A stretch of 64,000 bases of DNA from positions 124,001 to 188,000 of the forward strand of contig JAKAGV010000005.1 of the NCBI GenBank assembly GCA_021815405.1, given 5' to 3'. Within the stretch, counting starts at the first letter, position 1; the number at the start of each line of letters is the position of its first letter. The notes below the pieces were generated by a model. That model saw only the letters and a list, made by a program, of their open reading frames with translations, made no database searches and was not told the origin of the DNA. A program made the position numbers and the translations under genes. Source of the DNA: Bacteroidota bacterium (GTDB taxonomy: Bacteria > Bacteroidota > Ignavibacteria > Ignavibacteriales > Ignavibacteriaceae). Below, piece by piece: positions 1 to 64,000 of the stretch.

Positions 1-25
1 TTATGTTTTTCTTCACCTTCGACTG

Positions 26-409
26 TCAGCTTGCAGGTGTCACCTTTTTACTGGTGCGCTTCTTCCAATCGGAAGGCTTCTTCCCGCCGAGCATTTCGTA
101 CTCGTCGGATTCCTGGTTGAACTTGCCTGCCGCGCTTTTAAGTATACGCTTATTAAATTCGCCAAGCGTATCCTCAATTGTGTCGAGTAGGTTTTGTTTT
201 TCAGTAAATGTATCCAGGGCGCTGTCATATTCCTTTTTAGCCGCTTCATATTCCTGAAGCTTGGCTGACAAAACTTCTGCTGTAAGCGTATTACCTTCTT
301 CGCCGTAATCTATAGTCTTATTCTTATCGGCGTCTATCTTAATCATTGCAGATAGTTTCTTCTTGGAATTATCGACAACCTCTGAAGTACCTTTCTTTAC
401 GTATGCCAT
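26..409 (-). CDS. Conserved hypothetical coiled-coil protein, 127 aa
   Basis: I do not recognise a function. The 127-residue protein is charged and helical. A short N-terminal stretch (residues 1-45, many Lys/Asp) is followed by a likely coiled coil (about 45-90). The tail carries the phrase KFNQESDEYEMLGGKKPSDWK, which resembles the conserved end of a small uncharacterised family that I recall from several phyla (memory, not searched). There is no signal peptide, membrane segment or cysteine. The start is firm: AAAGGAGGTG lies just upstream of the ATG, a nearly perfect ribosome binding site and stronger than that of almost any other gene here. By eye it is richer in G+C than its neighbours, which may mean high expression or a foreign origin (inference). 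It is transcribed away from the 21-bp repeat array. Confidence 0.75.
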   Translation of the reverse strand: MAYVKKGTSEVVDNSKKKLSAMIKIDADKNKTIDYGEEGNTLTAEVLSAKLQEYEAAKKEYDSALDTFTEKQNLLDTIEDTLGEFNKRILKSAAGKFNQESDEYEMLGGKKPSDWKKRTSKKVTPAS

Positions 410-565
410 TAGGTTTCACCTCCTTTCACGGCTTTTTTTGATTTGTGATTGATGAATCTGTTAGGTTCATATTTCTTATTTCATTCAAAAAACCTCGTTT
501 TTGAACTGAATTATTCGATTTTAAGCCATTTTATTTATTTTTTACCTTTCTGGGACCTCCCGGAT

Positions 566-796
566 AAGCTTCCGGAAGTCTTAAGAAAGCTTTATTATGT
601 CCTTAAAAAGCTTTGTCAAGTCCTAAGAAAGCTTTGTTAAGTCCTGGGAAAGCTTTTTTAGTACCTGGAAAAGCTTCACAAGGACTTAAGAGAGCTTTCC
701 ATGTTGTACGAAAAGCTTCGCTAAGTCTTCAGCAAGTCCCTCCGGGACTTCGGAAAGCTTTTCTAAGTCCCGGAAGAGCTCGCATATTTGTTCCGG
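566..796. repeat. Degenerate 21-bp tandem repeat array, 11 units
   Basis: The hexamer AAGCTT or a one- to three-base variant recurs exactly every 21 bp at 566, 587, 608, 629, 650, 671, 692, 713, 734, 755 and 776. Eight of the eleven are perfect AAGCTT. The rest of the unit is looser: AAGCTT, about five bases, AAGTCCT, then three or four purine-rich bases. A further perfect AAGCTT at 860 is exactly four periods after 776, and a partial unit sits at 818, so the array once reached about 880. There are no unique spacers, so it is not CRISPR. The period equals seven codons and also two helical turns. Confidence 0.9.
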
Positions 797-925
797 GCAC
801 TCACTGAATTCAATTGAAAGCCGCCTTAAATCTTTTTATAGTACTAAAAATTTTAATAAAAGCTTTTCTAAGTCTTAGATAATTTCTCAATCATCTTTAA
901 AGAACATTCCGGTTTCATAACAATG

Positions 926-1236
926 CTTAAAATATTTTATGCAATGCACAGGAAATTTTCCGGACAGCTTACAAAATCTTAATAAGAGTTTTTCATCATT
1001 CATTAAGAAGTACCGCTGTTAAAACTTAAGCTCTCATACTTTTAACAAAAGCAATCCGTTAGAATTTAAAAGCGGATTTACTTCCACGTCTTAAAATATT
1101 TTGAGCATTATTTCCTTTAGTTGTTAATTTGATTAATTTAAATGGAGCCTAAACAGCAATAAAAAGTAAATTAACCGGAAGTAAAATTTCTTAACAAACT
1201 TTTATTTGCGCTGCTTAATCGTACTTAAAATATTTT
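926..1236. repeat. Three dispersed copies of CTTAAAATATTTT
   Basis: An identical 13-mer containing the palindrome AAAATATTTT occurs at 926-938, 1090-1102 and 1224-1236, spaced 164 and 134 bp apart in the same orientation. AT-rich 13-mers can recur by chance in such DNA, but three identical copies in 311 bp of one intergenic region are notable. They may be protein-binding or curvature elements; no function can be read from sequence. Confidence 0.55.
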
Positions 1237-1267
1237 CTTTATTCAATAAAAATTTCGTAAACCGGTT

Positions 1268-1309
1268 GTTCACATTTTAAAGAAAACGTGAACTATTGGT
1301 TCACATTTT
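1268..1309. promoter_or_regulatory. Three-half-site operator upstream of the XRE gene
   Basis: GTTCACATTTT occurs at 1268-1278 and again at 1299-1309. Between them at 1283-1293 lies AAAACGTGAAC, the reverse complement of that motif with one mismatch. The three half sites alternate in orientation with gaps of 4 and 5 bp, so two overlapping palindromes share the central half site. They sit 25 bp before the start codon of the HTH gene, the usual place for an autoregulatory operator. Which protein binds is inference; the adjacent XRE protein is the obvious candidate. Confidence 0.7.
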
Positions 1310-1333
1310 TCAAAACAATTGAAGAGGTGAGAG

Positions 1334-1642
1334 ATGAGAGGGAATACATGGGGAAGCTTGCTTGGTCAATACCGTATAGATAATAAACTGATAAAGAAAG
1401 AAGTCGCTGCTAAATTGGATCTCAGCAGGGAATATTATTCAAAGCTGGAGAGAGGGAAAGTTGAGCCGTCGGGTAAAGTAATTCATAGAATCTGCAAAGT
1501 AACCGGTGCTGTAATTACCCTGCCTTCAAAGAAGAATAAAAACAAAGATATATGCAGTATTTGTTCTTTAATACCGGAAGATAAAAAAGAAATATTAAAA
1601 GAATTGATTTTGAAATTGCTAAGAAACGGGATAAATAATTAA
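1334..1642 (+). CDS. XRE-family helix-turn-helix regulator, 102 aa
   Basis: This small DNA-binding protein has an HTH_3/Cro-C1 domain at about residues 6-62. The stretch LIKKEVAAKLDLSREYYSKLERGKVEPS fits the two recognition helices and following turn of this fold, and the C-terminal tail (about 65-102) is Lys/Glu-rich with a pair of cysteines (CSIC). GAGGTGAG precedes the ATG at good spacing. No toxin or restriction gene adjoins it, so it is not obviously an antitoxin or a controller protein. The three half sites just upstream suggest autoregulation. It stands alone on the plus strand between two gene-free regions. Confidence 0.85.
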   Translation: MRGNTWGSLLGQYRIDNKLIKKEVAAKLDLSREYYSKLERGKVEPSGKVIHRICKVTGAVITLPSKKNKNKDICSICSLIPEDKKEILKELILKLLRNGINN

Positions 1643-1983
1643 CTGAAGTTAAGCTAAAAAATAAATAGGTTCATTTGTCATTCAGAAATTGTTAAGGAGT
1701 CTCTTAACCGGGTTGTCACGGACCATTTCCGTGATAGAAAAAATCACTAATTCAGTCACGGTTTGGATCGTGCTTGTCCGGTAAAGAAAAATAATAAAAG
1801 AATTAAGTTACTTATGATTAAAGATGACATCTCTGTATATAAATAATTCATGTAAATTTCTTTGCCTTTAATTTTTATTTTCATGATATTGACAACCGAT
1901 TAAAGTCAGTTCTAAAAGGCTTTAAGAATTTAGGGTATAGTTCTAAGCACTAAGTCGTCAACAACAAAAGGACCGGCAGACAT
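1643..1983. other. 341-bp intergenic region with two inverted repeats
   Basis: This lies between the XRE gene and the M1 peptidase. It holds GTTAAG-N6-CTTAAC at 1691-1708 and TCACGGA-N5-TCCGTGA at 1716-1734, adjacent to each other, with a further TCACGG at 1756. Neither is followed by a T run, so they look more like protein-binding palindromes or an RNA fold than a terminator. No open frame of note is present. Confidence 0.6.
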
Positions 1984-4011
1984 ATGCAACTGGTAAAAAA
2001 CAAACCTTCCGTCTTTTTATTTTTTCTTTCATTTATTTTATTAGATATGCTACAAGCATCAGCGCAGCAGTCAATCTTCCCGCAGCCGTTAAGCGATAGG
2101 ATTGCAAGCTACGATATGAACGTTAAGCTTGATCCGGTAAAGAAACTTGTAACCGGGGATGAAACATTATACTGGAAGAATTCTTCAAATGATAAAATCA
2201 ATAATCTTGAATTCCATCTTTACTTAAATGCATTTAAGAATACGAACTCTACTTTCATAAAAGAATCCGGAGGACAGCTTCGCGGCGATAAGTTTGATGA
2301 AAGCTCAGACTTAAACTGGGGCTGGGAAAAAGTTCTTGACATGAAAGTAAAAGACGGTGAAGATCTGACAAATAAAATTGAATACATTCAGCCGGATGAT
2401 AATAATAAAGATGATCAAACCGTTATCAGCGTACCGCTTTCAAAGCCGGTTCTGCCAGGACAAACTATTACTCTTCAAATAAAATTTGAATCAAAACTTC
2501 CAAAGATTTTTGCACGCAGCGGATTCAGCGATAATTATTTTCTCGTTGGGCAGTGGTTCCCTAAAATCGGAGTTTATGAAAAAGCGGGTGAACGATACGC
2601 TACTAAGGGACAATGGAACTGTCACCAATACCACGCAAACTCGGAGTTCTATGCGGACTTTGGAGTTTACAATGTTCACATAACTGTTCCTAAAAATTAT
2701 GTGGTCGGTGCCGCCGGTGTTTTGCAAAATGAAATACAAAACAACGACGGTACAAAAACTTTGTTCTATCATTCAGAGGATGTAATTGATTTTGTATGGA
2801 CTGCCTCACCGCGTTTTAAAGTTGTTAACGCTGTTTGGCATAATGTTAAGATAAAATTGCTGCTTCAGCCGGAACATTATTGTCTTGCCGGAAGACATAT
2901 TCAATCCGTTGAAGATGCGCTTGAGTATTTTAATAAATATTTAGGAAAGTATCCTTATCCAAACCTTACGATTGTAGATCCTCCTATAAGAGGAATGGGT
3001 TCGGCGGGAATGGAGTATCCTACTTTTATTACTGCCGGAAGCTTATGGGGTTTGCCTGCCGGAGTTAAGCTGATAGAAAACGTTGTAATCCACGAGTTCG
3101 GTCATCAATATTTTATGCTTATGCTTGCAACCAACGAATTTGAAGAAGCCTGGATGGACGAAGGTTTCAATACATATTACGAAGGAAGAATAATGGACCA
3201 TTATTACGGCAAGAAAAAATCTTTCTTCGATCTTTTAGGATACCACTTCGGAGACTTTGAGCTTCAGAGAGAAAGTTATGCGGGAATGAAGAATCCGAAG
3301 ATTGCGCCTGACTTTCAAAACTCATGGCAATATACCGACGGCGGCTATGGTGAAATTACCTATTATAAAACCGGAACATGGATGAAGACACTGGAAGGAT
3401 TAGTCGGCAGAAAAGTAATGGATGAAATAATGCAGACATACTTTGAGCGATGGAAATTCAAGCATCCGTGTGGGAGAGACTTCATAAATATTGTAAATGA
3501 AGTTGTAAAGAATAGGCTCGGCAATAAACTTGGCGATAATATGGATTGGTTCTTTAATGAGGTTCTTTATGGAACCGGCATCTGCGATTACAAGCTTGCA
3601 AACATTTCTGTTGATAAAGTGGAACAGCCTCAGGGTGTTTATGATAGTGCAGGTGTGAATAAATATTATAAAGTTCAGAGAGAGAAAGGCAAGCCTGTTT
3701 ACGAATCGAAAGTAGTTGTTTATCGTTTAGGCGATGTAATTATGCCGGAGGAAGTGCTTGTCCACTTTGATAACGGAAAAGAAATTTTAGAACATTGGGA
3801 CGGTAAATACCGCACGCATGATTTCATTTACGACAAACCGGAAAAGGTTGTCTGGGCAAAGATAGATCCTTACAACAAAATACCAATGGATGTAAACCTG
3901 ATTAACAACAGCTACACGAGGGAACCGGAAACTACAGCAGAAGATAAATACTTTGCAAAGTTCATTTTCTGGGTTGAAAATACATTGCTCACTTTCGGTT
4001 CAATGTTTTAA
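1984..4011 (+). CDS. M1 family zinc metallopeptidase (aminopeptidase N-like), exported
   Basis: This protein should hydrolyse N-terminal residues from peptides outside the cytoplasm. An N-terminal signal peptide (about 1-28, ending SAQ) is followed by the M1 beta-sandwich domain (about 35-240) and the catalytic domain. The zinc site is clear: HEFGH at 370-374 and the third ligand Glu393 in WMDEGFNTY. The substrate-recognition motif is GMEY (342-345), a variant of GxMEN. At 675 residues it is shorter than PepN (about 870), which is common for the secreted Bacteroidota-type members lacking the last helical domain. The start gives a good signal peptide. A membrane protein gene follows 17 bp later and may be co-transcribed. 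Confidence 0.93.
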   Translation: MQLVKNKPSVFLFFLSFILLDMLQASAQQSIFPQPLSDRIASYDMNVKLDPVKKLVTGDETLYWKNSSNDKINNLEFHLYLNAFKNTNSTFIKESGGQLRGDKFDESSDLNWGWEKVLDMKVKDGEDLTNKIEYIQPDDNNKDDQTVISVPLSKPVLPGQTITLQIKFESKLPKIFARSGFSDNYFLVGQWFPKIGVYEKAGERYATKGQWNCHQYHANSEFYADFGVYNVHITVPKNYVVGAAGVLQNEIQNNDGTKTLFYHSEDVIDFVWTASPRFKVVNAVWHNVKIKLLLQPEHYCLAGRHIQSVEDALEYFNKYLGKYPYPNLTIVDPPIRGMGSAGMEYPTFITAGSLWGLPAGVKLIENVVIHEFGHQYFMLMLATNEFEEAWMDEGFNTYYEGRIMDHYYGKKKSFFDLLGYHFGDFELQRESYAGMKNPKIAPDFQNSWQYTDGGYGEITYYKTGTWMKTLEGLVGRKVMDEIMQTYFERWKFKHPCGRDFINIVNEVVKNRLGNKLGDNMDWFFNEVLYGTGICDYKLANISVDKVEQPQGVYDSAGVNKYYKVQREKGKPVYESKVVVYRLGDVIMPEEVLVHFDNGKEILEHWDGKYRTHDFIYDKPEKVVWAKIDPYNKIPMDVNLINNSYTREPETTAEDKYFAKFIFWVENTLLTFGSMF

Positions 4012-4028
4012 AAATAGAGGATAGAAAA

Positions 4029-4979
4029 ATGAAAATATTTAATGCATATTCCGCAGGTTTAATTTCGGCAGCAAAATCTAAAAGAATGACTACATTAATT
4101 TATGCGGTAACTCTTCTGCTGGCGCTTGTTATTGCAATACCGTTTCATGCTGTTATAACTGCTCAGGCAGGAAATACAATGGCATTGAGTTCCCTGGTTA
4201 AACATTTTGATTATACAAGCTATACTGATTTCATGCGGCAGTCTGGCAAAGCAATAAGACCGTTTTTACTTACAGCAGTTTGGATGGGATTTTTCTTTTT
4301 AATCTTTACAATTTTCTTTTCCGGCGGCGTACTAACAATTCTAACTGAAGAGAATAAATTTAACGTAAAAGAATTTTTATCCGGCTGCGGAAAGTTCTTT
4401 ATGAGATATCTTCGTCTTGCAATTTATATGATAATTTTAATCTCAGTAATTGAAGGCTTGCTTTTCTTTGTAATCGGTGCGGTACTCGTTTCAGCATATC
4501 CATCTGTTCAAAGTGAGGCTTCGCTGTTCTATATATTTTTAGTTGGAGCGATTGTCTGCCTGGTATTCCTTTTTCTGCTTCTTACCATTAGTGATTATGC
4601 GAAAATTATCTTGTTTAGAGAAGATTCAAAAAAAGTATTAAAGTCGATGTGGACATCAGCCAAGTTTGTGTTCAGGCATTTTTTTGGCGCATACTTTCTT
4701 TATCTACTTTTATTGATAGCACCGGTTGTGTTTTTCATTTTGTATTTTCTTCTTGATGAATCAATCGGAATGGTTTCCGGGTTTACAATCTTTATTATGT
4801 TCTTGATCCAGCAAGCTTTAATCTGGCTTAGAACATGGATTAAGATTTGGTTTCTTGGAAGCGAGCTGTCATACCTTGATATGGTTCAAGAAAGTAAAAG
4901 ATTAATGGCGCAAGGATATTCTCCTGTTCGATCAGAAGAACAAACAGGAGAAATGTTTAGTAATCCGGAAGTATCTTAA
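4029..4979 (+). CDS. Multi-pass membrane protein of unknown function, 316 aa
   Basis: I do not recognise the family. About six hydrophobic helices are visible: near residues 23-45, 80-102, 128-155, 167-190, 218-242 and 246-270. The soluble segments are short. The layout resembles uncharacterised integral membrane proteins with paired helices and polar ends. There is no transporter or catalytic signature. The ATG lies 17 bp after the M1 peptidase stop, so the two are probably one transcript. The C-terminal 40 residues are charged and probably cytoplasmic. Confidence 0.75.
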   Translation: MKIFNAYSAGLISAAKSKRMTTLIYAVTLLLALVIAIPFHAVITAQAGNTMALSSLVKHFDYTSYTDFMRQSGKAIRPFLLTAVWMGFFFLIFTIFFSGGVLTILTEENKFNVKEFLSGCGKFFMRYLRLAIYMIILISVIEGLLFFVIGAVLVSAYPSVQSEASLFYIFLVGAIVCLVFLFLLLTISDYAKIILFREDSKKVLKSMWTSAKFVFRHFFGAYFLYLLLLIAPVVFFILYFLLDESIGMVSGFTIFIMFLIQQALIWLRTWIKIWFLGSELSYLDMVQESKRLMAQGYSPVRSEEQTGEMFSNPEVS

Positions 4980-5046
4980 CTTGACTTGTAAAATTATTTC
5001 CTAAATAGTAGATTATTGATGAAAAGAGTGTCTCATTTATTTTTAG

Positions 5047-5996
<950 letters not shown>

Positions 5997-6112
5997 TTAT
6001 TTTTTCCCATTATTATTATCAAAATTTTTAATTTCTATAAGTTTATTAAACCAAAAACTTTGTTTAAGTATTTCCTTTATACCATATACCTTTATAACAT
6101 AATCCTTATACT

Positions 6113-7483
6113 CTATTCCTTAACAAAGAATTTGTACTCCCATGGTTTCAATTGGAACTCATGTTTAATTCCAAATGAATCCTTCTTGCCGGTGAATAAA
6201 TTTTGATAATCTCCTTTCATTAATTCGGATTGAAGAGTAACATCAACAGGATTGGCTGATAAATTAAAAACAACAAATACCTTGTCGCCATCTTTTTCTC
6301 TTACGAATGAATAAACAGATTTATCGTTAGGCTTGGAGACTAGCATCATTTTCCCTCCTTTATCGCCGCACCACAGGGCTTTATTTTTCAATTTTAGGTG
6401 AACGAGCTTTGTATATAGCTCTCTAAATGGCGAAGGTTTCCAATCGATCGGATCTCTATCAAAAAATTTTAGTCTTTTATCCAAGCCGGCTTCCTGCCCG
6501 CTGTAAATTAAAGGCATTCCGGGAACTGCAAATGTAAACACTGCAAATGTTGATGCGGCTTTTCCATAAAGTTCAAACACCGTTCCGTTCCAGCTATTTT
6601 CGTCATGATTATTGGTGAACCGCATTCTGAAATCATTAAACGGATAATTATCATTTTCTTTTTGGAAATATTTATTTAGCGAAGACGCATTTTGTTTTCC
6701 CTTTGCAATATCGATAGTCAAATGATAAAGATCCCATGAATACGTCATATCAAAAGCTTTAGTTTGAAGCTTTGGAGTTTCGGCTTCGGCAAGCATAAAG
6801 ACTGGTTTAATTTTATCGAGATCGGCTCGCGCTTTATCCCAGAATGCTGTGGGCACCATATTGGCAACGTCGCATCTAAAGCCGTCTATTCCGCAGTCTT
6901 TTACCCAGAACTTCATGGCGTTAATCATGTAAGTCCATAAATTTTTATTTTTATAGTTCAAAGCAATTACGTCAGTCCAATCTTTCACCGGCGCTACAAA
7001 GTTTCCGGTAGAATCTTTCTTATAAAAATTAGGATGAGTTTTTGTAAGCACATTGTCCCATGATGTATGATCTGCAACCCAGTCAAGAATAACATGCATA
7101 CCGAGCGAATGTATTTTTTTTACAAGCTCTTTAAAATCATCCATTGTTCCGAATTCCGGATTAACCTCAAGATAGTTTTGAACCGAGTAATAGCTTCCGA
7201 GTCTGCCCTTACGATTAACTTTGCCAATCGGATTGATCGGCATTATCCATAAAATTCCTACTCCAAGTTTTTTCAACTCTGGTAAATGCTTCTCAAAAGC
7301 TCTTAAGGTCCCTTCCTTTGTGTATTGCCTTACATTTACTTCATAGATTGTCTTGTTATAGCTCCATTCAGGATGAACAACATTCGAGGGAACAGGTTTA
7401 GCAAAAGTACCTTTTATGAATGTTAAAGAAAGAAGTGAAATTAATAGGATAGTAATCAGAGAAAGTAATTTTTTTTTGTACAT
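6113..7483 (-). CDS. GH13 alpha-amylase-family glycoside hydrolase, exported
   Basis: This enzyme should cleave alpha-glucans or related alpha-glucosides outside the cytoplasm. I place the start at the ATG at 7483, residue 21 of the longest open frame, because AAAGGAAGA precedes it, a clean signal peptide (MYKKKLLSLITILLISLLSL..) begins there, and it avoids overlap with the upstream gene. The GH13 motifs, numbered from this start, are DWVADHTS (Asp134, His139), GFRCDV (Arg203, nucleophile Asp205), AEAE (acid/base Glu233) and NNHDEN (His293, Asp294). The Asn normally before the His of region I is Asp138. The C-terminal beta domain (about 370-456) is present. The exact substrate cannot be read. 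Confidence 0.9.
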   Translation of the reverse strand: MYKKKLLSLITILLISLLSLTFIKGTFAKPVPSNVVHPEWSYNKTIYEVNVRQYTKEGTLRAFEKHLPELKKLGVGILWIMPINPIGKVNRKGRLGSYYSVQNYLEVNPEFGTMDDFKELVKKIHSLGMHVILDWVADHTSWDNVLTKTHPNFYKKDSTGNFVAPVKDWTDVIALNYKNKNLWTYMINAMKFWVKDCGIDGFRCDVANMVPTAFWDKARADLDKIKPVFMLAEAETPKLQTKAFDMTYSWDLYHLTIDIAKGKQNASSLNKYFQKENDNYPFNDFRMRFTNNHDENSWNGTVFELYGKAASTFAVFTFAVPGMPLIYSGQEAGLDKRLKFFDRDPIDWKPSPFRELYTKLVHLKLKNKALWCGDKGGKMMLVSKPNDKSVYSFVREKDGDKVFVVFNLSANPVDVTLQSELMKGDYQNLFTGKKDSFGIKHEFQLKPWEYKFFVKE

Positions 7484-7493
7484 CAATCTTCCT

Positions 7494-9434
7494 TTATAAA
7501 TTCTGCTTAAATAACCGGGGACCTTTTTGGCTGCTTTCATCAAAACTCTTTGGTTTCATTTCGTTATCGCTTCCCTGATATGGACCACCGACCTGACTGT
7601 TTTTCGAAATTGCCTGTTCCAACTTAATTTTTTCTCGAATCTTCTGAAACTTCTGGAGCGTAGCCTGTTGTTTCAAGATTTCATCGCGAAGCCGTTTTTT
7701 CATGGTGACTAATTTGGAGATATTGCCCTTATGCTCTTCTTCATCCGCTTTTATTACGCCGATAGAAGCTTGTACCTCCACAAGCTGGCGCATGGATTCA
7801 TTAATCTTTTCGCGGCAGGTTTCCAACTTCTCTTCGTATTCCTTCAAGTCGTCGCTGAGCTTCAGCTTGCGTGCTTCGGCTTTATAAAGATTATCGTTTG
7901 ATAATTTCAAAATTTCCTGCAGGCTTTTTTCAAGAGTCATACGCTTCTTCATTAAAATTTCTGTTTCCAGCCGCAGATCGTTGTTATAGTTTTTCCTTTC
8001 TGATGCATCGTCGTCTATTTTCTGGAGATCGTTTTGCAATTGTTCTTTCTGTTCTTTTAGAAACTTAATTTGATTTTCGAAGGCTTCAATTTCTGCCTGC
8101 CTGGCATTCATAATATTTTCACTTTCTTCAAGTGCAGATATTTTTTCGAATAGAATCTGATCGCGTTCCTCAACATCTTTTTCCTTCTTCAGAATAATCT
8201 GTTCCAGAACATTTCGCTTTTTATTTATTTCATTAAGATCCCTGTTAAACTTTTGGAACATTTCGGTGAATCTGTTTTCAAGCTCGATATTACCTTGCTC
8301 AATTTCTTTTTTACGTTTTTCAAGTAAAGGTACAATTTCACGAAGCTTAAAATTCTGTTCCACAAACTTTTCGACTGCCAGTTTCTCATCTGAAAGTTTT
8401 TGATGAAGCTCAGCTTTCATATTATCGTACCGCTTTACTTCTTCCTTTAGATCTGTAGATTTCTTTTCAAGATCGAGCAAATCCAGATTTAGCTTGGAAA
8501 GCCTGTTAGATTTAATGCTCAGCGACTGATCAATTGCATAAAGTTCTTTTTGTTTAAAACTGGCTTCCTCAGAAAGTTTATTGAAGCTCATTTCAAGTTC
8601 TTCAAGCTTTACTCTCTTTTCATCCAGCATCTTATCGATATCTTTAAGCTCTTCGGAGAATTCAATCTTGGATTGTTCTTCTTGGGTAAGGTTTTCTATG
8701 CTCACCTTCAGCTTATTCTCAATTTCTCTAAGCGAAGATAAATTTGATTCGACAGACGCGTACTCTTTTTCAAGCGAAGTAATTTTTTCTGAGTAAGCAA
8801 TAATTTCGTCTTTCTTCGAAGTTATCTCGCTATTTAATTTTAATTTTTCTTCCTCAAGTAAAGAAATCTCTCTTTGTTTTTGTTCAACATTTTTCTCAAC
8901 ATCTTCGTTGTCTTTTGTTAAACGTATTTTCGCATTATCTAAATTAGTGATCTCCTGCCTTGCTAAATCGAGCTGTTCCAACAAGCCTGACTCTTTATCC
9001 TCCAATTGTAATAGTCGTTCCTGTGTTTCTTCAAGATCAAAATTATTTTCCTGCAGGTTTATTACTTCAGTTCCGGTGTCTTTACCTTCCTTATTTTTTT
9101 CAGTGATAGTTTTTTCGAGTTCCTTTATCTGATTAGTGTAATCAAATATTGTATTTTGAAGCTCATCTCTCATTTCTTTCATACTGGAGATTTGCTGGTC
9201 TATTTGTGTAGCCTGTTCTTTTTTCTGCTCTTCCTGTTCAGTGAGGAGTTCAATCTCATGCCGGATATTGCTTTTCTTTTCATTAAGCTGCACCACTTCA
9301 GATCTTAGTCGTTTAAGCACCAGCTCAAGCTTTTTAGCATTTTCCTCCTTTTCAAACATGAAGTGGAATTTTGATTTCAGCTCTTCATTTTCAGCTCTGA
9401 GCTGCTCGAGTTCTTTAGATTTAAATATTCCCAT
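7494..9434 (-). CDS. Large coiled-coil protein, 646 aa
   Basis: Almost the entire protein (about 5-610) is heptad-repeat coiled coil rich in Glu, Lys, Leu and Gln, resembling myosin-tail or SMC-arm sequence. It has no ATPase head, Walker motifs, signal peptide or membrane helix. The last 35 residues are polar and Pro/Gly-containing. A structural or scaffold role in the cytoplasm is inference. The amylase ATG lies 10 bp past its stop codon, so the two may be one transcript. Many spurious Ser/Leu-rich open frames appear on the opposite strand because of the Glu/Lys codon bias. Confidence 0.8.
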   Translation of the reverse strand: MGIFKSKELEQLRAENEELKSKFHFMFEKEENAKKLELVLKRLRSEVVQLNEKKSNIRHEIELLTEQEEQKKEQATQIDQQISSMKEMRDELQNTIFDYTNQIKELEKTITEKNKEGKDTGTEVINLQENNFDLEETQERLLQLEDKESGLLEQLDLARQEITNLDNAKIRLTKDNEDVEKNVEQKQREISLLEEEKLKLNSEITSKKDEIIAYSEKITSLEKEYASVESNLSSLREIENKLKVSIENLTQEEQSKIEFSEELKDIDKMLDEKRVKLEELEMSFNKLSEEASFKQKELYAIDQSLSIKSNRLSKLNLDLLDLEKKSTDLKEEVKRYDNMKAELHQKLSDEKLAVEKFVEQNFKLREIVPLLEKRKKEIEQGNIELENRFTEMFQKFNRDLNEINKKRNVLEQIILKKEKDVEERDQILFEKISALEESENIMNARQAEIEAFENQIKFLKEQKEQLQNDLQKIDDDASERKNYNNDLRLETEILMKKRMTLEKSLQEILKLSNDNLYKAEARKLKLSDDLKEYEEKLETCREKINESMRQLVEVQASIGVIKADEEEHKGNISKLVTMKKRLRDEILKQQATLQKFQKIREKIKLEQAISKNSQVGGPYQGSDNEMKPKSFDESSQKGPRLFKQNL

Positions 9435-9479
9435 CTGTAACTCTGATTTTTAAAAATAAATCTTCGGCTATGCCTAATT

Positions 9480-10217
9480 TTAACTACTGCGGACCTTATT
9501 ATGGAAATTCAACTTTCTTACAGGCTGAACATAATTATTAGTCGGATAACTTTCAATTTGAAATATAAATTTTTTACGTAATAGATAGGTTATCCTAAAG
9601 CTGCCGTATGCGAAAAACGGTGCTGCCAGCACATCAATAGAATAATGTACATGCTGAAGAAGAAGGGAAATTCCCGCAGCAATTGTAAATATTAATAATA
9701 AGCTTCTTAGCTGCCTGCGCATGGTTACCAGGTAAAGCAGAAAAATTGTAGCTGTGTGACCGGAAAAGAAAAGATCTTTTAACAGCAGCTTCCCTGTTCC
9801 GAAAAATTGTACGAAGGGATCATTTAACGGAATCATTTTTTGGGGTGGATCCAATGGTATTAAATACATTGCTGCTATTCTAAAAGCAATCATAACCACA
9901 TAAGACTGAATTGCGAGCATCAGTCCTTCCGGTTCCCTTGCCAGATTAATAAATGCGAGTACAAGAGAAAGGTAGATTAATAAAAAAATCAGCCAGTTTA
10001 AATCGACTGGTGAAAAGAGGCTTAGGACAGGATCGTTCAATACTATTCCATGCCTGTTTTCAACGAAATCTAAGAAATGGGTAAAAGAATATAAAATTGA
10101 TGAAAGCAAAACCAAACTCAGAATAAATTCGATTCTGAATTTTTTTTGTCCCAGCATTTTTTTCCAATTCAATAGCATTCCCGTTTTAGTTTGATTATTT
10201 TTTTTCACAGAATTCAA
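9480..10217 (-). CDS. PAP2-like membrane phosphatase-related protein
   Basis: This is a membrane protein with about six hydrophobic segments and the active-site signatures of the PAP2/sphingomyelin-synthase-like group: SGHTA (motif 2) and HVHYSIDVLAAP (motif 3). Such proteins remove or transfer phosphate groups on lipids. The frame opens with TTG at 10217, preceded by AAAGGAG at good spacing and overlapping the epimerase stop by 23 bp. An ATG at 10178 is the alternative, with a poorer ribosome site. Position suggests translational coupling to the epimerase, though no pathway link is evident. Confidence 0.75.
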   Translation of the reverse strand: MNSVKKNNQTKTGMLLNWKKMLGQKKFRIEFILSLVLLSSILYSFTHFLDFVENRHGIVLNDPVLSLFSPVDLNWLIFLLIYLSLVLAFINLAREPEGLMLAIQSYVVMIAFRIAAMYLIPLDPPQKMIPLNDPFVQFFGTGKLLLKDLFFSGHTATIFLLYLVTMRRQLRSLLLIFTIAAGISLLLQHVHYSIDVLAAPFFAYGSFRITYLLRKKFIFQIESYPTNNYVQPVRKLNFHNKVRSS

Positions 10218-10599
10218 TTAGTACTCCTTTTGTTGATTTTGGGTGAAGGAAAGCTATACTAAGCCCTTCCGCTCCTTTTCTAGGCTCCTCATCTATCAGT
10301 TGGACGCCGTTAGCTTTTGCATCTGCCAAGGCTGATTCCACATTATCAACTGCAAATGCGATATGATGTATGCCCTCTCCTTTCTTCTCAATAAATTTAC
10401 TGATCGGACCTTCCGCATCTGTTGATTCCAGTAATTCGATTTTAGTTTCGCCAAGTTTAAAAAAAGCTGTACGGGCTTTCTGATCTTTTACTTCCTCAAT
10501 GCCATAACATTTTAAACCCAGCACGCTTTCATAAAAATTAATTGATTCCTGAAGATTTTTTACTGCAATGCCGATATGTTCAATTTTTGAGGGGTTCAT
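10195..10599 (-). CDS. mce: Methylmalonyl-CoA epimerase
   Basis: This enzyme interconverts the (R) and (S) forms of methylmalonyl-CoA, linking propionyl-CoA carboxylation to the mutase. The 134-residue protein is a vicinal-oxygen-chelate fold with two repeats: IEHIGIAVKNLQESINFYESVLGL and IHHIAFAVDNVESALADA. The expected metal ligands are visible: His8 in HIGIA, His in GIHHIAF, and Glu in LIEFCEKK. Length is standard. It lies 16 bp after the mutase subunit gene, the classic arrangement. Confidence 0.95.
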   Translation of the reverse strand: MNPSKIEHIGIAVKNLQESINFYESVLGLKCYGIEEVKDQKARTAFFKLGETKIELLESTDAEGPISKFIEKKGEGIHHIAFAVDNVESALADAKANGVQLIDEEPRKGAEGLSIAFLHPKSTKGVLIEFCEKK

Positions 10600-10615
10600 T
10601 TTTAAATTTGTCGAA

Positions 10616-12298
10616 TCATATTATAACTTGTTCTTTGTATTCACCAAAAACATCTCTCATCGCATTGCAAATTTCTCCGACACTTGCATATGCTTTTACA
10701 GTATCAAGAATAAACGGCATCAAATTATCTTCGCCTCGTGCAGCTTTTTTTAGCTTATCGATTTCTTTACTAACAGCTCTGTTGTCTCTTTCAGATTTTA
10801 TCTTGTTAAGAAAATTTACTTGCTCTTCCTGAATTTTAATATCGATTTTCAGTAGATCCGGTTTTTGATTTTCTTCAACCTGAAACTTGTTTACACCGAC
10901 TACGATTTTATTCCCGCTTTCCATTTCTTTTTCAAACTTGTAAGCGGCTTCTTGAATTTCTCTCTGGACAAAGCCATTTTCAATTGCCTGAATCATACCG
11001 CCGAGTGAATCAATTTTATCAATGTAATCTTCGGCTTCTTTTTCAATTCTGTCCGTCAACGATTCAACAAAATAAGAACCTGCCAACGGATCAATTGTAT
11101 TTGCAACTCCGCTTTCGTAAGCGACAATCTGCTGAGTGCGTAGTGCCGTCATTACGGAAGCTTCAGTCGGCAGAGCGAGTGCTTCATCTTTAGAATTTGT
11201 ATGAAGACTTTGAGTGCCGCCAAGAACTGCAGCTAAAGTTTGGATAGTTACTCTAATAATATTGTTGTCGATCTGCTGTGCTGTTAATGTCGATCCTGCA
11301 GTCTGGGTATGGAACCTGAGCATCATTGAGCGCTCGTTTTTTGCCTTAAATCTTTCTTTCATTATTCTTGCCCAGAGACGGCGCGCAGCTCTATACTTTG
11401 CAACTTCCTCAAACAAATCATTGTGCGCGTTGAAGAAGAAAGACAATTGACCTGCAAAGCTGTCGATGTTCAATCCTGCTTTAAGTGCAGCTTCAACATA
11501 AGCAATTCCGTTTGCCAAAGTAAATCCGACTTCCTGCGCTGCCGTTGAGCCGGCTTCTCTAATGTGGTATCCGGAAATGGAAATTGTATTCCACTTTGGA
11601 ACTTCCTTTGAGCAGTAATCGAAAATATTAGTAACCAATCTCATCGAAGCTTTAGGTGGATAGATATAAGTTCCGCGGGCGATATATTCTTTTAAAATAT
11701 CGTTTTGAACCGTCCCGCTTATTTTGTTTTTCGAAACCCCCTGCTTTTCTGCAACGGCAATATACATTGCAAGAAGAACAGCCGCAGAAGCATTGATTGT
11801 CATTGAAGTGGAAATTTTATCGAGCGGAATTTTATCAAAAAGAATTTCCATATCTGCAAGCGTATCGATAGCAACTCCAACCTTTCCAACTTCACCGTAC
11901 GAAATCGGATCATCACTGTCGTAGCCTATTTGCGTCGGCAGATCAAATGCAACCGACAATCCCGATGTTCCTTGAGTGAGAAGATATTTATATCTTTTAT
12001 TCGACTCGGCTGCCGTACCAAAGCCGGCGTACTGACGCATCGTCCATAGTTTTCCGCGATACATTGTCGGCTGAATTCCCCGCGTGAAAGGATAGATGCC
12101 GGGAAAATTTAATTTTGATAAATATTCTTCTTCGTTAAAATCATTAGAAGTATAAATATTTTTAACGGGAGTAAAAGAAGCAGTAGTAAATTCGATTTGT
12201 CTTTCAGGATTGTGTCCGGTTGATTTCCGGTAAACGTTTGCTTCCCAATTCAGAAATGCTTTTTGAACTTTTTCTTTGAGTTCGTTTAGTTCGGACAT
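10616..12298 (-). CDS. mcmA1: Methylmalonyl-CoA mutase large-subunit catalytic (N-terminal) polypeptide
   Basis: This is the TIM-barrel half of coenzyme B12-dependent methylmalonyl-CoA mutase, which isomerises succinyl-CoA and methylmalonyl-CoA. Characteristic stretches are [87 protein letters not shown] and [15 protein letters not shown]. It is 560 residues long and stops after the barrel; the roughly 130-residue B12-binding domain with DxHxxG is absent, so it is the alpha polypeptide of a split enzyme. The B12-binding partner is not in this window. It heads the cluster with the epimerase. SD-like GAGAG lies close to the ATG. Confidence 0.93.
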
Positions 12299-12374
12299 CT
12301 CTCGCCTTCTTTTTAGATGTATATAAGGTACAATCTAACGTGGTTTGTCATACTTATACCTGATGCTTATGAAT

Positions 12375-13889
12375 CTATTTTTTTACTTCATCCAGATATT
12401 TTATCAGATCCTTTTTAGTAAAAGGCTTGACAATAAACTTATCGGCACCAGCAGAATAAAACTGCTTCATCTTTGCATCAAGATATTCGGTTGACAGAAT
12501 AATCACCGGTCGTTTTTGGGGATCGTTGTTCTTTATATCTTTGCAAATGCTGAGGCATTTATCCCAGTATTTCTTTTCAACGTTTAAGATAAAAATCTCA
12601 GCGTCTAATTGGATAACTTGCTCATGCTCAAAATCTCTTAATTCCATAAAATTTATCTGGTAGATATTCTTCAAGAAAGCATTTAGCAAATTGAAAGTGT
12701 CATTAGAATTATCCAGAACCAATATTTTCTTAAAAGATTCCTTTTTGCTGCTGTTCTCATTTGAGCCGGGTTTAATAACCTGCTGAGAGATAGGTAAGGT
12801 AAATGTGAATGTTGATCCAACACCTTTGATGCTGTCTACAAGAAGTGAACCTCCCATCTTTTCCAGGTATCTTTTTGCAAGCGCAAGTCCCAATCCATTG
12901 CCTTCAAAATTTCTTCCGATGTTTAGGTCTTCCTGGCTGAAAGGTCTGAAGAGATGATCGAGATATTCTGTAGAAATTCCGATACCGGAGTCTTTTATTC
13001 TGCAAACTGCAAGTTCTCTTTCTTCCAGCAAGCTGGTTTCAACTTCGATAAATCCCTGCCTTGTAAATTTAACAGCATTGTTTAATAAGTTGTTGATTGC
13101 ATTCTCAAGGCTTTGAGCATCAACATCAACAAATATATTACTGTTCAAACACATGACTTTAATATCGAGATTCTTTTCCTTTGCGGAATCAATAGCAGCT
13201 TCAACACAATTTTTTACTACGAAGTTAAGGTCAAGCGTTTCTAAATTTAAAACATAATTTCCAGCTTCAATCTGAGCAAACTCAAGCATTTGAGTAATGC
13301 TGTTGTAAAGCCGCTCGCTGCCACTGTAGAGATTATCAAGATAAATTCTGTCTTCGGAATTTATTTTGTCTTTCATACTCTCCTTAATTATGGAAGAGTA
13401 GCCGAGTACAATATTCAGTGGGGTTCTCAGTTCATGCGAAAGGACTGTTAAAAAAGTATCCTTCAACCGCTCTGCTTCTTTATTACCATCTCTGGCTTTT
13501 TTTACTTCTGCTTCGGCAAGAACGACTTCGGTTTGATCTTCATGAAAAAGAACGACATAAGTTTTATCATCAAATGAAGATTGAAACAACTTTGTCCTAA
13601 AAATCGGAATAGTGGTTTCTTTACTCTTTAATAAAGAATCTGCATAGTTGTTAATAAAACGGTAACCGCCTTTTTCAAAAGTTTCGAGAATTGCCTTATG
13701 AGCTCCGCTTTCTTTTAGGACAGAATCATTAAAGATCGAATATTCGTTTAGTTCCGAGATATTAAAGCCCCATTGAAAAGTAAATGCATGGTTTACATAG
13801 ACAATTTTACCTTCAAAATTAATGATCTGGATCGGAAACGGAATCTGATCATAAAGCATTCTGAAATATTTATTGAAAGATTCTGGCAT
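12375..13889 (-). CDS. PAS sensor histidine kinase with C-terminal pseudo-receiver
   Basis: Domains in order are PAS (about 8-120), a HisKA dimerisation domain with phospho-acceptor His152 in LSHELRTPLN, HATPase_c with N box NAINNLLNNAVKF (264-275), G1 KDSGIG and G2 GNGLGLAL, and a receiver-like domain (about 385-504). In the receiver the phosphorylated Asp is replaced by Asn436 (FILNVEK), while the conserved Thr/Ser (LST) and Lys488 (KPF) remain. It is soluble, with no membrane helices. Its start is 3 bp after the stop of the GAF kinase gene, so the two are coupled. It may receive a signal from the GAF protein (inference). Confidence 0.9.
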   Translation of the reverse strand: MPESFNKYFRMLYDQIPFPIQIINFEGKIVYVNHAFTFQWGFNISELNEYSIFNDSVLKESGAHKAILETFEKGGYRFINNYADSLLKSKETTIPIFRTKLFQSSFDDKTYVVLFHEDQTEVVLAEAEVKKARDGNKEAERLKDTFLTVLSHELRTPLNIVLGYSSIIKESMKDKINSEDRIYLDNLYSGSERLYNSITQMLEFAQIEAGNYVLNLETLDLNFVVKNCVEAAIDSAKEKNLDIKVMCLNSNIFVDVDAQSLENAINNLLNNAVKFTRQGFIEVETSLLEERELAVCRIKDSGIGISTEYLDHLFRPFSQEDLNIGRNFEGNGLGLALAKRYLEKMGGSLLVDSIKGVGSTFTFTLPISQQVIKPGSNENSSKKESFKKILVLDNSNDTFNLLNAFLKNIYQINFMELRDFEHEQVIQLDAEIFILNVEKKYWDKCLSICKDIKNNDPQKRPVIILSTEYLDAKMKQFYSAGADKFIVKPFTKKDLIKYLDEVKK

Positions 13890-13892
13890 ATT

Positions 13893-15194
13893 TTAAATTA
13901 CCGGAAGAGAAAATTGGATTATTGCACTGGGAGATCTTTTTAAGATCTTGATTTGTCCGTTATGTCTGTCGATTATGCTCTTGCATAAGTATAGACCGTA
14001 ACTCGTCCTTCCTGCCGCAATCACTTCATAAAATGGATTTTCAATTTCATCCGGGAAACCTGGTCCGTTGTCTTCAACTTCAACGTAAATAAAATTGTCC
14101 CTATAAAAAGATCTGACAGTTAAGGTCGCATCATTTCTTGCTTCTGCTGCATTATTAAAAAGATGAACAAGCAAATGCTGTATTTGTTCGGAATCGTAAT
14201 TGCATAATGGTATTGCATTGAATTCAGTCTTAAAGAATATCTTATAAAACTTTTTCATCGGCGAAAGATATTTTATTACAGATTGAATAGTACGGTTCAG
14301 GTCTCCGGTGTCTTTATTCAAATTCATTATTGAAGTCTCAATCAGCACCTGCGCGTATTTTTGAATATTACGGATACTGTCGATGACAACTTTCGATTTC
14401 AGCATTAACCGGTCGAACAATATTGAATCAGGATTTTGATCACTTAAATCTTTTTGAGTTTTTTCTATCACTCTCATCAAACTTTCGGTTTCGAGTAAAG
14501 CGAGATGAACCAAGCCCTGTAACGATTGACCAATTTCCGAATCGATACTTGATTTAAGTGCTTTTCTTTCGGATTGAATAAGCTGGATGTTCGCTTCATT
14601 AAGAGCATTATAAGCATTTATTTGCCCGTTATATAGCTGCGCGTTCCTGATTGCTGTAGCAGCCTGACCTGCAAGTATTTCAAAGGTATCAGTAATTTCA
14701 CGGGCTTTTATTTTGTGAAGATGCTTACTATCAACATAAATTACACCGATCTTTTTTTCTTCGGTTATCAGCGGTGAGCAGAGTATTGTTTGAAGTTCAA
14801 GGCGGAGAATGCTTTTACTTGCATCGTATTCGGTATCGCTTTGTGCTCCTTCAATAAATTTCGATTGACCAGTGTTAAAAACATCTTTAACTACTGTGGT
14901 GCTTACATTAAACATATCTTCAGGCAGCCTGCTGCCTTCGGAATCCAAACCAATCTTAAATTCAAGGATATCGTTTGCGGATCTTAAAACTATAAAACCT
15001 CGGTCTGAGTTTGTAAGCGAAATTGCGTTTTTAAGTACCAGTCCCAGAACATCTTCAAGTATTAGTGTGCTATTAATGCTTTTGACTATATCAAGAATTA
15101 CTTCGAGATTCTTAACTTTTTCAGAAGTCTCTTCGACGCCGGGTTTTATCCTGTCAAGATTATCGATGTTCTTCTTGAATTCTACAAACTTCAT
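13893..15194 (-). CDS. GAF-domain sensor kinase-like protein
   Basis: A GAF domain (about 30-190, with ICSPLITEEKKIGVIYVDS) is followed by a helical dimerisation region and a HATPase_c domain (about 315-433) with N box LVHLFNNAAEA, G1 DNGPGF and G2 SYGLYLCKSI. The usual H-E/D-x-x-x-P phospho-acceptor motif is not seen; the only histidine in the dimer helix is in GLVHLALLE. It may be an atypical kinase or act together with the following PAS kinase. There are no membrane segments. It is the first gene of a two-gene unit. Confidence 0.82.
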   Translation of the reverse strand: MKFVEFKKNIDNLDRIKPGVEETSEKVKNLEVILDIVKSINSTLILEDVLGLVLKNAISLTNSDRGFIVLRSANDILEFKIGLDSEGSRLPEDMFNVSTTVVKDVFNTGQSKFIEGAQSDTEYDASKSILRLELQTILCSPLITEEKKIGVIYVDSKHLHKIKAREITDTFEILAGQAATAIRNAQLYNGQINAYNALNEANIQLIQSERKALKSSIDSEIGQSLQGLVHLALLETESLMRVIEKTQKDLSDQNPDSILFDRLMLKSKVVIDSIRNIQKYAQVLIETSIMNLNKDTGDLNRTIQSVIKYLSPMKKFYKIFFKTEFNAIPLCNYDSEQIQHLLVHLFNNAAEARNDATLTVRSFYRDNFIYVEVEDNGPGFPDEIENPFYEVIAAGRTSYGLYLCKSIIDRHNGQIKILKRSPSAIIQFSLPVI

Positions 15195-15323
15195 TTACTG
15201 TTATTTAAATCGTTTTTAGTTAGCGGGCTTAATATAAGCTTTTAGATATAAATTATAAACAATCTTCATCAAAAAGGGAAATAAAATTAGTAGGATTTTT
15301 TCTATAGTAACAGCGGGGGGTGG

Positions 15324-16565
15324 TTAATTTATTGTTGCCAGCAGTTCATTTATCCTCTTAACCATAAATTCGGTTTCCATTTTCTTGAATAGCGTAAGAG
15401 ATGATTTTAAATGTTTAACTGCTTTCTGTTTCATTTTATTTTCAATGTATAGAATGCCGAGCTCGAATAAAGTCTCTGCCTGGTTAAGCGGGTTGTTGAG
15501 TTCTGAATTTATCCGTAAGCTAGTCATATAATAACTCTCAGCCATTTCGTAATGATGCAGTTTTCTTTCGATAATTCCCTTTATTTTATAAAGATCGGCA
15601 ATCGAGAGCCTATCGTTTATCTTATAACAGATGTCCATTGATTTTTCTGCAAACGCACTTGCTAAAGGGAAGTCATCCAGTTGTGAATAAACGAAAGCCT
15701 TACTTAAGTAAGATAATGCAAGGTCTGGCAGATAATCTGCCTTCATTGCAATAGCAATACTCCCGTCGAATTCTTTTAACGCAGTCTCGTACTCTCCCTT
15801 TTGGGCATGAAGCATTCCCAAATTATGTCTAAGCTGGGAAATGCGTCTCATATCTTTCATTTTATCATATTTAATTAAAGCACGCTGATAATAGAACAAA
15901 GCCTCATCATGTTTGCCCTGCATGTTACTTAGAATGCCAAGGTTCATTTCAACCATTCCGATTAGTGCAATATCAGTCCGAGGATTAAGAAATGTCAAAC
16001 TGTTTTCAAAACTGCTTCTAGCTTTTTTGAAATTTCCTTTGTCGCCGTATATTGTACCGAGGAGGTTATTGCATTTTGCAATGCCGCGAAGATCTTTATG
16101 CCGGTTGAATAATTTTTTAGCGCGGTTAATATGGTTTATACTATCTTCCCACTGTGCCTGACGACTGAAAACTTCTCCAAGTGCAAGCAATGAATAAGCT
16201 GCAATGTTTTCGAGATCGGGATATTTATTAACTACGGTAAGAGTCCTATCAAATATCTGGCTTGCTGTTTCAAGTTCGCCACGGGAAATACAAATTTCAC
16301 CAAGATATAAAAGCAGCTCGATAAACTTAATTGTGTTTAAACGTTCAGAGGCAAAAGTAATGAGTAGTTCTACATTTGCATTGAATAAACTTTTTTGATC
16401 TGGGTTTGAGAGTAGCTGTTCTTTATCTGAAGTAGGGATAGATGATCGAGAGCTTTTTGCTTTGCTGGAAGATTTTTTAAGTAACTCTTCAAACTCCGAA
16501 ATCTGTTTTTTACTAAAGAAGTTTGACAGGATATTAATAATAATATCTAATGTAGAGTTGGGCAA
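15324..16565 (-). CDS. Tetratricopeptide repeat protein, 413 aa
   Basis: About eight TPR units fill residues 80-410; examples are YLGEICISRGELETASQIFDRTL, NLLGTIYGDKGNFKKARSSFENSL, NLGILSNMQGKHDEALFYYQRAL and NLGMLHAQKGEYETALKEFDGSI. The N-terminal 60 residues are Ser-rich. There is no signal peptide or enzymatic domain, so it is a cytoplasmic protein-interaction module; its place upstream of the two sensor kinases suggests signalling, as inference. The frame opens with TTG at 16565; no in-frame ATG lies nearby and the first TPR would be lost with later starts, so TTG is accepted with caution. Confidence 0.82.
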   Translation of the reverse strand: MPNSTLDIIINILSNFFSKKQISEFEELLKKSSSKAKSSRSSIPTSDKEQLLSNPDQKSLFNANVELLITFASERLNTIKFIELLLYLGEICISRGELETASQIFDRTLTVVNKYPDLENIAAYSLLALGEVFSRQAQWEDSINHINRAKKLFNRHKDLRGIAKCNNLLGTIYGDKGNFKKARSSFENSLTFLNPRTDIALIGMVEMNLGILSNMQGKHDEALFYYQRALIKYDKMKDMRRISQLRHNLGMLHAQKGEYETALKEFDGSIAIAMKADYLPDLALSYLSKAFVYSQLDDFPLASAFAEKSMDICYKINDRLSIADLYKIKGIIERKLHHYEMAESYYMTSLRINSELNNPLNQAETLFELGILYIENKMKQKAVKHLKSSLTLFKKMETEFMVKRINELLATIN

Positions 16566-16660
16566 TTTTTGAGCTTTGTATTAATGTAAAATCTTTACTC
16601 GTCCCTAAATTCTTATAATTTCACTTAAAAATCAATTGCCGGATAAATATTTCTTTAAAA

Positions 16661-19606
16661 TTAATTTCTGAGGAGTTTGTATGATAAAAACCATTCCCAG
16701 GAATTTCCTTTCGAATGCCAGGCTTCAGCAATGCCTGCAGAGAATGTAGATTCTAAATTAAACCAATGACGAAATACAAAATTGATTTGAGTGCCGAGGT
16801 CAATCCATTCCTTTGGCTGCGACGAAGCTAGCAAAAGCGATTGCGAAAATACCGAAAGGCTGATGTGGCTTAAGTAATGCTGACCGATAGCAGCATCACT
16901 AAATCGGAGCGGAGGCAATTCATCTTCAAGCATTAGTTTACCAAATTTTTCTGCCGCCAAACTATATATTGGTATGCCGGGAAACCGAAATACTTTTCTG
17001 TATTGCATAACATCGACATCTTCAAGAGGTCTATTGCCAAAGCCGCCAAAATAAAATTTTGCCTGGACGACTCTATCGGTCAATATACTCCAGCCACCGG
17101 CAATCTTAAGATGAAAAGTATTATGAGGATAAAGCCATGTAAGGTAATGGTCCCATTCGCCGTATATTTGTCCGGCAACTAAAAGTCTGGGGACTTCGGT
17201 ACCGAATGCCATTGCAGTTGTATTGAATTCATCTCCTTCCTCAAAGTCTATGCTGCCGATACTTCGCCGTAAGTTTTTCGCATTGAGTGTAGTTTGGAGA
17301 ACACTGAAATTAGGCTGCGAAACACGGACAAGGTTATCATTAATGAATTCTATGTCTTTATAATAATCAAGAGAAACTGACTGCATAATTTTCAGCGGAT
17401 TATCATAAACCCAGTAGTTGGTATATCCCAAAGTTAGCTTTGTTCCTATCATTCCTCGCTTACGCTGATTGAATAGATCATAGAAGTCGCCTGGGTTATA
17501 ATTGATTCCTATCGTAAACCGTTTTTTATATTCATACTTGCCTTTGATGTGGAAGAGAGGAATTTTCGCCTTTGATTTAAATGGCGAGATTCCAAATTCA
17601 AAGGTAAGATCATTAACAATTAAAGGATCGGAGATATGAGTAAAAATTCCTATGACTTTTTGATCCTGAAATCCTGTAATTACTGGGATAAAAGTCAGCA
17701 CTTTAAGATTTGCAAGTGAATTGTAATTTGTAAAGTTTCTTGGCTGAACAGTATCCGGCAGCGGATCATCATCCTGCTTCAATGCTAATTTAGTTAGTTC
17801 GGGGTCTTTTTCAACCACTTTTTCACCAAGATAATTTATTGCCGGAAGATGATTGGCGGATTTGTTCGGAATAATTACAGGCGTAAATCCTTTTGGTGTA
17901 AATTCAAAAGCGAATAACGAATCCTTGTTTAAATATACCGGCTTAAAGAGACCGGTTAGAACATTGCTAAGCGGTTCTATGTCGGCATTATCTAAATTAT
18001 CTCTATAAATATTTGAAACGCCGTTTACATATGCATTCCAGAATAAATATTTTCCATCAGGGCTCCAAGATGGACTTTCAGGCGAACCTTTATCTGCAAT
18101 TGTTTCGTATTTGAATGAGCTTCCGTCTTTCAAACTGTCGCAGTTAACTAAAATAAGTGACTGATCTCCATTTGCTCTGTGTAGTATAGCGGCGAGGTAT
18201 TTCCCATTTGGGCTGATAGACAAATCATAAATTTCATCATCGGCATTAAACTTAATGAGCGGGACTAAATTTTTATAAGGATAAGGCGAAACAACCAAAG
18301 ATACTTCTGCATTGGAATGTAATACGCCCCAGAGGTCGTGAGTTGTTGATGTTATTGTCAGGTCACCTACACGGCAGTCTGCAAAAAGAACTTTCGTATC
18401 ATTAGTTGATGTTTGAAGAACGCAGACATCCCGGTATAATTCATTATTCTTTGTTGTATAGAAAAATAATCCAAGGTCTTTATCGTAGGCTGTAGAAGCC
18501 ACTTTAATAAGGCTTGGTGTTGGAAGAGTGCCGATTCTATCTGACGCACCATTCTTTAAATTCAGAGTTTGAATCCCGGCTAAATAATTCGGTGTGTGAT
18601 AACCGAAGATCATCGTTGAATCCTGCTGGATGTAATACGGTTCTGTTACCCAGCCTATGGCTTTATTTTTAAGTTGTCGCATTGGAGTAAGCCCGGCAGA
18701 TTCTATTTTTTTTATATTCTTTCCTTGGAATTTTTTTTCATAAAAAATAAAATCATTCCACGCTTTGTCGAGGCTTATTCCATAAATTTTTTCAAACTTA
18801 TTGAGGAAGCCTTCGTAAAAATCATTCGGCTCTTCCTTGAACCAATCTATCAGTTTATCCGATCCGTATTTTATTGAAAGATATGAGCAGAACCTTTCAC
18901 CATAAATATAATAAAGTGTTCCAAGTAAAAAATTAGTAAGAGTCGTTTTGGAATCGAGCTCGATATAACCAGGAAATCTAACAGAATCAGCTACCATGCT
19001 TCTAAAGAACATCTCATCAAAATTCCCAAGCACCCTTCCGAAGCCGCCATTTAGCCATGTTTCTAGAAATACCGCAATTCCTTCCTGATGCCAACGTGGA
19101 GTAAAACGACTGTAGTTTGTTAGCAAGCTGTAAAATATTGAAAGCGGCTGTACCTGTTCTGGTGATACTTTTGAAAATATTGATCTGGTTACCTTTTCAA
19201 CATTTGAAGCATGGTCATCAACAACAACATGAACCAGTTCATGGCTAAGTACCCACTGGAATCTTTCGTTAAATGGGATATTCTCGTACTCATGTTCGAA
19301 GGGCTCTATTTCCAAACGAATAAAATTTTCGGGAACCGTTGTTGTAGAAGCAAAACCGTAGTCGCTTGCATCGTAAAGACTGATTACTATTTTTTCCGAA
19401 GGGGTGTAATCGAACAGTTTCATAAGCGTGCGAAGCGAGGTTTCTGCACTATTAATTATGTGCGGAACAAGATACGCCTGCTCAGGCTTGTAAATTACTT
19501 TAAAATGTTCGCTATCTTTTTCCAACCATCCAGACTGTGCCTTCAGAGTTACGGTAAGAATAAGATAAATGAAAATAAGACTGTAAAAGCTATTTCTGAC
19601 TATCAA
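16661..19606 (-). CDS. Exported MA-type metallopeptidase / beta-propeller / barrel protein, 981 aa
   Basis: A signal peptide (1-24, ending LKAQ) leads into a gluzincin-like peptidase domain (about 25-290) with SHELVH (His122, Glu123, His126) and a later Glu175 in RWHQEGIAVFLE. Residues about 310-600 form a TolB/PD40-type propeller, with SPNGKYLAAIL and SWSPDGKYLFWN as typical blade motifs. The last 330 residues are aromatic-rich strands that look like an outer-membrane barrel, ending in YKLLRN. The start is TTG (19606): it gives a complete signal peptide and no ATG occurs before residue 62. The substrate is unknown. The triple arrangement suggests a surface-anchored protease. Confidence 0.85.
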   Translation of the reverse strand: MIVRNSFYSLIFIYLILTVTLKAQSGWLEKDSEHFKVIYKPEQAYLVPHIINSAETSLRTLMKLFDYTPSEKIVISLYDASDYGFASTTTVPENFIRLEIEPFEHEYENIPFNERFQWVLSHELVHVVVDDHASNVEKVTRSIFSKVSPEQVQPLSIFYSLLTNYSRFTPRWHQEGIAVFLETWLNGGFGRVLGNFDEMFFRSMVADSVRFPGYIELDSKTTLTNFLLGTLYYIYGERFCSYLSIKYGSDKLIDWFKEEPNDFYEGFLNKFEKIYGISLDKAWNDFIFYEKKFQGKNIKKIESAGLTPMRQLKNKAIGWVTEPYYIQQDSTMIFGYHTPNYLAGIQTLNLKNGASDRIGTLPTPSLIKVASTAYDKDLGLFFYTTKNNELYRDVCVLQTSTNDTKVLFADCRVGDLTITSTTHDLWGVLHSNAEVSLVVSPYPYKNLVPLIKFNADDEIYDLSISPNGKYLAAILHRANGDQSLILVNCDSLKDGSSFKYETIADKGSPESPSWSPDGKYLFWNAYVNGVSNIYRDNLDNADIEPLSNVLTGLFKPVYLNKDSLFAFEFTPKGFTPVIIPNKSANHLPAINYLGEKVVEKDPELTKLALKQDDDPLPDTVQPRNFTNYNSLANLKVLTFIPVITGFQDQKVIGIFTHISDPLIVNDLTFEFGISPFKSKAKIPLFHIKGKYEYKKRFTIGINYNPGDFYDLFNQRKRGMIGTKLTLGYTNYWVYDNPLKIMQSVSLDYYKDIEFINDNLVRVSQPNFSVLQTTLNAKNLRRSIGSIDFEEGDEFNTTAMAFGTEVPRLLVAGQIYGEWDHYLTWLYPHNTFHLKIAGGWSILTDRVVQAKFYFGGFGNRPLEDVDVMQYRKVFRFPGIPIYSLAAEKFGKLMLEDELPPLRFSDAAIGQHYLSHISLSVFSQSLLLASSQPKEWIDLGTQINFVFRHWFNLESTFSAGIAEAWHSKGNSWEWFLSYKLLRN

Positions 19607-19763
19607 TAATCGCAGAGATTATTTGGAAAAATAAAACTAATATCGGAATTAAATATCCGACAAAAGAAAATTTCTTCCAAATTTTTTAGAAATGAGCTTG
19701 AAGTTTAATTACCTAATTTTGCCGTAAAAATTGAATACGAATAATTTTGTACCGGTTGAAAGT

Positions 19764-20735
19764 TTATTTTACCAATTTCATTATTATAAGAAGAGAGCTG
19801 ACAGAAATAACCGTCCACAAAATCACTCCCTGCACAAGGGGCTTAACGCCGACCTTCTTCAAAACATCTTTTGACAATCCAGCGCCAATTAAGAACAATG
19901 TTACAGTTAGTCCAACTTCTGAAAGCTTTTCTAATTCAGGAGAAAAATGTTCAACAGGATTGAAATAGGTGCTTAACACAGATGCCAGAATAAATAGAAA
20001 AATAAAGTAAGGGATGGAAATTTTTTTAGAATTTTCTTTGAAAAGAAATGCAGTTAGTAATGTTATCGGAACAATCCATAATGCACGCGTAAGTTTAACG
20101 GTGGTTGCTACCTGCAAAGCAGTCTGTCCGTACTTTGCTGCTGCTCCTACAACTGAGCTGGTGTCATGGATTGCAATTCCTGCCCAAAAACCAAATTGCG
20201 TTTGCGTAAGATGTAACAGATGTCCGATTACCGGAAAGATAAATAATGCAATTGAATTAAGGATAAAAACTGTTCCTAGTGCAACAGACATTTCGTTATC
20301 GTTCGCCTTTACTACGGGACCAACTGCCGCAATTGCACTTCCGCCGCAAATAGCCGTCCCAGACGCAATGAGATGAGATGTTTTTTTATGGATCTTCAAC
20401 CAGGAGCCAATTAAAAATCCAAGCAGAAGAGTACCGAAAATTGAAACAATGGTAAATGAAACTCCTTCCTCGCCTACTTTCATTATTTTGCCAAGGTTCA
20501 TTCCGAACCCAAGTCCAACAACAGAAGCTTGTAACAGATACTTTGTGGCTTTGCCGTTAAACTTCATGTAAGGGTGACCAATCGTAAGTGCTACTACCAG
20601 ACCTAGAGCCAAAGCGATCGGCGGAGAAGCTAAGCCTGATAAACAAAAAATAATTGATAAGATAAAAACTATCTTTTTTATTAAGTCGGATTTTCCGGTT
20701 TCGCTGGCAGCAGGGTTTTGAATTTGTTGTTCCAT
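19764..20735 (-). CDS. yeiH: YeiH/UPF0324-family membrane transporter
   Basis: This is a polytopic inner-membrane protein with about ten helices and the family signatures GHPYMKFNGKATKYLLQASVVGLGFGMNLG, SGTAICGGSAIAAVGPVVKA and AIHDTSSVVGAAAKYG. The family is annotated as putative sulfate/sulfonate exporters; experimental support is thin. The length of 323 residues is normal. It follows the LysR gene in the same direction and has its own strong promoter (20774-20804), so it can be transcribed apart from the regulator. The pair corresponds to YeiE-YeiH of enteric bacteria, although there the genes are divergent. Confidence 0.9.
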   Translation of the reverse strand: MEQQIQNPAASETGKSDLIKKIVFILSIIFCLSGLASPPIALALGLVVALTIGHPYMKFNGKATKYLLQASVVGLGFGMNLGKIMKVGEEGVSFTIVSIFGTLLLGFLIGSWLKIHKKTSHLIASGTAICGGSAIAAVGPVVKANDNEMSVALGTVFILNSIALFIFPVIGHLLHLTQTQFGFWAGIAIHDTSSVVGAAAKYGQTALQVATTVKLTRALWIVPITLLTAFLFKENSKKISIPYFIFLFILASVLSTYFNPVEHFSPELEKLSEVGLTVTLFLIGAGLSKDVLKKVGVKPLVQGVILWTVISVSSLLIIMKLVK

Positions 20736-20773
20736 CAGTTTTGTTTGCTCAATATATTAATAAAATAATTGGG

Positions 20774-20804
20774 CAAACTTATTTGACGGCTAAGAACAGT
20801 TCAA
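20774..20804 (-). promoter_or_regulatory. Bacteroidota-type promoter for yeiH
   Basis: On the minus strand TTGAAC (20799-20804) is followed after 17 bp by TAAGTTTG (20774-20781), an exact match to TAnnTTTG. It lies 38 bp upstream of the yeiH ATG and downstream of the lysR stop, so it would drive yeiH alone. Confidence 0.65.
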
Positions 20805-20822
20805 ATTAAAATTTGTAATGCA

Positions 20823-21725
20823 TTATAACTTTTGGTTATAATATTCTTTAGCAAATTTTATAAACTGAGATGCAATTTTAGTAGGCTTTAAGCCTTGTGG
20901 AGTAATGAAATTAAAGATTCTTTTAATTTGGAAATTTTTTATCCGGACTATTTTATGCGATCCAACTTTAAGCTCCTTTTCAAGTGCTCTTATTGAAACA
21001 AACCCAATACAATCGTCGTGTTCAAGAAAAACTTTAATTGCTTCTGTACTGCCTAAGTACATCCTTACGTTCAAATCCGATAGCTTTATATTCTTGCTTT
21101 TTAGAGCATGTTCAATAACCTCAAGCGTGCCCGAACCTCGTTCGCGAAGTACTAGAGGTAAAGACGCAAGCTTCTCAAGAGATATTTCATTTGTTCTAAT
21201 TAATTGATTATCGAAACTAGTTGCAGCTACAAGTTCATCTGAAATAAATCTTGAGTAATGAATATCTCTGCTTTTAATCTTTCCCTCAACAATTCCGAGA
21301 TCGATCTCTCCTTTTAATAATGAGTCTGCAATTTGTTCTGAATTCCCTGTGGGAAGTGAAAGCTTGACATCGTTAAATTTTTTATGAAACTTTGACAACA
21401 CCGGAGGGATTACATATTGCGCTATTGTTGTGCTTGCACCAAGTCTAAAGGAACCGGTTGGATTTTCCTTAAACCTGTTTAGATCATCTTCCAGTTTTAA
21501 TTGAAGATCAAATAACTTTTCCGCATGTTCAAGCAAAACCAATCCTTCATCAGTAAGAAAAATTTTATTCCCTTTACGATTGAATAATCTAAGTCCCAAT
21601 TCATTTTCAAGCGCATGTATATTTTTTGTAATTGCAGGCTGGGTAATAAACAGCTCATTAGCCGCTTTGGTGAAGCTTAAATTTTTTGCAACAGAACGGA
21701 ATACTTTTAATCTAAAATTTTCCAT
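20823..21725 (-). CDS. LysR-family transcriptional regulator (YeiE/CysB-like)
   Basis: The N-terminal winged helix-turn-helix (residues 1-60, FRSVAKNLSFTKAANELFITQPAITKNIHALENELGLRLFNR) is followed by the effector-binding fold (about 88-295). The length of 300 residues is standard. Neighbouring yeiH and the general resemblance point to a role in sulfur-compound or anion export control, as in YeiE/CysB-like regulators (inference). A TAAGTTTG box lies about 40 bp upstream at 21765-21772 without an obvious -35 element, so weak or autoregulated transcription is possible. Confidence 0.9.
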   Translation of the reverse strand: MENFRLKVFRSVAKNLSFTKAANELFITQPAITKNIHALENELGLRLFNRKGNKIFLTDEGLVLLEHAEKLFDLQLKLEDDLNRFKENPTGSFRLGASTTIAQYVIPPVLSKFHKKFNDVKLSLPTGNSEQIADSLLKGEIDLGIVEGKIKSRDIHYSRFISDELVAATSFDNQLIRTNEISLEKLASLPLVLRERGSGTLEVIEHALKSKNIKLSDLNVRMYLGSTEAIKVFLEHDDCIGFVSIRALEKELKVGSHKIVRIKNFQIKRIFNFITPQGLKPTKIASQFIKFAKEYYNQKL

Positions 21726-21798
21726 ATTGATTTGATATTAGAGCAAGTAGTTAATAATTAGTAGCAAACTTACGATATTTTATTTATCCGCTCATCTT

Positions 21799-22605
21799 TC
21801 AAATGAATTTTTTATTGACCGACTTCCAGATTAACTCACGGACAGGTTTCAATTCATTGATGATGGTTTCGTTTTTATAATTTACACTTTCCAAAAATAA
21901 TCCTGAAGGAGGAGCAGTATACTTGGCGGGTACATCTGATTTTTTTTGCAGAAAATATTTTAAATCATTCTGTGTCAATTTGCCTCTTCCAATTTCTACA
22001 AGAACACCAACCATTCTTCTAACCATTTTCCAGAGGAAATGTGAACCGGTAATTTGTATTAGAATCAACTCGCAGCTTTCCTTCATCGTGATATCTTCAA
22101 TCATAACTTTGGTGGACTTCTCTTCTTTATCCTCATCAGCAAATGAAGAGAAATCATGCATACCAAGAAATTCCTTTGAGGCGCGTTGCATTGCGTCGAA
22201 ATCGAGCCTATCTTTAATCCACCAGACATGGTTTTTCTCGAATGCGGTTCTTCTTCGAGAAATTTGGTAGATATAACTTCGTGAAATTGCATCATGTCTT
22301 GCATGAAATTTAGGATTGGTCTTTTGAACTTCCAGTATATTTATATCGTGAGGGAGAAGATCGTTAAATTTTAGTTTTATGATTTCCGGTGCGAGCATTG
22401 TTTTTGTTTCGAGATGAGCAACCTGGCAGATAGCATGAACGCCGCTGTCGGTTCTGCCCGAACCTTGAATGTCAATCTTAGAATCTTTAAATATTTCTTC
22501 TGCAGCTTTGATCAACGTTCCCTGAATAGTTTTAGCGTTATTCTGCTTTTGCCAACCGCTGTAGCGTGTGCCGTCATATTCAATAAAAATTTTAAAACGT
22601 GCCAT
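21799..22605 (-). CDS. truA: tRNA pseudouridine(38-40) synthase TruA
   Basis: This enzyme converts uridines 38-40 in the tRNA anticodon arm to pseudouridine. The catalytic Asp53 lies in QGSGRTDSGVHA, and the family motifs YDGTRYSGWQKQ (10-21), FHARHDAISRSYIYQI and HFLWKMVRRMVGVLVEIGRG are intact. Length of 268 residues is typical (about 245-270). It reads toward the LysR gene with 73 bp between. Confidence 0.96.
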   Translation of the reverse strand: MARFKIFIEYDGTRYSGWQKQNNAKTIQGTLIKAAEEIFKDSKIDIQGSGRTDSGVHAICQVAHLETKTMLAPEIIKLKFNDLLPHDINILEVQKTNPKFHARHDAISRSYIYQISRRRTAFEKNHVWWIKDRLDFDAMQRASKEFLGMHDFSSFADEDKEEKSTKVMIEDITMKESCELILIQITGSHFLWKMVRRMVGVLVEIGRGKLTQNDLKYFLQKKSDVPAKYTAPPSGLFLESVNYKNETIINELKPVRELIWKSVNKKFI

Positions 22606-22725
22606 CTTTCTCTTTTTGAATTTCCTGGTTTAATTACTCAGCACATTGAAGATCATTGCATTTTAAGGTTTATCTTTTTCCATAATTTCAGTATCGTTTT
22701 AATTTGAACTCTCTTGTTTTCGAAA

Positions 22726-23142
22726 TTATTTCAATGAAATTTCTTCTTCGGCATAATCGTCCGGAGTTTCGCGGACACGTATTTTAACTTTGTGAATGTT
22801 GGAAGGAAGATTAGCTTTCTTAATTTCATTTAAGAAAAATCTTGTAATGTTTTCAACAGTGGAATGAAAGTCAACGACTACTTTCTTGGAATTCATTTTA
22901 TCCAAAAATTCCAGTACAATTTTATCATCCTTATGTACAAGAAAAGCATGGTCCATTTTCTCAACCAGCGGTTCTATAGCATCTTTTAGGTGGTAGTAGT
23001 CCATTACCATTCCGTTCTCAAGAACGTCGCCTTCAACTTCGACGAGCATCTTGTAAGAATGACCATGTATGTTTTTACACTTGCCGAAATGGTCCGGAAG
23101 GCGATGTCCCATTTCCCAGTTAAATTCTTTTGCGATTTTCAC
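22726..23142 (-). CDS. queD: 6-carboxytetrahydropterin synthase QueD
   Basis: This enzyme makes 6-carboxy-5,6,7,8-tetrahydropterin from 7,8-dihydroneopterin triphosphate, the second step of queuosine (preQ0) synthesis. Zinc ligands are visible as the His in WEMGHRLPDH and the pair in NIHGHSY. The longer frame starts with TTG inside queE, but GTG at 23142 is the better start: AAAGGAG sits seven bases ahead and the protein then begins VKIAKEFNWEMGH, like other family members. The SD sequence overlaps the queE stop codon region, coupling the two genes. Length from this start is 138 residues. Confidence 0.92.
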   Translation of the reverse strand: MKIAKEFNWEMGHRLPDHFGKCKNIHGHSYKMLVEVEGDVLENGMVMDYYHLKDAIEPLVEKMDHAFLVHKDDKIVLEFLDKMNSKKVVVDFHSTVENITRFFLNEIKKANLPSNIHKVKIRVRETPDDYAEEEISLK

Positions 23143-23144
23143 TT

Positions 23145-23783
23145 TTATACTCCTTTTGTATTTGGTTCCCAAATAAATTTATGCATTTGAAGTTGAAACC
23201 TAACATTAAGATTATCTTGCAAAATCCAGTTGACTAAAGTAAGTGGATCAAGCTTGCCAAATACTGTTGACAAGAGTATACTGCATTTTTCATTAAGCAT
23301 GTATTTTATCACTATCTCTTTGGACCAGTCGTAATCTTCTCGGTTTCCAATTACAAATTTTACTTCATCGCTCTGTTTTAAGTCTTCGATATTTGAATAA
23401 AGATTTTTCTTCAACATTCCACTCGAAGGGCATTTCAAATCCATTATAATTTTGACACGCTCATCAACGTCTTTTATAGGAAGGCTGCCGCCGGTTTCAA
23501 GAAGTACCTCATATCCATCATTGCACAAGTTACTCAACAAAACTAAACTTTCTTTTTGAAAAAGTGGTTCGCCACCGGTTACTTCTACTAAATTACATTT
23601 GTATTTTTTTATTTCGGTAAGAATCTCTTCAATACTCATATCTTTGCCCTCATAGAAAGCATATTCGGTATCACAGTAAGTACATCTAAGATTGCAGAAT
23701 GCAAGCCGGATAAAAACACACGGCAGTCCGGCTTTGGAACTCTCACCCTGGATCGAATAGAAGATTTCGTTGACCTTAAGCAT
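23145..23783 (-). CDS. queE: 7-carboxy-7-deazaguanine synthase QueE (radical SAM)
   Basis: This radical SAM enzyme rearranges 6-carboxytetrahydropterin to 7-carboxy-7-deazaguanine in queuosine biosynthesis. The cluster motif CNLRCTYC gives Cys30, Cys34 and Cys37 (CX3CX2C). IFYSIQGESSKAG near the start and VTGGEP further on are family hallmarks, as is the closing QLQMHKFIWEPN. Length of 212 residues is normal. Together with queD it forms a two-gene unit; queC and queF are not in this window. Confidence 0.95.
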   Translation of the reverse strand: MLKVNEIFYSIQGESSKAGLPCVFIRLAFCNLRCTYCDTEYAFYEGKDMSIEEILTEIKKYKCNLVEVTGGEPLFQKESLVLLSNLCNDGYEVLLETGGSLPIKDVDERVKIIMDLKCPSSGMLKKNLYSNIEDLKQSDEVKFVIGNREDYDWSKEIVIKYMLNEKCSILLSTVFGKLDPLTLVNWILQDNLNVRFQLQMHKFIWEPNTKGV

Positions 23784-23852
23784 TTTTAGTTCAAATTGTT
23801 TTACATCAAGTCGATTTATTCAAATTAACTTATAAAATTACTAAAGTTACAT

Positions 23853-23883
23853 TTGACATCAAATACCAGTTTGTCTATATTTG
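23853..23883 (+). promoter_or_regulatory. Strong Bacteroidota-type promoter for rpsT
   Basis: TTGACA (23853-23858), 17 bp spacer, then TATATTTG (23876-23883). The second box fits the TAnnTTTG consensus exactly. Start codon of rpsT is 38 bp further on, leaving a short leader. This is the clearest promoter in the window. Confidence 0.8.
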
Positions 23884-23921
23884 GTACTAATTTTTTATAA
23901 TCTTTAAAGGATTCTTAGGTA

Positions 23922-24185
23922 ATGGCAAGTCATAAGTCGGCAAAGAAAAGAATACGTACTAGTGCAAGGAAAAGAATTGTTAACAAGATGACGGATTCCA
24001 AAATAAAAACCGCAGTTAAAAAAGCTCTTTCTTCTAGCGAAAAAGAACAAGCTGAAAAATTATATAAAGAAGCAGTAGCCATTTTAGATAGAAGCACAAC
24101 AAAAGGAAAGATTCATTTGAACACTGCTTCGAGAAAGAAAGCCGCTTTAACCAAACATCTGAACAGCATCTCAGCGGCTAAATAG
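23922..24185 (+). CDS. rpsT: 30S ribosomal protein S20
   Basis: This primary rRNA-binding protein of the small subunit is 87 residues long, Lys/Arg/Ala-rich and helical. Diagnostic pieces are MASHKSAKKRIRTSARKRIVNK at the start and KGKIHLNTASRKKAALTKHLNS at the end. It is a single-gene unit with its own promoter and a Rho-independent terminator (24218-24246). No S20-type autogenous leader structure can be confirmed by eye in the 38-bp leader. Confidence 0.98.
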   Translation: MASHKSAKKRIRTSARKRIVNKMTDSKIKTAVKKALSSSEKEQAEKLYKEAVAILDRSTTKGKIHLNTASRKKAALTKHLNSISAAK

Positions 24186-24217
24186 TTTCCTAAACTAACT
24201 TACCTTGTGTCACTTTA

Positions 24218-24246
24218 GGCTCTTCGTTTTTTGAAGAGCCTTTTTT
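24218..24246 (+). terminator. Rho-independent terminator after rpsT
   Basis: GGCTCTTC (24218-24225) and GAAGAGCC (24233-24240) form a perfect 8-bp stem with a 7-base loop, followed at once by six T (24241-24246). It lies 33 bp after the rpsT stop and points in the same direction; on the other strand there is no T run. Confidence 0.92.
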
Positions 24247-24252
24247 ATAATT

Positions 24253-25761
24253 TCACTTCAGTTCTTCAATGGCGTCGATACCTTCGGGCATTGGAAGGTA
24301 AAATCTAATCGGCTGAATAGAACCGTCTCTCTTGAAAATTTTGTCTACGCGTTTTTTAATAATTACACTGTGCTCAATATAAACGTCGTCTTCGATTACC
24401 GAACCGAAGATGTAGCTTGTTCCTTTAATCAAGACATTCTTACCGATACGAAGCGGGAATTCATCGCTTCCTGTCATGTTAACGCTTGATTCAATTCGTG
24501 CCTTCTCACCAATGACTATATTACCTTTTATAATATCTCCAGAAAGAATTTCTACATTATTTCCTATTTCCAAAGTTTGTCCAGGGAAGCATGACAGATA
24601 AACGTTTTGCCTGATAATAACATCTTCACCAAACTTAACGTTACCTTCAACAAAAACATTCTTCTCCAGCTCAAGATTATAATTTAACTTTACTTCCTTA
24701 CCGATGTGAACTCCCTTGCCGATGTTGATATCGAGCGGAACATTTTTCTTATCCATCTCGATTATCTCATCAACAACCGTATCATCAATAAAGAAATCGT
24801 CCGGATCGTCAATGGCAACAATGTCTTTTAATTTCTCGTAAGCTTTCTTCCTCGCTACGTCTTCCATTTCTTTTAAAACGGACTTGTTGTTGAAGCCCAT
24901 TAATACATATTGTTCTTTAGGGCTAATGGCAGTAACAGAGTAACTTTTCTTGTTGAACAATGAAATTAGATCTGTAATATAAATTTCATTTTGTACATTG
25001 TCATTTGAAATTGAATGGATAAGTTCAGCAAGCTTTGAAAACTTAAATGCGTAAACACCGGAGTTAAACTCTTTGTTTTCGATTAATTCTTTCTTAGAAT
25101 ATGAATACGATTTATTGTTGTACTTAACTTTATACGGCTTTCCTGCATCAAGAGATTGGATATCTTTATTTTCTATAATCTCAATTACTTTTCCAAAATC
25201 ATTTCCGGAAGGTTTTCCGTTGTCGTCAATTTCTTTAACGCGGATAATTCTTCCGTAAGAATTTTCTTCGGGCTTACTTTCGAAGATTCCGGTAAGCACC
25301 ATCATATCGCTGCCGGATTTTTTAAATTCATCTCTGAAGTATTTTATAGTGGAAGAATCAATCAATCCCATATCACCGGGAAGCACGTAGACAATGCCGT
25401 CAAATTTTTTCCTGTCAATTTTTTCTAGCGCAACCTGAACAGCATGTCCGGTTCCATTTTGAACATCCTGATAAGCAAATACTGTTGAATCTCTTTTACC
25501 AAGAACCTGCACAACATCTTTTGCTTTAATTCCAACCACGACGATTATATTCATCTTTTTAAAGCCGTTCCTGCAAGAATTATGAACTCGTTCAACGGTT
25601 GGGATTCCCCAAATTTTATGAAGCATTTTTGATTTATGCGATTTAATTCTTTTACCGTGTCCAGCTGCCAGGATAATCGCTATTTCATTTATGTCGTAAT
25701 TCAAGGGAGAAGAATTATTTTCTACGACTTCCAAAATTTCTTTTACTTCGGTTGATTCCAT
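24253..25761 (-). CDS. GlmU-like NTP-transferase / left-handed beta-helix protein
   Basis: An N-terminal nucleotidyltransferase domain (about 25-300, IILAAGHGKRIKSHKSKMLHKI, VLPGDMGLI) is followed by a hexapeptide-repeat helix (about 340-475). This matches the architecture of GlmU, which makes UDP-GlcNAc, but at 502 residues the C-terminus differs, the typical acetyltransferase active-site stretch is not recognisable, and an insert of about 30 residues lies near 190-225. It is best called a GlmU-like nucleotidyltransferase. It is the last gene of the envelope operon. A second, different GlmU-family gene lies at 48009-49268. Confidence 0.82.
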   Translation of the reverse strand: MESTEVKEILEVVENNSSPLNYDINEIAIILAAGHGKRIKSHKSKMLHKIWGIPTVERVHNSCRNGFKKMNIIVVVGIKAKDVVQVLGKRDSTVFAYQDVQNGTGHAVQVALEKIDRKKFDGIVYVLPGDMGLIDSSTIKYFRDEFKKSGSDMMVLTGIFESKPEENSYGRIIRVKEIDDNGKPSGNDFGKVIEIIENKDIQSLDAGKPYKVKYNNKSYSYSKKELIENKEFNSGVYAFKFSKLAELIHSISNDNVQNEIYITDLISLFNKKSYSVTAISPKEQYVLMGFNNKSVLKEMEDVARKKAYEKLKDIVAIDDPDDFFIDDTVVDEIIEMDKKNVPLDINIGKGVHIGKEVKLNYNLELEKNVFVEGNVKFGEDVIIRQNVYLSCFPGQTLEIGNNVEILSGDIIKGNIVIGEKARIESSVNMTGSDEFPLRIGKNVLIKGTSYIFGSVIEDDVYIEHSVIIKKRVDKIFKRDGSIQPIRFYLPMPEGIDAIEELK

Positions 25762-25814
25762 ATTTCTCTCATTTCAATGTCAATTACTAAACAAATTTAA
25801 CTAAATTGGAAACC

Positions 25815-27065
25815 CTATGCTCGTTCGTTATTTATTTTCGGTTCTTTTTCTATTCTGTCGAAATACCATATCGATGACAACATCGAAATTAATAGTGCGA
25901 ACAAGATTGATAACACCGGCGAATCTATAAAGCCGGCAGTTAATGCAGAAAGAACTAATGCGACGAAACCTAATAGAGTTCCGAAAATTATTTCGTTTAA
26001 AATAGAATCCGATTTGTGCTGTCTTAAATATTTAAAGGCGAGAAATACAACTGAGATTATAATTGCCAGAAATGATAGCAGCCCAAGGATTCCGCTTTCA
26101 AAATAGACCTGAATAAAATCATTATGCCAGCTCCCGATGCCTTTATCTGATAGTAAATTTGAATACGGAAAAATGCTGTGGAAAGTTCTCGGTCCAAATC
26201 CCAGCAAGGGATGAACACCTGCAAGATCTATAGCGCCTTTGATTAAAATATTTCTATCGGAAAGAGTAGCAGGATTATCAACTCGGTTAGTAATCTCACG
26301 TTTGTTCATTTCAAAAGATGAAAGTGAAATTATAACCGTCAGTACTGCAATAACAATTGCCGGTTTGATTTTTATCTTTTTAAAAATCAACCCAGCAAGA
26401 AAAAGGAGTCCGGAAATAAAAATATTTGTTCTTCCCATTGAGGTAACGACACCGGACAAAATTAAAGCCATGCCTATTGCCCATCCTTGCCATGCATATT
26501 TTCTTCCGGTCTTAAATGGAAGAGCAATGTACAATCCAAGAGCAGCAATCAGATAAGAAGAGAATGTTGCGTAGCCGGATGAGAAAGACTGTGCCCTTTC
26601 CACGAGCTTCAAATTGAAAAGTACTAATCCAATAATTGAAATTGCTATTGCTGATATTATGAAGATGTAAGTAATCTTTTCCAAATGCGCTTTTCCTAAA
26701 ACTTTCATATAAAAACTGAATGAAAAGAAACTGAGATAGAATAAGGCATCTTTATAATATGATTGAACACTGTCGGAAGGAAATTGAGAAAAGACTATCG
26801 ATAAAATTCTTACAAAGCCAAAGATTACTATCAGCAGAGTGAAAATATCAAATGCTTTCTTCTTATTTTCCATGCTCTCAAAAAGCCAAAGAATTGAAAG
26901 AAGTCCGGCAAATAATTGAAGTAAAAATAATGAGAGCATCAAACTGCAAACTGTTGCCGCTAAAAGGAAGAACGGTATTCGAACATCAAATCTGGTGGTG
27001 ATTATGTTTTGGTTTGTCAAATTAATCCCTGAATTGCATTTCGTAAAATTTCCGATATAAACCAT
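25815..27065 (-). CDS. O-antigen ligase / Wzy-like membrane protein
   Basis: This is a polytopic membrane protein of about 11-12 helices with the Wzy_C-type signature SWHNDFIQVYFESGILGLLSFLAI preceded by a periplasmic loop with GFGPRTFHSIFP. Such proteins ligate or polymerise surface glycans at the outer face of the inner membrane. The ATG at 27065 overlaps the ABC transporter by 44 bp and has no ribosome site; a TTG at 27020 right after the ABC stop with AGGGA upstream is an attractive shorter start (401 residues). Its place next to a glycosyltransferase and an MsbA-like exporter supports an envelope glycan role. Confidence 0.82.
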   Translation of the reverse strand: MVYIGNFTKCNSGINLTNQNIITTRFDVRIPFFLLAATVCSLMLSLFLLQLFAGLLSILWLFESMENKKKAFDIFTLLIVIFGFVRILSIVFSQFPSDSVQSYYKDALFYLSFFSFSFYMKVLGKAHLEKITYIFIISAIAISIIGLVLFNLKLVERAQSFSSGYATFSSYLIAALGLYIALPFKTGRKYAWQGWAIGMALILSGVVTSMGRTNIFISGLLFLAGLIFKKIKIKPAIVIAVLTVIISLSSFEMNKREITNRVDNPATLSDRNILIKGAIDLAGVHPLLGFGPRTFHSIFPYSNLLSDKGIGSWHNDFIQVYFESGILGLLSFLAIIISVVFLAFKYLRQHKSDSILNEIIFGTLLGFVALVLSALTAGFIDSPVLSILFALLISMLSSIWYFDRIEKEPKINNERA

Positions 27066-28872
27066 TGCTGTCTTTAATCAACTCGTCGTGGGTGCCGGTT
27101 TGAATTATATGCCCCTTATCGAGGACTAAAATCCTGGAAGCATTTCTAATTGTACTTAGCCGGTGAGCAATTACAAATGTAGTTCTGTTCACCATCATTC
27201 TTTCAATAGCTTCTTGAACAAGAAGCTCGGATTCATTATCTAATGCGGATGTTGCTTCGTCAAAAATCATAATCTCGGGATTTTTAAGTATTGCTCTTGC
27301 GATAGAAATTCTTTGCCTTTGCCCGCCGGAAATCTTTAATCCTCTTTCGCCTATAACCGTATCATAGCCTTCCGGCATCTCCATAATAAAGTTGTGAGCA
27401 TTTGCTGCCTTTGCCGCTTCAATAATTTTTTCTGTTGGATAATTTCCAAGTCCGTAAGCAATATTGTTTTTAATTGATTCGTTGAAAAGGATAGTTTCCT
27501 GAGTTACAACTCCCATCAGCACGCGTAAGTCTTGGATCCGAATATTTTTTATGTCGTTTCCGTCAATTAAAATTCTACCATCTGTTGGATCATAGAACCG
27601 TGGAATTAAATCAACTAGGGTTGATTTACCGCCGCCGCTTGGACCGACAAGCGCAATTATCTCACCTTTTTTAACCGAGAAATTAATGTTATTTAAAACT
27701 AAATCTTCACCGTCATCATAATGAAAAGAAAGATGGTCGAAAGTGATTTCATGCTTGAAATTATTTACCTTGATTGCGCCAGGAGTATCTATAATAGCCG
27801 GCTTGGTTTCGAGTATTTCAAAAATTCTATCTGCTGCGGCGCTCGATTCTTGAATGCGATTATTTACCTGGCTTAATTCTTTTATAGGCGGCATTGTCTG
27901 GAAAATAGCCAGAAGCAATGTAATAAACTCACTTGCATTCAAGCTTTTATGCTGAAGGACCAAAACGCCGCCATAATAAATAATTACTGCACCAACAATC
28001 ACGCTCAAAATTTCTGTAATCGGTGAAGATGCATTTCTAATACGGGTAATATTCAGCATCAACTTGAAAAAGTTGTTAGTTTCTTTTTTGAATTTTTTAT
28101 TCTCGTAATCTTCCATTCCGAAGGCTTTAACAATCTTTACTCCTGAAATTGTTTCTTGAAGGATGCTTGTTATATCAGCCATTTTAGCCTGTATAGCGGT
28201 GCTTTGCTTTCTTAGCTTTAATCCGATCCACGAAATGATGAGCATTGAGAAAGGAAGAACAATAAAAGCAAGCAGCGTTAGTTTCCAGCTTATGCTGAGG
28301 GCAATTCCTACGAAGACGATAATAGTTAACGGCTCGCGAATCATGTTTAGGAATGTGGCGGAAATGGCGGCTTGTACTACATTAACATCGTTAGTAATTC
28401 GGGAGATTAAATTTCCGACACGCTCCTGTTTAAAATAACTCATTGGAAGTTGATGAAGATGTTCGTATGCACGGTCGCGAAAATCTTTTGTTGAGCCCTG
28501 ATCCACATAAGATAAGAAATATGCCTGAAGGTAGCCGAAGATATTTTTCAAAACGAATGTTGATAGAACAAGAAGACAAATCTTGAATAGCGCATCTACT
28601 TTGTTGCCACTGAACACAAAGCTGTTAAAAACGTTAGTAATGTCCTTTTCAAATTGAACAACCCAGTTTGGTAAAAAGCTTGTTGCGTTTTGAACTGCCG
28701 GTGTTTGCGTTGCTATCTGCTGACTGCCCTGGAACAAGGTATCAAGAAGCGGAATGGTAAGGTAAATTGAAGCACCATTCAGCAGAGCATAAAGTATCGT
28801 GCAGATAACAGAAATTAATAAATGTTTCCAGTATGGTTTTACAAATTTTAATATTTTTAAGTAAGTACTCAT
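27022..28872 (-). CDS. MsbA-like ABC exporter (fused permease-ATPase)
   Basis: An N-terminal six-helix transmembrane domain (about 15-330) is fused to an ATPase domain (about 360-610) with Walker A GPSGGGKST, signature LKISGGQRQRISIARAIL, Walker B IMIFDEATSALD and H-loop IAHRLSTIRNA. This half-transporter works as a homodimer flipping lipids, lipid A-core or other hydrophobic compounds. At 616 residues it is full-size. It sits 11 bp after an LPS-type glycosyltransferase gene and is followed by an O-antigen-ligase-like gene, so lipid-linked glycan export is likely (inference). Confidence 0.92.
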   Translation of the reverse strand: MSTYLKILKFVKPYWKHLLISVICTILYALLNGASIYLTIPLLDTLFQGSQQIATQTPAVQNATSFLPNWVVQFEKDITNVFNSFVFSGNKVDALFKICLLVLSTFVLKNIFGYLQAYFLSYVDQGSTKDFRDRAYEHLHQLPMSYFKQERVGNLISRITNDVNVVQAAISATFLNMIREPLTIIVFVGIALSISWKLTLLAFIVLPFSMLIISWIGLKLRKQSTAIQAKMADITSILQETISGVKIVKAFGMEDYENKKFKKETNNFFKLMLNITRIRNASSPITEILSVIVGAVIIYYGGVLVLQHKSLNASEFITLLLAIFQTMPPIKELSQVNNRIQESSAAADRIFEILETKPAIIDTPGAIKVNNFKHEITFDHLSFHYDDGEDLVLNNINFSVKKGEIIALVGPSGGGKSTLVDLIPRFYDPTDGRILIDGNDIKNIRIQDLRVLMGVVTQETILFNESIKNNIAYGLGNYPTEKIIEAAKAANAHNFIMEMPEGYDTVIGERGLKISGGQRQRISIARAILKNPEIMIFDEATSALDNESELLVQEAIERMMVNRTTFVIAHRLSTIRNASRILVLDKGHIIQTGTHDELIKDSNGLYRKFYEMQFRD

Positions 28873-28883
28873 CTAAAAAAATC

Positions 28884-29627
28884 TTAATCTTTATTTTGAA
28901 GTTCCCACATTTTCATGTATGTGAGGAACGTAGTTATTGAATCAATTATTGAAATCATCAGACCGTGAACGCCGTCTTTGTATCCGCGCAAAGAAACAAA
29001 CGCACGAAGGAATGACGAGACTCCGTGAGTTAAAATCATTCTTCCGGTAATTTTCTTCTTCGTCTTGTATTTCTCTGTTGCTTCAAGGGTTGAATATTGA
29101 TTTATCTTCGAAATAGTTTTTTCAATTGAATTAAAAGTAAAATGAATGATCGGGTTTTTCAAATTACCTATGTTACCATCTACATCAAAACCTTCGTGGA
29201 CAAGTCTATCCGTAAGCTTTGTTTTTGATTTTCTGAACAATCTAAGTTGCCGGTCTCTTCCCCAGCCGCAGGTTGTAATATGTTTTTTAAAAAAATAATT
29301 TTCTCTCGGAATTAAATAACCATCGAATTTAGAAAAATCAATATACTCAATTTCTTTCTTCAATTCGTCGGAGACTCTTTCATCGGCATCAATGCTTAAT
29401 ACCCAGTCGTTTTTTGTCTGGGATAAAGCATAATCTTTCTGGGCGGCAAAACCTTTCCACTCGTTGAAGAAAATTTTCTCCGTATATTTTTTTGTTATCT
29501 TTAATGTTGTATCCTTGCTGCCGGAATCAACGACAACAATTTCATCAGCCCAACTGACGCTTTTCAGACAGTCTTCAATTAATTGTTCTTCGTCTTTGGT
29601 AATTATTGTTACAGAAATTTTTTCCAT
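28884..29627 (-). CDS. Family 2 glycosyltransferase (WaaE/KdtX-like)
   Basis: This is a GT-A enzyme that probably adds a sugar to LPS core or a similar lipid-linked glycan. It shows SVTIITKDEEQLIEDCLKSVSWADEIVVVDSGSKDTT (3-39), the metal-binding SIDADERVS, and RQLRLFRKSKTKLTDRLVHEGFDVDG, a stretch characteristic of the WaaE subgroup. The length of 247 residues matches. The likely location is the inner face of the cytoplasmic membrane. It is transcribed between a lipoprotein and the ABC exporter. Confidence 0.9.
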   Translation of the reverse strand: MEKISVTIITKDEEQLIEDCLKSVSWADEIVVVDSGSKDTTLKITKKYTEKIFFNEWKGFAAQKDYALSQTKNDWVLSIDADERVSDELKKEIEYIDFSKFDGYLIPRENYFFKKHITTCGWGRDRQLRLFRKSKTKLTDRLVHEGFDVDGNIGNLKNPIIHFTFNSIEKTISKINQYSTLEATEKYKTKKKITGRMILTHGVSSFLRAFVSLRGYKDGVHGLMISIIDSITTFLTYMKMWELQNKD

Positions 29628-29655
29628 AAAAATTTATTTGAACCAACTTCTATAG

Positions 29656-30699
29656 TCAGTTTCCATATATCGGAACTGACGGTACATTTCTCAAGCCGCA
29701 TCCGCCTTTAATCCGGATTGTATAAACCGGCTTGTCGGTTTTAATGTTAAAAATATGAATTGATGAACTTTCTTCAAAACCGTCATCAAAAATGAGGTAA
29801 TTGTTCTTAATAAAAAAATTTTTTACTCCGGCTCCGTTCCATGCTTTGGTAATTCTCTTATGAAGTAAAGAATATACATATAACTTTGAAGTGCTCGGCT
29901 GAGTATTACGGAGAGTCTTATTCTTGGGTGAAATATCTAAAGTAGAGAAAACCAAGTACTTTCCATCGGTTGACCACTCAGCATCATTTAGATTTTGATC
30001 AGTTCTGGTAATTAGTTTCGGGGTCTTCTTAGACTTTGATGAAAGATAAATCAACACTTCCGAAGAATCTATCTTTGCAATTAACTTTTCTCCCTTAGGA
30101 GAAATAAAGTTTTGAACTGTTGACGGTGGCTTTGGATAGCCTTCTTTTGTAATATCGTAGGTCTTGCTATTGTCAACCAATTTTCTTCCGAACTCGCTGA
30201 ATATCAAGACCTCCTGGTTGATATAGTTGGCGACTGTTTTATCAAATGAGTTCAGAATGATTTTAAATGTATTGTCTGTTTCCCAGGCGGTAAAAATTTG
30301 AATCCCGTTCCCGATTTTCTGAATAAGCGCTAACTTTGAAGAATTAGGATTAATCAAATACAGCTTGACATTCTTTATAAAAGGCAGAGTTCCTTGCTTA
30401 CCAAGGTCTGTTGCCGTCATAAAGAAAACACATTTTCTATCTGGAGAATATGAGAGATCGATTACCTTTTCATTTTCATTCGACCAAAAGCGCGAGAAGC
30501 TTTTATTTTTCGAAATGAATTTATAGATGCCCGGATTATTGTTAACCATTCCGACAAAATAAAAATCGCCTAATACTCCTCCCAGACTTTTGGATGAGCC
30601 TGCATTGATCTCATCTTCATTTGATTTTTTGTTGCTGCATCCAAGAAATAAAAATAGAATCGGGAGTAAAAGAAAGATACCTAATCCAGTTTTAAACAT
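29656..30699 (-). CDS. Lipoprotein with TolB-like propeller repeats
   Basis: A lipoprotein signal with lipobox LFLGCSNKK (Cys about 21) begins the protein. The rest contains repeated strands of PD40/TolB type, such as VIDLSYSPDRKCVFFMTA, NFISPKGEKLIAKI and DAEWSTDGKYLVFST, so it folds as a beta-propeller in the periplasm or on the outer membrane. The ATG overlaps the M50 protease stop by 8 bp, showing translational coupling. Function is unknown. Confidence 0.82.
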   Translation of the reverse strand: MFKTGLGIFLLLPILFLFLGCSNKKSNEDEINAGSSKSLGGVLGDFYFVGMVNNNPGIYKFISKNKSFSRFWSNENEKVIDLSYSPDRKCVFFMTATDLGKQGTLPFIKNVKLYLINPNSSKLALIQKIGNGIQIFTAWETDNTFKIILNSFDKTVANYINQEVLIFSEFGRKLVDNSKTYDITKEGYPKPPSTVQNFISPKGEKLIAKIDSSEVLIYLSSKSKKTPKLITRTDQNLNDAEWSTDGKYLVFSTLDISPKNKTLRNTQPSTSKLYVYSLLHKRITKAWNGAGVKNFFIKNNYLIFDDGFEESSSIHIFNIKTDKPVYTIRIKGGCGLRNVPSVPIYGN

Positions 30700-31351
30700 T
30701 AAATACTTTCGCGGTTTTAACGAACAAACTTAATATTATGTTGACGAAATTCATAAAGTACTGCCAGAGCGGGCTGTAAATAAACAACAGTAGAATTATT
30801 GAGCCGTAAATTCCAAGATTTAAAAGTTTGGCAGTAAATTTATTGGGAAATAAATCAAACAGAATGTGTGAGCCGTCCAATGGCGGAATTGGAAGGAGGT
30901 TGAATGCAAAAAGAAAAACATTTAGAAAGACTCCATACCAGCAAAAATTCAAAATATAATTTTTGAACTCAACGCAAGTGCCTGCAAGAGTTATAAATCC
31001 GATGAAAAATATTATTGATAAAATGAAGTTTGAAAACGGACCGGCAAAAGAAACAATTGCATCGTCTCGGAAATTGTTTTTGAAATTTGCCCGGTTAACC
31101 GGAACTGGCTTTGCCCAGCCGATTAAAGCAAACCCGGAGGCGAAAGATGCGATTGGCATTAAGTAAGTCCCAACTAAATCGGCGTGCTTAAATGGATTGA
31201 GCGTCAGCCTGCCTAAATTTTTTGCAGTGTCATCTCCAAGTTTTGATGCGGAGAAAGCATGTGCAAATTCGTGGATGCCGAGTGAAATAAAAAACACCGG
31301 CAGGAAAGTCAAGAATGAAATTAATTTTTCGCTTACGTGAATGTTTGCCAA
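30692..31351 (-). CDS. Site-2-protease-like M50 membrane metalloprotease
   Basis: This is an intramembrane zinc protease of the Rip/S2P group lacking PDZ domains. From the start I prefer, HEFAH is at residues 27-31 and the second motif NLLPIPPLDGSHIL follows in a later helix. The longest frame runs 153 bp into xerD, but its first 51 residues are out-of-frame xerD sequence; TTG at 31351, with GAGG eight bases upstream and four bases after the xerD stop, is the likely start, giving 219 residues. Such enzymes cleave membrane-bound regulators; a target is not evident. Confidence 0.87.
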   Translation of the reverse strand: MANIHVSEKLISFLTFLPVFFISLGIHEFAHAFSASKLGDDTAKNLGRLTLNPFKHADLVGTYLMPIASFASGFALIGWAKPVPVNRANFKNNFRDDAIVSFAGPFSNFILSIIFFIGFITLAGTCVEFKNYILNFCWYGVFLNVFLFAFNLLPIPPLDGSHILFDLFPNKFTAKLLNLGIYGSIILLLFIYSPLWQYFMNFVNIILSLFVKTAKVFNV

Positions 31352-31355
31352 TTTG

Positions 31356-32246
31356 TTAACCTCTTGGATGAAAATCTTTATGAACTTGTTTAATATATTC
31401 TCTATCGATGTGAGTGTAAATCTGTGTAGTGGAGATATCTGAATGTCCAAGCATTTCCTGCACAGCGCGTAAATCGGCGCCGCCTTCGAGCAGATGCGTT
31501 GCAAATGAATGCCTGAATGTATGCGGATGAACTTCCTTTTTAATTTCAGCTTCCTTAACGTACCTTAAAACAATTTTCCAAACACCCATTCTAGAAAGCC
31601 TTGTTCCTCGTTGGTTCAAAAATAAAAAACTTTCACTTTTAGATTTCTTTTCAAGCAGCGGGCGGCTTTTAATTAGGTATTCTTTAATCCATTTGATTGC
31701 ACTACTTCCGATCGGCACAAGTCTTTCCTTTGAGCCTTTTCCAAATACTCTTATTATATCTTCTTCCCAAAACATATCCGATAGTTTCATATTTATTAAT
31801 TCGGATTCACGAACGCCGCAAGCATAAAAAGTTTCTAAGATTGCCTTGTCTCGCAGTCCCAATTTATTTTCGACGTCCGGCTTTGATAAAATAGAATCAA
31901 CTTCACTTACAGATAAAACAGGAGGAAGGTTTTTAGGAATCTTTGGCGGCGGTACCTTTTCAATTGGATTCGTGGTAATATAGTTGTTTGCAAGAAGATA
32001 TTTGAAGAAACCGTTGATGGATGAATAATACCTTGCCGCAGATCTACTGTTCAATCCAGCTTTATTCAGTGCCTTAAAGAATGAAATCAAATGTTCATAC
32101 TTTATGTTCGACGGATCATCAATCTTTTGCTCTTCCAAGAAATTAAATAAAGATGAAATGTCATTCTTGTAGGAACTTAAAGTATTTTCAGAAAGATTTT
32201 TTTCCAGCTTTAGGATAGTGAGATATTCTTTTAGAAAGATGTTCAT
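31356..32246 (-). CDS. xerD: Tyrosine recombinase XerC/XerD
   Basis: The recombinase resolves chromosome dimers at dif. An N-terminal SAM-like DNA-binding domain (1-90) is followed by the catalytic domain with all key residues: Arg146 (ACGVRESEL), Lys170, His242 and Arg245 (HTFRHSFATHLLEGG), His268 and the nucleophile Tyr277 (TTQIYTHI). The length of 296 is typical. The XerD-like GGADLRAVQEMLGHSDISTTQIYTH block fits either XerC or XerD. It overlaps the HD-domain gene by 4 bp (ATGA type) and lacks any integrase-like phage context, so it is the housekeeping enzyme. Confidence 0.93.
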   Translation of the reverse strand: MNIFLKEYLTILKLEKNLSENTLSSYKNDISSLFNFLEEQKIDDPSNIKYEHLISFFKALNKAGLNSRSAARYYSSINGFFKYLLANNYITTNPIEKVPPPKIPKNLPPVLSVSEVDSILSKPDVENKLGLRDKAILETFYACGVRESELINMKLSDMFWEEDIIRVFGKGSKERLVPIGSSAIKWIKEYLIKSRPLLEKKSKSESFLFLNQRGTRLSRMGVWKIVLRYVKEAEIKKEVHPHTFRHSFATHLLEGGADLRAVQEMLGHSDISTTQIYTHIDREYIKQVHKDFHPRG

Positions 32247-34450
32247 TGTTCTTCTGGAAGTTCGCCGGTTCCTTTTTCCATTTCATCCTGCTTTGGATAC
32301 CGGATTCTTTTGTGGTGCTGACCGACCAGAATATTCACGAATGATTCTTTGATTTTATTTAGATCGCTGAATGTAATCGGTGAATCATCGAGCTGACCGT
32401 CCTCAACTCGGCTTTGTAAGATGCTTTCAATCAGCTTTTCTACTTTTGCTGGATCCGGATCTTCAATAGAGCGGACTGCAGATTCGCAGCCATCTGCAAG
32501 CATAACTATTGATGTCTCTTTTGTATTCGGCTTAGGTCCCGGATATTTGTAATCATCTACGTCGACTTTTTCTTCTCCGTAAAGCTTTTTCGCTTTCTCA
32601 TAGAAATATGACATCACCATAGTACCGTGGTGCATCGGTATAAAATCAATTATTTCCGGCGGCAGACCATTTTCTTCAGCAAGGTTTATTCCTTCTATAA
32701 CATGCTTCTTAATTAGGCTTACGCTTTCTTCGGGTGTAAGATTTTCGTGGATGTTCTGGTTATTTAACTGGTTCTCGACAAAATTTTGAGGTGTAATCGT
32801 TTTGCCGATATCATGATAGTATGCCCCAACTCTAGCCAAAAGCGGATTTGCTGTAATTCTTTCCGCAGCAGATTCCGCCAGCGTTCCCATCGTCATTGAA
32901 TGATTAAATGTTCCGGGTGCTCTACGTGCCATTTCTTTAAGTAGAGGTCTATCAAAATTTGAAAGTTCCAGCAAGGTCAAATCAGTTGTAATCTTAAAAA
33001 GTCTTTCAAAGAATATTAATAAACCATAGGTAAGTACAGGACTAATTAGAGCGTTTGTTCCTGCAAATGCAGATTCAAGTAGAATTGTATTAGCCGGCGC
33101 AAAGCTTTCGAAACCAAAAGCAAGTATAGATAAAAGGTAGCCTATCAGTATATAAAAGAATGAGCGGAAAATTTGCGAACGGTTTTTTATGTCGCGGACT
33201 GTGTAAACCGATAGTGCACCGGCGAATATATTCATTGCTGCAAAAGTATAATCATTACTGCGCAGAGCTGCAATAATCAATGAGATAATTACCGTTGTAT
33301 AAAAGCCTACGCGCGAATCGAAAATTATCGTAATCAGCATCGATACTACCGGAATGAAAATCAGGAAATGAAGCGGAACATCAATTTGCAGCTGATCAAC
33401 AAGATAAGTTATAAATGAAATAAAAATGAAATTAATTGCAAACAACAATATCTTCCTGTTGTCGTAAAAGATTTTCTTTCTAAAAAGAAAAAGATAAATT
33501 GTAAGCAGCGATATTAAAAAGCCGACGTGCAGCATCTTCCCGAAAAATTGGAGAAGACTAAGCTCGCCGCCGACCTGCTCGCCTTTTGCAAGTTTATAAG
33601 ATTCTATTTTCAGCTTTGCTTCTTTTGTAATTCTGTCATGCTTGCCAATTATCCTTTCATTTTCATTTACGATTCCACTGTATTTTGAAACGTTACTTTT
33701 TGCCTGATCAATTTCCTCCTGAGTGAACTGAGTATTATAAATTATATTCGGAAAAATAAAATGCTCGGCATATTCATCCAGCGCTTGTTTTAAATTATTA
33801 GTTAGGCTTAATTTATCAATTTCCGTATCCACCATTTGTTTCGCGCTTGATACGTTTAAAAGACTGCTTAGCATAACAATCTTATCAACATTGCCAATCC
33901 GGATAGCAATGCTGTCATGAGTAAGCTGAGAAGAATCTTTATTTACTATCCCATTTTTGTAAATGTTGTTGATATTATCTCGTACAATGTTGAATAACTG
34001 TTTAAGAGTAAGATGACGGGTTAAAAGCATATTTCTTTCTTTCATCCTTAGATTTTTAAATGTATCGAAAGATGAGGTACTTAGAAAAGTCGGATTAAAA
34101 TCTTTTAGCGAATCGTTTGAAAGTGTGCTGTCTATAATCTGAAGTAAAAAATTGTTATAAGACTTTAAAGAGTCATCAGCTTTCGCAGATTCGTTATCAA
34201 CTCTTGAAAACACAGGATAAACACTTGCGGCAGCAGCCTTTATTTGAGCCTTGTACAAATCAGGATCTTTTAATACTGGAAAACTGAATGCTGCAATCAA
34301 GTCGTCATGCATCCAGATTGAACCTATTGATACCTGAGATTCTATCGACTCACCCTTAGGGAACATCCAGGCAATTGCAATTATAGTGATTAAGCCAATT
34401 GCTATCTTTACTCTTAGACTTGTTCTAAACCGAGATTGTTTTTTGTCCAT
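32243..34450 (-). CDS. 7TM-HD receptor phosphodiesterase (PgpH-like)
   Basis: This is a membrane receptor with an intracellular HD phosphohydrolase. It has one N-terminal helix (about 14-30), an extracytoplasmic region (about 40-290), seven further helices (about 300-490) and an HD domain with GAYYHDIGKT near residue 545 and FIPMHHGT further on. PgpH of Listeria, with this architecture, hydrolyses c-di-AMP; that activity is a family inference here. It is the first gene of the xerD/M50/lipoprotein/envelope operon. Confidence 0.9.
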   Translation of the reverse strand: MDKKQSRFRTSLRVKIAIGLITIIAIAWMFPKGESIESQVSIGSIWMHDDLIAAFSFPVLKDPDLYKAQIKAAAASVYPVFSRVDNESAKADDSLKSYNNFLLQIIDSTLSNDSLKDFNPTFLSTSSFDTFKNLRMKERNMLLTRHLTLKQLFNIVRDNINNIYKNGIVNKDSSQLTHDSIAIRIGNVDKIVMLSSLLNVSSAKQMVDTEIDKLSLTNNLKQALDEYAEHFIFPNIIYNTQFTQEEIDQAKSNVSKYSGIVNENERIIGKHDRITKEAKLKIESYKLAKGEQVGGELSLLQFFGKMLHVGFLISLLTIYLFLFRKKIFYDNRKILLFAINFIFISFITYLVDQLQIDVPLHFLIFIPVVSMLITIIFDSRVGFYTTVIISLIIAALRSNDYTFAAMNIFAGALSVYTVRDIKNRSQIFRSFFYILIGYLLSILAFGFESFAPANTILLESAFAGTNALISPVLTYGLLIFFERLFKITTDLTLLELSNFDRPLLKEMARRAPGTFNHSMTMGTLAESAAERITANPLLARVGAYYHDIGKTITPQNFVENQLNNQNIHENLTPEESVSLIKKHVIEGINLAEENGLPPEIIDFIPMHHGTMVMSYFYEKAKKLYGEEKVDVDDYKYPGPKPNTKETSIVMLADGCESAVRSIEDPDPAKVEKLIESILQSRVEDGQLDDSPITFSDLNKIKESFVNILVGQHHKRIRYPKQDEMEKGTGELPEEQ

Positions 34451-34655
34451 TTTAGTTTTATTGCTTCGAACTCAAGCAAAATATACAAACTTTTTAAGGA
34501 TTTCTAAAATTTACCGTAAACAAAAAAATTTTTATACAGAAGATGCGGTCTAGAATAAAGAAAGTTTACATGAACGTCAAATAGAAAGATTTCTTCCTAA
34601 AGATATGAAGTTCAATTTCTGCTGCTAGCCATGTGCGAACTTCAAATTTTACCGC

Positions 34656-35534
34656 TTATTTTCTCATAATATTTTTATTAGTTACCCAGCAACCCTCAAT
34701 TAACCTGGAATTTTTACTTTCATTTATGTATGGAAGATGGTACATGGCTTCGATTGTCTTTAATAAACTATAATGGTTTACCTTCTCTTTGTAGCTTCCG
34801 CCTTTCACCATCTGTCCCAAAAAAATTGTAGGAATATGATTATCTCCCAGGTCATTGTCTTCGTCAAAGGTTAAGATGAAAAGACTATTATGCTTTTTCG
34901 ACCAATCAATATAACTCTTTAAATTTTTCTTTATCCAAAGATCAGACTGCTCGATTCTATCCGGATCTTTCCCGTCATGCATATCATTTTTAACATTTGG
35001 TATAACGAAGGAAACCGTTGGCAGTTTTGTAAAATTTTTCGGAAAAGAGTTAAATGAAAGATTCAATTTCGCAGATATATTGTTCTTTTTTGCACCCTGC
35101 CAGTTTACCCAGGGATTATGTTTTCGTGCATAGTTGCCGGAAACAACACCGTTAAATCCTGCTGATGGCAAATTTTCAGAAAACCCGATAAAAGTAAGAT
35201 GATGTGAAAGCAATTCTGCACCAAGATTCGCGAAAGTAAATGGTAGAATTTTTGGTAAATCATCATTGTCAATACCAAAGTTTGAGCCGGCGAAGATTGC
35301 TAAATAATTCGGCTGGCTCGGATGCATTATTGCATAATAATTAGTGAACAAAGCACAGTGTTTATCTTTTAGCAGCGAGTTTATATAAGGGGCAGCTTTT
35401 GAGCCGATGATTTGGTCATAAGCATGATTTTCAAGTATCAAGACTACAACATGGTCAGGTCGCGGAACCTGGGCAAGTGAAGTCAATGTTAAACAAATGA
35501 ATATAATCTGAATTAAGAAAAGTAATCTCTTCAT
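34656..35534 (-). CDS. Exported phosphoesterase (acid phosphatase-like)
   Basis: An N-terminal signal peptide (about 1-21, ending SLAQ) is followed by a phosphoesterase domain of the AcpA/phospholipase-C type: PDHVVVLILENHAYDQIIGSKAAPYINSLL (metal-binding Glu-Asn), MHPSQPNYLAIFAGSNFG, and LFILTFDEDNDLGDNHIPTIFLG. The protein (292 residues) acts in the periplasm or outside. It may remove phosphate from phosphoesters; specificity is unknown. It follows the spermidine-synthase-like gene by 77 bp and might belong to the same transcript. Confidence 0.88.
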   Translation of the reverse strand: MKRLLFLIQIIFICLTLTSLAQVPRPDHVVVLILENHAYDQIIGSKAAPYINSLLKDKHCALFTNYYAIMHPSQPNYLAIFAGSNFGIDNDDLPKILPFTFANLGAELLSHHLTFIGFSENLPSAGFNGVVSGNYARKHNPWVNWQGAKKNNISAKLNLSFNSFPKNFTKLPTVSFVIPNVKNDMHDGKDPDRIEQSDLWIKKNLKSYIDWSKKHNSLFILTFDEDNDLGDNHIPTIFLGQMVKGGSYKEKVNHYSLLKTIEAMYHLPYINESKNSRLIEGCWVTNKNIMRK

Positions 35535-35611
35535 ACAAACATCTCTAAAATTTTTATTTTATGAATGAAATTACCTAAAATGATTTCACAAACATTTTAC
35601 CCTGCCGCACA

Positions 35612-37771
35612 TCAAATCAATATTAAGGATAAAATTGAAAGCACACTGAGAAAAATTCCTGTAGATATTATTCCGAGAAACGGGATTAGAATAAATGAGG
35701 AAAGTAAAGAACCAAAGCTTCCGCCTAAAACATCCGCAGAATAAAACGGTGCAACGGCTTTTTGCTGGTTGTCTATCCTAAACAAGCTTGCGTATGCAAA
35801 AACTCCTGAAACCAAAACTCCTGCAACCATTAAAAGAAAAGATGTGCCGGCTAAATTTGAAAAGAGACTTGAATTTGTAATTTCATTGAGAAAAAGATTT
35901 ATAAAGACAAGCAGCAATATGAGAATATAACCTGCAGTCCTGAAGGTATTTTTGCTTTTAATCTTTAGGCGGTAAATTTTATCTAGTGCAATTGAGCCTA
36001 AAGACAACCCAGCCATAAAAGCTGTTAATAATATTCCGATGTTCTGGTAAAGAATGCCACTGCGCGATTGATAAAAAAGTATCACCATGGTCTCAAACAC
36101 CATTCCCACAAAGCCAGCAATAAACACAAGAATATACCTTCCGATTCCTACTTTCGATATTCTTATGAAAAAAAATCCAATAGTTAAGAGTAAGGTGGAA
36201 ATCGCGGTGAATTTTCTAATATCAAATTTTTTATTGAAACCGGAAACGTCAATTTGCATTAAGTCCGGAAAAAATTTTGACAGCCACATCGCAGCGGAAT
36301 ATTGATAGCAAACCGGTTTTAAGTCAGTATTCATCTCTGTATGCGAGGTTGAAATTATATGATTTATTTGGAAGAATCTGTCATTTGTAAAAATGTAATT
36401 TATAAATTGAGGTGACACGAGCCTGGCGTTTATTTTTCTTTCTGTGAATCTTTTTGAGAGTATGGTAGGATTTTTTTCTAATTTATTTTTTGAGCAAATT
36501 AAAATGTTGGTTGAGCCCGGAAGGACAATTATATCACGAAAAATATTTTTCATGGTTTTATAGATACTTGTGTTTCTGATAGTAAGCTGCGGTGTCCACA
36601 AATTTTCTGCCGAGCGCAATCTAACAGCAGCAATACCGCTAGGATTCAGTTTAGCTGAACACTGTTCGAAAAATTCTTTTGTAAAAAATCGGTTTGATTG
36701 ACCTGAATTAGGTTCGGCAGCACCTATTAAAATTATATCGTAACTAGGACAATTTTTTAAATATGATCTCGGATCTTCAATAATTAATTTGAAATTCTCT
36801 GACATGAAAGCCAGATGAGTTTCTTCGCTTAGATACTTGTTTGAAATATCAATCAGTTTATTGTTTACTTCAACATAGTCAATTCGTTCAAAATTAAATT
36901 TGGAAATCTCTGATATTGTTCCATCAATTCCGCTGCCGAGAACCAACACGCTTTTAGGAGCCGGGTGCTGAAGCAATGCAAGCTGAACAAATTCTTCCGG
37001 TTCAATGCTTTCATTCTCGAATGAAAGCGCATCATTTTCAAAAACAGATATCTGCTCACCGAGAGATGTAATTGAAACTCTTCCATATGGCGTATCTTTC
37101 GTTTCAACTAAGTTAGGATGATTCAGCTTAGTCATCTTAAAATCTATTGAGGATGAAAAGATAAAAATTAAGATAACGGCAGCAAACAAAATCGCTGCAG
37201 CAAAATTAATGATGAATTTATTTTTTGTGTAAGAATAATAAATAACAGAGAAAGCAAACAATGAGCAAAATAATGCAGATTCAAAATTCTGAAAATCTAA
37301 TCCCAACAACAAAGTGGAAATAAACCCACCGATAACACCTCCGGCACTTTCTATCGCATAAGATTTTACCAAAGTTCTTTTACCGGAAATGTAAATTCTT
37401 GCAGCGTGGCTGAACATTAATCCGAGCAATGCACTAACAGGAAGCACCGAAATAAGAATTCCGCTAAATTGATTTACAAACTGCATGTAAGTCCCAGGTG
37501 ATTCACCGAAGATTATTCTTATTGAGCGGATGAAATAAATATCGATTAGAAAAATTATTCCCCAGGTAAGAAAGTAAATATTCAATGTGTTGACGGAAAT
37601 CTTCTTGCTATGTCTGTCTATTAGAACACCTAATGCAGTTCCAAGCAGCCAAATACCGAGAGAAAGAATATATATTAATTCTATTCCGAAGAAAGCTGTA
37701 TTCAATTCGCGTAGAATAATTACCTGTCCTAGAATCGAAATGAAGCCTATTACGAATAGATAAAGAGCCAT
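35612..37771 (-). CDS. Membrane-embedded spermidine-synthase-like protein
   Basis: About six N-terminal helices (1-200) are followed by a methyltransferase/aminopropyltransferase-like domain (about 220-430) with VLVLGSGIDGTISEISKFNFERIDYVEVNNKLIDISNKYL and DIILIGAAEPNSGQSNRFFTKEFFEQC, and then about five or six helices (505-719). This matches the fused MFS/spermidine-synthase family, whose function is unknown. The nucleotide-binding Gly pattern is kept, while the polyamine-binding Asp/Tyr residues cannot be confirmed by eye. The ATG is 12 bp after the MEMO-AMMECR1 stop, so it is part of the AmmeMemoRadiSam operon. A 719-residue size is usual for this type. Confidence 0.85.
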   Translation of the reverse strand: MALYLFVIGFISILGQVIILRELNTAFFGIELIYILSLGIWLLGTALGVLIDRHSKKISVNTLNIYFLTWGIIFLIDIYFIRSIRIIFGESPGTYMQFVNQFSGILISVLPVSALLGLMFSHAARIYISGKRTLVKSYAIESAGGVIGGFISTLLLGLDFQNFESALFCSLFAFSVIYYSYTKNKFIINFAAAILFAAVILIFIFSSSIDFKMTKLNHPNLVETKDTPYGRVSITSLGEQISVFENDALSFENESIEPEEFVQLALLQHPAPKSVLVLGSGIDGTISEISKFNFERIDYVEVNNKLIDISNKYLSEETHLAFMSENFKLIIEDPRSYLKNCPSYDIILIGAAEPNSGQSNRFFTKEFFEQCSAKLNPSGIAAVRLRSAENLWTPQLTIRNTSIYKTMKNIFRDIIVLPGSTNILICSKNKLEKNPTILSKRFTERKINARLVSPQFINYIFTNDRFFQINHIISTSHTEMNTDLKPVCYQYSAAMWLSKFFPDLMQIDVSGFNKKFDIRKFTAISTLLLTIGFFFIRISKVGIGRYILVFIAGFVGMVFETMVILFYQSRSGILYQNIGILLTAFMAGLSLGSIALDKIYRLKIKSKNTFRTAGYILILLLVFINLFLNEITNSSLFSNLAGTSFLLMVAGVLVSGVFAYASLFRIDNQQKAVAPFYSADVLGGSFGSLLSSFILIPFLGIISTGIFLSVLSILSLILI

Positions 37772-37783
37772 AGCAGCTCCGGC

Positions 37784-39316
37784 TTAATTAAATTGAGACT
37801 CTTCAAACACCTCAGCTTGGAAAGTAAAAAGCTGAGCATCCTGCCAATCGCCGGGAAGCAGCCCGGCTTTTCTGCAGAGGTTCTCAAGTAGTTCTTCGCG
37901 ATTCCAGTTCATCTCTGTAGCAACTTGAGGAAGAAAGACTGCTTGCCTTCCGTTCTTCTTGATAACCACACCGTCTCTTCCCAAAACGATTTCTGTATAA
38001 TTACTAATTGGCTTAGTAGGAGTAAGAACAGAAATTTCTATTTCTACTTTTTGAAATTCATTCCAAGTTAACGGATAGAATCGCTGGTCATTGAATGCAG
38101 ATTGAATAGCCATTGTGCCGATTACTTCGCAGAGCGGCATATCTTCTCTCATGTAACCGATGCAGCCGCGAAGCTCATCATTAATTCTTAAGGTGACAAA
38201 TGCGCCAAGATTTTTTTCAAGCATTGGACTGAAACCGCGGGCAAGTGGTAATGTCTCGGTTTCAAGATATTGTTTAATTGTTTTCCTTGCGAATGAAAGC
38301 ATTGCCTTTTTGTCGGAATCACTCAATTCAAATTTTGAGTCTTCAGGTTCTGTTTCCAACTTATTTTCCACTTTCCATAAAGTTTTTTTAGAAAAGACTA
38401 CCGCTCCATAGCCGACTACTTTCTGCTTATTACCAATTAAACTATTTCCGGAATTAGCATAGCTGGCTACCATGCCTTTTTCAGCTCCTAATTCTTTTAC
38501 TGCTGCAATAACAGCTACAATAGGTCCTTCGCCGCATGCGCAAGTAGCTAAACTTTTTATTCCCTCTTCCATTTGATTTTGAATTACAGACTTCAGTTTT
38601 TGCAAGCTTAGAGAACCGACAGCTTCCAATGTATTTTTATCAATGGTAACTGCATCTTGATAAAATGGATAATGCGATAAATCTGAGCTTGCAACAATTA
38701 AAGCGTTTTTATCTTTTATCAAGCTTGCAAGTGTTTTTCCAAATCGGATGCACATTTCATAATCCGGAGTACCGATTACTATGGGAAGAATTTTTGCTTT
38801 CGGAAATAAGTGTTGAATGAAGGGAAGCTGTACTTCTACCGAATGTTCTTTTTCATGAGCTTCTTCGTTATAAACACAATCGCTGCATGACTCGATTAAA
38901 GATTGGGCAAGTGATGTGTCAATCTCCGAAATTCCTAGCGGAGTCTGAAAACCATTTCCAGGATAGAGTCCTATCTTATTGAAATCGGCAGTTGTGTGGT
39001 TTGTTCCTAATATTATTACTAAATCGTAATTGAAATTCTTTGCCTGGTTATACGCGTCGGCAATTATTTGTCCGGCATAAATATAGCCGGCGTGAGGTGC
39101 TATCAGGGCAATTGGTTTATCTGTCTTAATCGATTCGGCATCGTTCAAGAAGTATTCAATTGATTTGGAAAGCTTCGTAGAATCAGCCGGATAAAATTGT
39201 CCGGCAAATGCAGGCTCACGGATTTTTCCCGGTGAATGTTGAGCGTTGCATTGAACGAATCCAGTCATGCTTAAAGTCATCATAATCATTACCATATAAA
39301 AATATTTTTTAATCAT
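37784..39316 (-). CDS. Exported MEMO-AMMECR1 fusion (AmmeMemoRadiSam system proteins B+A)
   Basis: The N-terminal half (about 32-310) is the MEMO domain, a dioxygenase-like metal-binding fold: FAGQFYPADS, the presumed ligands His75 (PHAGY) and His107 (GTNHT), and Cys261 (ACGEGPI). The C-terminal part (about 330-505) is AMMECR1 with GAFVTLRINDELRGCIGY (371-388) and WDAQLFTF-like WQDAQLFTFQ. The first 25 residues look like a signal peptide, MIKKYFYMVMIMMTLSMTGF followed by VQCNAQ, so the fusion is probably exported. These families always co-occur with a radical SAM enzyme, found 30 bp upstream. The molecular function of the system is not established. Confidence 0.93.
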   Translation of the reverse strand: MIKKYFYMVMIMMTLSMTGFVQCNAQHSPGKIREPAFAGQFYPADSTKLSKSIEYFLNDAESIKTDKPIALIAPHAGYIYAGQIIADAYNQAKNFNYDLVIILGTNHTTADFNKIGLYPGNGFQTPLGISEIDTSLAQSLIESCSDCVYNEEAHEKEHSVEVQLPFIQHLFPKAKILPIVIGTPDYEMCIRFGKTLASLIKDKNALIVASSDLSHYPFYQDAVTIDKNTLEAVGSLSLQKLKSVIQNQMEEGIKSLATCACGEGPIVAVIAAVKELGAEKGMVASYANSGNSLIGNKQKVVGYGAVVFSKKTLWKVENKLETEPEDSKFELSDSDKKAMLSFARKTIKQYLETETLPLARGFSPMLEKNLGAFVTLRINDELRGCIGYMREDMPLCEVIGTMAIQSAFNDQRFYPLTWNEFQKVEIEISVLTPTKPISNYTEIVLGRDGVVIKKNGRQAVFLPQVATEMNWNREELLENLCRKAGLLPGDWQDAQLFTFQAEVFEESQFN

Positions 39317-39345
39317 AATATTTTAATTGATGTTAAATCTAAAAT

Positions 39346-40599
39346 TTAATTCCATACTCCAGAGATTGTACTTTTACAGAAATCGCATTTTCCGTTTGTC
39401 AAATGCTTTTCAAGAATAAAGAAGTTAGAGCGCTTAATAATTTCTTTACCACAATTTGGGCAATAGGTATTGTTGTCTGAATGACCAGGAACATTTCCGA
39501 TATAAACAAAATGAATCCCTTTTTTCAATGCTATTTCTCTAGCTCGTTCAAGCGTTGATATTGGAGTGGGAGAAAGGTTTAGCATTTTATAGTCCGGATG
39601 AAAGCGTGTAAAATGAAGCGGTACATCAAATCCGATTTCGCCTGTAACCCAATCTGCTAAACTGTTAAGCATCTTATTGGAATCATTCAAAGTCGGAACA
39701 ACGAGGTTGACAATTTCCAAATGAATTTTGCTTCTGGAAATTTGTTTTATACTTCTTAATACCGGCTTTAATTCTGCACTACAGACATTCTTGTAAAAAT
39801 CTTCACTAAATCCTTTCAAATCAATCTTGATAGCGCTCAGTGTTTCACACATTTCTTCCAAAGGTTCAGGGTTCATAAATCCGCAGCTTATCATTACGCT
39901 TCTGATATTTTTTTTACGTGCCTGTCTTGCAATGTCGGTTAGGTATTCTGTAAAGACTGTAGGCTCATTGTAAGTAAACGCAATTACCGGAACGAATTCG
40001 GATGAAGCAGCATTAACTATATCATCCGGTTTAATAAATCTTGTCGAAAAGTCTTCTGGTTTTGCTTGAGAGATTTCCCAGTTCTGGCAGAACTTGCATG
40101 AAAGCGGACAACCGGCGGTTGCCAGAGAATAAGCTTGACTGCCTGGTAGGAAATGATAAAATGGTTTTTTCTCTATCGGATCGATGTGGATGGCAGCAGG
40201 ATGCCCATAAACAAGGCTCCGGAGCGTGCCGTTTATGTTCATTCTTGCTCTGCATTTTCCTCGTTCTCCGTTTTTAATAAGGCAGCCTTGTGCACAAAGA
40301 AGGCATTTAATTATTTCTTCACTATGCTGGTACCGGGTTAAAGAATTTGTTTCATCTTTTGTGTGGCAGCTTAAACAGTTGGAATTTTTTACAGATGTTG
40401 AAGTCCAGTATTTAGCGGCAGGAGCTTGTTGAATCAGTGATTCTTCAACAAATGAAGTTAAAAAAGAATTTACTTTGCTGCTGTTAATAGATTTCGCCGC
40501 TGGAAGATTTTTATAAATCAAACTACAGCCGCCGAAGAAAATCCCATATTTTGCGGCTTTCCTTACAAATTCGCGCCTTGAGATATTTTCATTGCTCAT
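39346..40599 (-). CDS. AmmeMemoRadiSam-system radical SAM enzyme with Tat signal and CxxCH
   Basis: This is a radical SAM protein related to pyruvate formate-lyase activating enzymes. The cluster motif CPLSCKFC gives Cys164, Cys168 and Cys171. C-terminal knuckles CPNC (380-383) and CDFC (405-408) fit the zinc-ribbon-like end of the family. Residues 8-12 form SRREF, a twin-arginine motif followed by a hydrophobic stretch (KYGIFFGGCSLIY), so it may be exported folded. A CxxCH motif (Cys75-His79) lies in the N-terminal extension, a possible covalent heme site; further CxxC residues at 99-102, 106 and 116 may hold another cluster. It heads a three-gene operon. A TTGACA-like element lies about 100 bp upstream. 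Confidence 0.93.
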   Translation of the reverse strand: MSNENISRREFVRKAAKYGIFFGGCSLIYKNLPAAKSINSSKVNSFLTSFVEESLIQQAPAAKYWTSTSVKNSNCLSCHTKDETNSLTRYQHSEEIIKCLLCAQGCLIKNGERGKCRARMNINGTLRSLVYGHPAAIHIDPIEKKPFYHFLPGSQAYSLATAGCPLSCKFCQNWEISQAKPEDFSTRFIKPDDIVNAASSEFVPVIAFTYNEPTVFTEYLTDIARQARKKNIRSVMISCGFMNPEPLEEMCETLSAIKIDLKGFSEDFYKNVCSAELKPVLRSIKQISRSKIHLEIVNLVVPTLNDSNKMLNSLADWVTGEIGFDVPLHFTRFHPDYKMLNLSPTPISTLERAREIALKKGIHFVYIGNVPGHSDNNTYCPNCGKEIIKRSNFFILEKHLTNGKCDFCKSTISGVWN

Positions 40600-40736
40600 A
40601 TACTTTCACCCGTTTAAGTAAACAAGACCGGACTTAAAACCTGCGCAGTTAACTATCTTGTTTTATTTCAATAATAATATTCAAAATCAAATTCAATTTG
40701 TCAAGATACTTTATTGAACTGCTTTAGCTGAAAAAT
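40600..40736. promoter_or_regulatory. Upstream region of the AmmeMemoRadiSam operon
   Basis: Minus-strand TTGACA (40699-40704) is followed after 19 bp by TATTATTATTG, a passable -10 region, about 70 bp before the radical SAM start codon. There is no conspicuous operator. It is the only candidate promoter seen for this operon. Confidence 0.4.
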
Positions 40737-40892
40737 TTATTTCTTAAATCCTTTTGATAACCCCGTCAACAGCACAAGAGCAGCAACAAAGATGCTTCCG
40801 CTTAAAACTGTATCAATAGTTTTAGTAAGTAATAGAACAGCAAGAACAATACAAACAGTCAGGAAAGTAATTCGCGCTGTTTTACCTTTCAT
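40737..40892 (-). CDS. 51-aa membrane microprotein
   Basis: A frame too short for routine calling starts with ATG at 40892 with AAAGGG seven bases upstream and encodes 51 residues: a basic start (MKGKTARITF), two hydrophobic segments (about 9-23 and 30-44) and a basic tail (GLSKGFKK). It may form a membrane hairpin. It sits 27 bp after the CDF transporter stop in the same direction, so it could be a transporter-associated small protein (inference). The good ribosome site, hydrophobic pattern and full-length frame support it. Confidence 0.6.
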   Translation of the reverse strand: MKGKTARITFLTVCIVLAVLLLTKTIDTVLSGSIFVAALVLLTGLSKGFKK

Positions 40893-40919
40893 AATTTGAC
40901 CCTTTAAAATAATAAGATA

Positions 40920-41792
40920 TTAATTTTCAGGTTCGGTATGTACCATTACCTTTGAATTGTTAACCTGTCTTTCAATCTCATCTTCAACCTTATGCGAAAT
41001 TTCGTGAGCTTCGTCGATGGTTAAGTTTTTATCAACGTGAATGTTCAATTCGATGAATTTCTTTGCACCTGATTCCCTAACCCGCAAGTCATGGTAATTT
41101 TTTACTTCCGGGATTTCACTCATTATTTTGTTGATTGATTCCATTACACCTTCAGGCGCTTTATCAGTTAACGCATCAAATGATTTTTTACCGAGCCTAT
41201 AACTGACGAACAAGACAATAAAAGCTACAATGATTGCTGCGATTGTATCTGCATAAAAGAAATCAAGCAGTGCGCCGGTTAAACCGGCAAGCACAACAAC
41301 AGAGCTCCAGATATCAGTTGAGAAGTGGAGTGCATCAGCTTCAAGAGCCTGGCTGTTATATTTTTTTGCAACCCTGTATAATGCCCGCGATCTTGAAAAG
41401 TCAATTATAATAGAAGTAAAGATTACAATAAAACTCCAAACGGTTACTTCAATATGAACATGGTGTTTAACAATCCTGTTTATGGCTTCGTAAATAATCC
41501 ATGCACATGTAATTAATAAAAGAAAAGTCTCGACGAGTGCCGAAAAATTTTCGAACTTTCCATGTCCGAAGTTATGCTCTCTATCTGCAGGATGATCTGA
41601 AATTCTGACTGTAAAGAAAGTCATTGCTGCTGCAATAAGATCCAGACCGGAATGCAGAGCTTCGGAAAGAATTCCGAGGCTGCCTGTCGATATTCCTATA
41701 ACAAGTTTGAAGGATGTAAGAAATATTGCAGCAATTACTGATGAAAGAGCAATTTTTTTCTTTTCTGATACCGCTTTGTGTGTCTTGCTCAT
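40920..41792 (-). CDS. Cation diffusion facilitator (CDF) metal transporter
   Basis: This is a Zn/Fe/Mn-type efflux transporter in the inner membrane. Six helices span about 15-215; metal-site motifs are LHSGLDLIAA (helix 2) and LHFSTDIWSS (helix 5). The sequence RISDHPADREHNFGHGKFENFSALVE is the conserved loop, and the cytoplasmic domain (about 215-290) ends with MVHTEPEN. The length of 290 is standard. Whether it exports zinc, iron or another metal cannot be read from sequence. The small 51-aa gene follows it. Confidence 0.93.
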   Translation of the reverse strand: MSKTHKAVSEKKKIALSSVIAAIFLTSFKLVIGISTGSLGILSEALHSGLDLIAAAMTFFTVRISDHPADREHNFGHGKFENFSALVETFLLLITCAWIIYEAINRIVKHHVHIEVTVWSFIVIFTSIIIDFSRSRALYRVAKKYNSQALEADALHFSTDIWSSVVVLAGLTGALLDFFYADTIAAIIVAFIVLFVSYRLGKKSFDALTDKAPEGVMESINKIMSEIPEVKNYHDLRVRESGAKKFIELNIHVDKNLTIDEAHEISHKVEDEIERQVNNSKVMVHTEPEN

Positions 41793-41946
41793 TGACTTAG
41801 CAAAATTAATTTTTAATAATAAAAGATTTTAAATTATGATCGATCTTCTTAAACAAAAAAGATTTCAGCATAGGGCTGAAAATTTAAAATCATATTATTT
41901 AAACTTATTCATATTAAAAATTTATTTCCAACATTAAAACCATAAT

Positions 41947-42594
41947 TTATTTAACAATTTTAAAATTGAAATTAGTGGTTTGTAATACGCCCATCAATCT
42001 TAGCCAGAGCGGCAAAATCATTTCCATTCCGCGTGCGGCAGTTATGTCTCCCAGATCGATAACGGATTTCCATCCGAACCATTCCTTTAATATTGATATT
42101 ACCTCGGACTTTGCTTCCTTATCATTGCCGCATACAAATACATCATGCTCGTCTTTAAGTAATGCTGGATTTACCATCAACTTGCAATTCATTGTGTTTA
42201 ACGCCTTTACTACTTTTATTTCGGGAAAAGTTTTTTGAATCTGCTCCCCGAGCGAGCTTGTATTGCAGATGGAAAGCGCAGGCGGCATTCCATTAGAAAA
42301 GTCAAGAGGATTGGCAACGTCTATTAGAATTTTACCATTAAGATTTTCTTTACCTGTGCGGTTCAATGCATCAAGTGAAGCAGTGCCGGCTGTGCAGTTA
42401 AACAGAATATTACCGTGGCCGGCTGCCTGGGCGAAAGTGCCGTGTGAAGCTCTTGACCCATTCTGCTTTTTCCATTCGACAGCCTTTTCATTGTTTGCAA
42501 TCCTTGAGCCAAGCATTACATCGTTGCCGAGCTGAACCAGCTTGCTGCCGATTGTTTGCCCGACAATCCCGGTACCTAAAATTCCAATATTCAT
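41947..42594 (-). CDS. NADPH-dependent F420-type oxidoreductase-like protein
   Basis: A Rossmann-fold oxidoreductase: MNIGILGTGIVGQTIGSKLVQLGNDVMLGSR is the dinucleotide site and its Arg32 in GSR suggests NADP(H). The fold resembles NADPH:F420 oxidoreductase and the 'NAD(P)-binding domain' group (IDVANPLDF, VKALNTMNCKLMVNP), but F420 itself need not be present: other bacteria use this family as DFR/F420-like reductases of unknown substrate. The length of 215 residues matches. It is a single gene flanked by non-coding DNA. Confidence 0.8.
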   Translation of the reverse strand: MNIGILGTGIVGQTIGSKLVQLGNDVMLGSRIANNEKAVEWKKQNGSRASHGTFAQAAGHGNILFNCTAGTASLDALNRTGKENLNGKILIDVANPLDFSNGMPPALSICNTSSLGEQIQKTFPEIKVVKALNTMNCKLMVNPALLKDEHDVFVCGNDKEAKSEVISILKEWFGWKSVIDLGDITAARGMEMILPLWLRLMGVLQTTNFNFKIVK

Positions 42595-42723
42595 TTTAAC
42601 CTCCGTAATAATAAAAAATTAAAACAACTCGGTATGATGATTTGTGTGGCTGAAAGTTCGTAAAATAAAATTAGAGTAACAAGGTTAGAATTATTTATAG
42701 AAATATTAATCCTGAAAAGTACT

Positions 42724-43071
42724 TTACTTCTTCTTCATTTCTATAAATGCTTCGTCAACGGTTTTGCATACTGGCAATACACGGTCCAGTTGAGTTATTT
42801 TAATAAGTGAATAAACTTTTTCGGAAGGAGCAGCAAGACTAATGTGACCATCGGATGCTTGTAAAATTCTGTTGGCAACAAGCAGTGCACTCAAACCGGA
42901 GCTATCGCAAGTTTCCACATCACTTAGATCAATAATCAGCTTGTTTACCCCTTCCACTTTAAGTAACAGTGTAAATTCTCCTTTTACCAAACCTGAGATA
43001 TTTGTGTCTAATCTTTTTTCATTCAGTTTAAAGATAGTTATATCCCCAATCCGCTTTATCTCAAAATTCAT
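42724..43071 (-). CDS. STAS-domain anti-sigma factor antagonist-like protein
   Basis: This 115-residue protein is a stand-alone STAS domain: IDLSDVETCDSSGLSALLVANRILQ carries the phosphorylatable Ser at the family position (D-S/T-S-G-L). Such proteins are phosphorylated by an SpoIIAB-type kinase to release or hold a regulator. No such kinase, PP2C phosphatase or sigma factor gene is in the vicinity. It is the last gene of the rodZ-ligA-hypothetical cluster, 9 bp after the preceding stop. Confidence 0.9.
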   Translation of the reverse strand: MNFEIKRIGDITIFKLNEKRLDTNISGLVKGEFTLLLKVEGVNKLIIDLSDVETCDSSGLSALLVANRILQASDGHISLAAPSEKVYSLIKITQLDRVLPVCKTVDEAFIEMKKK

Positions 43072-43080
43072 AATAATCTT

Positions 43081-45643
<2,563 letters not shown>

Positions 45644-46513
45644 TTAAAAATTTGGTGGTGTCTGCAAATATTTCAGTCCGGTACTGTCTATAGAAACATA
45701 CTTAACTTCATGCTTCCCACCTGTGAAGTTTAAAGGTTTGTTATTCAATTTAAATTGAATTGCTGAAGCATTTCCTACTATCATCTGATAATTCCTAAGC
45801 GCCTTTATATCTTTAAATGAATGTGGAAGCAAAGTATATTCAACAACTCTTGAACTATCCAAAAGTATTTTTACCCATGATGAATCATCTGTTTTAATAA
45901 GAAGCGAGAGGCTGTCGCCGGCTACAGTATTCGTTACATCGGCAGTCTGTGGTTTGGGAGTCGCTTGTTCAAAGCGGGGTTGGTTATCCTTTATAACTTC
46001 ATCATATGATTTTTCCGGGACTATTATTTCGGAACTGCTGTGTATAAATCCAAAGTAAATTATAAGAAATAAAATTATTATTCCGCCTGTTATACCAGCT
46101 ATGGTCATATTCTTCTTGTCAAACTTTGATGATTTCCCTGCTTCAGGACTTGGGGGAGTGTAAGCTTCATAACTGCGAGCAATAGGAGGAGTTTGAGCAG
46201 TCTTCGGTTTTGTTTCTTCCTTTTCTGATTTCTGCTTTTTTATTTCTTCTTCAATGTTTCCTAACTCATCATATTGCTTTCCATGCTTAGCTGCATCAAA
46301 CTTATTTAATGTGATCTGTTCGTTAAGTCCCACAGATTTAGCATATTCGCGGATAAAAGCTTTTATGTATATTTCAGGTAGGAAGGAAAAATTACCGTTT
46401 TCAATATTTTCCAGAAATTTAAAATCAATACGTGTTTTAGCCGCTATCTGCTGAAGCGAAATCTCATTTCTTTGACGTGCTTCTTTCAATTCGGCTGCAA
46501 ATTTATTTAGCAT
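45644..46513 (-). CDS. rodZ: RodZ-like HTH membrane protein
   Basis: RodZ-type proteins link MreB to the membrane for cell shape. An N-terminal HTH_25 domain (about 6-72, AAELKEARQRNEISLQQIAAKTRIDFKFLENIENGNF) is followed by a charged linker, one membrane helix (about 136-156, AGITGGIIILFLIIYFGFI), and a periplasmic C-terminal domain (about 190-289) of DUF4115 type (DDSSWVKILLDSSRVVEYTLLPHSFKDIKA). The length of 289 is normal. It heads the ligA cluster. Confidence 0.9.
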   Translation of the reverse strand: MLNKFAAELKEARQRNEISLQQIAAKTRIDFKFLENIENGNFSFLPEIYIKAFIREYAKSVGLNEQITLNKFDAAKHGKQYDELGNIEEEIKKQKSEKEETKPKTAQTPPIARSYEAYTPPSPEAGKSSKFDKKNMTIAGITGGIIILFLIIYFGFIHSSSEIIVPEKSYDEVIKDNQPRFEQATPKPQTADVTNTVAGDSLSLLIKTDDSSWVKILLDSSRVVEYTLLPHSFKDIKALRNYQMIVGNASAIQFKLNNKPLNFTGGKHEVKYVSIDSTGLKYLQTPPNF

Positions 46514-46644
46514 AATCCTACTATTTAAAAATATTATAGTTTAAATCTAATTATTATTGAAGTAAAATTTATAGGAGTTTGGTATAAAGGATAAGCAAAA
46601 TTATTTATGATCCATATACCTTAAACCCCTATGTCTTTAGGGCT

Positions 46645-48012
46645 TCAATTATCTTCCCTCAACAGTCGTGCAGCAAAAGCTCCATCCATATGATGAATAT
46701 GCGGGAGCGTTTGAATGCAATTGTTTTCATCCAGCAGTTCCTGAGAAAATTCTCCCGATGCTTCTTTGAGTTTAAACTGAGGATGAGAGGCAAGGAATTT
46801 TTTTACAATCTCAAAATTTTCTTCCGGCTCAATTGAACATGTGCTGTATACAATAATGCCGCCGGGTTTTACCAGGGTTGATGCTTTTTCGAGAAGCTCG
46901 TATTGAATCTCGGTAATCTTTCTGAGATCAAGAATATCTTTTTTCCATTTTATATCCGGTTTTTTAGACAACGTTCCTGTACCTGTGCATGGAACATCGG
47001 CTAATACACGATCAAATAATCCGTCATTATATTCTAATGCATTCACTTCAATTGTTTTGATGCTTTTAATCCCGAGGAGTTCTAAATTCCTTCGCATCAG
47101 CATCAGCCTGCTTTCATACCTATCTAAAGCAATAATTTCTCCATCATCATGAATAAGACCGGCAATATAAGAAGATTTACCTCCAGGTGCGGCACAAAGG
47201 TCCAATATTCTCATCCCCGGCTTAGGATCTAGTAGTCTGCAAGCCAGTCCTGCCCCCTCATCTTGAACATTAAAATATCCCTTAGAATAAAACTCCCATG
47301 CAGTAATGTTAGTTAAGTTTTGAAGCTTAAAAAATTCAGAAAGATATTTGCCTTGGATAAATTTCAAGTTTACTGAATTGAGCAATTGTTTGAATTCTTC
47401 CGGATTGGTTCTTAAAGCATTTATCTTCAAGGTCAAGAAAGGTTTTTCATTATTTGCAGCAAGCAGCTTTTCAGTTGCTTCTCTCCCGAATCTTTCCAAA
47501 TACCTCTTCACCATCCAGGAGGGATGAGAATAGAAAGCGCACAAATAACCCACAAGGTCATCATTAGGGTCAGGATACCTAATTGCATTTTTACTGCGTA
47601 TTATGTTCCTCAATATTGCGTTTGTTAAATCTGCCGGTCTCTGTCCTTGAAGCTTCTTAACAAACTCAACAGCCTCATTAACAATAGCATGGTCAGGAAT
47701 TCTATCAAGAAACATAATTTGGTAGAGAGCTACTCTTAATCCATTTTTCAAGTTAGGAATGGCTTTGGAAAACTGTCCCTTATAAAATCCGTTTAGTACC
47801 CAGTCAAGCCTTCCCATCCAGCGGATAACTCCATGAACAATTTCATAAAGCAGAGCCTTATCCTGCCCGCTTAATTCGCTGTTACGCATTTCGTTGTCTA
47901 ATAACTTTTCGAGATAAGCATCGGTCCGTTCAACGCGGTTTAGGATTTTTACTGCAAGCCCGCGGACTCCTTCATATAAATTTTCTATTTTGTGTTCTTC
48001 AAGTAGTGTCAT
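46645..48012 (-). CDS. rsmB: 16S rRNA (cytosine967-C5)-methyltransferase RsmB-like
   Basis: The N-terminal NusB-like RNA-binding domain (about 12-150, DKALLYEIVHGVIRWMGRLDWVL) is followed by a SAM methyltransferase with LDLCAAPGGKSSYIAGL, ADVPCTGTGTLSKKPDIKWK and VYSTCSIEPEEN, giving the two catalytic Cys of the m5C family. The length of 455 fits RsmB. The Shine-Dalgarno/start overlaps the stop of the upstream GlmU-like gene by 4 bp. Confidence 0.95.
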   Translation of the reverse strand: MTLLEEHKIENLYEGVRGLAVKILNRVERTDAYLEKLLDNEMRNSELSGQDKALLYEIVHGVIRWMGRLDWVLNGFYKGQFSKAIPNLKNGLRVALYQIMFLDRIPDHAIVNEAVEFVKKLQGQRPADLTNAILRNIIRSKNAIRYPDPNDDLVGYLCAFYSHPSWMVKRYLERFGREATEKLLAANNEKPFLTLKINALRTNPEEFKQLLNSVNLKFIQGKYLSEFFKLQNLTNITAWEFYSKGYFNVQDEGAGLACRLLDPKPGMRILDLCAAPGGKSSYIAGLIHDDGEIIALDRYESRLMLMRRNLELLGIKSIKTIEVNALEYNDGLFDRVLADVPCTGTGTLSKKPDIKWKKDILDLRKITEIQYELLEKASTLVKPGGIIVYSTCSIEPEENFEIVKKFLASHPQFKLKEASGEFSQELLDENNCIQTLPHIHHMDGAFAARLLREDN

Positions 48013-49268
48013 CCGATATTAAAACCTTTATTCGTCCTTTCCTTTTCGGTAACGGAGAAGATAAACTTGAAGATATTCTCTTCCGCATCACTCATTTTTT
48101 TCAATCTTCGTTCCATTACTTTTTTTGCAGTTACTATGCTTTTGTCGGCTTCATAAGTAATTAAATCATCACTTCCACCCCAACTGAAAGAAGGAATATA
48201 TTTTGCCGGAAAACCTGAGCCAAAGATGTTACATGAAAATCCCGCAATAGTACCTGTATTAAACATCGTGTTAATTGCGGTTTTTGAGTGGTCACCCATA
48301 ATCAAGCCCAGAAATTGCAAACCGGTATCAACAGTTGTTCCATTTAATTTAACTTTAATACTGCCATAATTATTCTTGAGATCGCTGCAATTGGTATCTG
48401 CACCAATGTTCACCCAGCTGCCGATGTAAGAGTGTCCGAGGTATCCAGCATGCTGTTTGTTTGAGTAAGGTAAAAACACCAAGTTCTCAACTTCACCGCC
48501 TATTTTGCACAGCTTTCCGATGCTGACATTCTTATATATTGTAGAGCAGCTTTTTATTAAAGATGATTCACCGATGTATGCGGGTCCTTCAATTACTGCG
48601 TTAGGAAAGATAATTGAATTTTTTCCTATAAATACCGGACCTTCGGAAGCATCAATTACTACACCGGGCTTTATCTGCGCACCTTCTTCAATTATTATAT
48701 TTTCTTTTTCAACAAAATGAACTCCGTCGGATATTTTGCCAGAAATTCTGTTTTTATTCAATGAAGAATAAAATTCAAAATCAGAAATCAACTCTTTTCC
48801 GTTCTGATAAATCAAATCCCAAATATATTGTGCAGTTTTTACCTCAACTAGTTCTACAGGTAATCCTGAGAATAATCTTTTATCTATTGGTACATTCAAT
48901 CGGCTTTTTAGCTCTTTAAGATTTTTGCCAGAAACATGAGCGGCAATAATTCTATCTCCATTTAGATATAGTTTATCGCTGTTATTAAGAGGGATGATAT
49001 TTGATAAGTCTTTCGAGGCAATTATACTTCCGTTGATGAAAAGACACTCATCATCTGAAATTTTATTTATCTCGATTCCAGGATTCAGAATTTCTTGAAG
49101 TGGCGCCAAATAAGTCCGGCAGTGAAGAGAATATTTTACTCCGGGATAAGAGCGCAGAATTTTTTCACGAAGTGTATTCTTACCGCAAACAAGCTCGAAG
49201 GTAGGACGGTAGAGGCTTAACGGCTCTAAATCTCCATACCGGTCATCTTCAAAAATGCAAAGCTGCAT
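48009..49268 (-). CDS. GlmU-family sugar nucleotidyltransferase-like protein (alternative GlmU)
   Basis: This 419-residue protein is the Bacteroidota-type GlmU family protein. The N-terminus (MQLCIFEDDRYGDLEPLSLYRPTFELVCGKNTLREKIL) is its hallmark and lacks the usual LAAGxGTRM nucleotide loop. The C-terminal half is a left-handed beta-helix with hexapeptides (VHFVEKENIIIEEGAQIKPGVVID..., IGSWVNIGADTNCSDLKNNYG). It probably takes part in UDP-GlcNAc or related sugar-nucleotide synthesis, but its activity is not established. Overlap with rsmB by 4 bp indicates coupling. A classical-looking GlmU relative is encoded at 24253-25761. Confidence 0.85.
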   Translation of the reverse strand: MQLCIFEDDRYGDLEPLSLYRPTFELVCGKNTLREKILRSYPGVKYSLHCRTYLAPLQEILNPGIEINKISDDECLFINGSIIASKDLSNIIPLNNSDKLYLNGDRIIAAHVSGKNLKELKSRLNVPIDKRLFSGLPVELVEVKTAQYIWDLIYQNGKELISDFEFYSSLNKNRISGKISDGVHFVEKENIIIEEGAQIKPGVVIDASEGPVFIGKNSIIFPNAVIEGPAYIGESSLIKSCSTIYKNVSIGKLCKIGGEVENLVFLPYSNKQHAGYLGHSYIGSWVNIGADTNCSDLKNNYGSIKVKLNGTTVDTGLQFLGLIMGDHSKTAINTMFNTGTIAGFSCNIFGSGFPAKYIPSFSWGGSDDLITYEADKSIVTAKKVMERRLKKMSDAEENIFKFIFSVTEKERTNKGFNIG

Positions 49269-49387
49269 AAGAAAACTTTCGAATTAATAATAGAAAATAT
49301 CTTTCAAATAATTTAATATTTTTTAAGGTTAGAATCTTTAGAGCCGTCTTTATCCTATTCAGAACTTTATTAGCATAAATTTAATAA

Positions 49388-49414
49388 ACAAAAAAGCCAG
49401 ATAAAATCCGGCTT
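49388..49414 (-). terminator. Rho-independent terminator after rpmE2
   Basis: On the minus strand a 9-bp stem, AAGCCGGAT (49414-49406) with ATCTGGCTT (49402-49394), one G-U pair, 3-base loop, is followed by a run of T (49393-49390 and on). It lies about 30 bp after the rpmE2 stop in the right orientation. Confidence 0.85.
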
Positions 49415-49444
49415 TCTCTAAATATTATATAAATGATAAAAGAT

Positions 49445-49696
49445 TTAGTTTGCTTTTTTTGCGTACTTCTTATTGAACTTTTCAACTCGACCTGCGGTAT
49501 CAAGCAGTTTTTGCTTTCCGGTAAAGAACGGATGGGAGCCGCTAGAAATTTCCAGCTTAACTAACGGGTAAGTGTTTCCGTCTTCCCATTTTATCGTATC
49601 GCTTGTTTGAATTGTTGAGCGTGTTAAAACTGCAAAATCGCACGACGCATCTTGAAAAACAACGGGTCTGTAATTCGGATGAATTCCTTTTTTCAT
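49445..49696 (-). CDS. rpmE2: 50S ribosomal protein L31 type B
   Basis: Type B L31 lacks the zinc-binding CxxC pairs of type A; here one Cys (DASCDF) remains. Diagnostic pieces are [73 protein letters not shown]. Length 83 is typical. It has its own promoter (minus strand TATATTTG at 49741-49748) and terminator (49388-49414). Type B forms are commonly used under zinc limitation in bacteria with both forms; whether a type A gene exists elsewhere cannot be told. Confidence 0.97.
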
Positions 49697-49740
49697 TTTT
49701 CTTTACCTGACAAATTAAATTATTTGCTTAAAATTGAGCC

Positions 49741-49770
49741 CAAATATAGAAAAGAATGCACATAATTCAA
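49741..49770 (-). promoter_or_regulatory. Bacteroidota-type promoter for rpmE2
   Basis: Minus-strand TTGAAT (49765-49770), 16 bp spacer, TATATTTG (49741-49748), the same -10 octamer as at rpsT. It lies 45 bp before the rpmE2 ATG. Confidence 0.65.
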
Positions 49771-49929
49771 AAGGAAGGTTGTAAAAAAATTTCGTTATTC
49801 TACTGTATTTTTTGTTATTTTTACAACTTTTTAGATGAATTTCCTGATTTATTCCCAGATCCTTACCGTAGTAAACCATGCTGCCGCTGTCATTTTTTCC
49901 TGAATTTAATCGATGATTATAGATTTTAA

Positions 49930-50946
49930 TTACGATAGAGTAATTTCGGAAATTAAAATAGATAGAATTGTTCTACTGTCTGCAGAAGTTGTTTTTACCG
50001 AAAGATCTGCTTTCAGTAAGGATTTTGCCGTGTTGAAAAGGGAGTAATCTGAAAACCGTTTGCGGGCATTTACGTAATTTTTATAATAGAATGGATGTGT
50101 TCCAACTATTCTTGCAGAAGTCTGTTCCGGAATTTTTTTTTCTGTCAATTCATTCACTCTGGAAAGACCTGTGAAATACTTTGTAAGCATGTAAATAATT
50201 TTAGTTATTTCCGTGCCTTTGTCTAACATATTGAAGGCTATTTTAATTGCCTCTGCTCTATCTTTTTTTCCCAAGGCATCCTGAAGATCAAAAATAGTAT
50301 ATTCTTTAAGTGAAGTTGAAAGTGATTTTATTGATTCGAGAGTAATTTCTTTCTCTGAGCCAAGAAAAATGAAAATCTTCTCGAGCTGAGCTTCAAGCAT
50401 CTCACGATTTTCGCCGACTATATCCATCAGTATTCTTGCATTATCGATAGAAATTATTTTACCTTTAGCTTTAACATAGTTTACCAGCCATGCAGAAAGG
50501 TTTTCTCCTTTTAATTCCTTCGCTTCAAAAATAAAATTGTGTTTTAACAGAGATTTGTACGGCTCGGTTTCAAAACTTGAAATTGTTCCTGTTTGAATTA
50601 TTACCAGTGTCGTAAATTCCGGCGGATAATCAACATACAAGCTAAGCTGCTTTTTGTCTTTTATCTTTTCAAATTCTTTTAAAATGATAAACTTCTTCCC
50701 GGAACCAAATGGAAATGCCGAAGCTATATTCAAAATATCTAAAAGATTTTTATCCTCGCCGTAAAAAATTTCTTTGTCAAAATCAGATTCAATTTGGGGC
50801 TTGATAGTCTCTTCAATCAAAACCAAGACTGTTTCAAGCGAATATGAATCTTCCCCAAAGAAAAAGTAAACAGGAAGAAGCTTACCGCTTTTCAGACTGC
50901 TAACAATCTGATTAATTGCCGGAATATTTGCTTTACTTTTTGCCAT
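49930..50946 (-). CDS. holA: DNA polymerase III subunit delta
   Basis: This clamp-loader subunit opens the beta clamp. The protein (338 residues) begins with the delta N-terminus pattern LKSGKLLPVYFFFGEDSYSLETVLVLI and continues with FGSGKKFIILKEFEKIKDKKQLSLYV, KAKGKIISIDNARILMDIVGENREMLEAQLEKIFIFLG and the AAA+ lid and C-terminal collar region, IKIAFNMLDKGTEITKIIYMLTKYF. Delta lacks a P-loop, as here. The next gene upstream is the ClC gene, 6 bp away. Confidence 0.92.
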   Translation of the reverse strand: MAKSKANIPAINQIVSSLKSGKLLPVYFFFGEDSYSLETVLVLIEETIKPQIESDFDKEIFYGEDKNLLDILNIASAFPFGSGKKFIILKEFEKIKDKKQLSLYVDYPPEFTTLVIIQTGTISSFETEPYKSLLKHNFIFEAKELKGENLSAWLVNYVKAKGKIISIDNARILMDIVGENREMLEAQLEKIFIFLGSEKEITLESIKSLSTSLKEYTIFDLQDALGKKDRAEAIKIAFNMLDKGTEITKIIYMLTKYFTGLSRVNELTEKKIPEQTSARIVGTHPFYYKNYVNARKRFSDYSLFNTAKSLLKADLSVKTTSADSRTILSILISEITLS

Positions 50947-50952
50947 TTACGA

Positions 50953-52755
50953 TTAAATATCCTCAGTTTGCTGTTGTGCCCAGGATGCAAGGTACTTGTT
51001 AAAAATATTTGACTTTGAAATAAAACCAATATACTTGCCGTTATTTGTTACAGCAAGATTCCAAACATTGTTTTCTTCAAACTTTTCGAGAGCATGGTTA
51101 AGATCAATGTTAATGTCGATTGAATGAAAATGAGTATTCATAATTTCATAAGCAAGGATTACATCATAAACATCGGTGTTAAGCATTACTTCTCGAATGT
51201 CGTCCATTGTAATAATACCTAACAGCACATCATTGCCATCAACCACTGGGAATAAATTTCTTTTCGAATGAATTATCTTATCCATTATTTCTCTAAGTGT
51301 CATATTAGGATGAACCGTAACAAAATTGCTTTCAAGAATATCTCTAACCTGGATATTTCTGATAAAAGATTTTTCTTTTTCCGATCTGAATTTAATACCT
51401 TTCTTTGTTAGCGGCTCAGTGTAAATTGATTCCGCGTGAAAATATCTTGAAATAAAATACGAAAGGGCAGTAACAATCATAAATGGAACAATCAGTTTAT
51501 AGCCGCCTGTTACCTCTGCACCTAGGAAAATTCCAGTCAGCGGAGCGTGCATCATCCCACTCAGAATTCCTGCCATACCAACTACAATGAAATTTGCGTG
51601 GTTAAGCTGAGCTATTCCAAGAAAGCTCATCAAATGAGCTAGAAAGAAACCAGCAAACGCACCGGAGAAGAGTGAAGGCGCTATCAAACCGCCGTTGCCG
51701 CCGGAGCTAATTGTTAAGGTTGTAGCAAAAACTTTAGTAATAATAATTAGTGCCGCTACAATTATTAATAATAAGTTTTGGTTGATAAAATTAAAAGCAA
51801 CCTGTGGTGGTAATATTTTTGTGTACTGCCCTGCCAGTAAATATTTAACGGAAATATATCCCTCACCATAAAGCGGTGGAAGAATAAATACAAGGATACA
51901 AAGTATTGTCCCGCCTATTAAAATTTTCGATCGCTTTTTCTTTATCTTTTCGAAATAGCTTTCTATATAAAAAGTAGCTTTGATATAGTACAAAGAAATT
52001 ATACCGCACAAAATTCCAAGAATTGCATAAAAGGGAACGGCATTTAGTGCCCAGCCTTCGGTAACCAGGTAAAAAATCTGACCGGAATATAAAAACCTTG
52101 AAACTACCGCTGCAGTTGCAGAAGCAATAAGAAGCGGTATAAAAGAAGGGATTGAAAACTCAGGCATCATAACTTCAATTGCGAAAATAACACCGGCAAT
52201 TGGGCTATTAAATATTGCAGAAATGCCTGCTGCCGAACCGCTTGCAAGCAGAAGCGTTCTAATTTTGTAATTAAATTTTAATCCCTTGGATATGTTTGAG
52301 CCGATTGCGGCGCCGGTAATAACAATTGGCGCCTCGAGTCCGGCTGATCCACCGAAGCCGACAGACACGCCGCTTGTAATGTAATGCGAAACGATATCTT
52401 CCTTAGGTACATCGGAGGCTTTCCTTACTATTTGATAAATTAAATTAGAAAGACCTTTGCTTAGCTCGCCTTTAAAAAATATTGTAACTATTAAAGTTGA
52501 AAGAAGGATTCCAATTAAAGGGAAAAATGGCAGAATGAAACCAATCCCAAGATGATCAAAATAAATCTGTGGCTTTTCCTCCAAAAAGCCGACAAAGTCT
52601 TTTAAAATTGCTGCTGCGATACCCGTAAGTATTCCTACGATAAGGCTTGCGAGTATCATAAATGTTCTGGTTTCAATTTTGGAGTTTAGGAAGGCTACAA
52701 GTTTTCTGAAAAAAAGTCTGGTATTAACGTCAATGTACTTAAGTATATAATTCAT
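50953..52755 (-). CDS. ClC-family chloride channel/transporter with C-terminal CBS pair
   Basis: The protein moves Cl- across the inner membrane. The ClC domain covers about 30-430 with gating Glu141 in GLEAP, helix-loop FNSPIAGVIFAIEV, and SGGNGGLIAPSLFSGAF. Two CBS domains (about 465-595) follow, with FVTVHPNMTLREIMDKII and LAVTNNGKYIGFISKSNIFN, probably sensing a nucleotide. The internal proton Glu of H+/Cl- exchangers is replaced by Val195, as in chloride channels, and the GSGIP loop is changed. It precedes holA by 6 bp, a coincidental pairing. Confidence 0.9.
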   Translation of the reverse strand: MNYILKYIDVNTRLFFRKLVAFLNSKIETRTFMILASLIVGILTGIAAAILKDFVGFLEEKPQIYFDHLGIGFILPFFPLIGILLSTLIVTIFFKGELSKGLSNLIYQIVRKASDVPKEDIVSHYITSGVSVGFGGSAGLEAPIVITGAAIGSNISKGLKFNYKIRTLLLASGSAAGISAIFNSPIAGVIFAIEVMMPEFSIPSFIPLLIASATAAVVSRFLYSGQIFYLVTEGWALNAVPFYAILGILCGIISLYYIKATFYIESYFEKIKKKRSKILIGGTILCILVFILPPLYGEGYISVKYLLAGQYTKILPPQVAFNFINQNLLLIIVAALIIITKVFATTLTISSGGNGGLIAPSLFSGAFAGFFLAHLMSFLGIAQLNHANFIVVGMAGILSGMMHAPLTGIFLGAEVTGGYKLIVPFMIVTALSYFISRYFHAESIYTEPLTKKGIKFRSEKEKSFIRNIQVRDILESNFVTVHPNMTLREIMDKIIHSKRNLFPVVDGNDVLLGIITMDDIREVMLNTDVYDVILAYEIMNTHFHSIDINIDLNHALEKFEENNVWNLAVTNNGKYIGFISKSNIFNKYLASWAQQQTEDI

Positions 52756-53168
52756 AAAGCCGAAATATTCCGAAAGTAAGAAACCTCTTTAAATTTTAAC
52801 AAAAATTTACAAACAAAGATATTTTAATTTGATGAATAATTCTTTCACTAAATGTAAAAATGTGATTTCAACGGCAATTTATTTTTGGGATTTGTTAAAA
52901 TAGTAATTAGCTGAAGCTATGCAAGAGCTTATAAATGTCATGCTGTCCCGAAAGCTTTCGGGATCAGCGTCTAAAAACTGCGCAAAAAAGAGATTCCGAA
53001 TCAAGTTCGATATGACAAATTCATTTCTTTGCGTAACTTCAGCAATTAAGCTAATTTCTTCATGTCCAATTTTAAATTAATATTCGGGAAAAATTTAATT
53101 TTTATTCACTTGCCTTTTGAGTCTCATCTCATAAATTTATATTTAGCTGAACAATTTAAAATCAGAAA
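52756..53168. other. 413-bp divergent intergenic region with a palindromic repeat element
   Basis: Between the divergent ClC and glycosyltransferase genes lies AT-rich sequence holding an 82-bp element at 52936-53017 (separate entry). On the plus strand, TTGAGT and TATATTTA shortly before the glycosyltransferase ATG form a weak promoter. No small open frame is convincing. Confidence 0.6.
52936..53017. repeat. 82-bp interspersed palindromic repeat element
   Basis: The element begins TGTCATGCTG and ends ATATGACA, so the ends are inverted (TGTCAT / ATGACA). A perfect 18-bp palindrome TCCCGAAAG-CTTTCGGGA occupies 52946-52963, and ATTCCGAATCAAG follows nearer the end. From memory, elements of this style are dispersed in related genomes; only one copy is seen in this window, so the dispersal is not shown here. 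It is unlike a terminator for either flanking gene because both start away from it. Confidence 0.6.
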
Positions 53169-54512
53169 ATGTTTCCTAGCGGAGTTGAAAAATATTTAAG
53201 CAGATTTGGATTAGGAAAATGGAAGCTTGAGCCGCCATTGAATAAAAAATTTACCGCGGCTGTAGTAATCCCGGCGATTTGCGAATTTGAGAACATCTGC
53301 CAACTGCTTGAATCACTATCCACAAACGATAAAGAATATTTTGATTCAACTGTATTCATTTTCGTAATTAACAATCCGTTTTCATCTTCAAAGGAAGTTA
53401 AGGCTGATAATGAAAAAAGTATTAGCTTGATTCGTTCAATTATCAGAAAAGAAAATTCTTTGAATGATGATTTAATTAACAAAATAATTTCCTCCGGGAT
53501 GAATATTGCCATGGTTGATGCTTCTTCCTTCGGGAATGAATTGCCGGAAAAAGAAGCAGGCGCAGGTTTAGCCCGTAAAATAGGGGTGAATCTGGCATTA
53601 ACTGTATTTGATTATTCTTCGGAAGATAAAAAAATAATAATTAGTCTTGATGCAGACTGCATAGTTGAGAAGAATTATCTTTCTGAAATTGTGAATAGTT
53701 TTAACAGAAGAAATCTAAATGCGGCAGTAATAAATTATGCTCACGAAATAAGCGGCGAAGAAAGCGAAGCAATAATTTGCTATGAGATTTTCCTCAGGTA
53801 TTACGAACTCGGATTGAAGTTTGCCGGATCGCCGTTTGCTTTTCATGCAATCGGCTCGACGATTACGTGCAATTATGAAAGCTACATTAAAGCCGGAGGA
53901 ATGAATAAAAGAAAAGCCGGCGAAGATTTTTACTTCCTTGAAAAACTTGCAAAGGTTACTTCAATTGATAGAATAAACGGAACAACTGTTCATCCTTCGC
54001 CGCGCGGTTCATGGCGTGTTCCTTTCGGTACGGGACAGAGGGTTAATCGCTTCCTTTCTAAAACTCAGAATGAATATTTGCTTTATGAACCCAACTCATT
54101 TCAAATTTTAAAAAAATGGCTTGAAGTTTTTCTGCACAGCGGTTACTTTAAAACTGATTTTTTGATTGATACTGCCGATAAAATTGATAAGAGATTAAAA
54201 GATTTTCTTATCGATCAGAATTTTATGGATGACTGGAACATGATTTTAATTAATTCAAAATCATCGGATCAGATTAAGCAACAAAAGATTAATTGGTTCG
54301 ATGGATTCAAGACTATGAAGCTGATCCATTATTTGCGTGATAACGGTATGCCAATGGTTAACATGTTTGATGCACTTGATGAATTGCTGGAAATGTTCGA
54401 TCATGAATTTTCTGAAGAAGCTAAAATTGTTTCCGCAGAAAGAAAAAATCAACCGGTACCGTCAATCGAAATTCAGATGAAATATTTAAATTTGCTGAGA
54501 ATAATTCTTTAA
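53169..54512 (+). CDS. Family 2 glycosyltransferase-like protein
   Basis: This 447-residue protein has a GT-A fold: AAVVIPAICEFENICQLLESL, DxD motif SLDADCIVEKNYL, then GAGLARKIGVNLAL earlier and KRKAGEDFYFLEKLAK after it, the ED motif typical of inverting enzymes. It has no obvious membrane helix. The substrate cannot be identified. The ATG is 6 bp upstream of the GlcD-like gene's end-to-start junction, so the two genes are co-transcribed. Confidence 0.82.
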   Translation: MFPSGVEKYLSRFGLGKWKLEPPLNKKFTAAVVIPAICEFENICQLLESLSTNDKEYFDSTVFIFVINNPFSSSKEVKADNEKSISLIRSIIRKENSLNDDLINKIISSGMNIAMVDASSFGNELPEKEAGAGLARKIGVNLALTVFDYSSEDKKIIISLDADCIVEKNYLSEIVNSFNRRNLNAAVINYAHEISGEESEAIICYEIFLRYYELGLKFAGSPFAFHAIGSTITCNYESYIKAGGMNKRKAGEDFYFLEKLAKVTSIDRINGTTVHPSPRGSWRVPFGTGQRVNRFLSKTQNEYLLYEPNSFQILKKWLEVFLHSGYFKTDFLIDTADKIDKRLKDFLIDQNFMDDWNMILINSKSSDQIKQQKINWFDGFKTMKLIHYLRDNGMPMVNMFDALDELLEMFDHEFSEEAKIVSAERKNQPVPSIEIQMKYLNLLRIIL

Positions 54513-54518
54513 AATAAA

Positions 54519-55994
54519 ATGATTATAAAAACCAATCAAGACGAAATTCAAAATTATCTTTCAGACGCATCTAACTTCAAAGGATACTGCGATGCTGTTT
54601 ACTTCCCGGGGAATGAAGAAGATATTTCAGAAATACTCAAAGAAGCCGATAAGAAAAAGATTCCGGTTACAATTGCAGGCAACGGTACGGGGCTTACAGG
54701 CGCACGCGTGCCGCAAGGTGGAATTGTAATAGCAACAGAAAAACTGAATAAGATAATTGAAATCAATCCGGCAGAGTTTTATGCCGTTGTTGAACCAGGA
54801 GTTCTTCTTTCAGAATTTCAGGAAATAATAAAAGCGAAAAAGCTTTTATATCCTCCCGACCCCACTGAGAAAAATTGCTTTATCGGTGCTACGGTCGCAA
54901 CCAATGCTTCCGGAGAAAAAACTTTTAAATATGGTCCAACGAGAGATTATGTTTTAGAGCTTGATATTGTTTTGCCTGATGGAGATTTGCTGAAGCTGAA
55001 AAGAGGAGAAGTTAAAGCTGACGGATTTAAATTAACTCTTAAAACAGAATCAGGAAAGAATTTAAATTTAGAAATTCCTAATTACAAAATGCCTGAGACT
55101 AAGAATGCCGCCGGATATTTCTGTAAAAAAGATATGGATGCTATCGATTTATTTATCGGCTCCGAAGGCACGCTTGGTGTAATTACAAAAATTAAATTGA
55201 AGCTTGCTCCTCTGCCGGAGAAACTAATTTCTTGTGTCGTCTTCTTCGATAAGGAAACCAACGCTTTGGATTTTATCTCCAATGCGAGGGAGATTTCGCT
55301 TAACACAAGGCTTCGTTCCGACCCGCGATGCATAGAAGCGCTGGCGCTTGAATTCTTTGATGCCTACGCATTAAAGTTTTTAAGAAGCAGCTATCCTCAA
55401 GTGCCGGAAGAAGCCAAAGCTGGCGTTTGGTTCGAGCAGGAAGTTACTCATGAAAATGAAGATTCATTTTTTGAAAGCTGGATGGAATTGATAAATAAAT
55501 TCAACGGAGATGAGGACAGCGCATGGTTTGCAGTTACTGAAGATGATAAGAAGAAAATCTTGGAATTCAGGCATTCAATCTCAGCTAAAATAAACGAGTT
55601 TATCTCTGGAAAAAATCTAAGAAAGCTCGGGACAGATGTCGCTGTACCGGATGATAAGTTTCATGATTTATATTTTTATTCTAAAAAGATTGTTGAGGAA
55701 CAAGGATTTGATTACGTAATTTACGGGCACGTAGGCAACTCTCATATTCATTTAAATTTTCTTCCAAAGGATGAACATGAATTTAAGAAGGGACAAAACT
55801 TGTACAAAGAAATTTGTAAGAAAGCTGTTGAGCTTGGCGGAACTGTTTCCGCAGAGCACGGAATAGGAAAAGCAAAAACAGATTACCTGCTTTTAATGTA
55901 TGGACAAGAAACCGTAAATAAAATGCGTGAGCTGAAGAAAGCCTTAGATTCAAATTTAATTCTGGGAAGAGAGAATATTTTTAGCTTTAAGTGA
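54519..55994 (+). CDS. FAD-linked oxidoreductase, GlcD/D-lactate dehydrogenase-like
   Basis: This flavoenzyme probably oxidises a D-2-hydroxyacid. The FAD-binding PCMH domain (about 15-230) includes ITIAGNGTGLTGARVPQGGIVIATEKLNK, VEPGVLLSEFQEIIKAKKLLYPPDPTEKNCFIGATVATNASGEKTFKYGPTRDYV and LFIGSEGTLGVITKIKLKL. The C-terminal domain (about 235-485) ends with GHVGNSHIHLNFLP and GTVSAEHGIGKAKTDYL, with the metal-binding His residues of the family. Length 491 is normal. It starts 6 bp after the glycosyltransferase stop. Confidence 0.93.
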   Translation: MIIKTNQDEIQNYLSDASNFKGYCDAVYFPGNEEDISEILKEADKKKIPVTIAGNGTGLTGARVPQGGIVIATEKLNKIIEINPAEFYAVVEPGVLLSEFQEIIKAKKLLYPPDPTEKNCFIGATVATNASGEKTFKYGPTRDYVLELDIVLPDGDLLKLKRGEVKADGFKLTLKTESGKNLNLEIPNYKMPETKNAAGYFCKKDMDAIDLFIGSEGTLGVITKIKLKLAPLPEKLISCVVFFDKETNALDFISNAREISLNTRLRSDPRCIEALALEFFDAYALKFLRSSYPQVPEEAKAGVWFEQEVTHENEDSFFESWMELINKFNGDEDSAWFAVTEDDKKKILEFRHSISAKINEFISGKNLRKLGTDVAVPDDKFHDLYFYSKKIVEEQGFDYVIYGHVGNSHIHLNFLPKDEHEFKKGQNLYKEICKKAVELGGTVSAEHGIGKAKTDYLLLMYGQETVNKMRELKKALDSNLILGRENIFSFK

Positions 55995-56019
55995 GACTCG
56001 CTTCCATAGAGAGTCTCAC
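55991..56019. terminator. Hairpin between convergent genes
   Basis: GTGAGACTC (55991-55999) and GAGTCTCAC (56011-56019) form a perfect 9-bp stem with an 11-base loop. The stop codon of the FAD-enzyme gene lies inside the left arm. No strong T run follows in either direction, so termination is not certain; it could act for both converging transcripts. Confidence 0.5.
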
Positions 56020-56031
56020 TTAAAATTAAAA

Positions 56032-56244
56032 CTAGAAGTAAAAATCCCGTACTTCAACTTCCTTAGCAGATGCGTCATGCTTTTTAAGGAAACTGATGAA
56101 TTCTTTTGCAAAGACTTTATCCTTGCTTTGCTTTTTGAACTTCTCAATCAGCTCTTCAAGCTTGTGGTGGTCAAGCGTACAGCTTAAGTAATGCTTTTCC
56201 TCGCGGTCATCGAAGAAGCGGTAGATGATTTTTGAGCTTTTCAT
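56032..56244 (-). CDS. Small conserved hypothetical protein, 70 aa
   Basis: The 70-residue protein is helical and charged, with KIIYRFFDDREEKHYLSCTLDHHKLEELIEKFKKQ and a short ending FVREVRDFYF-like region. No family is recognised with confidence. The ATG lies 19 bp after the acyl-CoA dehydrogenase stop, in the same direction, so it may be the last gene of the etf-acd operon. Confidence 0.65.
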   Translation of the reverse strand: MKSSKIIYRFFDDREEKHYLSCTLDHHKLEELIEKFKKQSKDKVFAKEFISFLKKHDASAKEVEVRDFYF

Positions 56245-56263
56245 AATGCTTATCCCGTTTTTG

Positions 56264-57985
56264 TTAGACTAAAATTGCATCTGCATGAAGAACATCGGAG
56301 TACAACTCATTCTTAATCGACTCTGCATTCTTCCTTGCCTTTGCCAGTGCGTCGAGAATGTAGCGTCTGGCAGTAAATACTTTTTTCTGATTTTCATTTG
56401 CTTCATTCAAAAGAAGGAAACCGACATAAATGTAAGTATACATTTCAACCAAATCTTTCGAGGCGACGTCTTGAAAGTTTGCATCCTTCTTATCTTTAAT
56501 ATATTTCAAGCAATCTTTATAAAGTTCGCGTATTTCCCTTAAGCTATTGAGGAGATTGCTTAAGTTTCCTTTGTATTCCTTCTTATCCCACGCATCAAAA
56601 TATTCTGCAAGCACGTCGTTTACAGCCCCACCGGAAGCGGCTACAACCTGCATCTGTGAAGTTCCTTCATAGATGTTTGTAATGCGTGCGTCGCGTGCAA
56701 GCCTCTCAACGCTGAACTCTTTCATATAACCGGTGCCGCCGTGAATCTGCAAGGCATCGTAGGAAATCTTGTTTGAAGCTTCGCTTAAAATATATTTTGT
56801 AACAGGAGTCAAGAACGTAACAACTTTTGTAGCTTCCTTCAAGCGTTCATTCTCTTCAGCGAACGGTTTCTTTACGGCTTTAAGCTTTTCAACTTTCGAT
56901 TCCAGCATTTCTTTTTTGTCTAACCATGTGCTTGTTGAATAAAAGAGCGAACGGTTTGCTTCAATAGCAACCTTCATATCAATAAGCATGTTAGAAATAA
57001 CCGGCAGATAATAAATCGGCTTCCCAAACTGTTCTCTTGCTTTTGCGTATTTCAATGCTTCTTCATACGCCTGCTGTGCAATACCCAACGACTGCGCACC
57101 AATTCCAACCCGTGCTCTGTTCATCAAGTAGATTACGTATTTAAGAAGACCGAATCTTCTTAATCCAACAAGTTGTGCGGGAGTATCATTAAACTGAAGC
57201 TCGCAAGTGGGTGAGCCGTGAATACCGAGCTTGTGTTCAATCCTTCTAACTTTTAATGAATCATCTCTATGGCATACGAACATACTTAAGCCGCGTGCAT
57301 CTTTAGTACCGGCTTCAGTTCTTGCAAGAACAAGAATAACTTCACCGTTCCCGTTTGTAATAAATCTTTTTACACCGCGTAGAAACCAGTTGCCTTTGTC
57401 GTCCTGATAAGCAGTAAGCTTAACAGCCTGCAAATCGGAACCGGCATCCGGCTCTGTTAAAGCCATTGCGCCTGTGTATTCACCTGTAGAAAATTTTGGA
57501 AGAAATTCCTGCTTCTGGTTTTCATCGGCAAACTGTGCAAGAGTTTTTGCAATATCCTGAAGCCCAAAAAGGTTCATTAATGAAGCCTCGGCGCGTGAGA
57601 TTAATTCAACTGCCATCATGTAGACTGTAGTCGGAAAGTTTAGACCTCCATATTCATGCGGCAGTATCATTCCCATCAATTCTGCTTTTGAGAGAATGTC
57701 GAGGGACTCTTTTGTGCCTTTAGCATAAGTTACTTTTCCATCCTCAAACAAGGCGCCTTCGTCATCAATTGAAGCGGCTCTCGGTGCGATGAAATTTGCT
57801 GTGATGTCTCCAACCACTTCAAGAACTCTTTTATAATTTTCAATCGCATCTTCATAATTAACCGGTGCATAATTAAACTTCTCGGCATGAGAGAAACTTT
57901 CTTCCATGTATTCACAAACTTCTTTGAGGTCTAATCTTTCAAAATGAAAGAGCAAATCGGGATTGTCTAAAAAATAGTTTGCCAT
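56264..57985 (-). CDS. Acyl-CoA dehydrogenase
   Basis: This FAD enzyme introduces a trans-2 double bond in acyl-CoA substrates. At 573 residues it is of the long type. ALTEPDAGSDLQAVKL and FLRGVKRFITNG are the substrate/FAD motifs in the middle, FGKPIYYLPVISNMLIDMK is the helical domain, and ARDARITNIYEGTSQMQ holds the region where the catalytic base Glu lies in many family members (IYEGTS). The C-terminal 150 residues are an extension. It is 4 bp after etfA, so electrons pass to the ETF of the same operon. Confidence 0.93.
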   Translation of the reverse strand: MANYFLDNPDLLFHFERLDLKEVCEYMEESFSHAEKFNYAPVNYEDAIENYKRVLEVVGDITANFIAPRAASIDDEGALFEDGKVTYAKGTKESLDILSKAELMGMILPHEYGGLNFPTTVYMMAVELISRAEASLMNLFGLQDIAKTLAQFADENQKQEFLPKFSTGEYTGAMALTEPDAGSDLQAVKLTAYQDDKGNWFLRGVKRFITNGNGEVILVLARTEAGTKDARGLSMFVCHRDDSLKVRRIEHKLGIHGSPTCELQFNDTPAQLVGLRRFGLLKYVIYLMNRARVGIGAQSLGIAQQAYEEALKYAKAREQFGKPIYYLPVISNMLIDMKVAIEANRSLFYSTSTWLDKKEMLESKVEKLKAVKKPFAEENERLKEATKVVTFLTPVTKYILSEASNKISYDALQIHGGTGYMKEFSVERLARDARITNIYEGTSQMQVVAASGGAVNDVLAEYFDAWDKKEYKGNLSNLLNSLREIRELYKDCLKYIKDKKDANFQDVASKDLVEMYTYIYVGFLLLNEANENQKKVFTARRYILDALAKARKNAESIKNELYSDVLHADAILV

Positions 57986-57989
57986 ATTG

Positions 57990-59000
57990 TCATCTCAATT
58001 TCTGTTTGAATACATTAATGAACATCGGGATTATCTGCGTCGCGTCTCCGACAATTCCGTAATGCGCAATGCCGAATATCGGGGCATCCGGATCTGTGTT
58101 TATTGCAATAATCTTATTTGATTCACTCATTCCCGCTCTGTGCTGGATTGCGCCGGAGATACCGCATGCTATGTAAAGCTTCGGGCGAACTGTAACACCG
58201 GTTTGCCCAACCTGCCTGTCGGAGGTAATAAAGCCCGCATCCACAGCAGCTCGCGAGCCAGCAACGTCTCCGCCGATAAGCGAAGCCAAATCATGAATCA
58301 TCTTAAAGTTTGCTTTGCTTCCCATTCCATATCCGCCCGAAACAATTATTGAGGCAGCTTTCAGGTTAACTTTATTTTCCTGCCTGTGCTGTTCAATTAT
58401 CTTTATCAATTCATCTAATTCGTTCGGGAGGTAAGGGATGTTTGTAATCTTTCCTTTAACCGGGGAAGGCAATGGTTCCAATCGCATTACTCCTTCTCTT
58501 ACCGTTGCCATCTGAACTTCAACATCCGGAGTAATGATTGTAGCAATAATATTTCCGCCGAATGCCGGACGAATTTGAAGCAGTAAGTCCTCGTAATCTT
58601 TCTTCAAATATTTTACTGTAGAGATTTGAAGGTCGGTGCAGTCGGCTGTTAATCCGCTTTTGGTATGCGAAGCCACTCGCGGTGCAAGGTCTCTTCCTAT
58701 TACGGTTGCGCCGAAAAGTACAATTCGAGGCTTATGAATTTCAACAAGCTCCGTTAAAATGCGGCTGTAAGGAATAGTTCTGAAATGTTCCAATGCCGGA
58801 TTGTCGATTACAAGCGCTTCGGCTGCACCGAATTTAAAAGTCTCTTCAGCAAGAGGTTTAACATTACTACCTATAACCACAGCTTTCAATTCGCCGTGAA
58901 GATTCTCAGCTAATTTTCTTCCTTTAGATAAGAGCTCGAAGCTTACATCGGCGGGCTTTCCGTTTCGCTGCTCTATAAATACCCAAACGTCTTTGTTCAT
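57990..59000 (-). CDS. etfA: Electron transfer flavoprotein alpha subunit
   Basis: ETF accepts electrons from acyl-CoA dehydrogenases. The alpha subunit (336 residues) has an N-terminal nucleotide-binding-like domain and a C-terminal FAD site: AASIIVSGGYGMGSKANFKMIHDLASLIGGDVAGSRAAVDAGFITSDRQVGQTGVTVRPKLYIACGISGAIQHRAGMSESNKIIAINTDPDAPIFGIAHYGIVGD is the family signature block. It lies 11 bp after etfB. Confidence 0.96.
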   Translation of the reverse strand: MNKDVWVFIEQRNGKPADVSFELLSKGRKLAENLHGELKAVVIGSNVKPLAEETFKFGAAEALVIDNPALEHFRTIPYSRILTELVEIHKPRIVLFGATVIGRDLAPRVASHTKSGLTADCTDLQISTVKYLKKDYEDLLLQIRPAFGGNIIATIITPDVEVQMATVREGVMRLEPLPSPVKGKITNIPYLPNELDELIKIIEQHRQENKVNLKAASIIVSGGYGMGSKANFKMIHDLASLIGGDVAGSRAAVDAGFITSDRQVGQTGVTVRPKLYIACGISGAIQHRAGMSESNKIIAINTDPDAPIFGIAHYGIVGDATQIIPMFINVFKQKLR

Positions 59001-59011
59001 CCCAATTATTC

Positions 59012-59902
59012 CTAACCTAAGATGTGGTCTTCCATTAATTTATCAATTAAAACACTCATGCCGGCTTTATCCGGTGGAATCATTTCGTGGTTGCCGCCGG
59101 CTAAAACAACCGATTCAATTTTGTGTACCTTTGTTGGCGAGCCGTGCACGCCGCACCGGGCTTCATCAAGCTTTAAGTCGTCCATCGTCAAAGTCTTTAT
59201 ATAAAGATTCTTTGACTGGTATTCTTCCTTCAACTGGTCAATGTAAAGAAGCGAATTGCCCTCGGTTAATTTTTCAAGTTCAATAAGAGTTTTGGCATTT
59301 TTGTATGCCATAATTCTTTTTGCTTTGTATGGTCTCGGGAACGAAGCATCCTTAACGACTGTAATCAACACCGGCAAAGCAGACTCAAGTATTTCATACC
59401 CGCCGTCTATCTTCCGTTTAATCTTTACTGAATTTTCTTTTATCTCAAGAATTTCTTCCGTGTAAGTTATTTGAGGAATGCCAAGCTTCTCTGCAGTCTG
59501 CGGACCAACCTGAGCGGTATCGCCGTCGATCGCTTGCCTGCCTGCAAAGACGAAGTCATATTTTCCCAAATGCTTGATTGCTTCGGAAAGTACATAAGAA
59601 GTAGCAAGCGTATCAGCACCTGCAAACTTTCTATCGCTAATCAGAACGGCATCATCGGCGCCCATGAACAAGCACTCACGCAGCACATCGGAAGCACGCG
59701 GCGGTCCCATGGTAATTGCGGTTACCTTGCCTCCTAGTTTATCTTTAATCTGCAGTGCTAATTCGAGAGCAACCCTGTCTTCATGATTAAAAATTGCTGG
59801 AAGCTTTGCACGATTAACCGTGCCGTCTTCCTTCATAACCTGACCGGAAATATTAGCAGTGTCAGGCACCTGCTTTACTAAAACGATGCTATGCATCCCC
59901 AT
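59012..59902 (-). CDS. etfB: Electron transfer flavoprotein beta subunit
   Basis: This is the AMP-binding partner of EtfA. Signature: HSIVLVKQVPDTANISG, NHEDRVALELALQIKDKLGGKVTAITMGPP, FAGRQAIDGDTAQVGPQTAEKLG. The longest frame begins at TTG 59929, but that codon lies inside the -10 box of the promoter found here. The ATG at 59902 (or the next one at 59896, MHSIVLVK) is the start: it gives the standard N-terminus. The gene leads a three-gene operon etfB-etfA-acd. Confidence 0.95.
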   Translation of the reverse strand: MGMHSIVLVKQVPDTANISGQVMKEDGTVNRAKLPAIFNHEDRVALELALQIKDKLGGKVTAITMGPPRASDVLRECLFMGADDAVLISDRKFAGADTLATSYVLSEAIKHLGKYDFVFAGRQAIDGDTAQVGPQTAEKLGIPQITYTEEILEIKENSVKIKRKIDGGYEILESALPVLITVVKDASFPRPYKAKRIMAYKNAKTLIELEKLTEGNSLLYIDQLKEEYQSKNLYIKTLTMDDLKLDEARCGVHGSPTKVHKIESVVLAGGNHEMIPPDKAGMSVLIDKLMEDHILG

Positions 59903-59926
59903 ATAATCCCGTGAATTTTTTCGAGC

Positions 59927-59958
59927 CAAAATTACGAAATTTATTTGTTGATTAACAA
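59927..59958 (-). promoter_or_regulatory. Bacteroidota-type promoter for etfB-etfA-acd
   Basis: Minus strand TTGTTA (59953-59958), 18 bp spacer, TAATTTTG (59927-59934), matching TAnnTTTG. About 25 bp separate the -10 box from the ATG at 59902, so the transcript would start close before it. Confidence 0.55.
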
Positions 59959-60048
59959 GAACATTTAAAGATTTTTCTTTGAATCTATACCCTTTTATTT
60001 TAATCTAATTATCAACAAATTTAGCATTATCTTTTGAAGGAAAACAAT

Positions 60049-60483
60049 ATGGCAACAAAAAAAGCTTACGTAAAACAAATTAAAGGAATTACTTTTGCAG
60101 GCAAAACAGATTCCAACCACTGGATTACAATGGATGGACCGGAAGATTTCGGCGGAAGCAATGCCGGCATCCGTCCGAAAGAATTAATTCTATTAGGGCT
60201 TGCAGGATGCACCGGAAGTGATGTAATTTCAATTCTATCCAAGAAGAAAATGAAGCTTGAAGATTATGAAATGAACCTTACCAGCGAGGTTGCAGAGGCT
60301 CATCCGCAGGTATTTACAAAGATTCATATTGAATATGTTTTCTACGGGAGCGAAATAAATCCGAAAGATGTTGAAAGAGCAATCGAGCTTTCGCAGACTA
60401 AATACTGCAGTGTTACTGCAATGCTGCAGAAGTCGGTGGAGATTACTCATTCATACAGAATTGAAGCAGGAAAAGTCAACTAA
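60049..60483 (+). CDS. OsmC-family protein
   Basis: This is a thiol-dependent peroxide reductase-like or related protein; the two redox cysteines of the family are visible in LGLAGCTGSDVI and SQTKYCSVTAML. The frame extends to TTG at 60034, but ATG at 60049 is preceded by AAGGA at good spacing, which I prefer (144 residues). It is divergent from etfB with about 115 bp between. Confidence 0.92.
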   Translation: MATKKAYVKQIKGITFAGKTDSNHWITMDGPEDFGGSNAGIRPKELILLGLAGCTGSDVISILSKKKMKLEDYEMNLTSEVAEAHPQVFTKIHIEYVFYGSEINPKDVERAIELSQTKYCSVTAMLQKSVEITHSYRIEAGKVN

Positions 60484-60499
60484 AATATTAACAGCTTCA

Positions 60500-60560
60500 G
60501 AGGAGTAATGAAATGGTGGAATATTGAAGTAAGCAAGTGTTCCACTATTCCATTCCTCCA
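60500..60560. repeat. Long imperfect inverted repeat between convergent genes
   Basis: Left arm at about 60500-60523 (GAGGAGTAATG then AAATGGTGGAATA) and right arm at about 60537-60559 (TTCCACTATTCCATTCCTCC) are nearly complementary, with a couple of bulges and a loop of about a dozen bases. It lies between convergent osmC and the MauE-like gene. No T run follows closely. It could be a bidirectional terminator or a fragment of a repeat element. Confidence 0.55.
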
Positions 60561-60588
60561 AAATTATAAAATAGTCATAATATGTGAA

Positions 60589-61599
60589 TTAATTATTCAC
60601 AGCCTTAGCCAGCCTTTTCGGTGTGTATGTTTTGTAATTCCATTCCTTAAGGATTTTTCCGTTATTAAGAAAAAATATTTTAGGTACAAAGCCGTCCGCA
60701 AGCTTAGATAGAGTTTGTGGATCGATAAGTTTGTGCGGGAAATTTGTTTGAGTTCGGCGCAGGAATCCGTCGACTTCGCTTTTATCTCCCCAAAGAAGAA
60801 AGTAAACAGGAGGCAATTTCATCTTTTGCGAAAGCTGTCCGATTGAGACTGCAGTTTCATAACAATCTTCGCAAGTCATGCTTAACACAGCAACTATATT
60901 TTTACCTTTAGTTAGATTGACCTTTACGCCGCTAAAATTTTTAATTGAGGCTAACACTTTTTCTTTAGTCAGATTTGATGTTGTAAACGGGGCATCGCTC
61001 CCATAATTAGCGCTGGTGTTATCTCTGTTTATTTTTGATGAATCAACAACGGCAGCTTCATTTTTAGTTGAGTAACTATTATCAAAATTTTTCGGCTGTG
61101 AAAAAATCAATACGGGCAAAAAAACAATTAGAAATAAAGAGAAGGATACTAATAATTTTTGGGGCTCATCTTTTTTAATTTTCTTCCTTAAAAAAAGAAG
61201 AGCAGCGATCAAAACAATATTCTTAATAAGAGCTTCTAATGGAGTCATAATAATTACCTGTCCGAAGCAGCCGCAGTCGCCTGCGAAGCCTCTTAAAATT
61301 ATGGTTAGTATTAAATCAAGACTGAAAATGAAAAGGAGTAAAATTGCAGCTGGAATAAAAATTTTTCTAAGATAATTTTTTTGAAAGAAAGATAATCCGA
61401 GAAAGATTTCAAATGCAATGATGGCACTAGCCATCCAGGTGACAATTACCCAGTTTGTAATTCCCTGCTGAATAAGCTGCATCTCGAAAGCGACAATAGG
61501 GAACAACTTACTTAATCCGGAAAAAATAAACAGCGTTCCGATAAATATTCTGAGCGCTGTTATTTTATTTGAATCGTTATGGCTTAAAAAGTTTTCCAT
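60589..61599 (-). CDS. MauE/DoxX-like membrane protein fused to a thioredoxin-like domain
   Basis: The N-terminal half has four membrane helices (about 12-140) and the MauE-type motif GDCGCFGQ; the C-terminal periplasmic region (about 165-336) has a CxxC (MTCEDCYE) and strands of a thioredoxin fold, ending KIFFLNNGKILKEWNY. Proteins of this kind pass reducing power across the membrane to exported proteins. Which substrate it serves is unknown. The gene is convergent with osmC. Confidence 0.85.
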   Translation of the reverse strand: MENFLSHNDSNKITALRIFIGTLFIFSGLSKLFPIVAFEMQLIQQGITNWVIVTWMASAIIAFEIFLGLSFFQKNYLRKIFIPAAILLLFIFSLDLILTIILRGFAGDCGCFGQVIIMTPLEALIKNIVLIAALLFLRKKIKKDEPQKLLVSFSLFLIVFLPVLIFSQPKNFDNSYSTKNEAAVVDSSKINRDNTSANYGSDAPFTTSNLTKEKVLASIKNFSGVKVNLTKGKNIVAVLSMTCEDCYETAVSIGQLSQKMKLPPVYFLLWGDKSEVDGFLRRTQTNFPHKLIDPQTLSKLADGFVPKIFFLNNGKILKEWNYKTYTPKRLAKAVNN

Positions 61600-61928
61600 A
61601 AATATTAATCGTAATTGACCTCATCCCTAAATCCCTTATCCTTATTAAGGAGAAGGGACTTTTAGAACCAAGTCGCTGTAGCCGTTATTATTTTTCTAAA
61701 TCTTTGTCTTAATGAAGTACAGTTTCCGGGATTAGTACTTTAATAAGAATTTCAATTAGTTCAAAAAAAATAAACTCTAAATTTACTTACCGAAATTTAG
61801 AAGCAAATTTTTTATTTGTACCAGGCTTATCGGGAAAATAATTATTCAGGTTACAGTTGTCACAATCAAAAAAAAATTGAAAACTCCTAAATTTTTAGTG
61901 AACTTAAAAATTTTATTCTCAATAATTT
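61600..61928. other. 329-bp intergenic region
   Basis: AT-rich sequence between two minus-strand genes. A hairpin CCCTTATCCTT (61633-61643) / AAGGAGAAGGG (61647-61657), one mismatch and a 3-base loop, lies near the MauE-like gene start; it resembles a dispersed type of repeat (memory). No open frame or obvious promoter with both boxes was seen. Confidence 0.5.
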
Positions 61929-63323
61929 TTATTCTGCCTTAGTCTTGAATCCTTTTATCATCCAGTTCTTAGCCAGCAGCAAACCAATTGGACTTATAAT
62001 TGCGATGAAACCATATATAAGCCACATAGTTTGAGTATTCAATTGAGCCGGAGGAACATTAGCAGGGCAGTAGTGCATCAAGAACCAACCAGCGTACAAA
62101 CTTGTAATTACTTTTGTAAGAAACCAAGGGAACTGTCCGATACCCATATAAATTCCAGTCATCCCTTTTGGTGCTATTTCGGCAACCCACTGTAAAAATC
62201 TAGGCTGCCACATAGCCTCGCCTATTGTCATAATAATTAAATAAGCAAATGCCGTGTACAAACTTGGTCCAAGTGCTAAAATAAAGGTCGGCGATGCCAT
62301 TACGAAAGTTCCGGCAATCATCATTTTGTATGCGTTACGTTTAGAGGTAAGGGCAGCAATCATCGGAGTCAGGATGAATATCAGGATAGGATTTAAGTTT
62401 ACAAAGAACTCAAAATTGTTTTTTACCATTCCAGTAAATGCCCTGCTGAAATACTGCGGAAGTGTAAGCCAGTTATGGGCAAACAATGTTTGAACCGGTA
62501 TCAAAACGAAAATAAAGAAAAGGAATCTCATATCTTTTAACGGGAAGTTTTTAAGATAATATCTGACTTTTTCTTTCATAGTCATTTCTTTCTCTTCTTC
62601 AACTTCCTTTTGTTTTTCTTCACTTAAATTTGAAGTTGCTTGTTTAACAGCTTTCTTTGTTATAATAGTAGCAACGACAATAATTCCAACCAGAGTTAGT
62701 GCGACATAAACCCAGAAGACTGCCAGCATCCCAAAGTTTTGTCTAACTGGCGGAGAAATTATTCCCGGAAGAAAACCGCCAAGATTCATAATTGCATAAA
62801 GCATTGCGTAACCCATCGCGGCAGTCTTTTCATTTGTAAACTGCTTTACGCCGGCGTACGCAGCCGGCTGATATATCCCGTAACCAAGAACAATCCAGAG
62901 AATTCCAAACATTGCAATGGAATGAACGCCGGACCACATTCCTTGGACATGAGATAGGTTTGGAGCCAATGCAAGCAGAGTTCTTCCAACAAGCATTAGC
63001 GATAATGCAATTAGAAAAGCTCTTCGCAAACCAATTAAATCAACAGTTGCACCGAGAAACAACATGCTTAATGTAATTCCGGCGGTCAGTACTCCAACCA
63101 TCTGGTCTGCATTTATGTCATTCAAACCGGCATAATTATTAAAATATATTGCAAGTAAAGAAAGGACGCCGAAGTAAGTTAATCCTTCGAGCAGGTAAGA
63201 AATATTTAGTCCCCACATTGCACGTGAAGATTTAAATAAATCTTTAAAAGGCTGGGTAATTTCGGTCAAAGTCTGTTTTATCAGATTTTGGCTGCCTGCT
63301 GCCTCAATCGTTTGTGTTTCCAT
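61929..63323 (-). CDS. MFS transporter (POT-like)
   Basis: This 464-residue protein has about 12 membrane helices with a charged central loop (about 230-250, SNLSEEKQKEVEEEKEMTMKEKVRYY). LGYGIYQPAAYAGVKQFTNEKTAAMGYAMLYAIMNLGGFLPGIISPP resembles the peptide/POT-like subgroup. The substrate (possibly peptides) is not certain. It is a single-gene unit. Confidence 0.87.
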   Translation of the reverse strand: METQTIEAAGSQNLIKQTLTEITQPFKDLFKSSRAMWGLNISYLLEGLTYFGVLSLLAIYFNNYAGLNDINADQMVGVLTAGITLSMLFLGATVDLIGLRRAFLIALSLMLVGRTLLALAPNLSHVQGMWSGVHSIAMFGILWIVLGYGIYQPAAYAGVKQFTNEKTAAMGYAMLYAIMNLGGFLPGIISPPVRQNFGMLAVFWVYVALTLVGIIVVATIITKKAVKQATSNLSEEKQKEVEEEKEMTMKEKVRYYLKNFPLKDMRFLFFIFVLIPVQTLFAHNWLTLPQYFSRAFTGMVKNNFEFFVNLNPILIFILTPMIAALTSKRNAYKMMIAGTFVMASPTFILALGPSLYTAFAYLIIMTIGEAMWQPRFLQWVAEIAPKGMTGIYMGIGQFPWFLTKVITSLYAGWFLMHYCPANVPPAQLNTQTMWLIYGFIAIISPIGLLLAKNWMIKGFKTKAE

Positions 63324-63500
63324 TTGAGTTCCCTCAATTTTTTTTATGGTAAACTTAAGGAAAGAAATTTTAATTCAAAAGATTGGTCTATGATCAAAAT
63401 AATTTTGTTCTCTTCACTTACTTGTACTCAGCATAAAATTTAAATAAGATTAGGAGTTAAATTAATATTTTGAACATTCCAAAATTTTCAGATGGAAAAA

Positions 63501-64000
63501 CTATTTTTCCAAAGCCTGCTTCAAATCATCAATTAAATCATCAGGATGTTCAAGTCCGATAGACATGCGAAGCAATGACTGCGGAGTTTTCGAATCCGGT
63601 CCTTCAACTGATGCGCGGTGCTCGATTAGACTTTCCGGTCCGCCAAGGCTTGTAGCTCTTGTAAATAGATTGACGTTAGCGGCTAACTTCATCGCCTCAT
63701 CTTTCCCGCCGTTGACTTCAAAGGAGATCATTCCGCCGAAGAGCTTCATTTGTTCAGATGCAATGGAATGCCCCGGATGAGTCTTTAATCCGGGATAATA
63801 AACCTTTGAGATTTTTGGATGTGAATTTAAAAATTCGGCAACCTGCATTGCACTTTCGGATTGAGCACGGATGCGGAGAGGTAGTGTTTGGACACCACGT
63901 AGTGTCAGCCAGCATTCAAACGGAGAAGGGACTGCGCCACCGGACTTTTGCATTTCTCTTATCTTCTGGAAAATCACGTCATCTTTTTTAGAAATCACTG
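63501..64000 (-). CDS. Cys/Met-metabolism PLP-dependent enzyme, C-terminal part (5' end beyond the window)
   Basis: The frame is open at the window edge, so only the last 165 or so residues are visible. They match the C-terminus of the Cys/Met metabolism PLP family (cystathionine gamma-synthase/gamma-lyase, O-acylhomoserine sulfhydrylase): GGAVPSPFECWLTLRGVQTLPLRIRAQSESAMQVAEFLNSHPKISKVYYPGLKTHPGH, GGMISFEVNGG, VNLFTRATSLGGPESLIEHRASVEG and LRMSIGLEHPDDLIDDLKQAL. The PLP lysine is in the missing part. The precise reaction cannot be decided from this fragment. Confidence 0.9.
   Translation of the reverse strand, partial: VISKKDDVIFQKIREMQKSGGAVPSPFECWLTLRGVQTLPLRIRAQSESAMQVAEFLNSHPKISKVYYPGLKTHPGHSIASEQMKLFGGMISFEVNGGKDEAMKLAANVNLFTRATSLGGPESLIEHRASVEGPDSKTPQSLLRMSIGLEHPDDLIDDLKQALEK

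Follow-up and report, generated by a model that had tools for sequence, protein, structure and literature searches.

A putative exported AmmeMemoRadiSam module with a probable heme c site in an Ignavibacteriaceae genome

MEMO and AMMECR1 are conserved up to humans and their function is unsettled. The locus described here lies in a window of 64,000 nucleotides (the whole stretch of DNA that was analysed) from an Ignavibacteriaceae genome and raises the question of whether these proteins and their radical SAM partner may operate outside the cytoplasm; a sequence-only reading had proposed an exported system in which heme might serve as an electron path. A second copy of a metal-enzyme system on the outside, sometimes with heme, would be unexpected, as such radical chemistry has been regarded as cytoplasmic only; to our knowledge no radical SAM enzyme has been demonstrated to be active outside the cytoplasm, and none is known to carry heme c. 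The comparisons reported below point to a genuine variant of a known system that is exported, widespread and coherent and probably carries heme c, and we put a probability of about 0.6 on the reading that the locus is a second, extracytoplasmic AmmeMemoRadiSam module working by the full mechanism proposed here. An exported, fused version with a specific membrane partner would narrow the possible substrates to those of the envelope.

AMMECR1 is listed among Pfam anaerobe markers in the excerpted text of PMC13386939, with values of 3.38 versus 50.66 that we read as percentages of aerobes and anaerobes, and an excerpt of PMC7159879 refers to work published in 2019 on Memo-Ammecr1 systems. In the open papers examined, each represented by part of its text, AmmeMemoRadiSam occurs as a gene label only. 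The 2019 paper is reportedly a JBC article on the PCAD-Memo superfamily. No description of a radical SAM enzyme combined with export, Tat or heme c was found in the open-access literature searched, nor any export or heme experiment on such systems; the JBC article may mention exported forms.

The locus and its protein families

Four minus-strand genes make up the locus in the window, and the features used in this study are as follows.

39346..40599, minus strand: radical SAM enzyme (rSAM) of the AmmeMemoRadiSam rS type, 417 aa (TIGR04337, AF2 model)
40507..40599, minus strand: putative Tat-type signal region, rSAM residues 1-31, SRREFVRK plus an uncharged stretch (from sequence)
40363..40377, minus strand: CLSCH, the putative site of heme c attachment at rSAM residues 75-79 (from sequence)
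40324..40326, minus strand: rSAM H92, seven residues ahead of C99, a candidate for the distal heme ligand (from conservation)
40087..40110, minus strand: C164-x3-C168-x2-C171, radical SAM cluster motif (invariant in 56/56 rows of alignment A4)
37784..39316, minus strand: MEMO-AMMECR1 fusion, predicted to bear a signal, 510 aa (TIGR04336 and TIGR04335)
35612..37771, minus strand: 14-helix membrane protein with a spermidine-synthase-like SAM-fold domain at about residues 215-515, 719 aa (PF01564, AF2 model)
34656..35534, minus strand: phosphoesterase with a signal-like N-terminus, 292 aa (PF04185); a neighbour outside the conserved system

The gaps between successive genes are 29, 12 and 77 bp, and the products score over the cut-offs of their families: the rSAM for TIGR04337 (369.6 bits, cut-off 220), the fusion for TIGR04336 (244 bits, cut-off 26) and TIGR04335 (173.5 bits, cut-off 99), the membrane protein for PF01564 (77.3 bits, cut-off 22.9) and the phosphoesterase for PF04185 (131.2 bits, cut-off 23). 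The rSAM features originally claimed (SRREF at residues 7-11, C75-L-S-C78-H79 and C164/C168/C171) are all present as described, as are the signal-bearing fusion and the membrane protein that follows it. A gene for a cation diffusion facilitator (window 40920-41792; TIGR01297, 241.6 bits) lies 320 bp upstream of the rSAM gene on the same strand, and neither promoter nor terminator patterns exceeded their frequency in shuffled sequence.

Related loci were drawn from two sources. A scan of genome contigs, many of them short, supplied the best 80 loci (L054-L133) of 565 relatives; loci of this kind are found in Ignavibacteria, Calditrichota, Desulfobacterota, Acidobacteriota, Chloroflexota, Omnitrophota and others. 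In a survey of the phylum covering 395 genomes, 86 were over the cut-off with 96 matches listed, and 40 of these (counted by eye) were fetched for their long frames or lower scores, a choice that gives no phylum frequency; six were of the exported type (L014, L015, L017-L020), and the 32 other survey loci comprised 31 signal-less ones and L052, which was unclassed. MEMO was found at 57 and the membrane protein at 49 of the best 80 loci (35 and 33, respectively, of the 49 with at least 5 kb downstream), against eight and none of the 32 other survey loci. The membrane protein, put forward as a spermidine-synthase-like partner, belongs to the system. The phosphoesterase had been included as well: its gene is real and follows at the distance claimed, but it is no conserved partner, since the window protein has no BLASTP match above 60 bits at any of the 80 best or 32 other loci, and we rejected it as a component.

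The TIGR04337 match to the window rSAM covers residues 92-416, and because it starts only at residue 92 the N-terminal part is an addition. This extension is found across many phyla, numerous relatives aligning from residues 1-6 onward, and given these relatives we judge it to be more than chance. Behind it, C164, C168 and C171 and the eight cysteines of two flanking motifs (C99/C102/C106/C116 and C380-C408) are invariant in the 56 rows of alignment A4, which holds 55 of the 80 named rSAMs and that of the window. The CxxxCxxC motif that marks the radical SAM superfamily is present, and [4Fe-4S] binding and SAM cleavage are predicted. In the AF2 model (pLDDT 90.1) the nearest solved fold is pyruvate formate-lyase (PFL)-activating enzyme (3cb8), which is also closest in sequence and shares the radical SAM motif; the window rSAM differs from it in having extra Cys motifs at both ends, an apparent export signal and a heme motif, and in falling below the cut-offs for glycyl radical enzyme activases (54.9 bits against 231.75 for TIGR02493; 64.2 against 131.15 for TIGR02495).

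In the fusion, H75 and H107 are invariant and C261 is kept in at least 90% of the 43 rows of alignment A6 (42 of 47 fusions plus the window). These residues align with H49, H81 and C244, the metal ligands of human MEMO1 (7kq8) given in the excerpted text of PMC11081632, and the window MEMO differs from the human protein in being fused to AMMECR1 and, on its signal, exported. The AMMECR1 motif LRGC[IV]G occurs in 47/47 long fusions. Compared with the known AmmeMemoRadiSam set (amrS/amrB/amrA; TIGR04337, TIGR04336, TIGR04335), the window module has the same three families in adjacent genes, with catalytic and metal residues kept, but it is distinguished by predicted export, by the fusion of MEMO to AMMECR1, by a heme c motif, by its 14-helix SAM-fold membrane partner and by the coexistence of a signal-less set in the same genome.

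Export signals and host machinery

An RR or KR motif followed by an uncharged stretch is present in all 31 rSAMs that carry CxxCH and in most others. The window protein has the twin arginine (SRREFVRK) with a weak hydrophobic stretch (1.07 over 15 residues), which is clearer in many relatives, and its genome encodes TatC (235.7 bits). A script assigned the 80 best loci to the classes Tat_RR (53), Tat_KR (4), hydrophobic (11) and none (12); by eye, L108, L123, L131 and L094 were moved to the Sec type and L090 and L101 to near-Tat, L079 is truncated at the contig boundary, and eight of the 80 are signal-less after these moves. Lys-Arg replaces the twin arginine in the Tat-like motif of L017-L020, L057, L115 and L116, whose genomes have TatC.

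Sec-type N-termini occur at 15 loci (11 by script, four by eye) in Omnitrophota, Elusimicrobiota, Auribacterota and others. TatC is absent from 13 of these 15 genomes (L114 and L117 do have it) versus none of the 54 Tat-type genomes, a difference with a Fisher p of 2.7e-12 that ignores kinship, uses the by-eye reclassifications and comes mostly from metagenome-assembled genomes, which may be incomplete and make any absence of TatC or PF01578 uncertain. The comparison covers 77 rows (70 of the 80 named loci, six survey loci and the window), with eight signal-less rows excluded; among signal-less rSAM genomes, one of eight (L093) lacks TatC. On a quick tree the signal type changes at least four times and two to three independent signal/TatC pairs fall on well-supported branches, and the phylogeny-corrected test is not significant. 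We take these comparisons to indicate that signal type tracks the export machinery of the host, and regard them as the strongest evidence that what is conserved is the outside location and no one route to it.

The fusion proteins carry signals of a different kind. A hydrophobic N-terminus precedes MEMO in 61 of 65 MEMO frames at exported-type loci (threshold 1.9); of the four exceptions, three are broken or lack a start and the fourth belongs to the window, whose value of 1.83 narrowly misses the threshold. The strict lipobox pattern fits 14 of 47 fusions, and some others look lipobox- or peptidase-like by eye. The export signals attributed to both proteins by the earlier reading are supported, and we consider it very likely that the rSAM and MEMO-AMMECR1 are exported.

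Eight of the 80 best loci have a signal-less rSAM by our by-eye count (L093, L096, L103, L105, L106, L113, L119 and L124), and at four of them (L096, L105, L113 and L119) it stands beside a signal-bearing MEMO-AMMECR1. At L113:8992-9966 and L119:233-1207 the rSAM start overlaps, in ATGA fashion, a frame upstream of it whose end is EAKYY-like, the kind of sequence that usually precedes the core within one protein. The N-terminal part may here be a separate gene, through a split or a frameshift.

The heme motif and the membrane partner

The CxxCH motif is present in 31 of 121 rSAM rows (L052 was dropped for want of the anchor motif, and L002, L004, L007 and L009-L013 were excluded as repeats). 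Its two cysteines and histidine are fixed in all 31, with 21 different middle dipeptides, and every one of these proteins has a second histidine, at the position of window H92 in 30 and one place off in L088. A histidine at that position occurs in only two of the 90 rows that lack CxxCH, and five of those 90 do not reach far enough ahead of the core for the position to be assessed. Twenty-seven of the CxxCH rows belong to a 35-row clade (SH-aLRT 99) and the other four are from Chloroflexota, two clades only. Within the 35-row clade, seven Syntrophaceae-type rows (and L079, which is cut) lack both CxxCH and the H92-position histidine and keep RR. On the tree CxxCH changes three times, giving two independent CxxCH/His pairs, which is not significant.

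Three of the four Chloroflexota loci (L084, L086 and L087) encode ResB and CcsA, which form the system II heme c synthetase, directly upstream of their CxxCH rSAM. ResB was assigned by Pfam in L084 and L086 and by BLASTP clustering in L087, CcsA by Pfam in L084 and L087 and by BLASTP in L086; in the fourth locus, L085, the 4 kb upstream contain neither. PF01578 and TatC are both present in 23/23 tested CxxCH genomes, and the window's genome has five PF01578 matches (heme c assembly). PF01578 is missing from three of 42 genomes (L108, L112 and L113), whose locus rSAMs lack CxxCH. The rSAM shares the marks of a c-type cytochrome, CxxCH with a second conserved histidine and assembly genes, axial ligation being putative, and heme c on the rSAM of the CxxCH clades is in our judgement likely. 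Residues 71-90 are of low confidence in the AF2 model, and the heme geometry is not readable from it.

One check proposed with the earlier reading was whether the Tat signal and CxxCH are conserved together. All 31 CxxCH rows are Tat-type, and 90 of the 121 rows lack CxxCH. Heme is a likely fused electron carrier in the CxxCH forms but not a general one, because the motif is confined to those 31 rows. Eight Omnitrophota loci that lack CxxCH encode a DsbD_2 membrane protein (Pfam-confirmed in three) at 1.1 to 3.1 kb from the rSAM start, on its downstream side, which may be an alternative way of bringing electrons out. An FMN-binding carrier before the rSAM was considered and discarded, only L119 having a weak RnfG-like piece (E 8.8e-5). 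Small frames with four CxxCH motifs (L070, 7.8 kb after the rSAM start) and three (L077, 1.6 kb before it) are possible multiheme cytochromes.

The AF2 model of the membrane protein (pLDDT 88.9) reads by eye as seven helices, a soluble domain and seven more helices. Loop limits had been set from hydropathy before the model was available, and the model agrees with them. Over 53 rows the loops hold 877 K/R in 5025 residues on one side against 148 in 2226 on the other, and the denser side places the soluble domain outside in 53/53 rows; by the charge rule, the SAM-fold domain faces outside. Alignment A5 comprises 39 of the 46 membrane proteins over 600 aa and that of the window. Spermidine-synthase-like residues are kept (G279 in 48, E301 in 51, D333 in 51 and R335 in 52 of 53 rows), and a SAM-like nucleoside is the expected ligand of the domain. 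Only 3/53 rows have the first Asp of D-x-x-D-P, which has a catalytic role in spermidine synthase (the window has G350), and aminopropyl transfer is for this reason unlikely. A Foldseek search aimed at the helical part listed 50 matches, all of them aminopropyltransferases aligned over about 260-285 columns. The domain matches solved spermidine synthases, but the protein differs from these and from the fused MFS-spermidine synthase (PF01564, NF037959) in the rarity of that Asp and in its 7+7 helices around an outward domain, and it scores below TIGR00417 (92.9 bits against 249.55) and NF037959 (31.3 against 40). Its profile also matches a METTL13-type methyltransferase (5wcj) weakly (E 1.6e-5); METTL13 has no membrane helices, and methyl transfer is only a possibility. 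Two further observations concern single genomes: a second large membrane protein of the window's genome (G000:C23:603932-604300; L141:400-2766) matches spermidine synthase at 21.9 bits, under the cut-off, and at L084:6119-7246 a single frame that matches nitroreductase and, weakly, is DUF4405/cytochrome-b561-like sits between MEMO-AMMECR1 and the membrane protein.

Proposed mechanism, rival explanations and the second copy

We propose that the rSAM folds with its iron-sulfur cluster or clusters in the cytoplasm and would then leave through Tat, on the strength of signals predicted in silico, or, in Tat-less lineages, by a Sec-type signal. In the window clade and the four Chloroflexota, CxxCH would receive its heme c outside, the second ligand being the His downstream of it, as conservation and the ResB-CcsA gene neighbours suggest. 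The heme, some 20 residues before C99/C102/C106/C116, could pass electrons from a periplasmic donor towards the SAM cluster; elsewhere this might fall to different carriers, for example the DsbD_2 membrane protein near some Omnitrophota loci. SAM would be bound by the outward SAM-fold domain, which may deliver it, take the products or use SAM itself, and the radical would act on a substrate held by MEMO-AMMECR1 at the membrane, with its iron/copper site in MEMO, or on the fusion itself. Speculatively, LRGC[IV]G of AMMECR1 could be the radical target, by analogy with PFL-type activases, which act on partner proteins. Radical chemistry outside the cytoplasm, taken by itself, we rate slightly below an even chance. 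The fuller picture, in which such chemistry proceeds in many phyla, wired by heme or thiols, with SAM supplied through the outward domain and the radical passed to MEMO-AMMECR1, is more tentative still.

Several other explanations share part of this evidence. The proteins might be tethered to the inner membrane and act on its cytoplasmic side, their N-terminal stretches serving as anchors; the modest hydrophobicity of the Tat-type stretches, the eight best-locus rSAMs without any stretch and the cytoplasmic assembly of SAM and clusters would suit this. We find it improbable, given the RR/KR motif retained in most rSAMs, the distribution of TatC, the CcsBA genes beside a CxxCH rSAM, the lipobox- and peptidase-like fusions, and positive N-termini ahead of the hydrophobic stretch, which by eye favour the bulk of the protein outside. 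It is rather unlikely, too, that the chemistry precedes export, the rSAM modifying itself, a cargo or MEMO-AMMECR1 in the cytoplasm so that the exported form is a product or a metal/redox protein. Tat carries folded, cofactor-loaded proteins, and we know of no SAM supply outside the cytoplasm and of no machinery for loading clusters outside after Sec export of an iron-sulfur enzyme; but Sec-type rSAMs exist, the membrane SAM-fold domain faces outward by the charge rule, and the Sec- or lipoprotein-like N-termini of MEMO-AMMECR1 imply a protein unfolded at export.

The remaining alternatives accept export and dispute what is exported. That the CxxCH cysteines and histidine bind zinc or an iron-sulfur cluster is suggested by the other Cys motifs of the rSAM, and a lone CxxCH can arise by chance, but the free variation of the middle dipeptide around fixed C, C and H, the joint presence or loss of CxxCH and the second His, the restriction of CxxCH to exported forms, and the clustering of ResB-CcsA with the rSAM gene in three Chloroflexota make such a site doubtful at best. 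We give very little credence to MEMO as an extracellular dioxygenase of aromatic compounds: the metal triad is kept and the window MEMO matches PF02900 (LigB) just over the cut-off (26.8 bits against 26.3), but its third ligand is a Cys, a trait shared with human MEMO1, in which no dioxygenase activity could be detected according to the excerpt of PMC11081632, and AMMECR1 is an anaerobe marker in that of PMC13386939.

The exported AmmeMemoRadiSam module appears, as a rule, to be an addition to a cytoplasmic one, because a signal-less second copy is found in the window's own genome and in most of those examined. Core homologues that lack both signal and CxxCH, whose existence had been named in advance as evidence against an exported system, do exist, but they mostly form a separate, coexisting paralogous set. 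The window's genome has an rSAM of 343 aa without a signal (L001, 503.3 bits) on another contig and, at L005, adjacent, separate and signal-less AMMECR1 and MEMO genes, over the cut-offs. A signal-less copy is likewise present in 7/7 exported-type genomes (six from the survey and our own), and another copy over the cut-off in 35 of 36 named genomes of other phyla with such loci, and at the named locus itself the rSAM of three of them (L096, L105 and L113) is signal-less. Of 36 further copies from 34 genomes, 34 are signal-less, one (L173) is Tat-type and one (L166) is truncated at a contig edge. The quick tree places the signal-less rSAMs of L016, L039 and L049 inside the exported group or next to it.

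An ABC-transporter ATPase near 15 loci was set aside, its offsets being scattered and its family very common. The window's genome encodes a third MEMO-like protein (G000:C2:69503-70156; L006:1207-2280) with a signal-like N-terminus and a TIGR04336 score of 84.4 bits, whose gene adjoins a frame resembling, by eye, a glycoside hydrolase. A DUF362 protein is encoded about 1 kb upstream of the rSAM at six loci (L089, L092, L095, L110, L111 and L127), identified by Pfam for L110 and L111 and by BLASTP for the remainder; that of L110 is Tat-like by eye.
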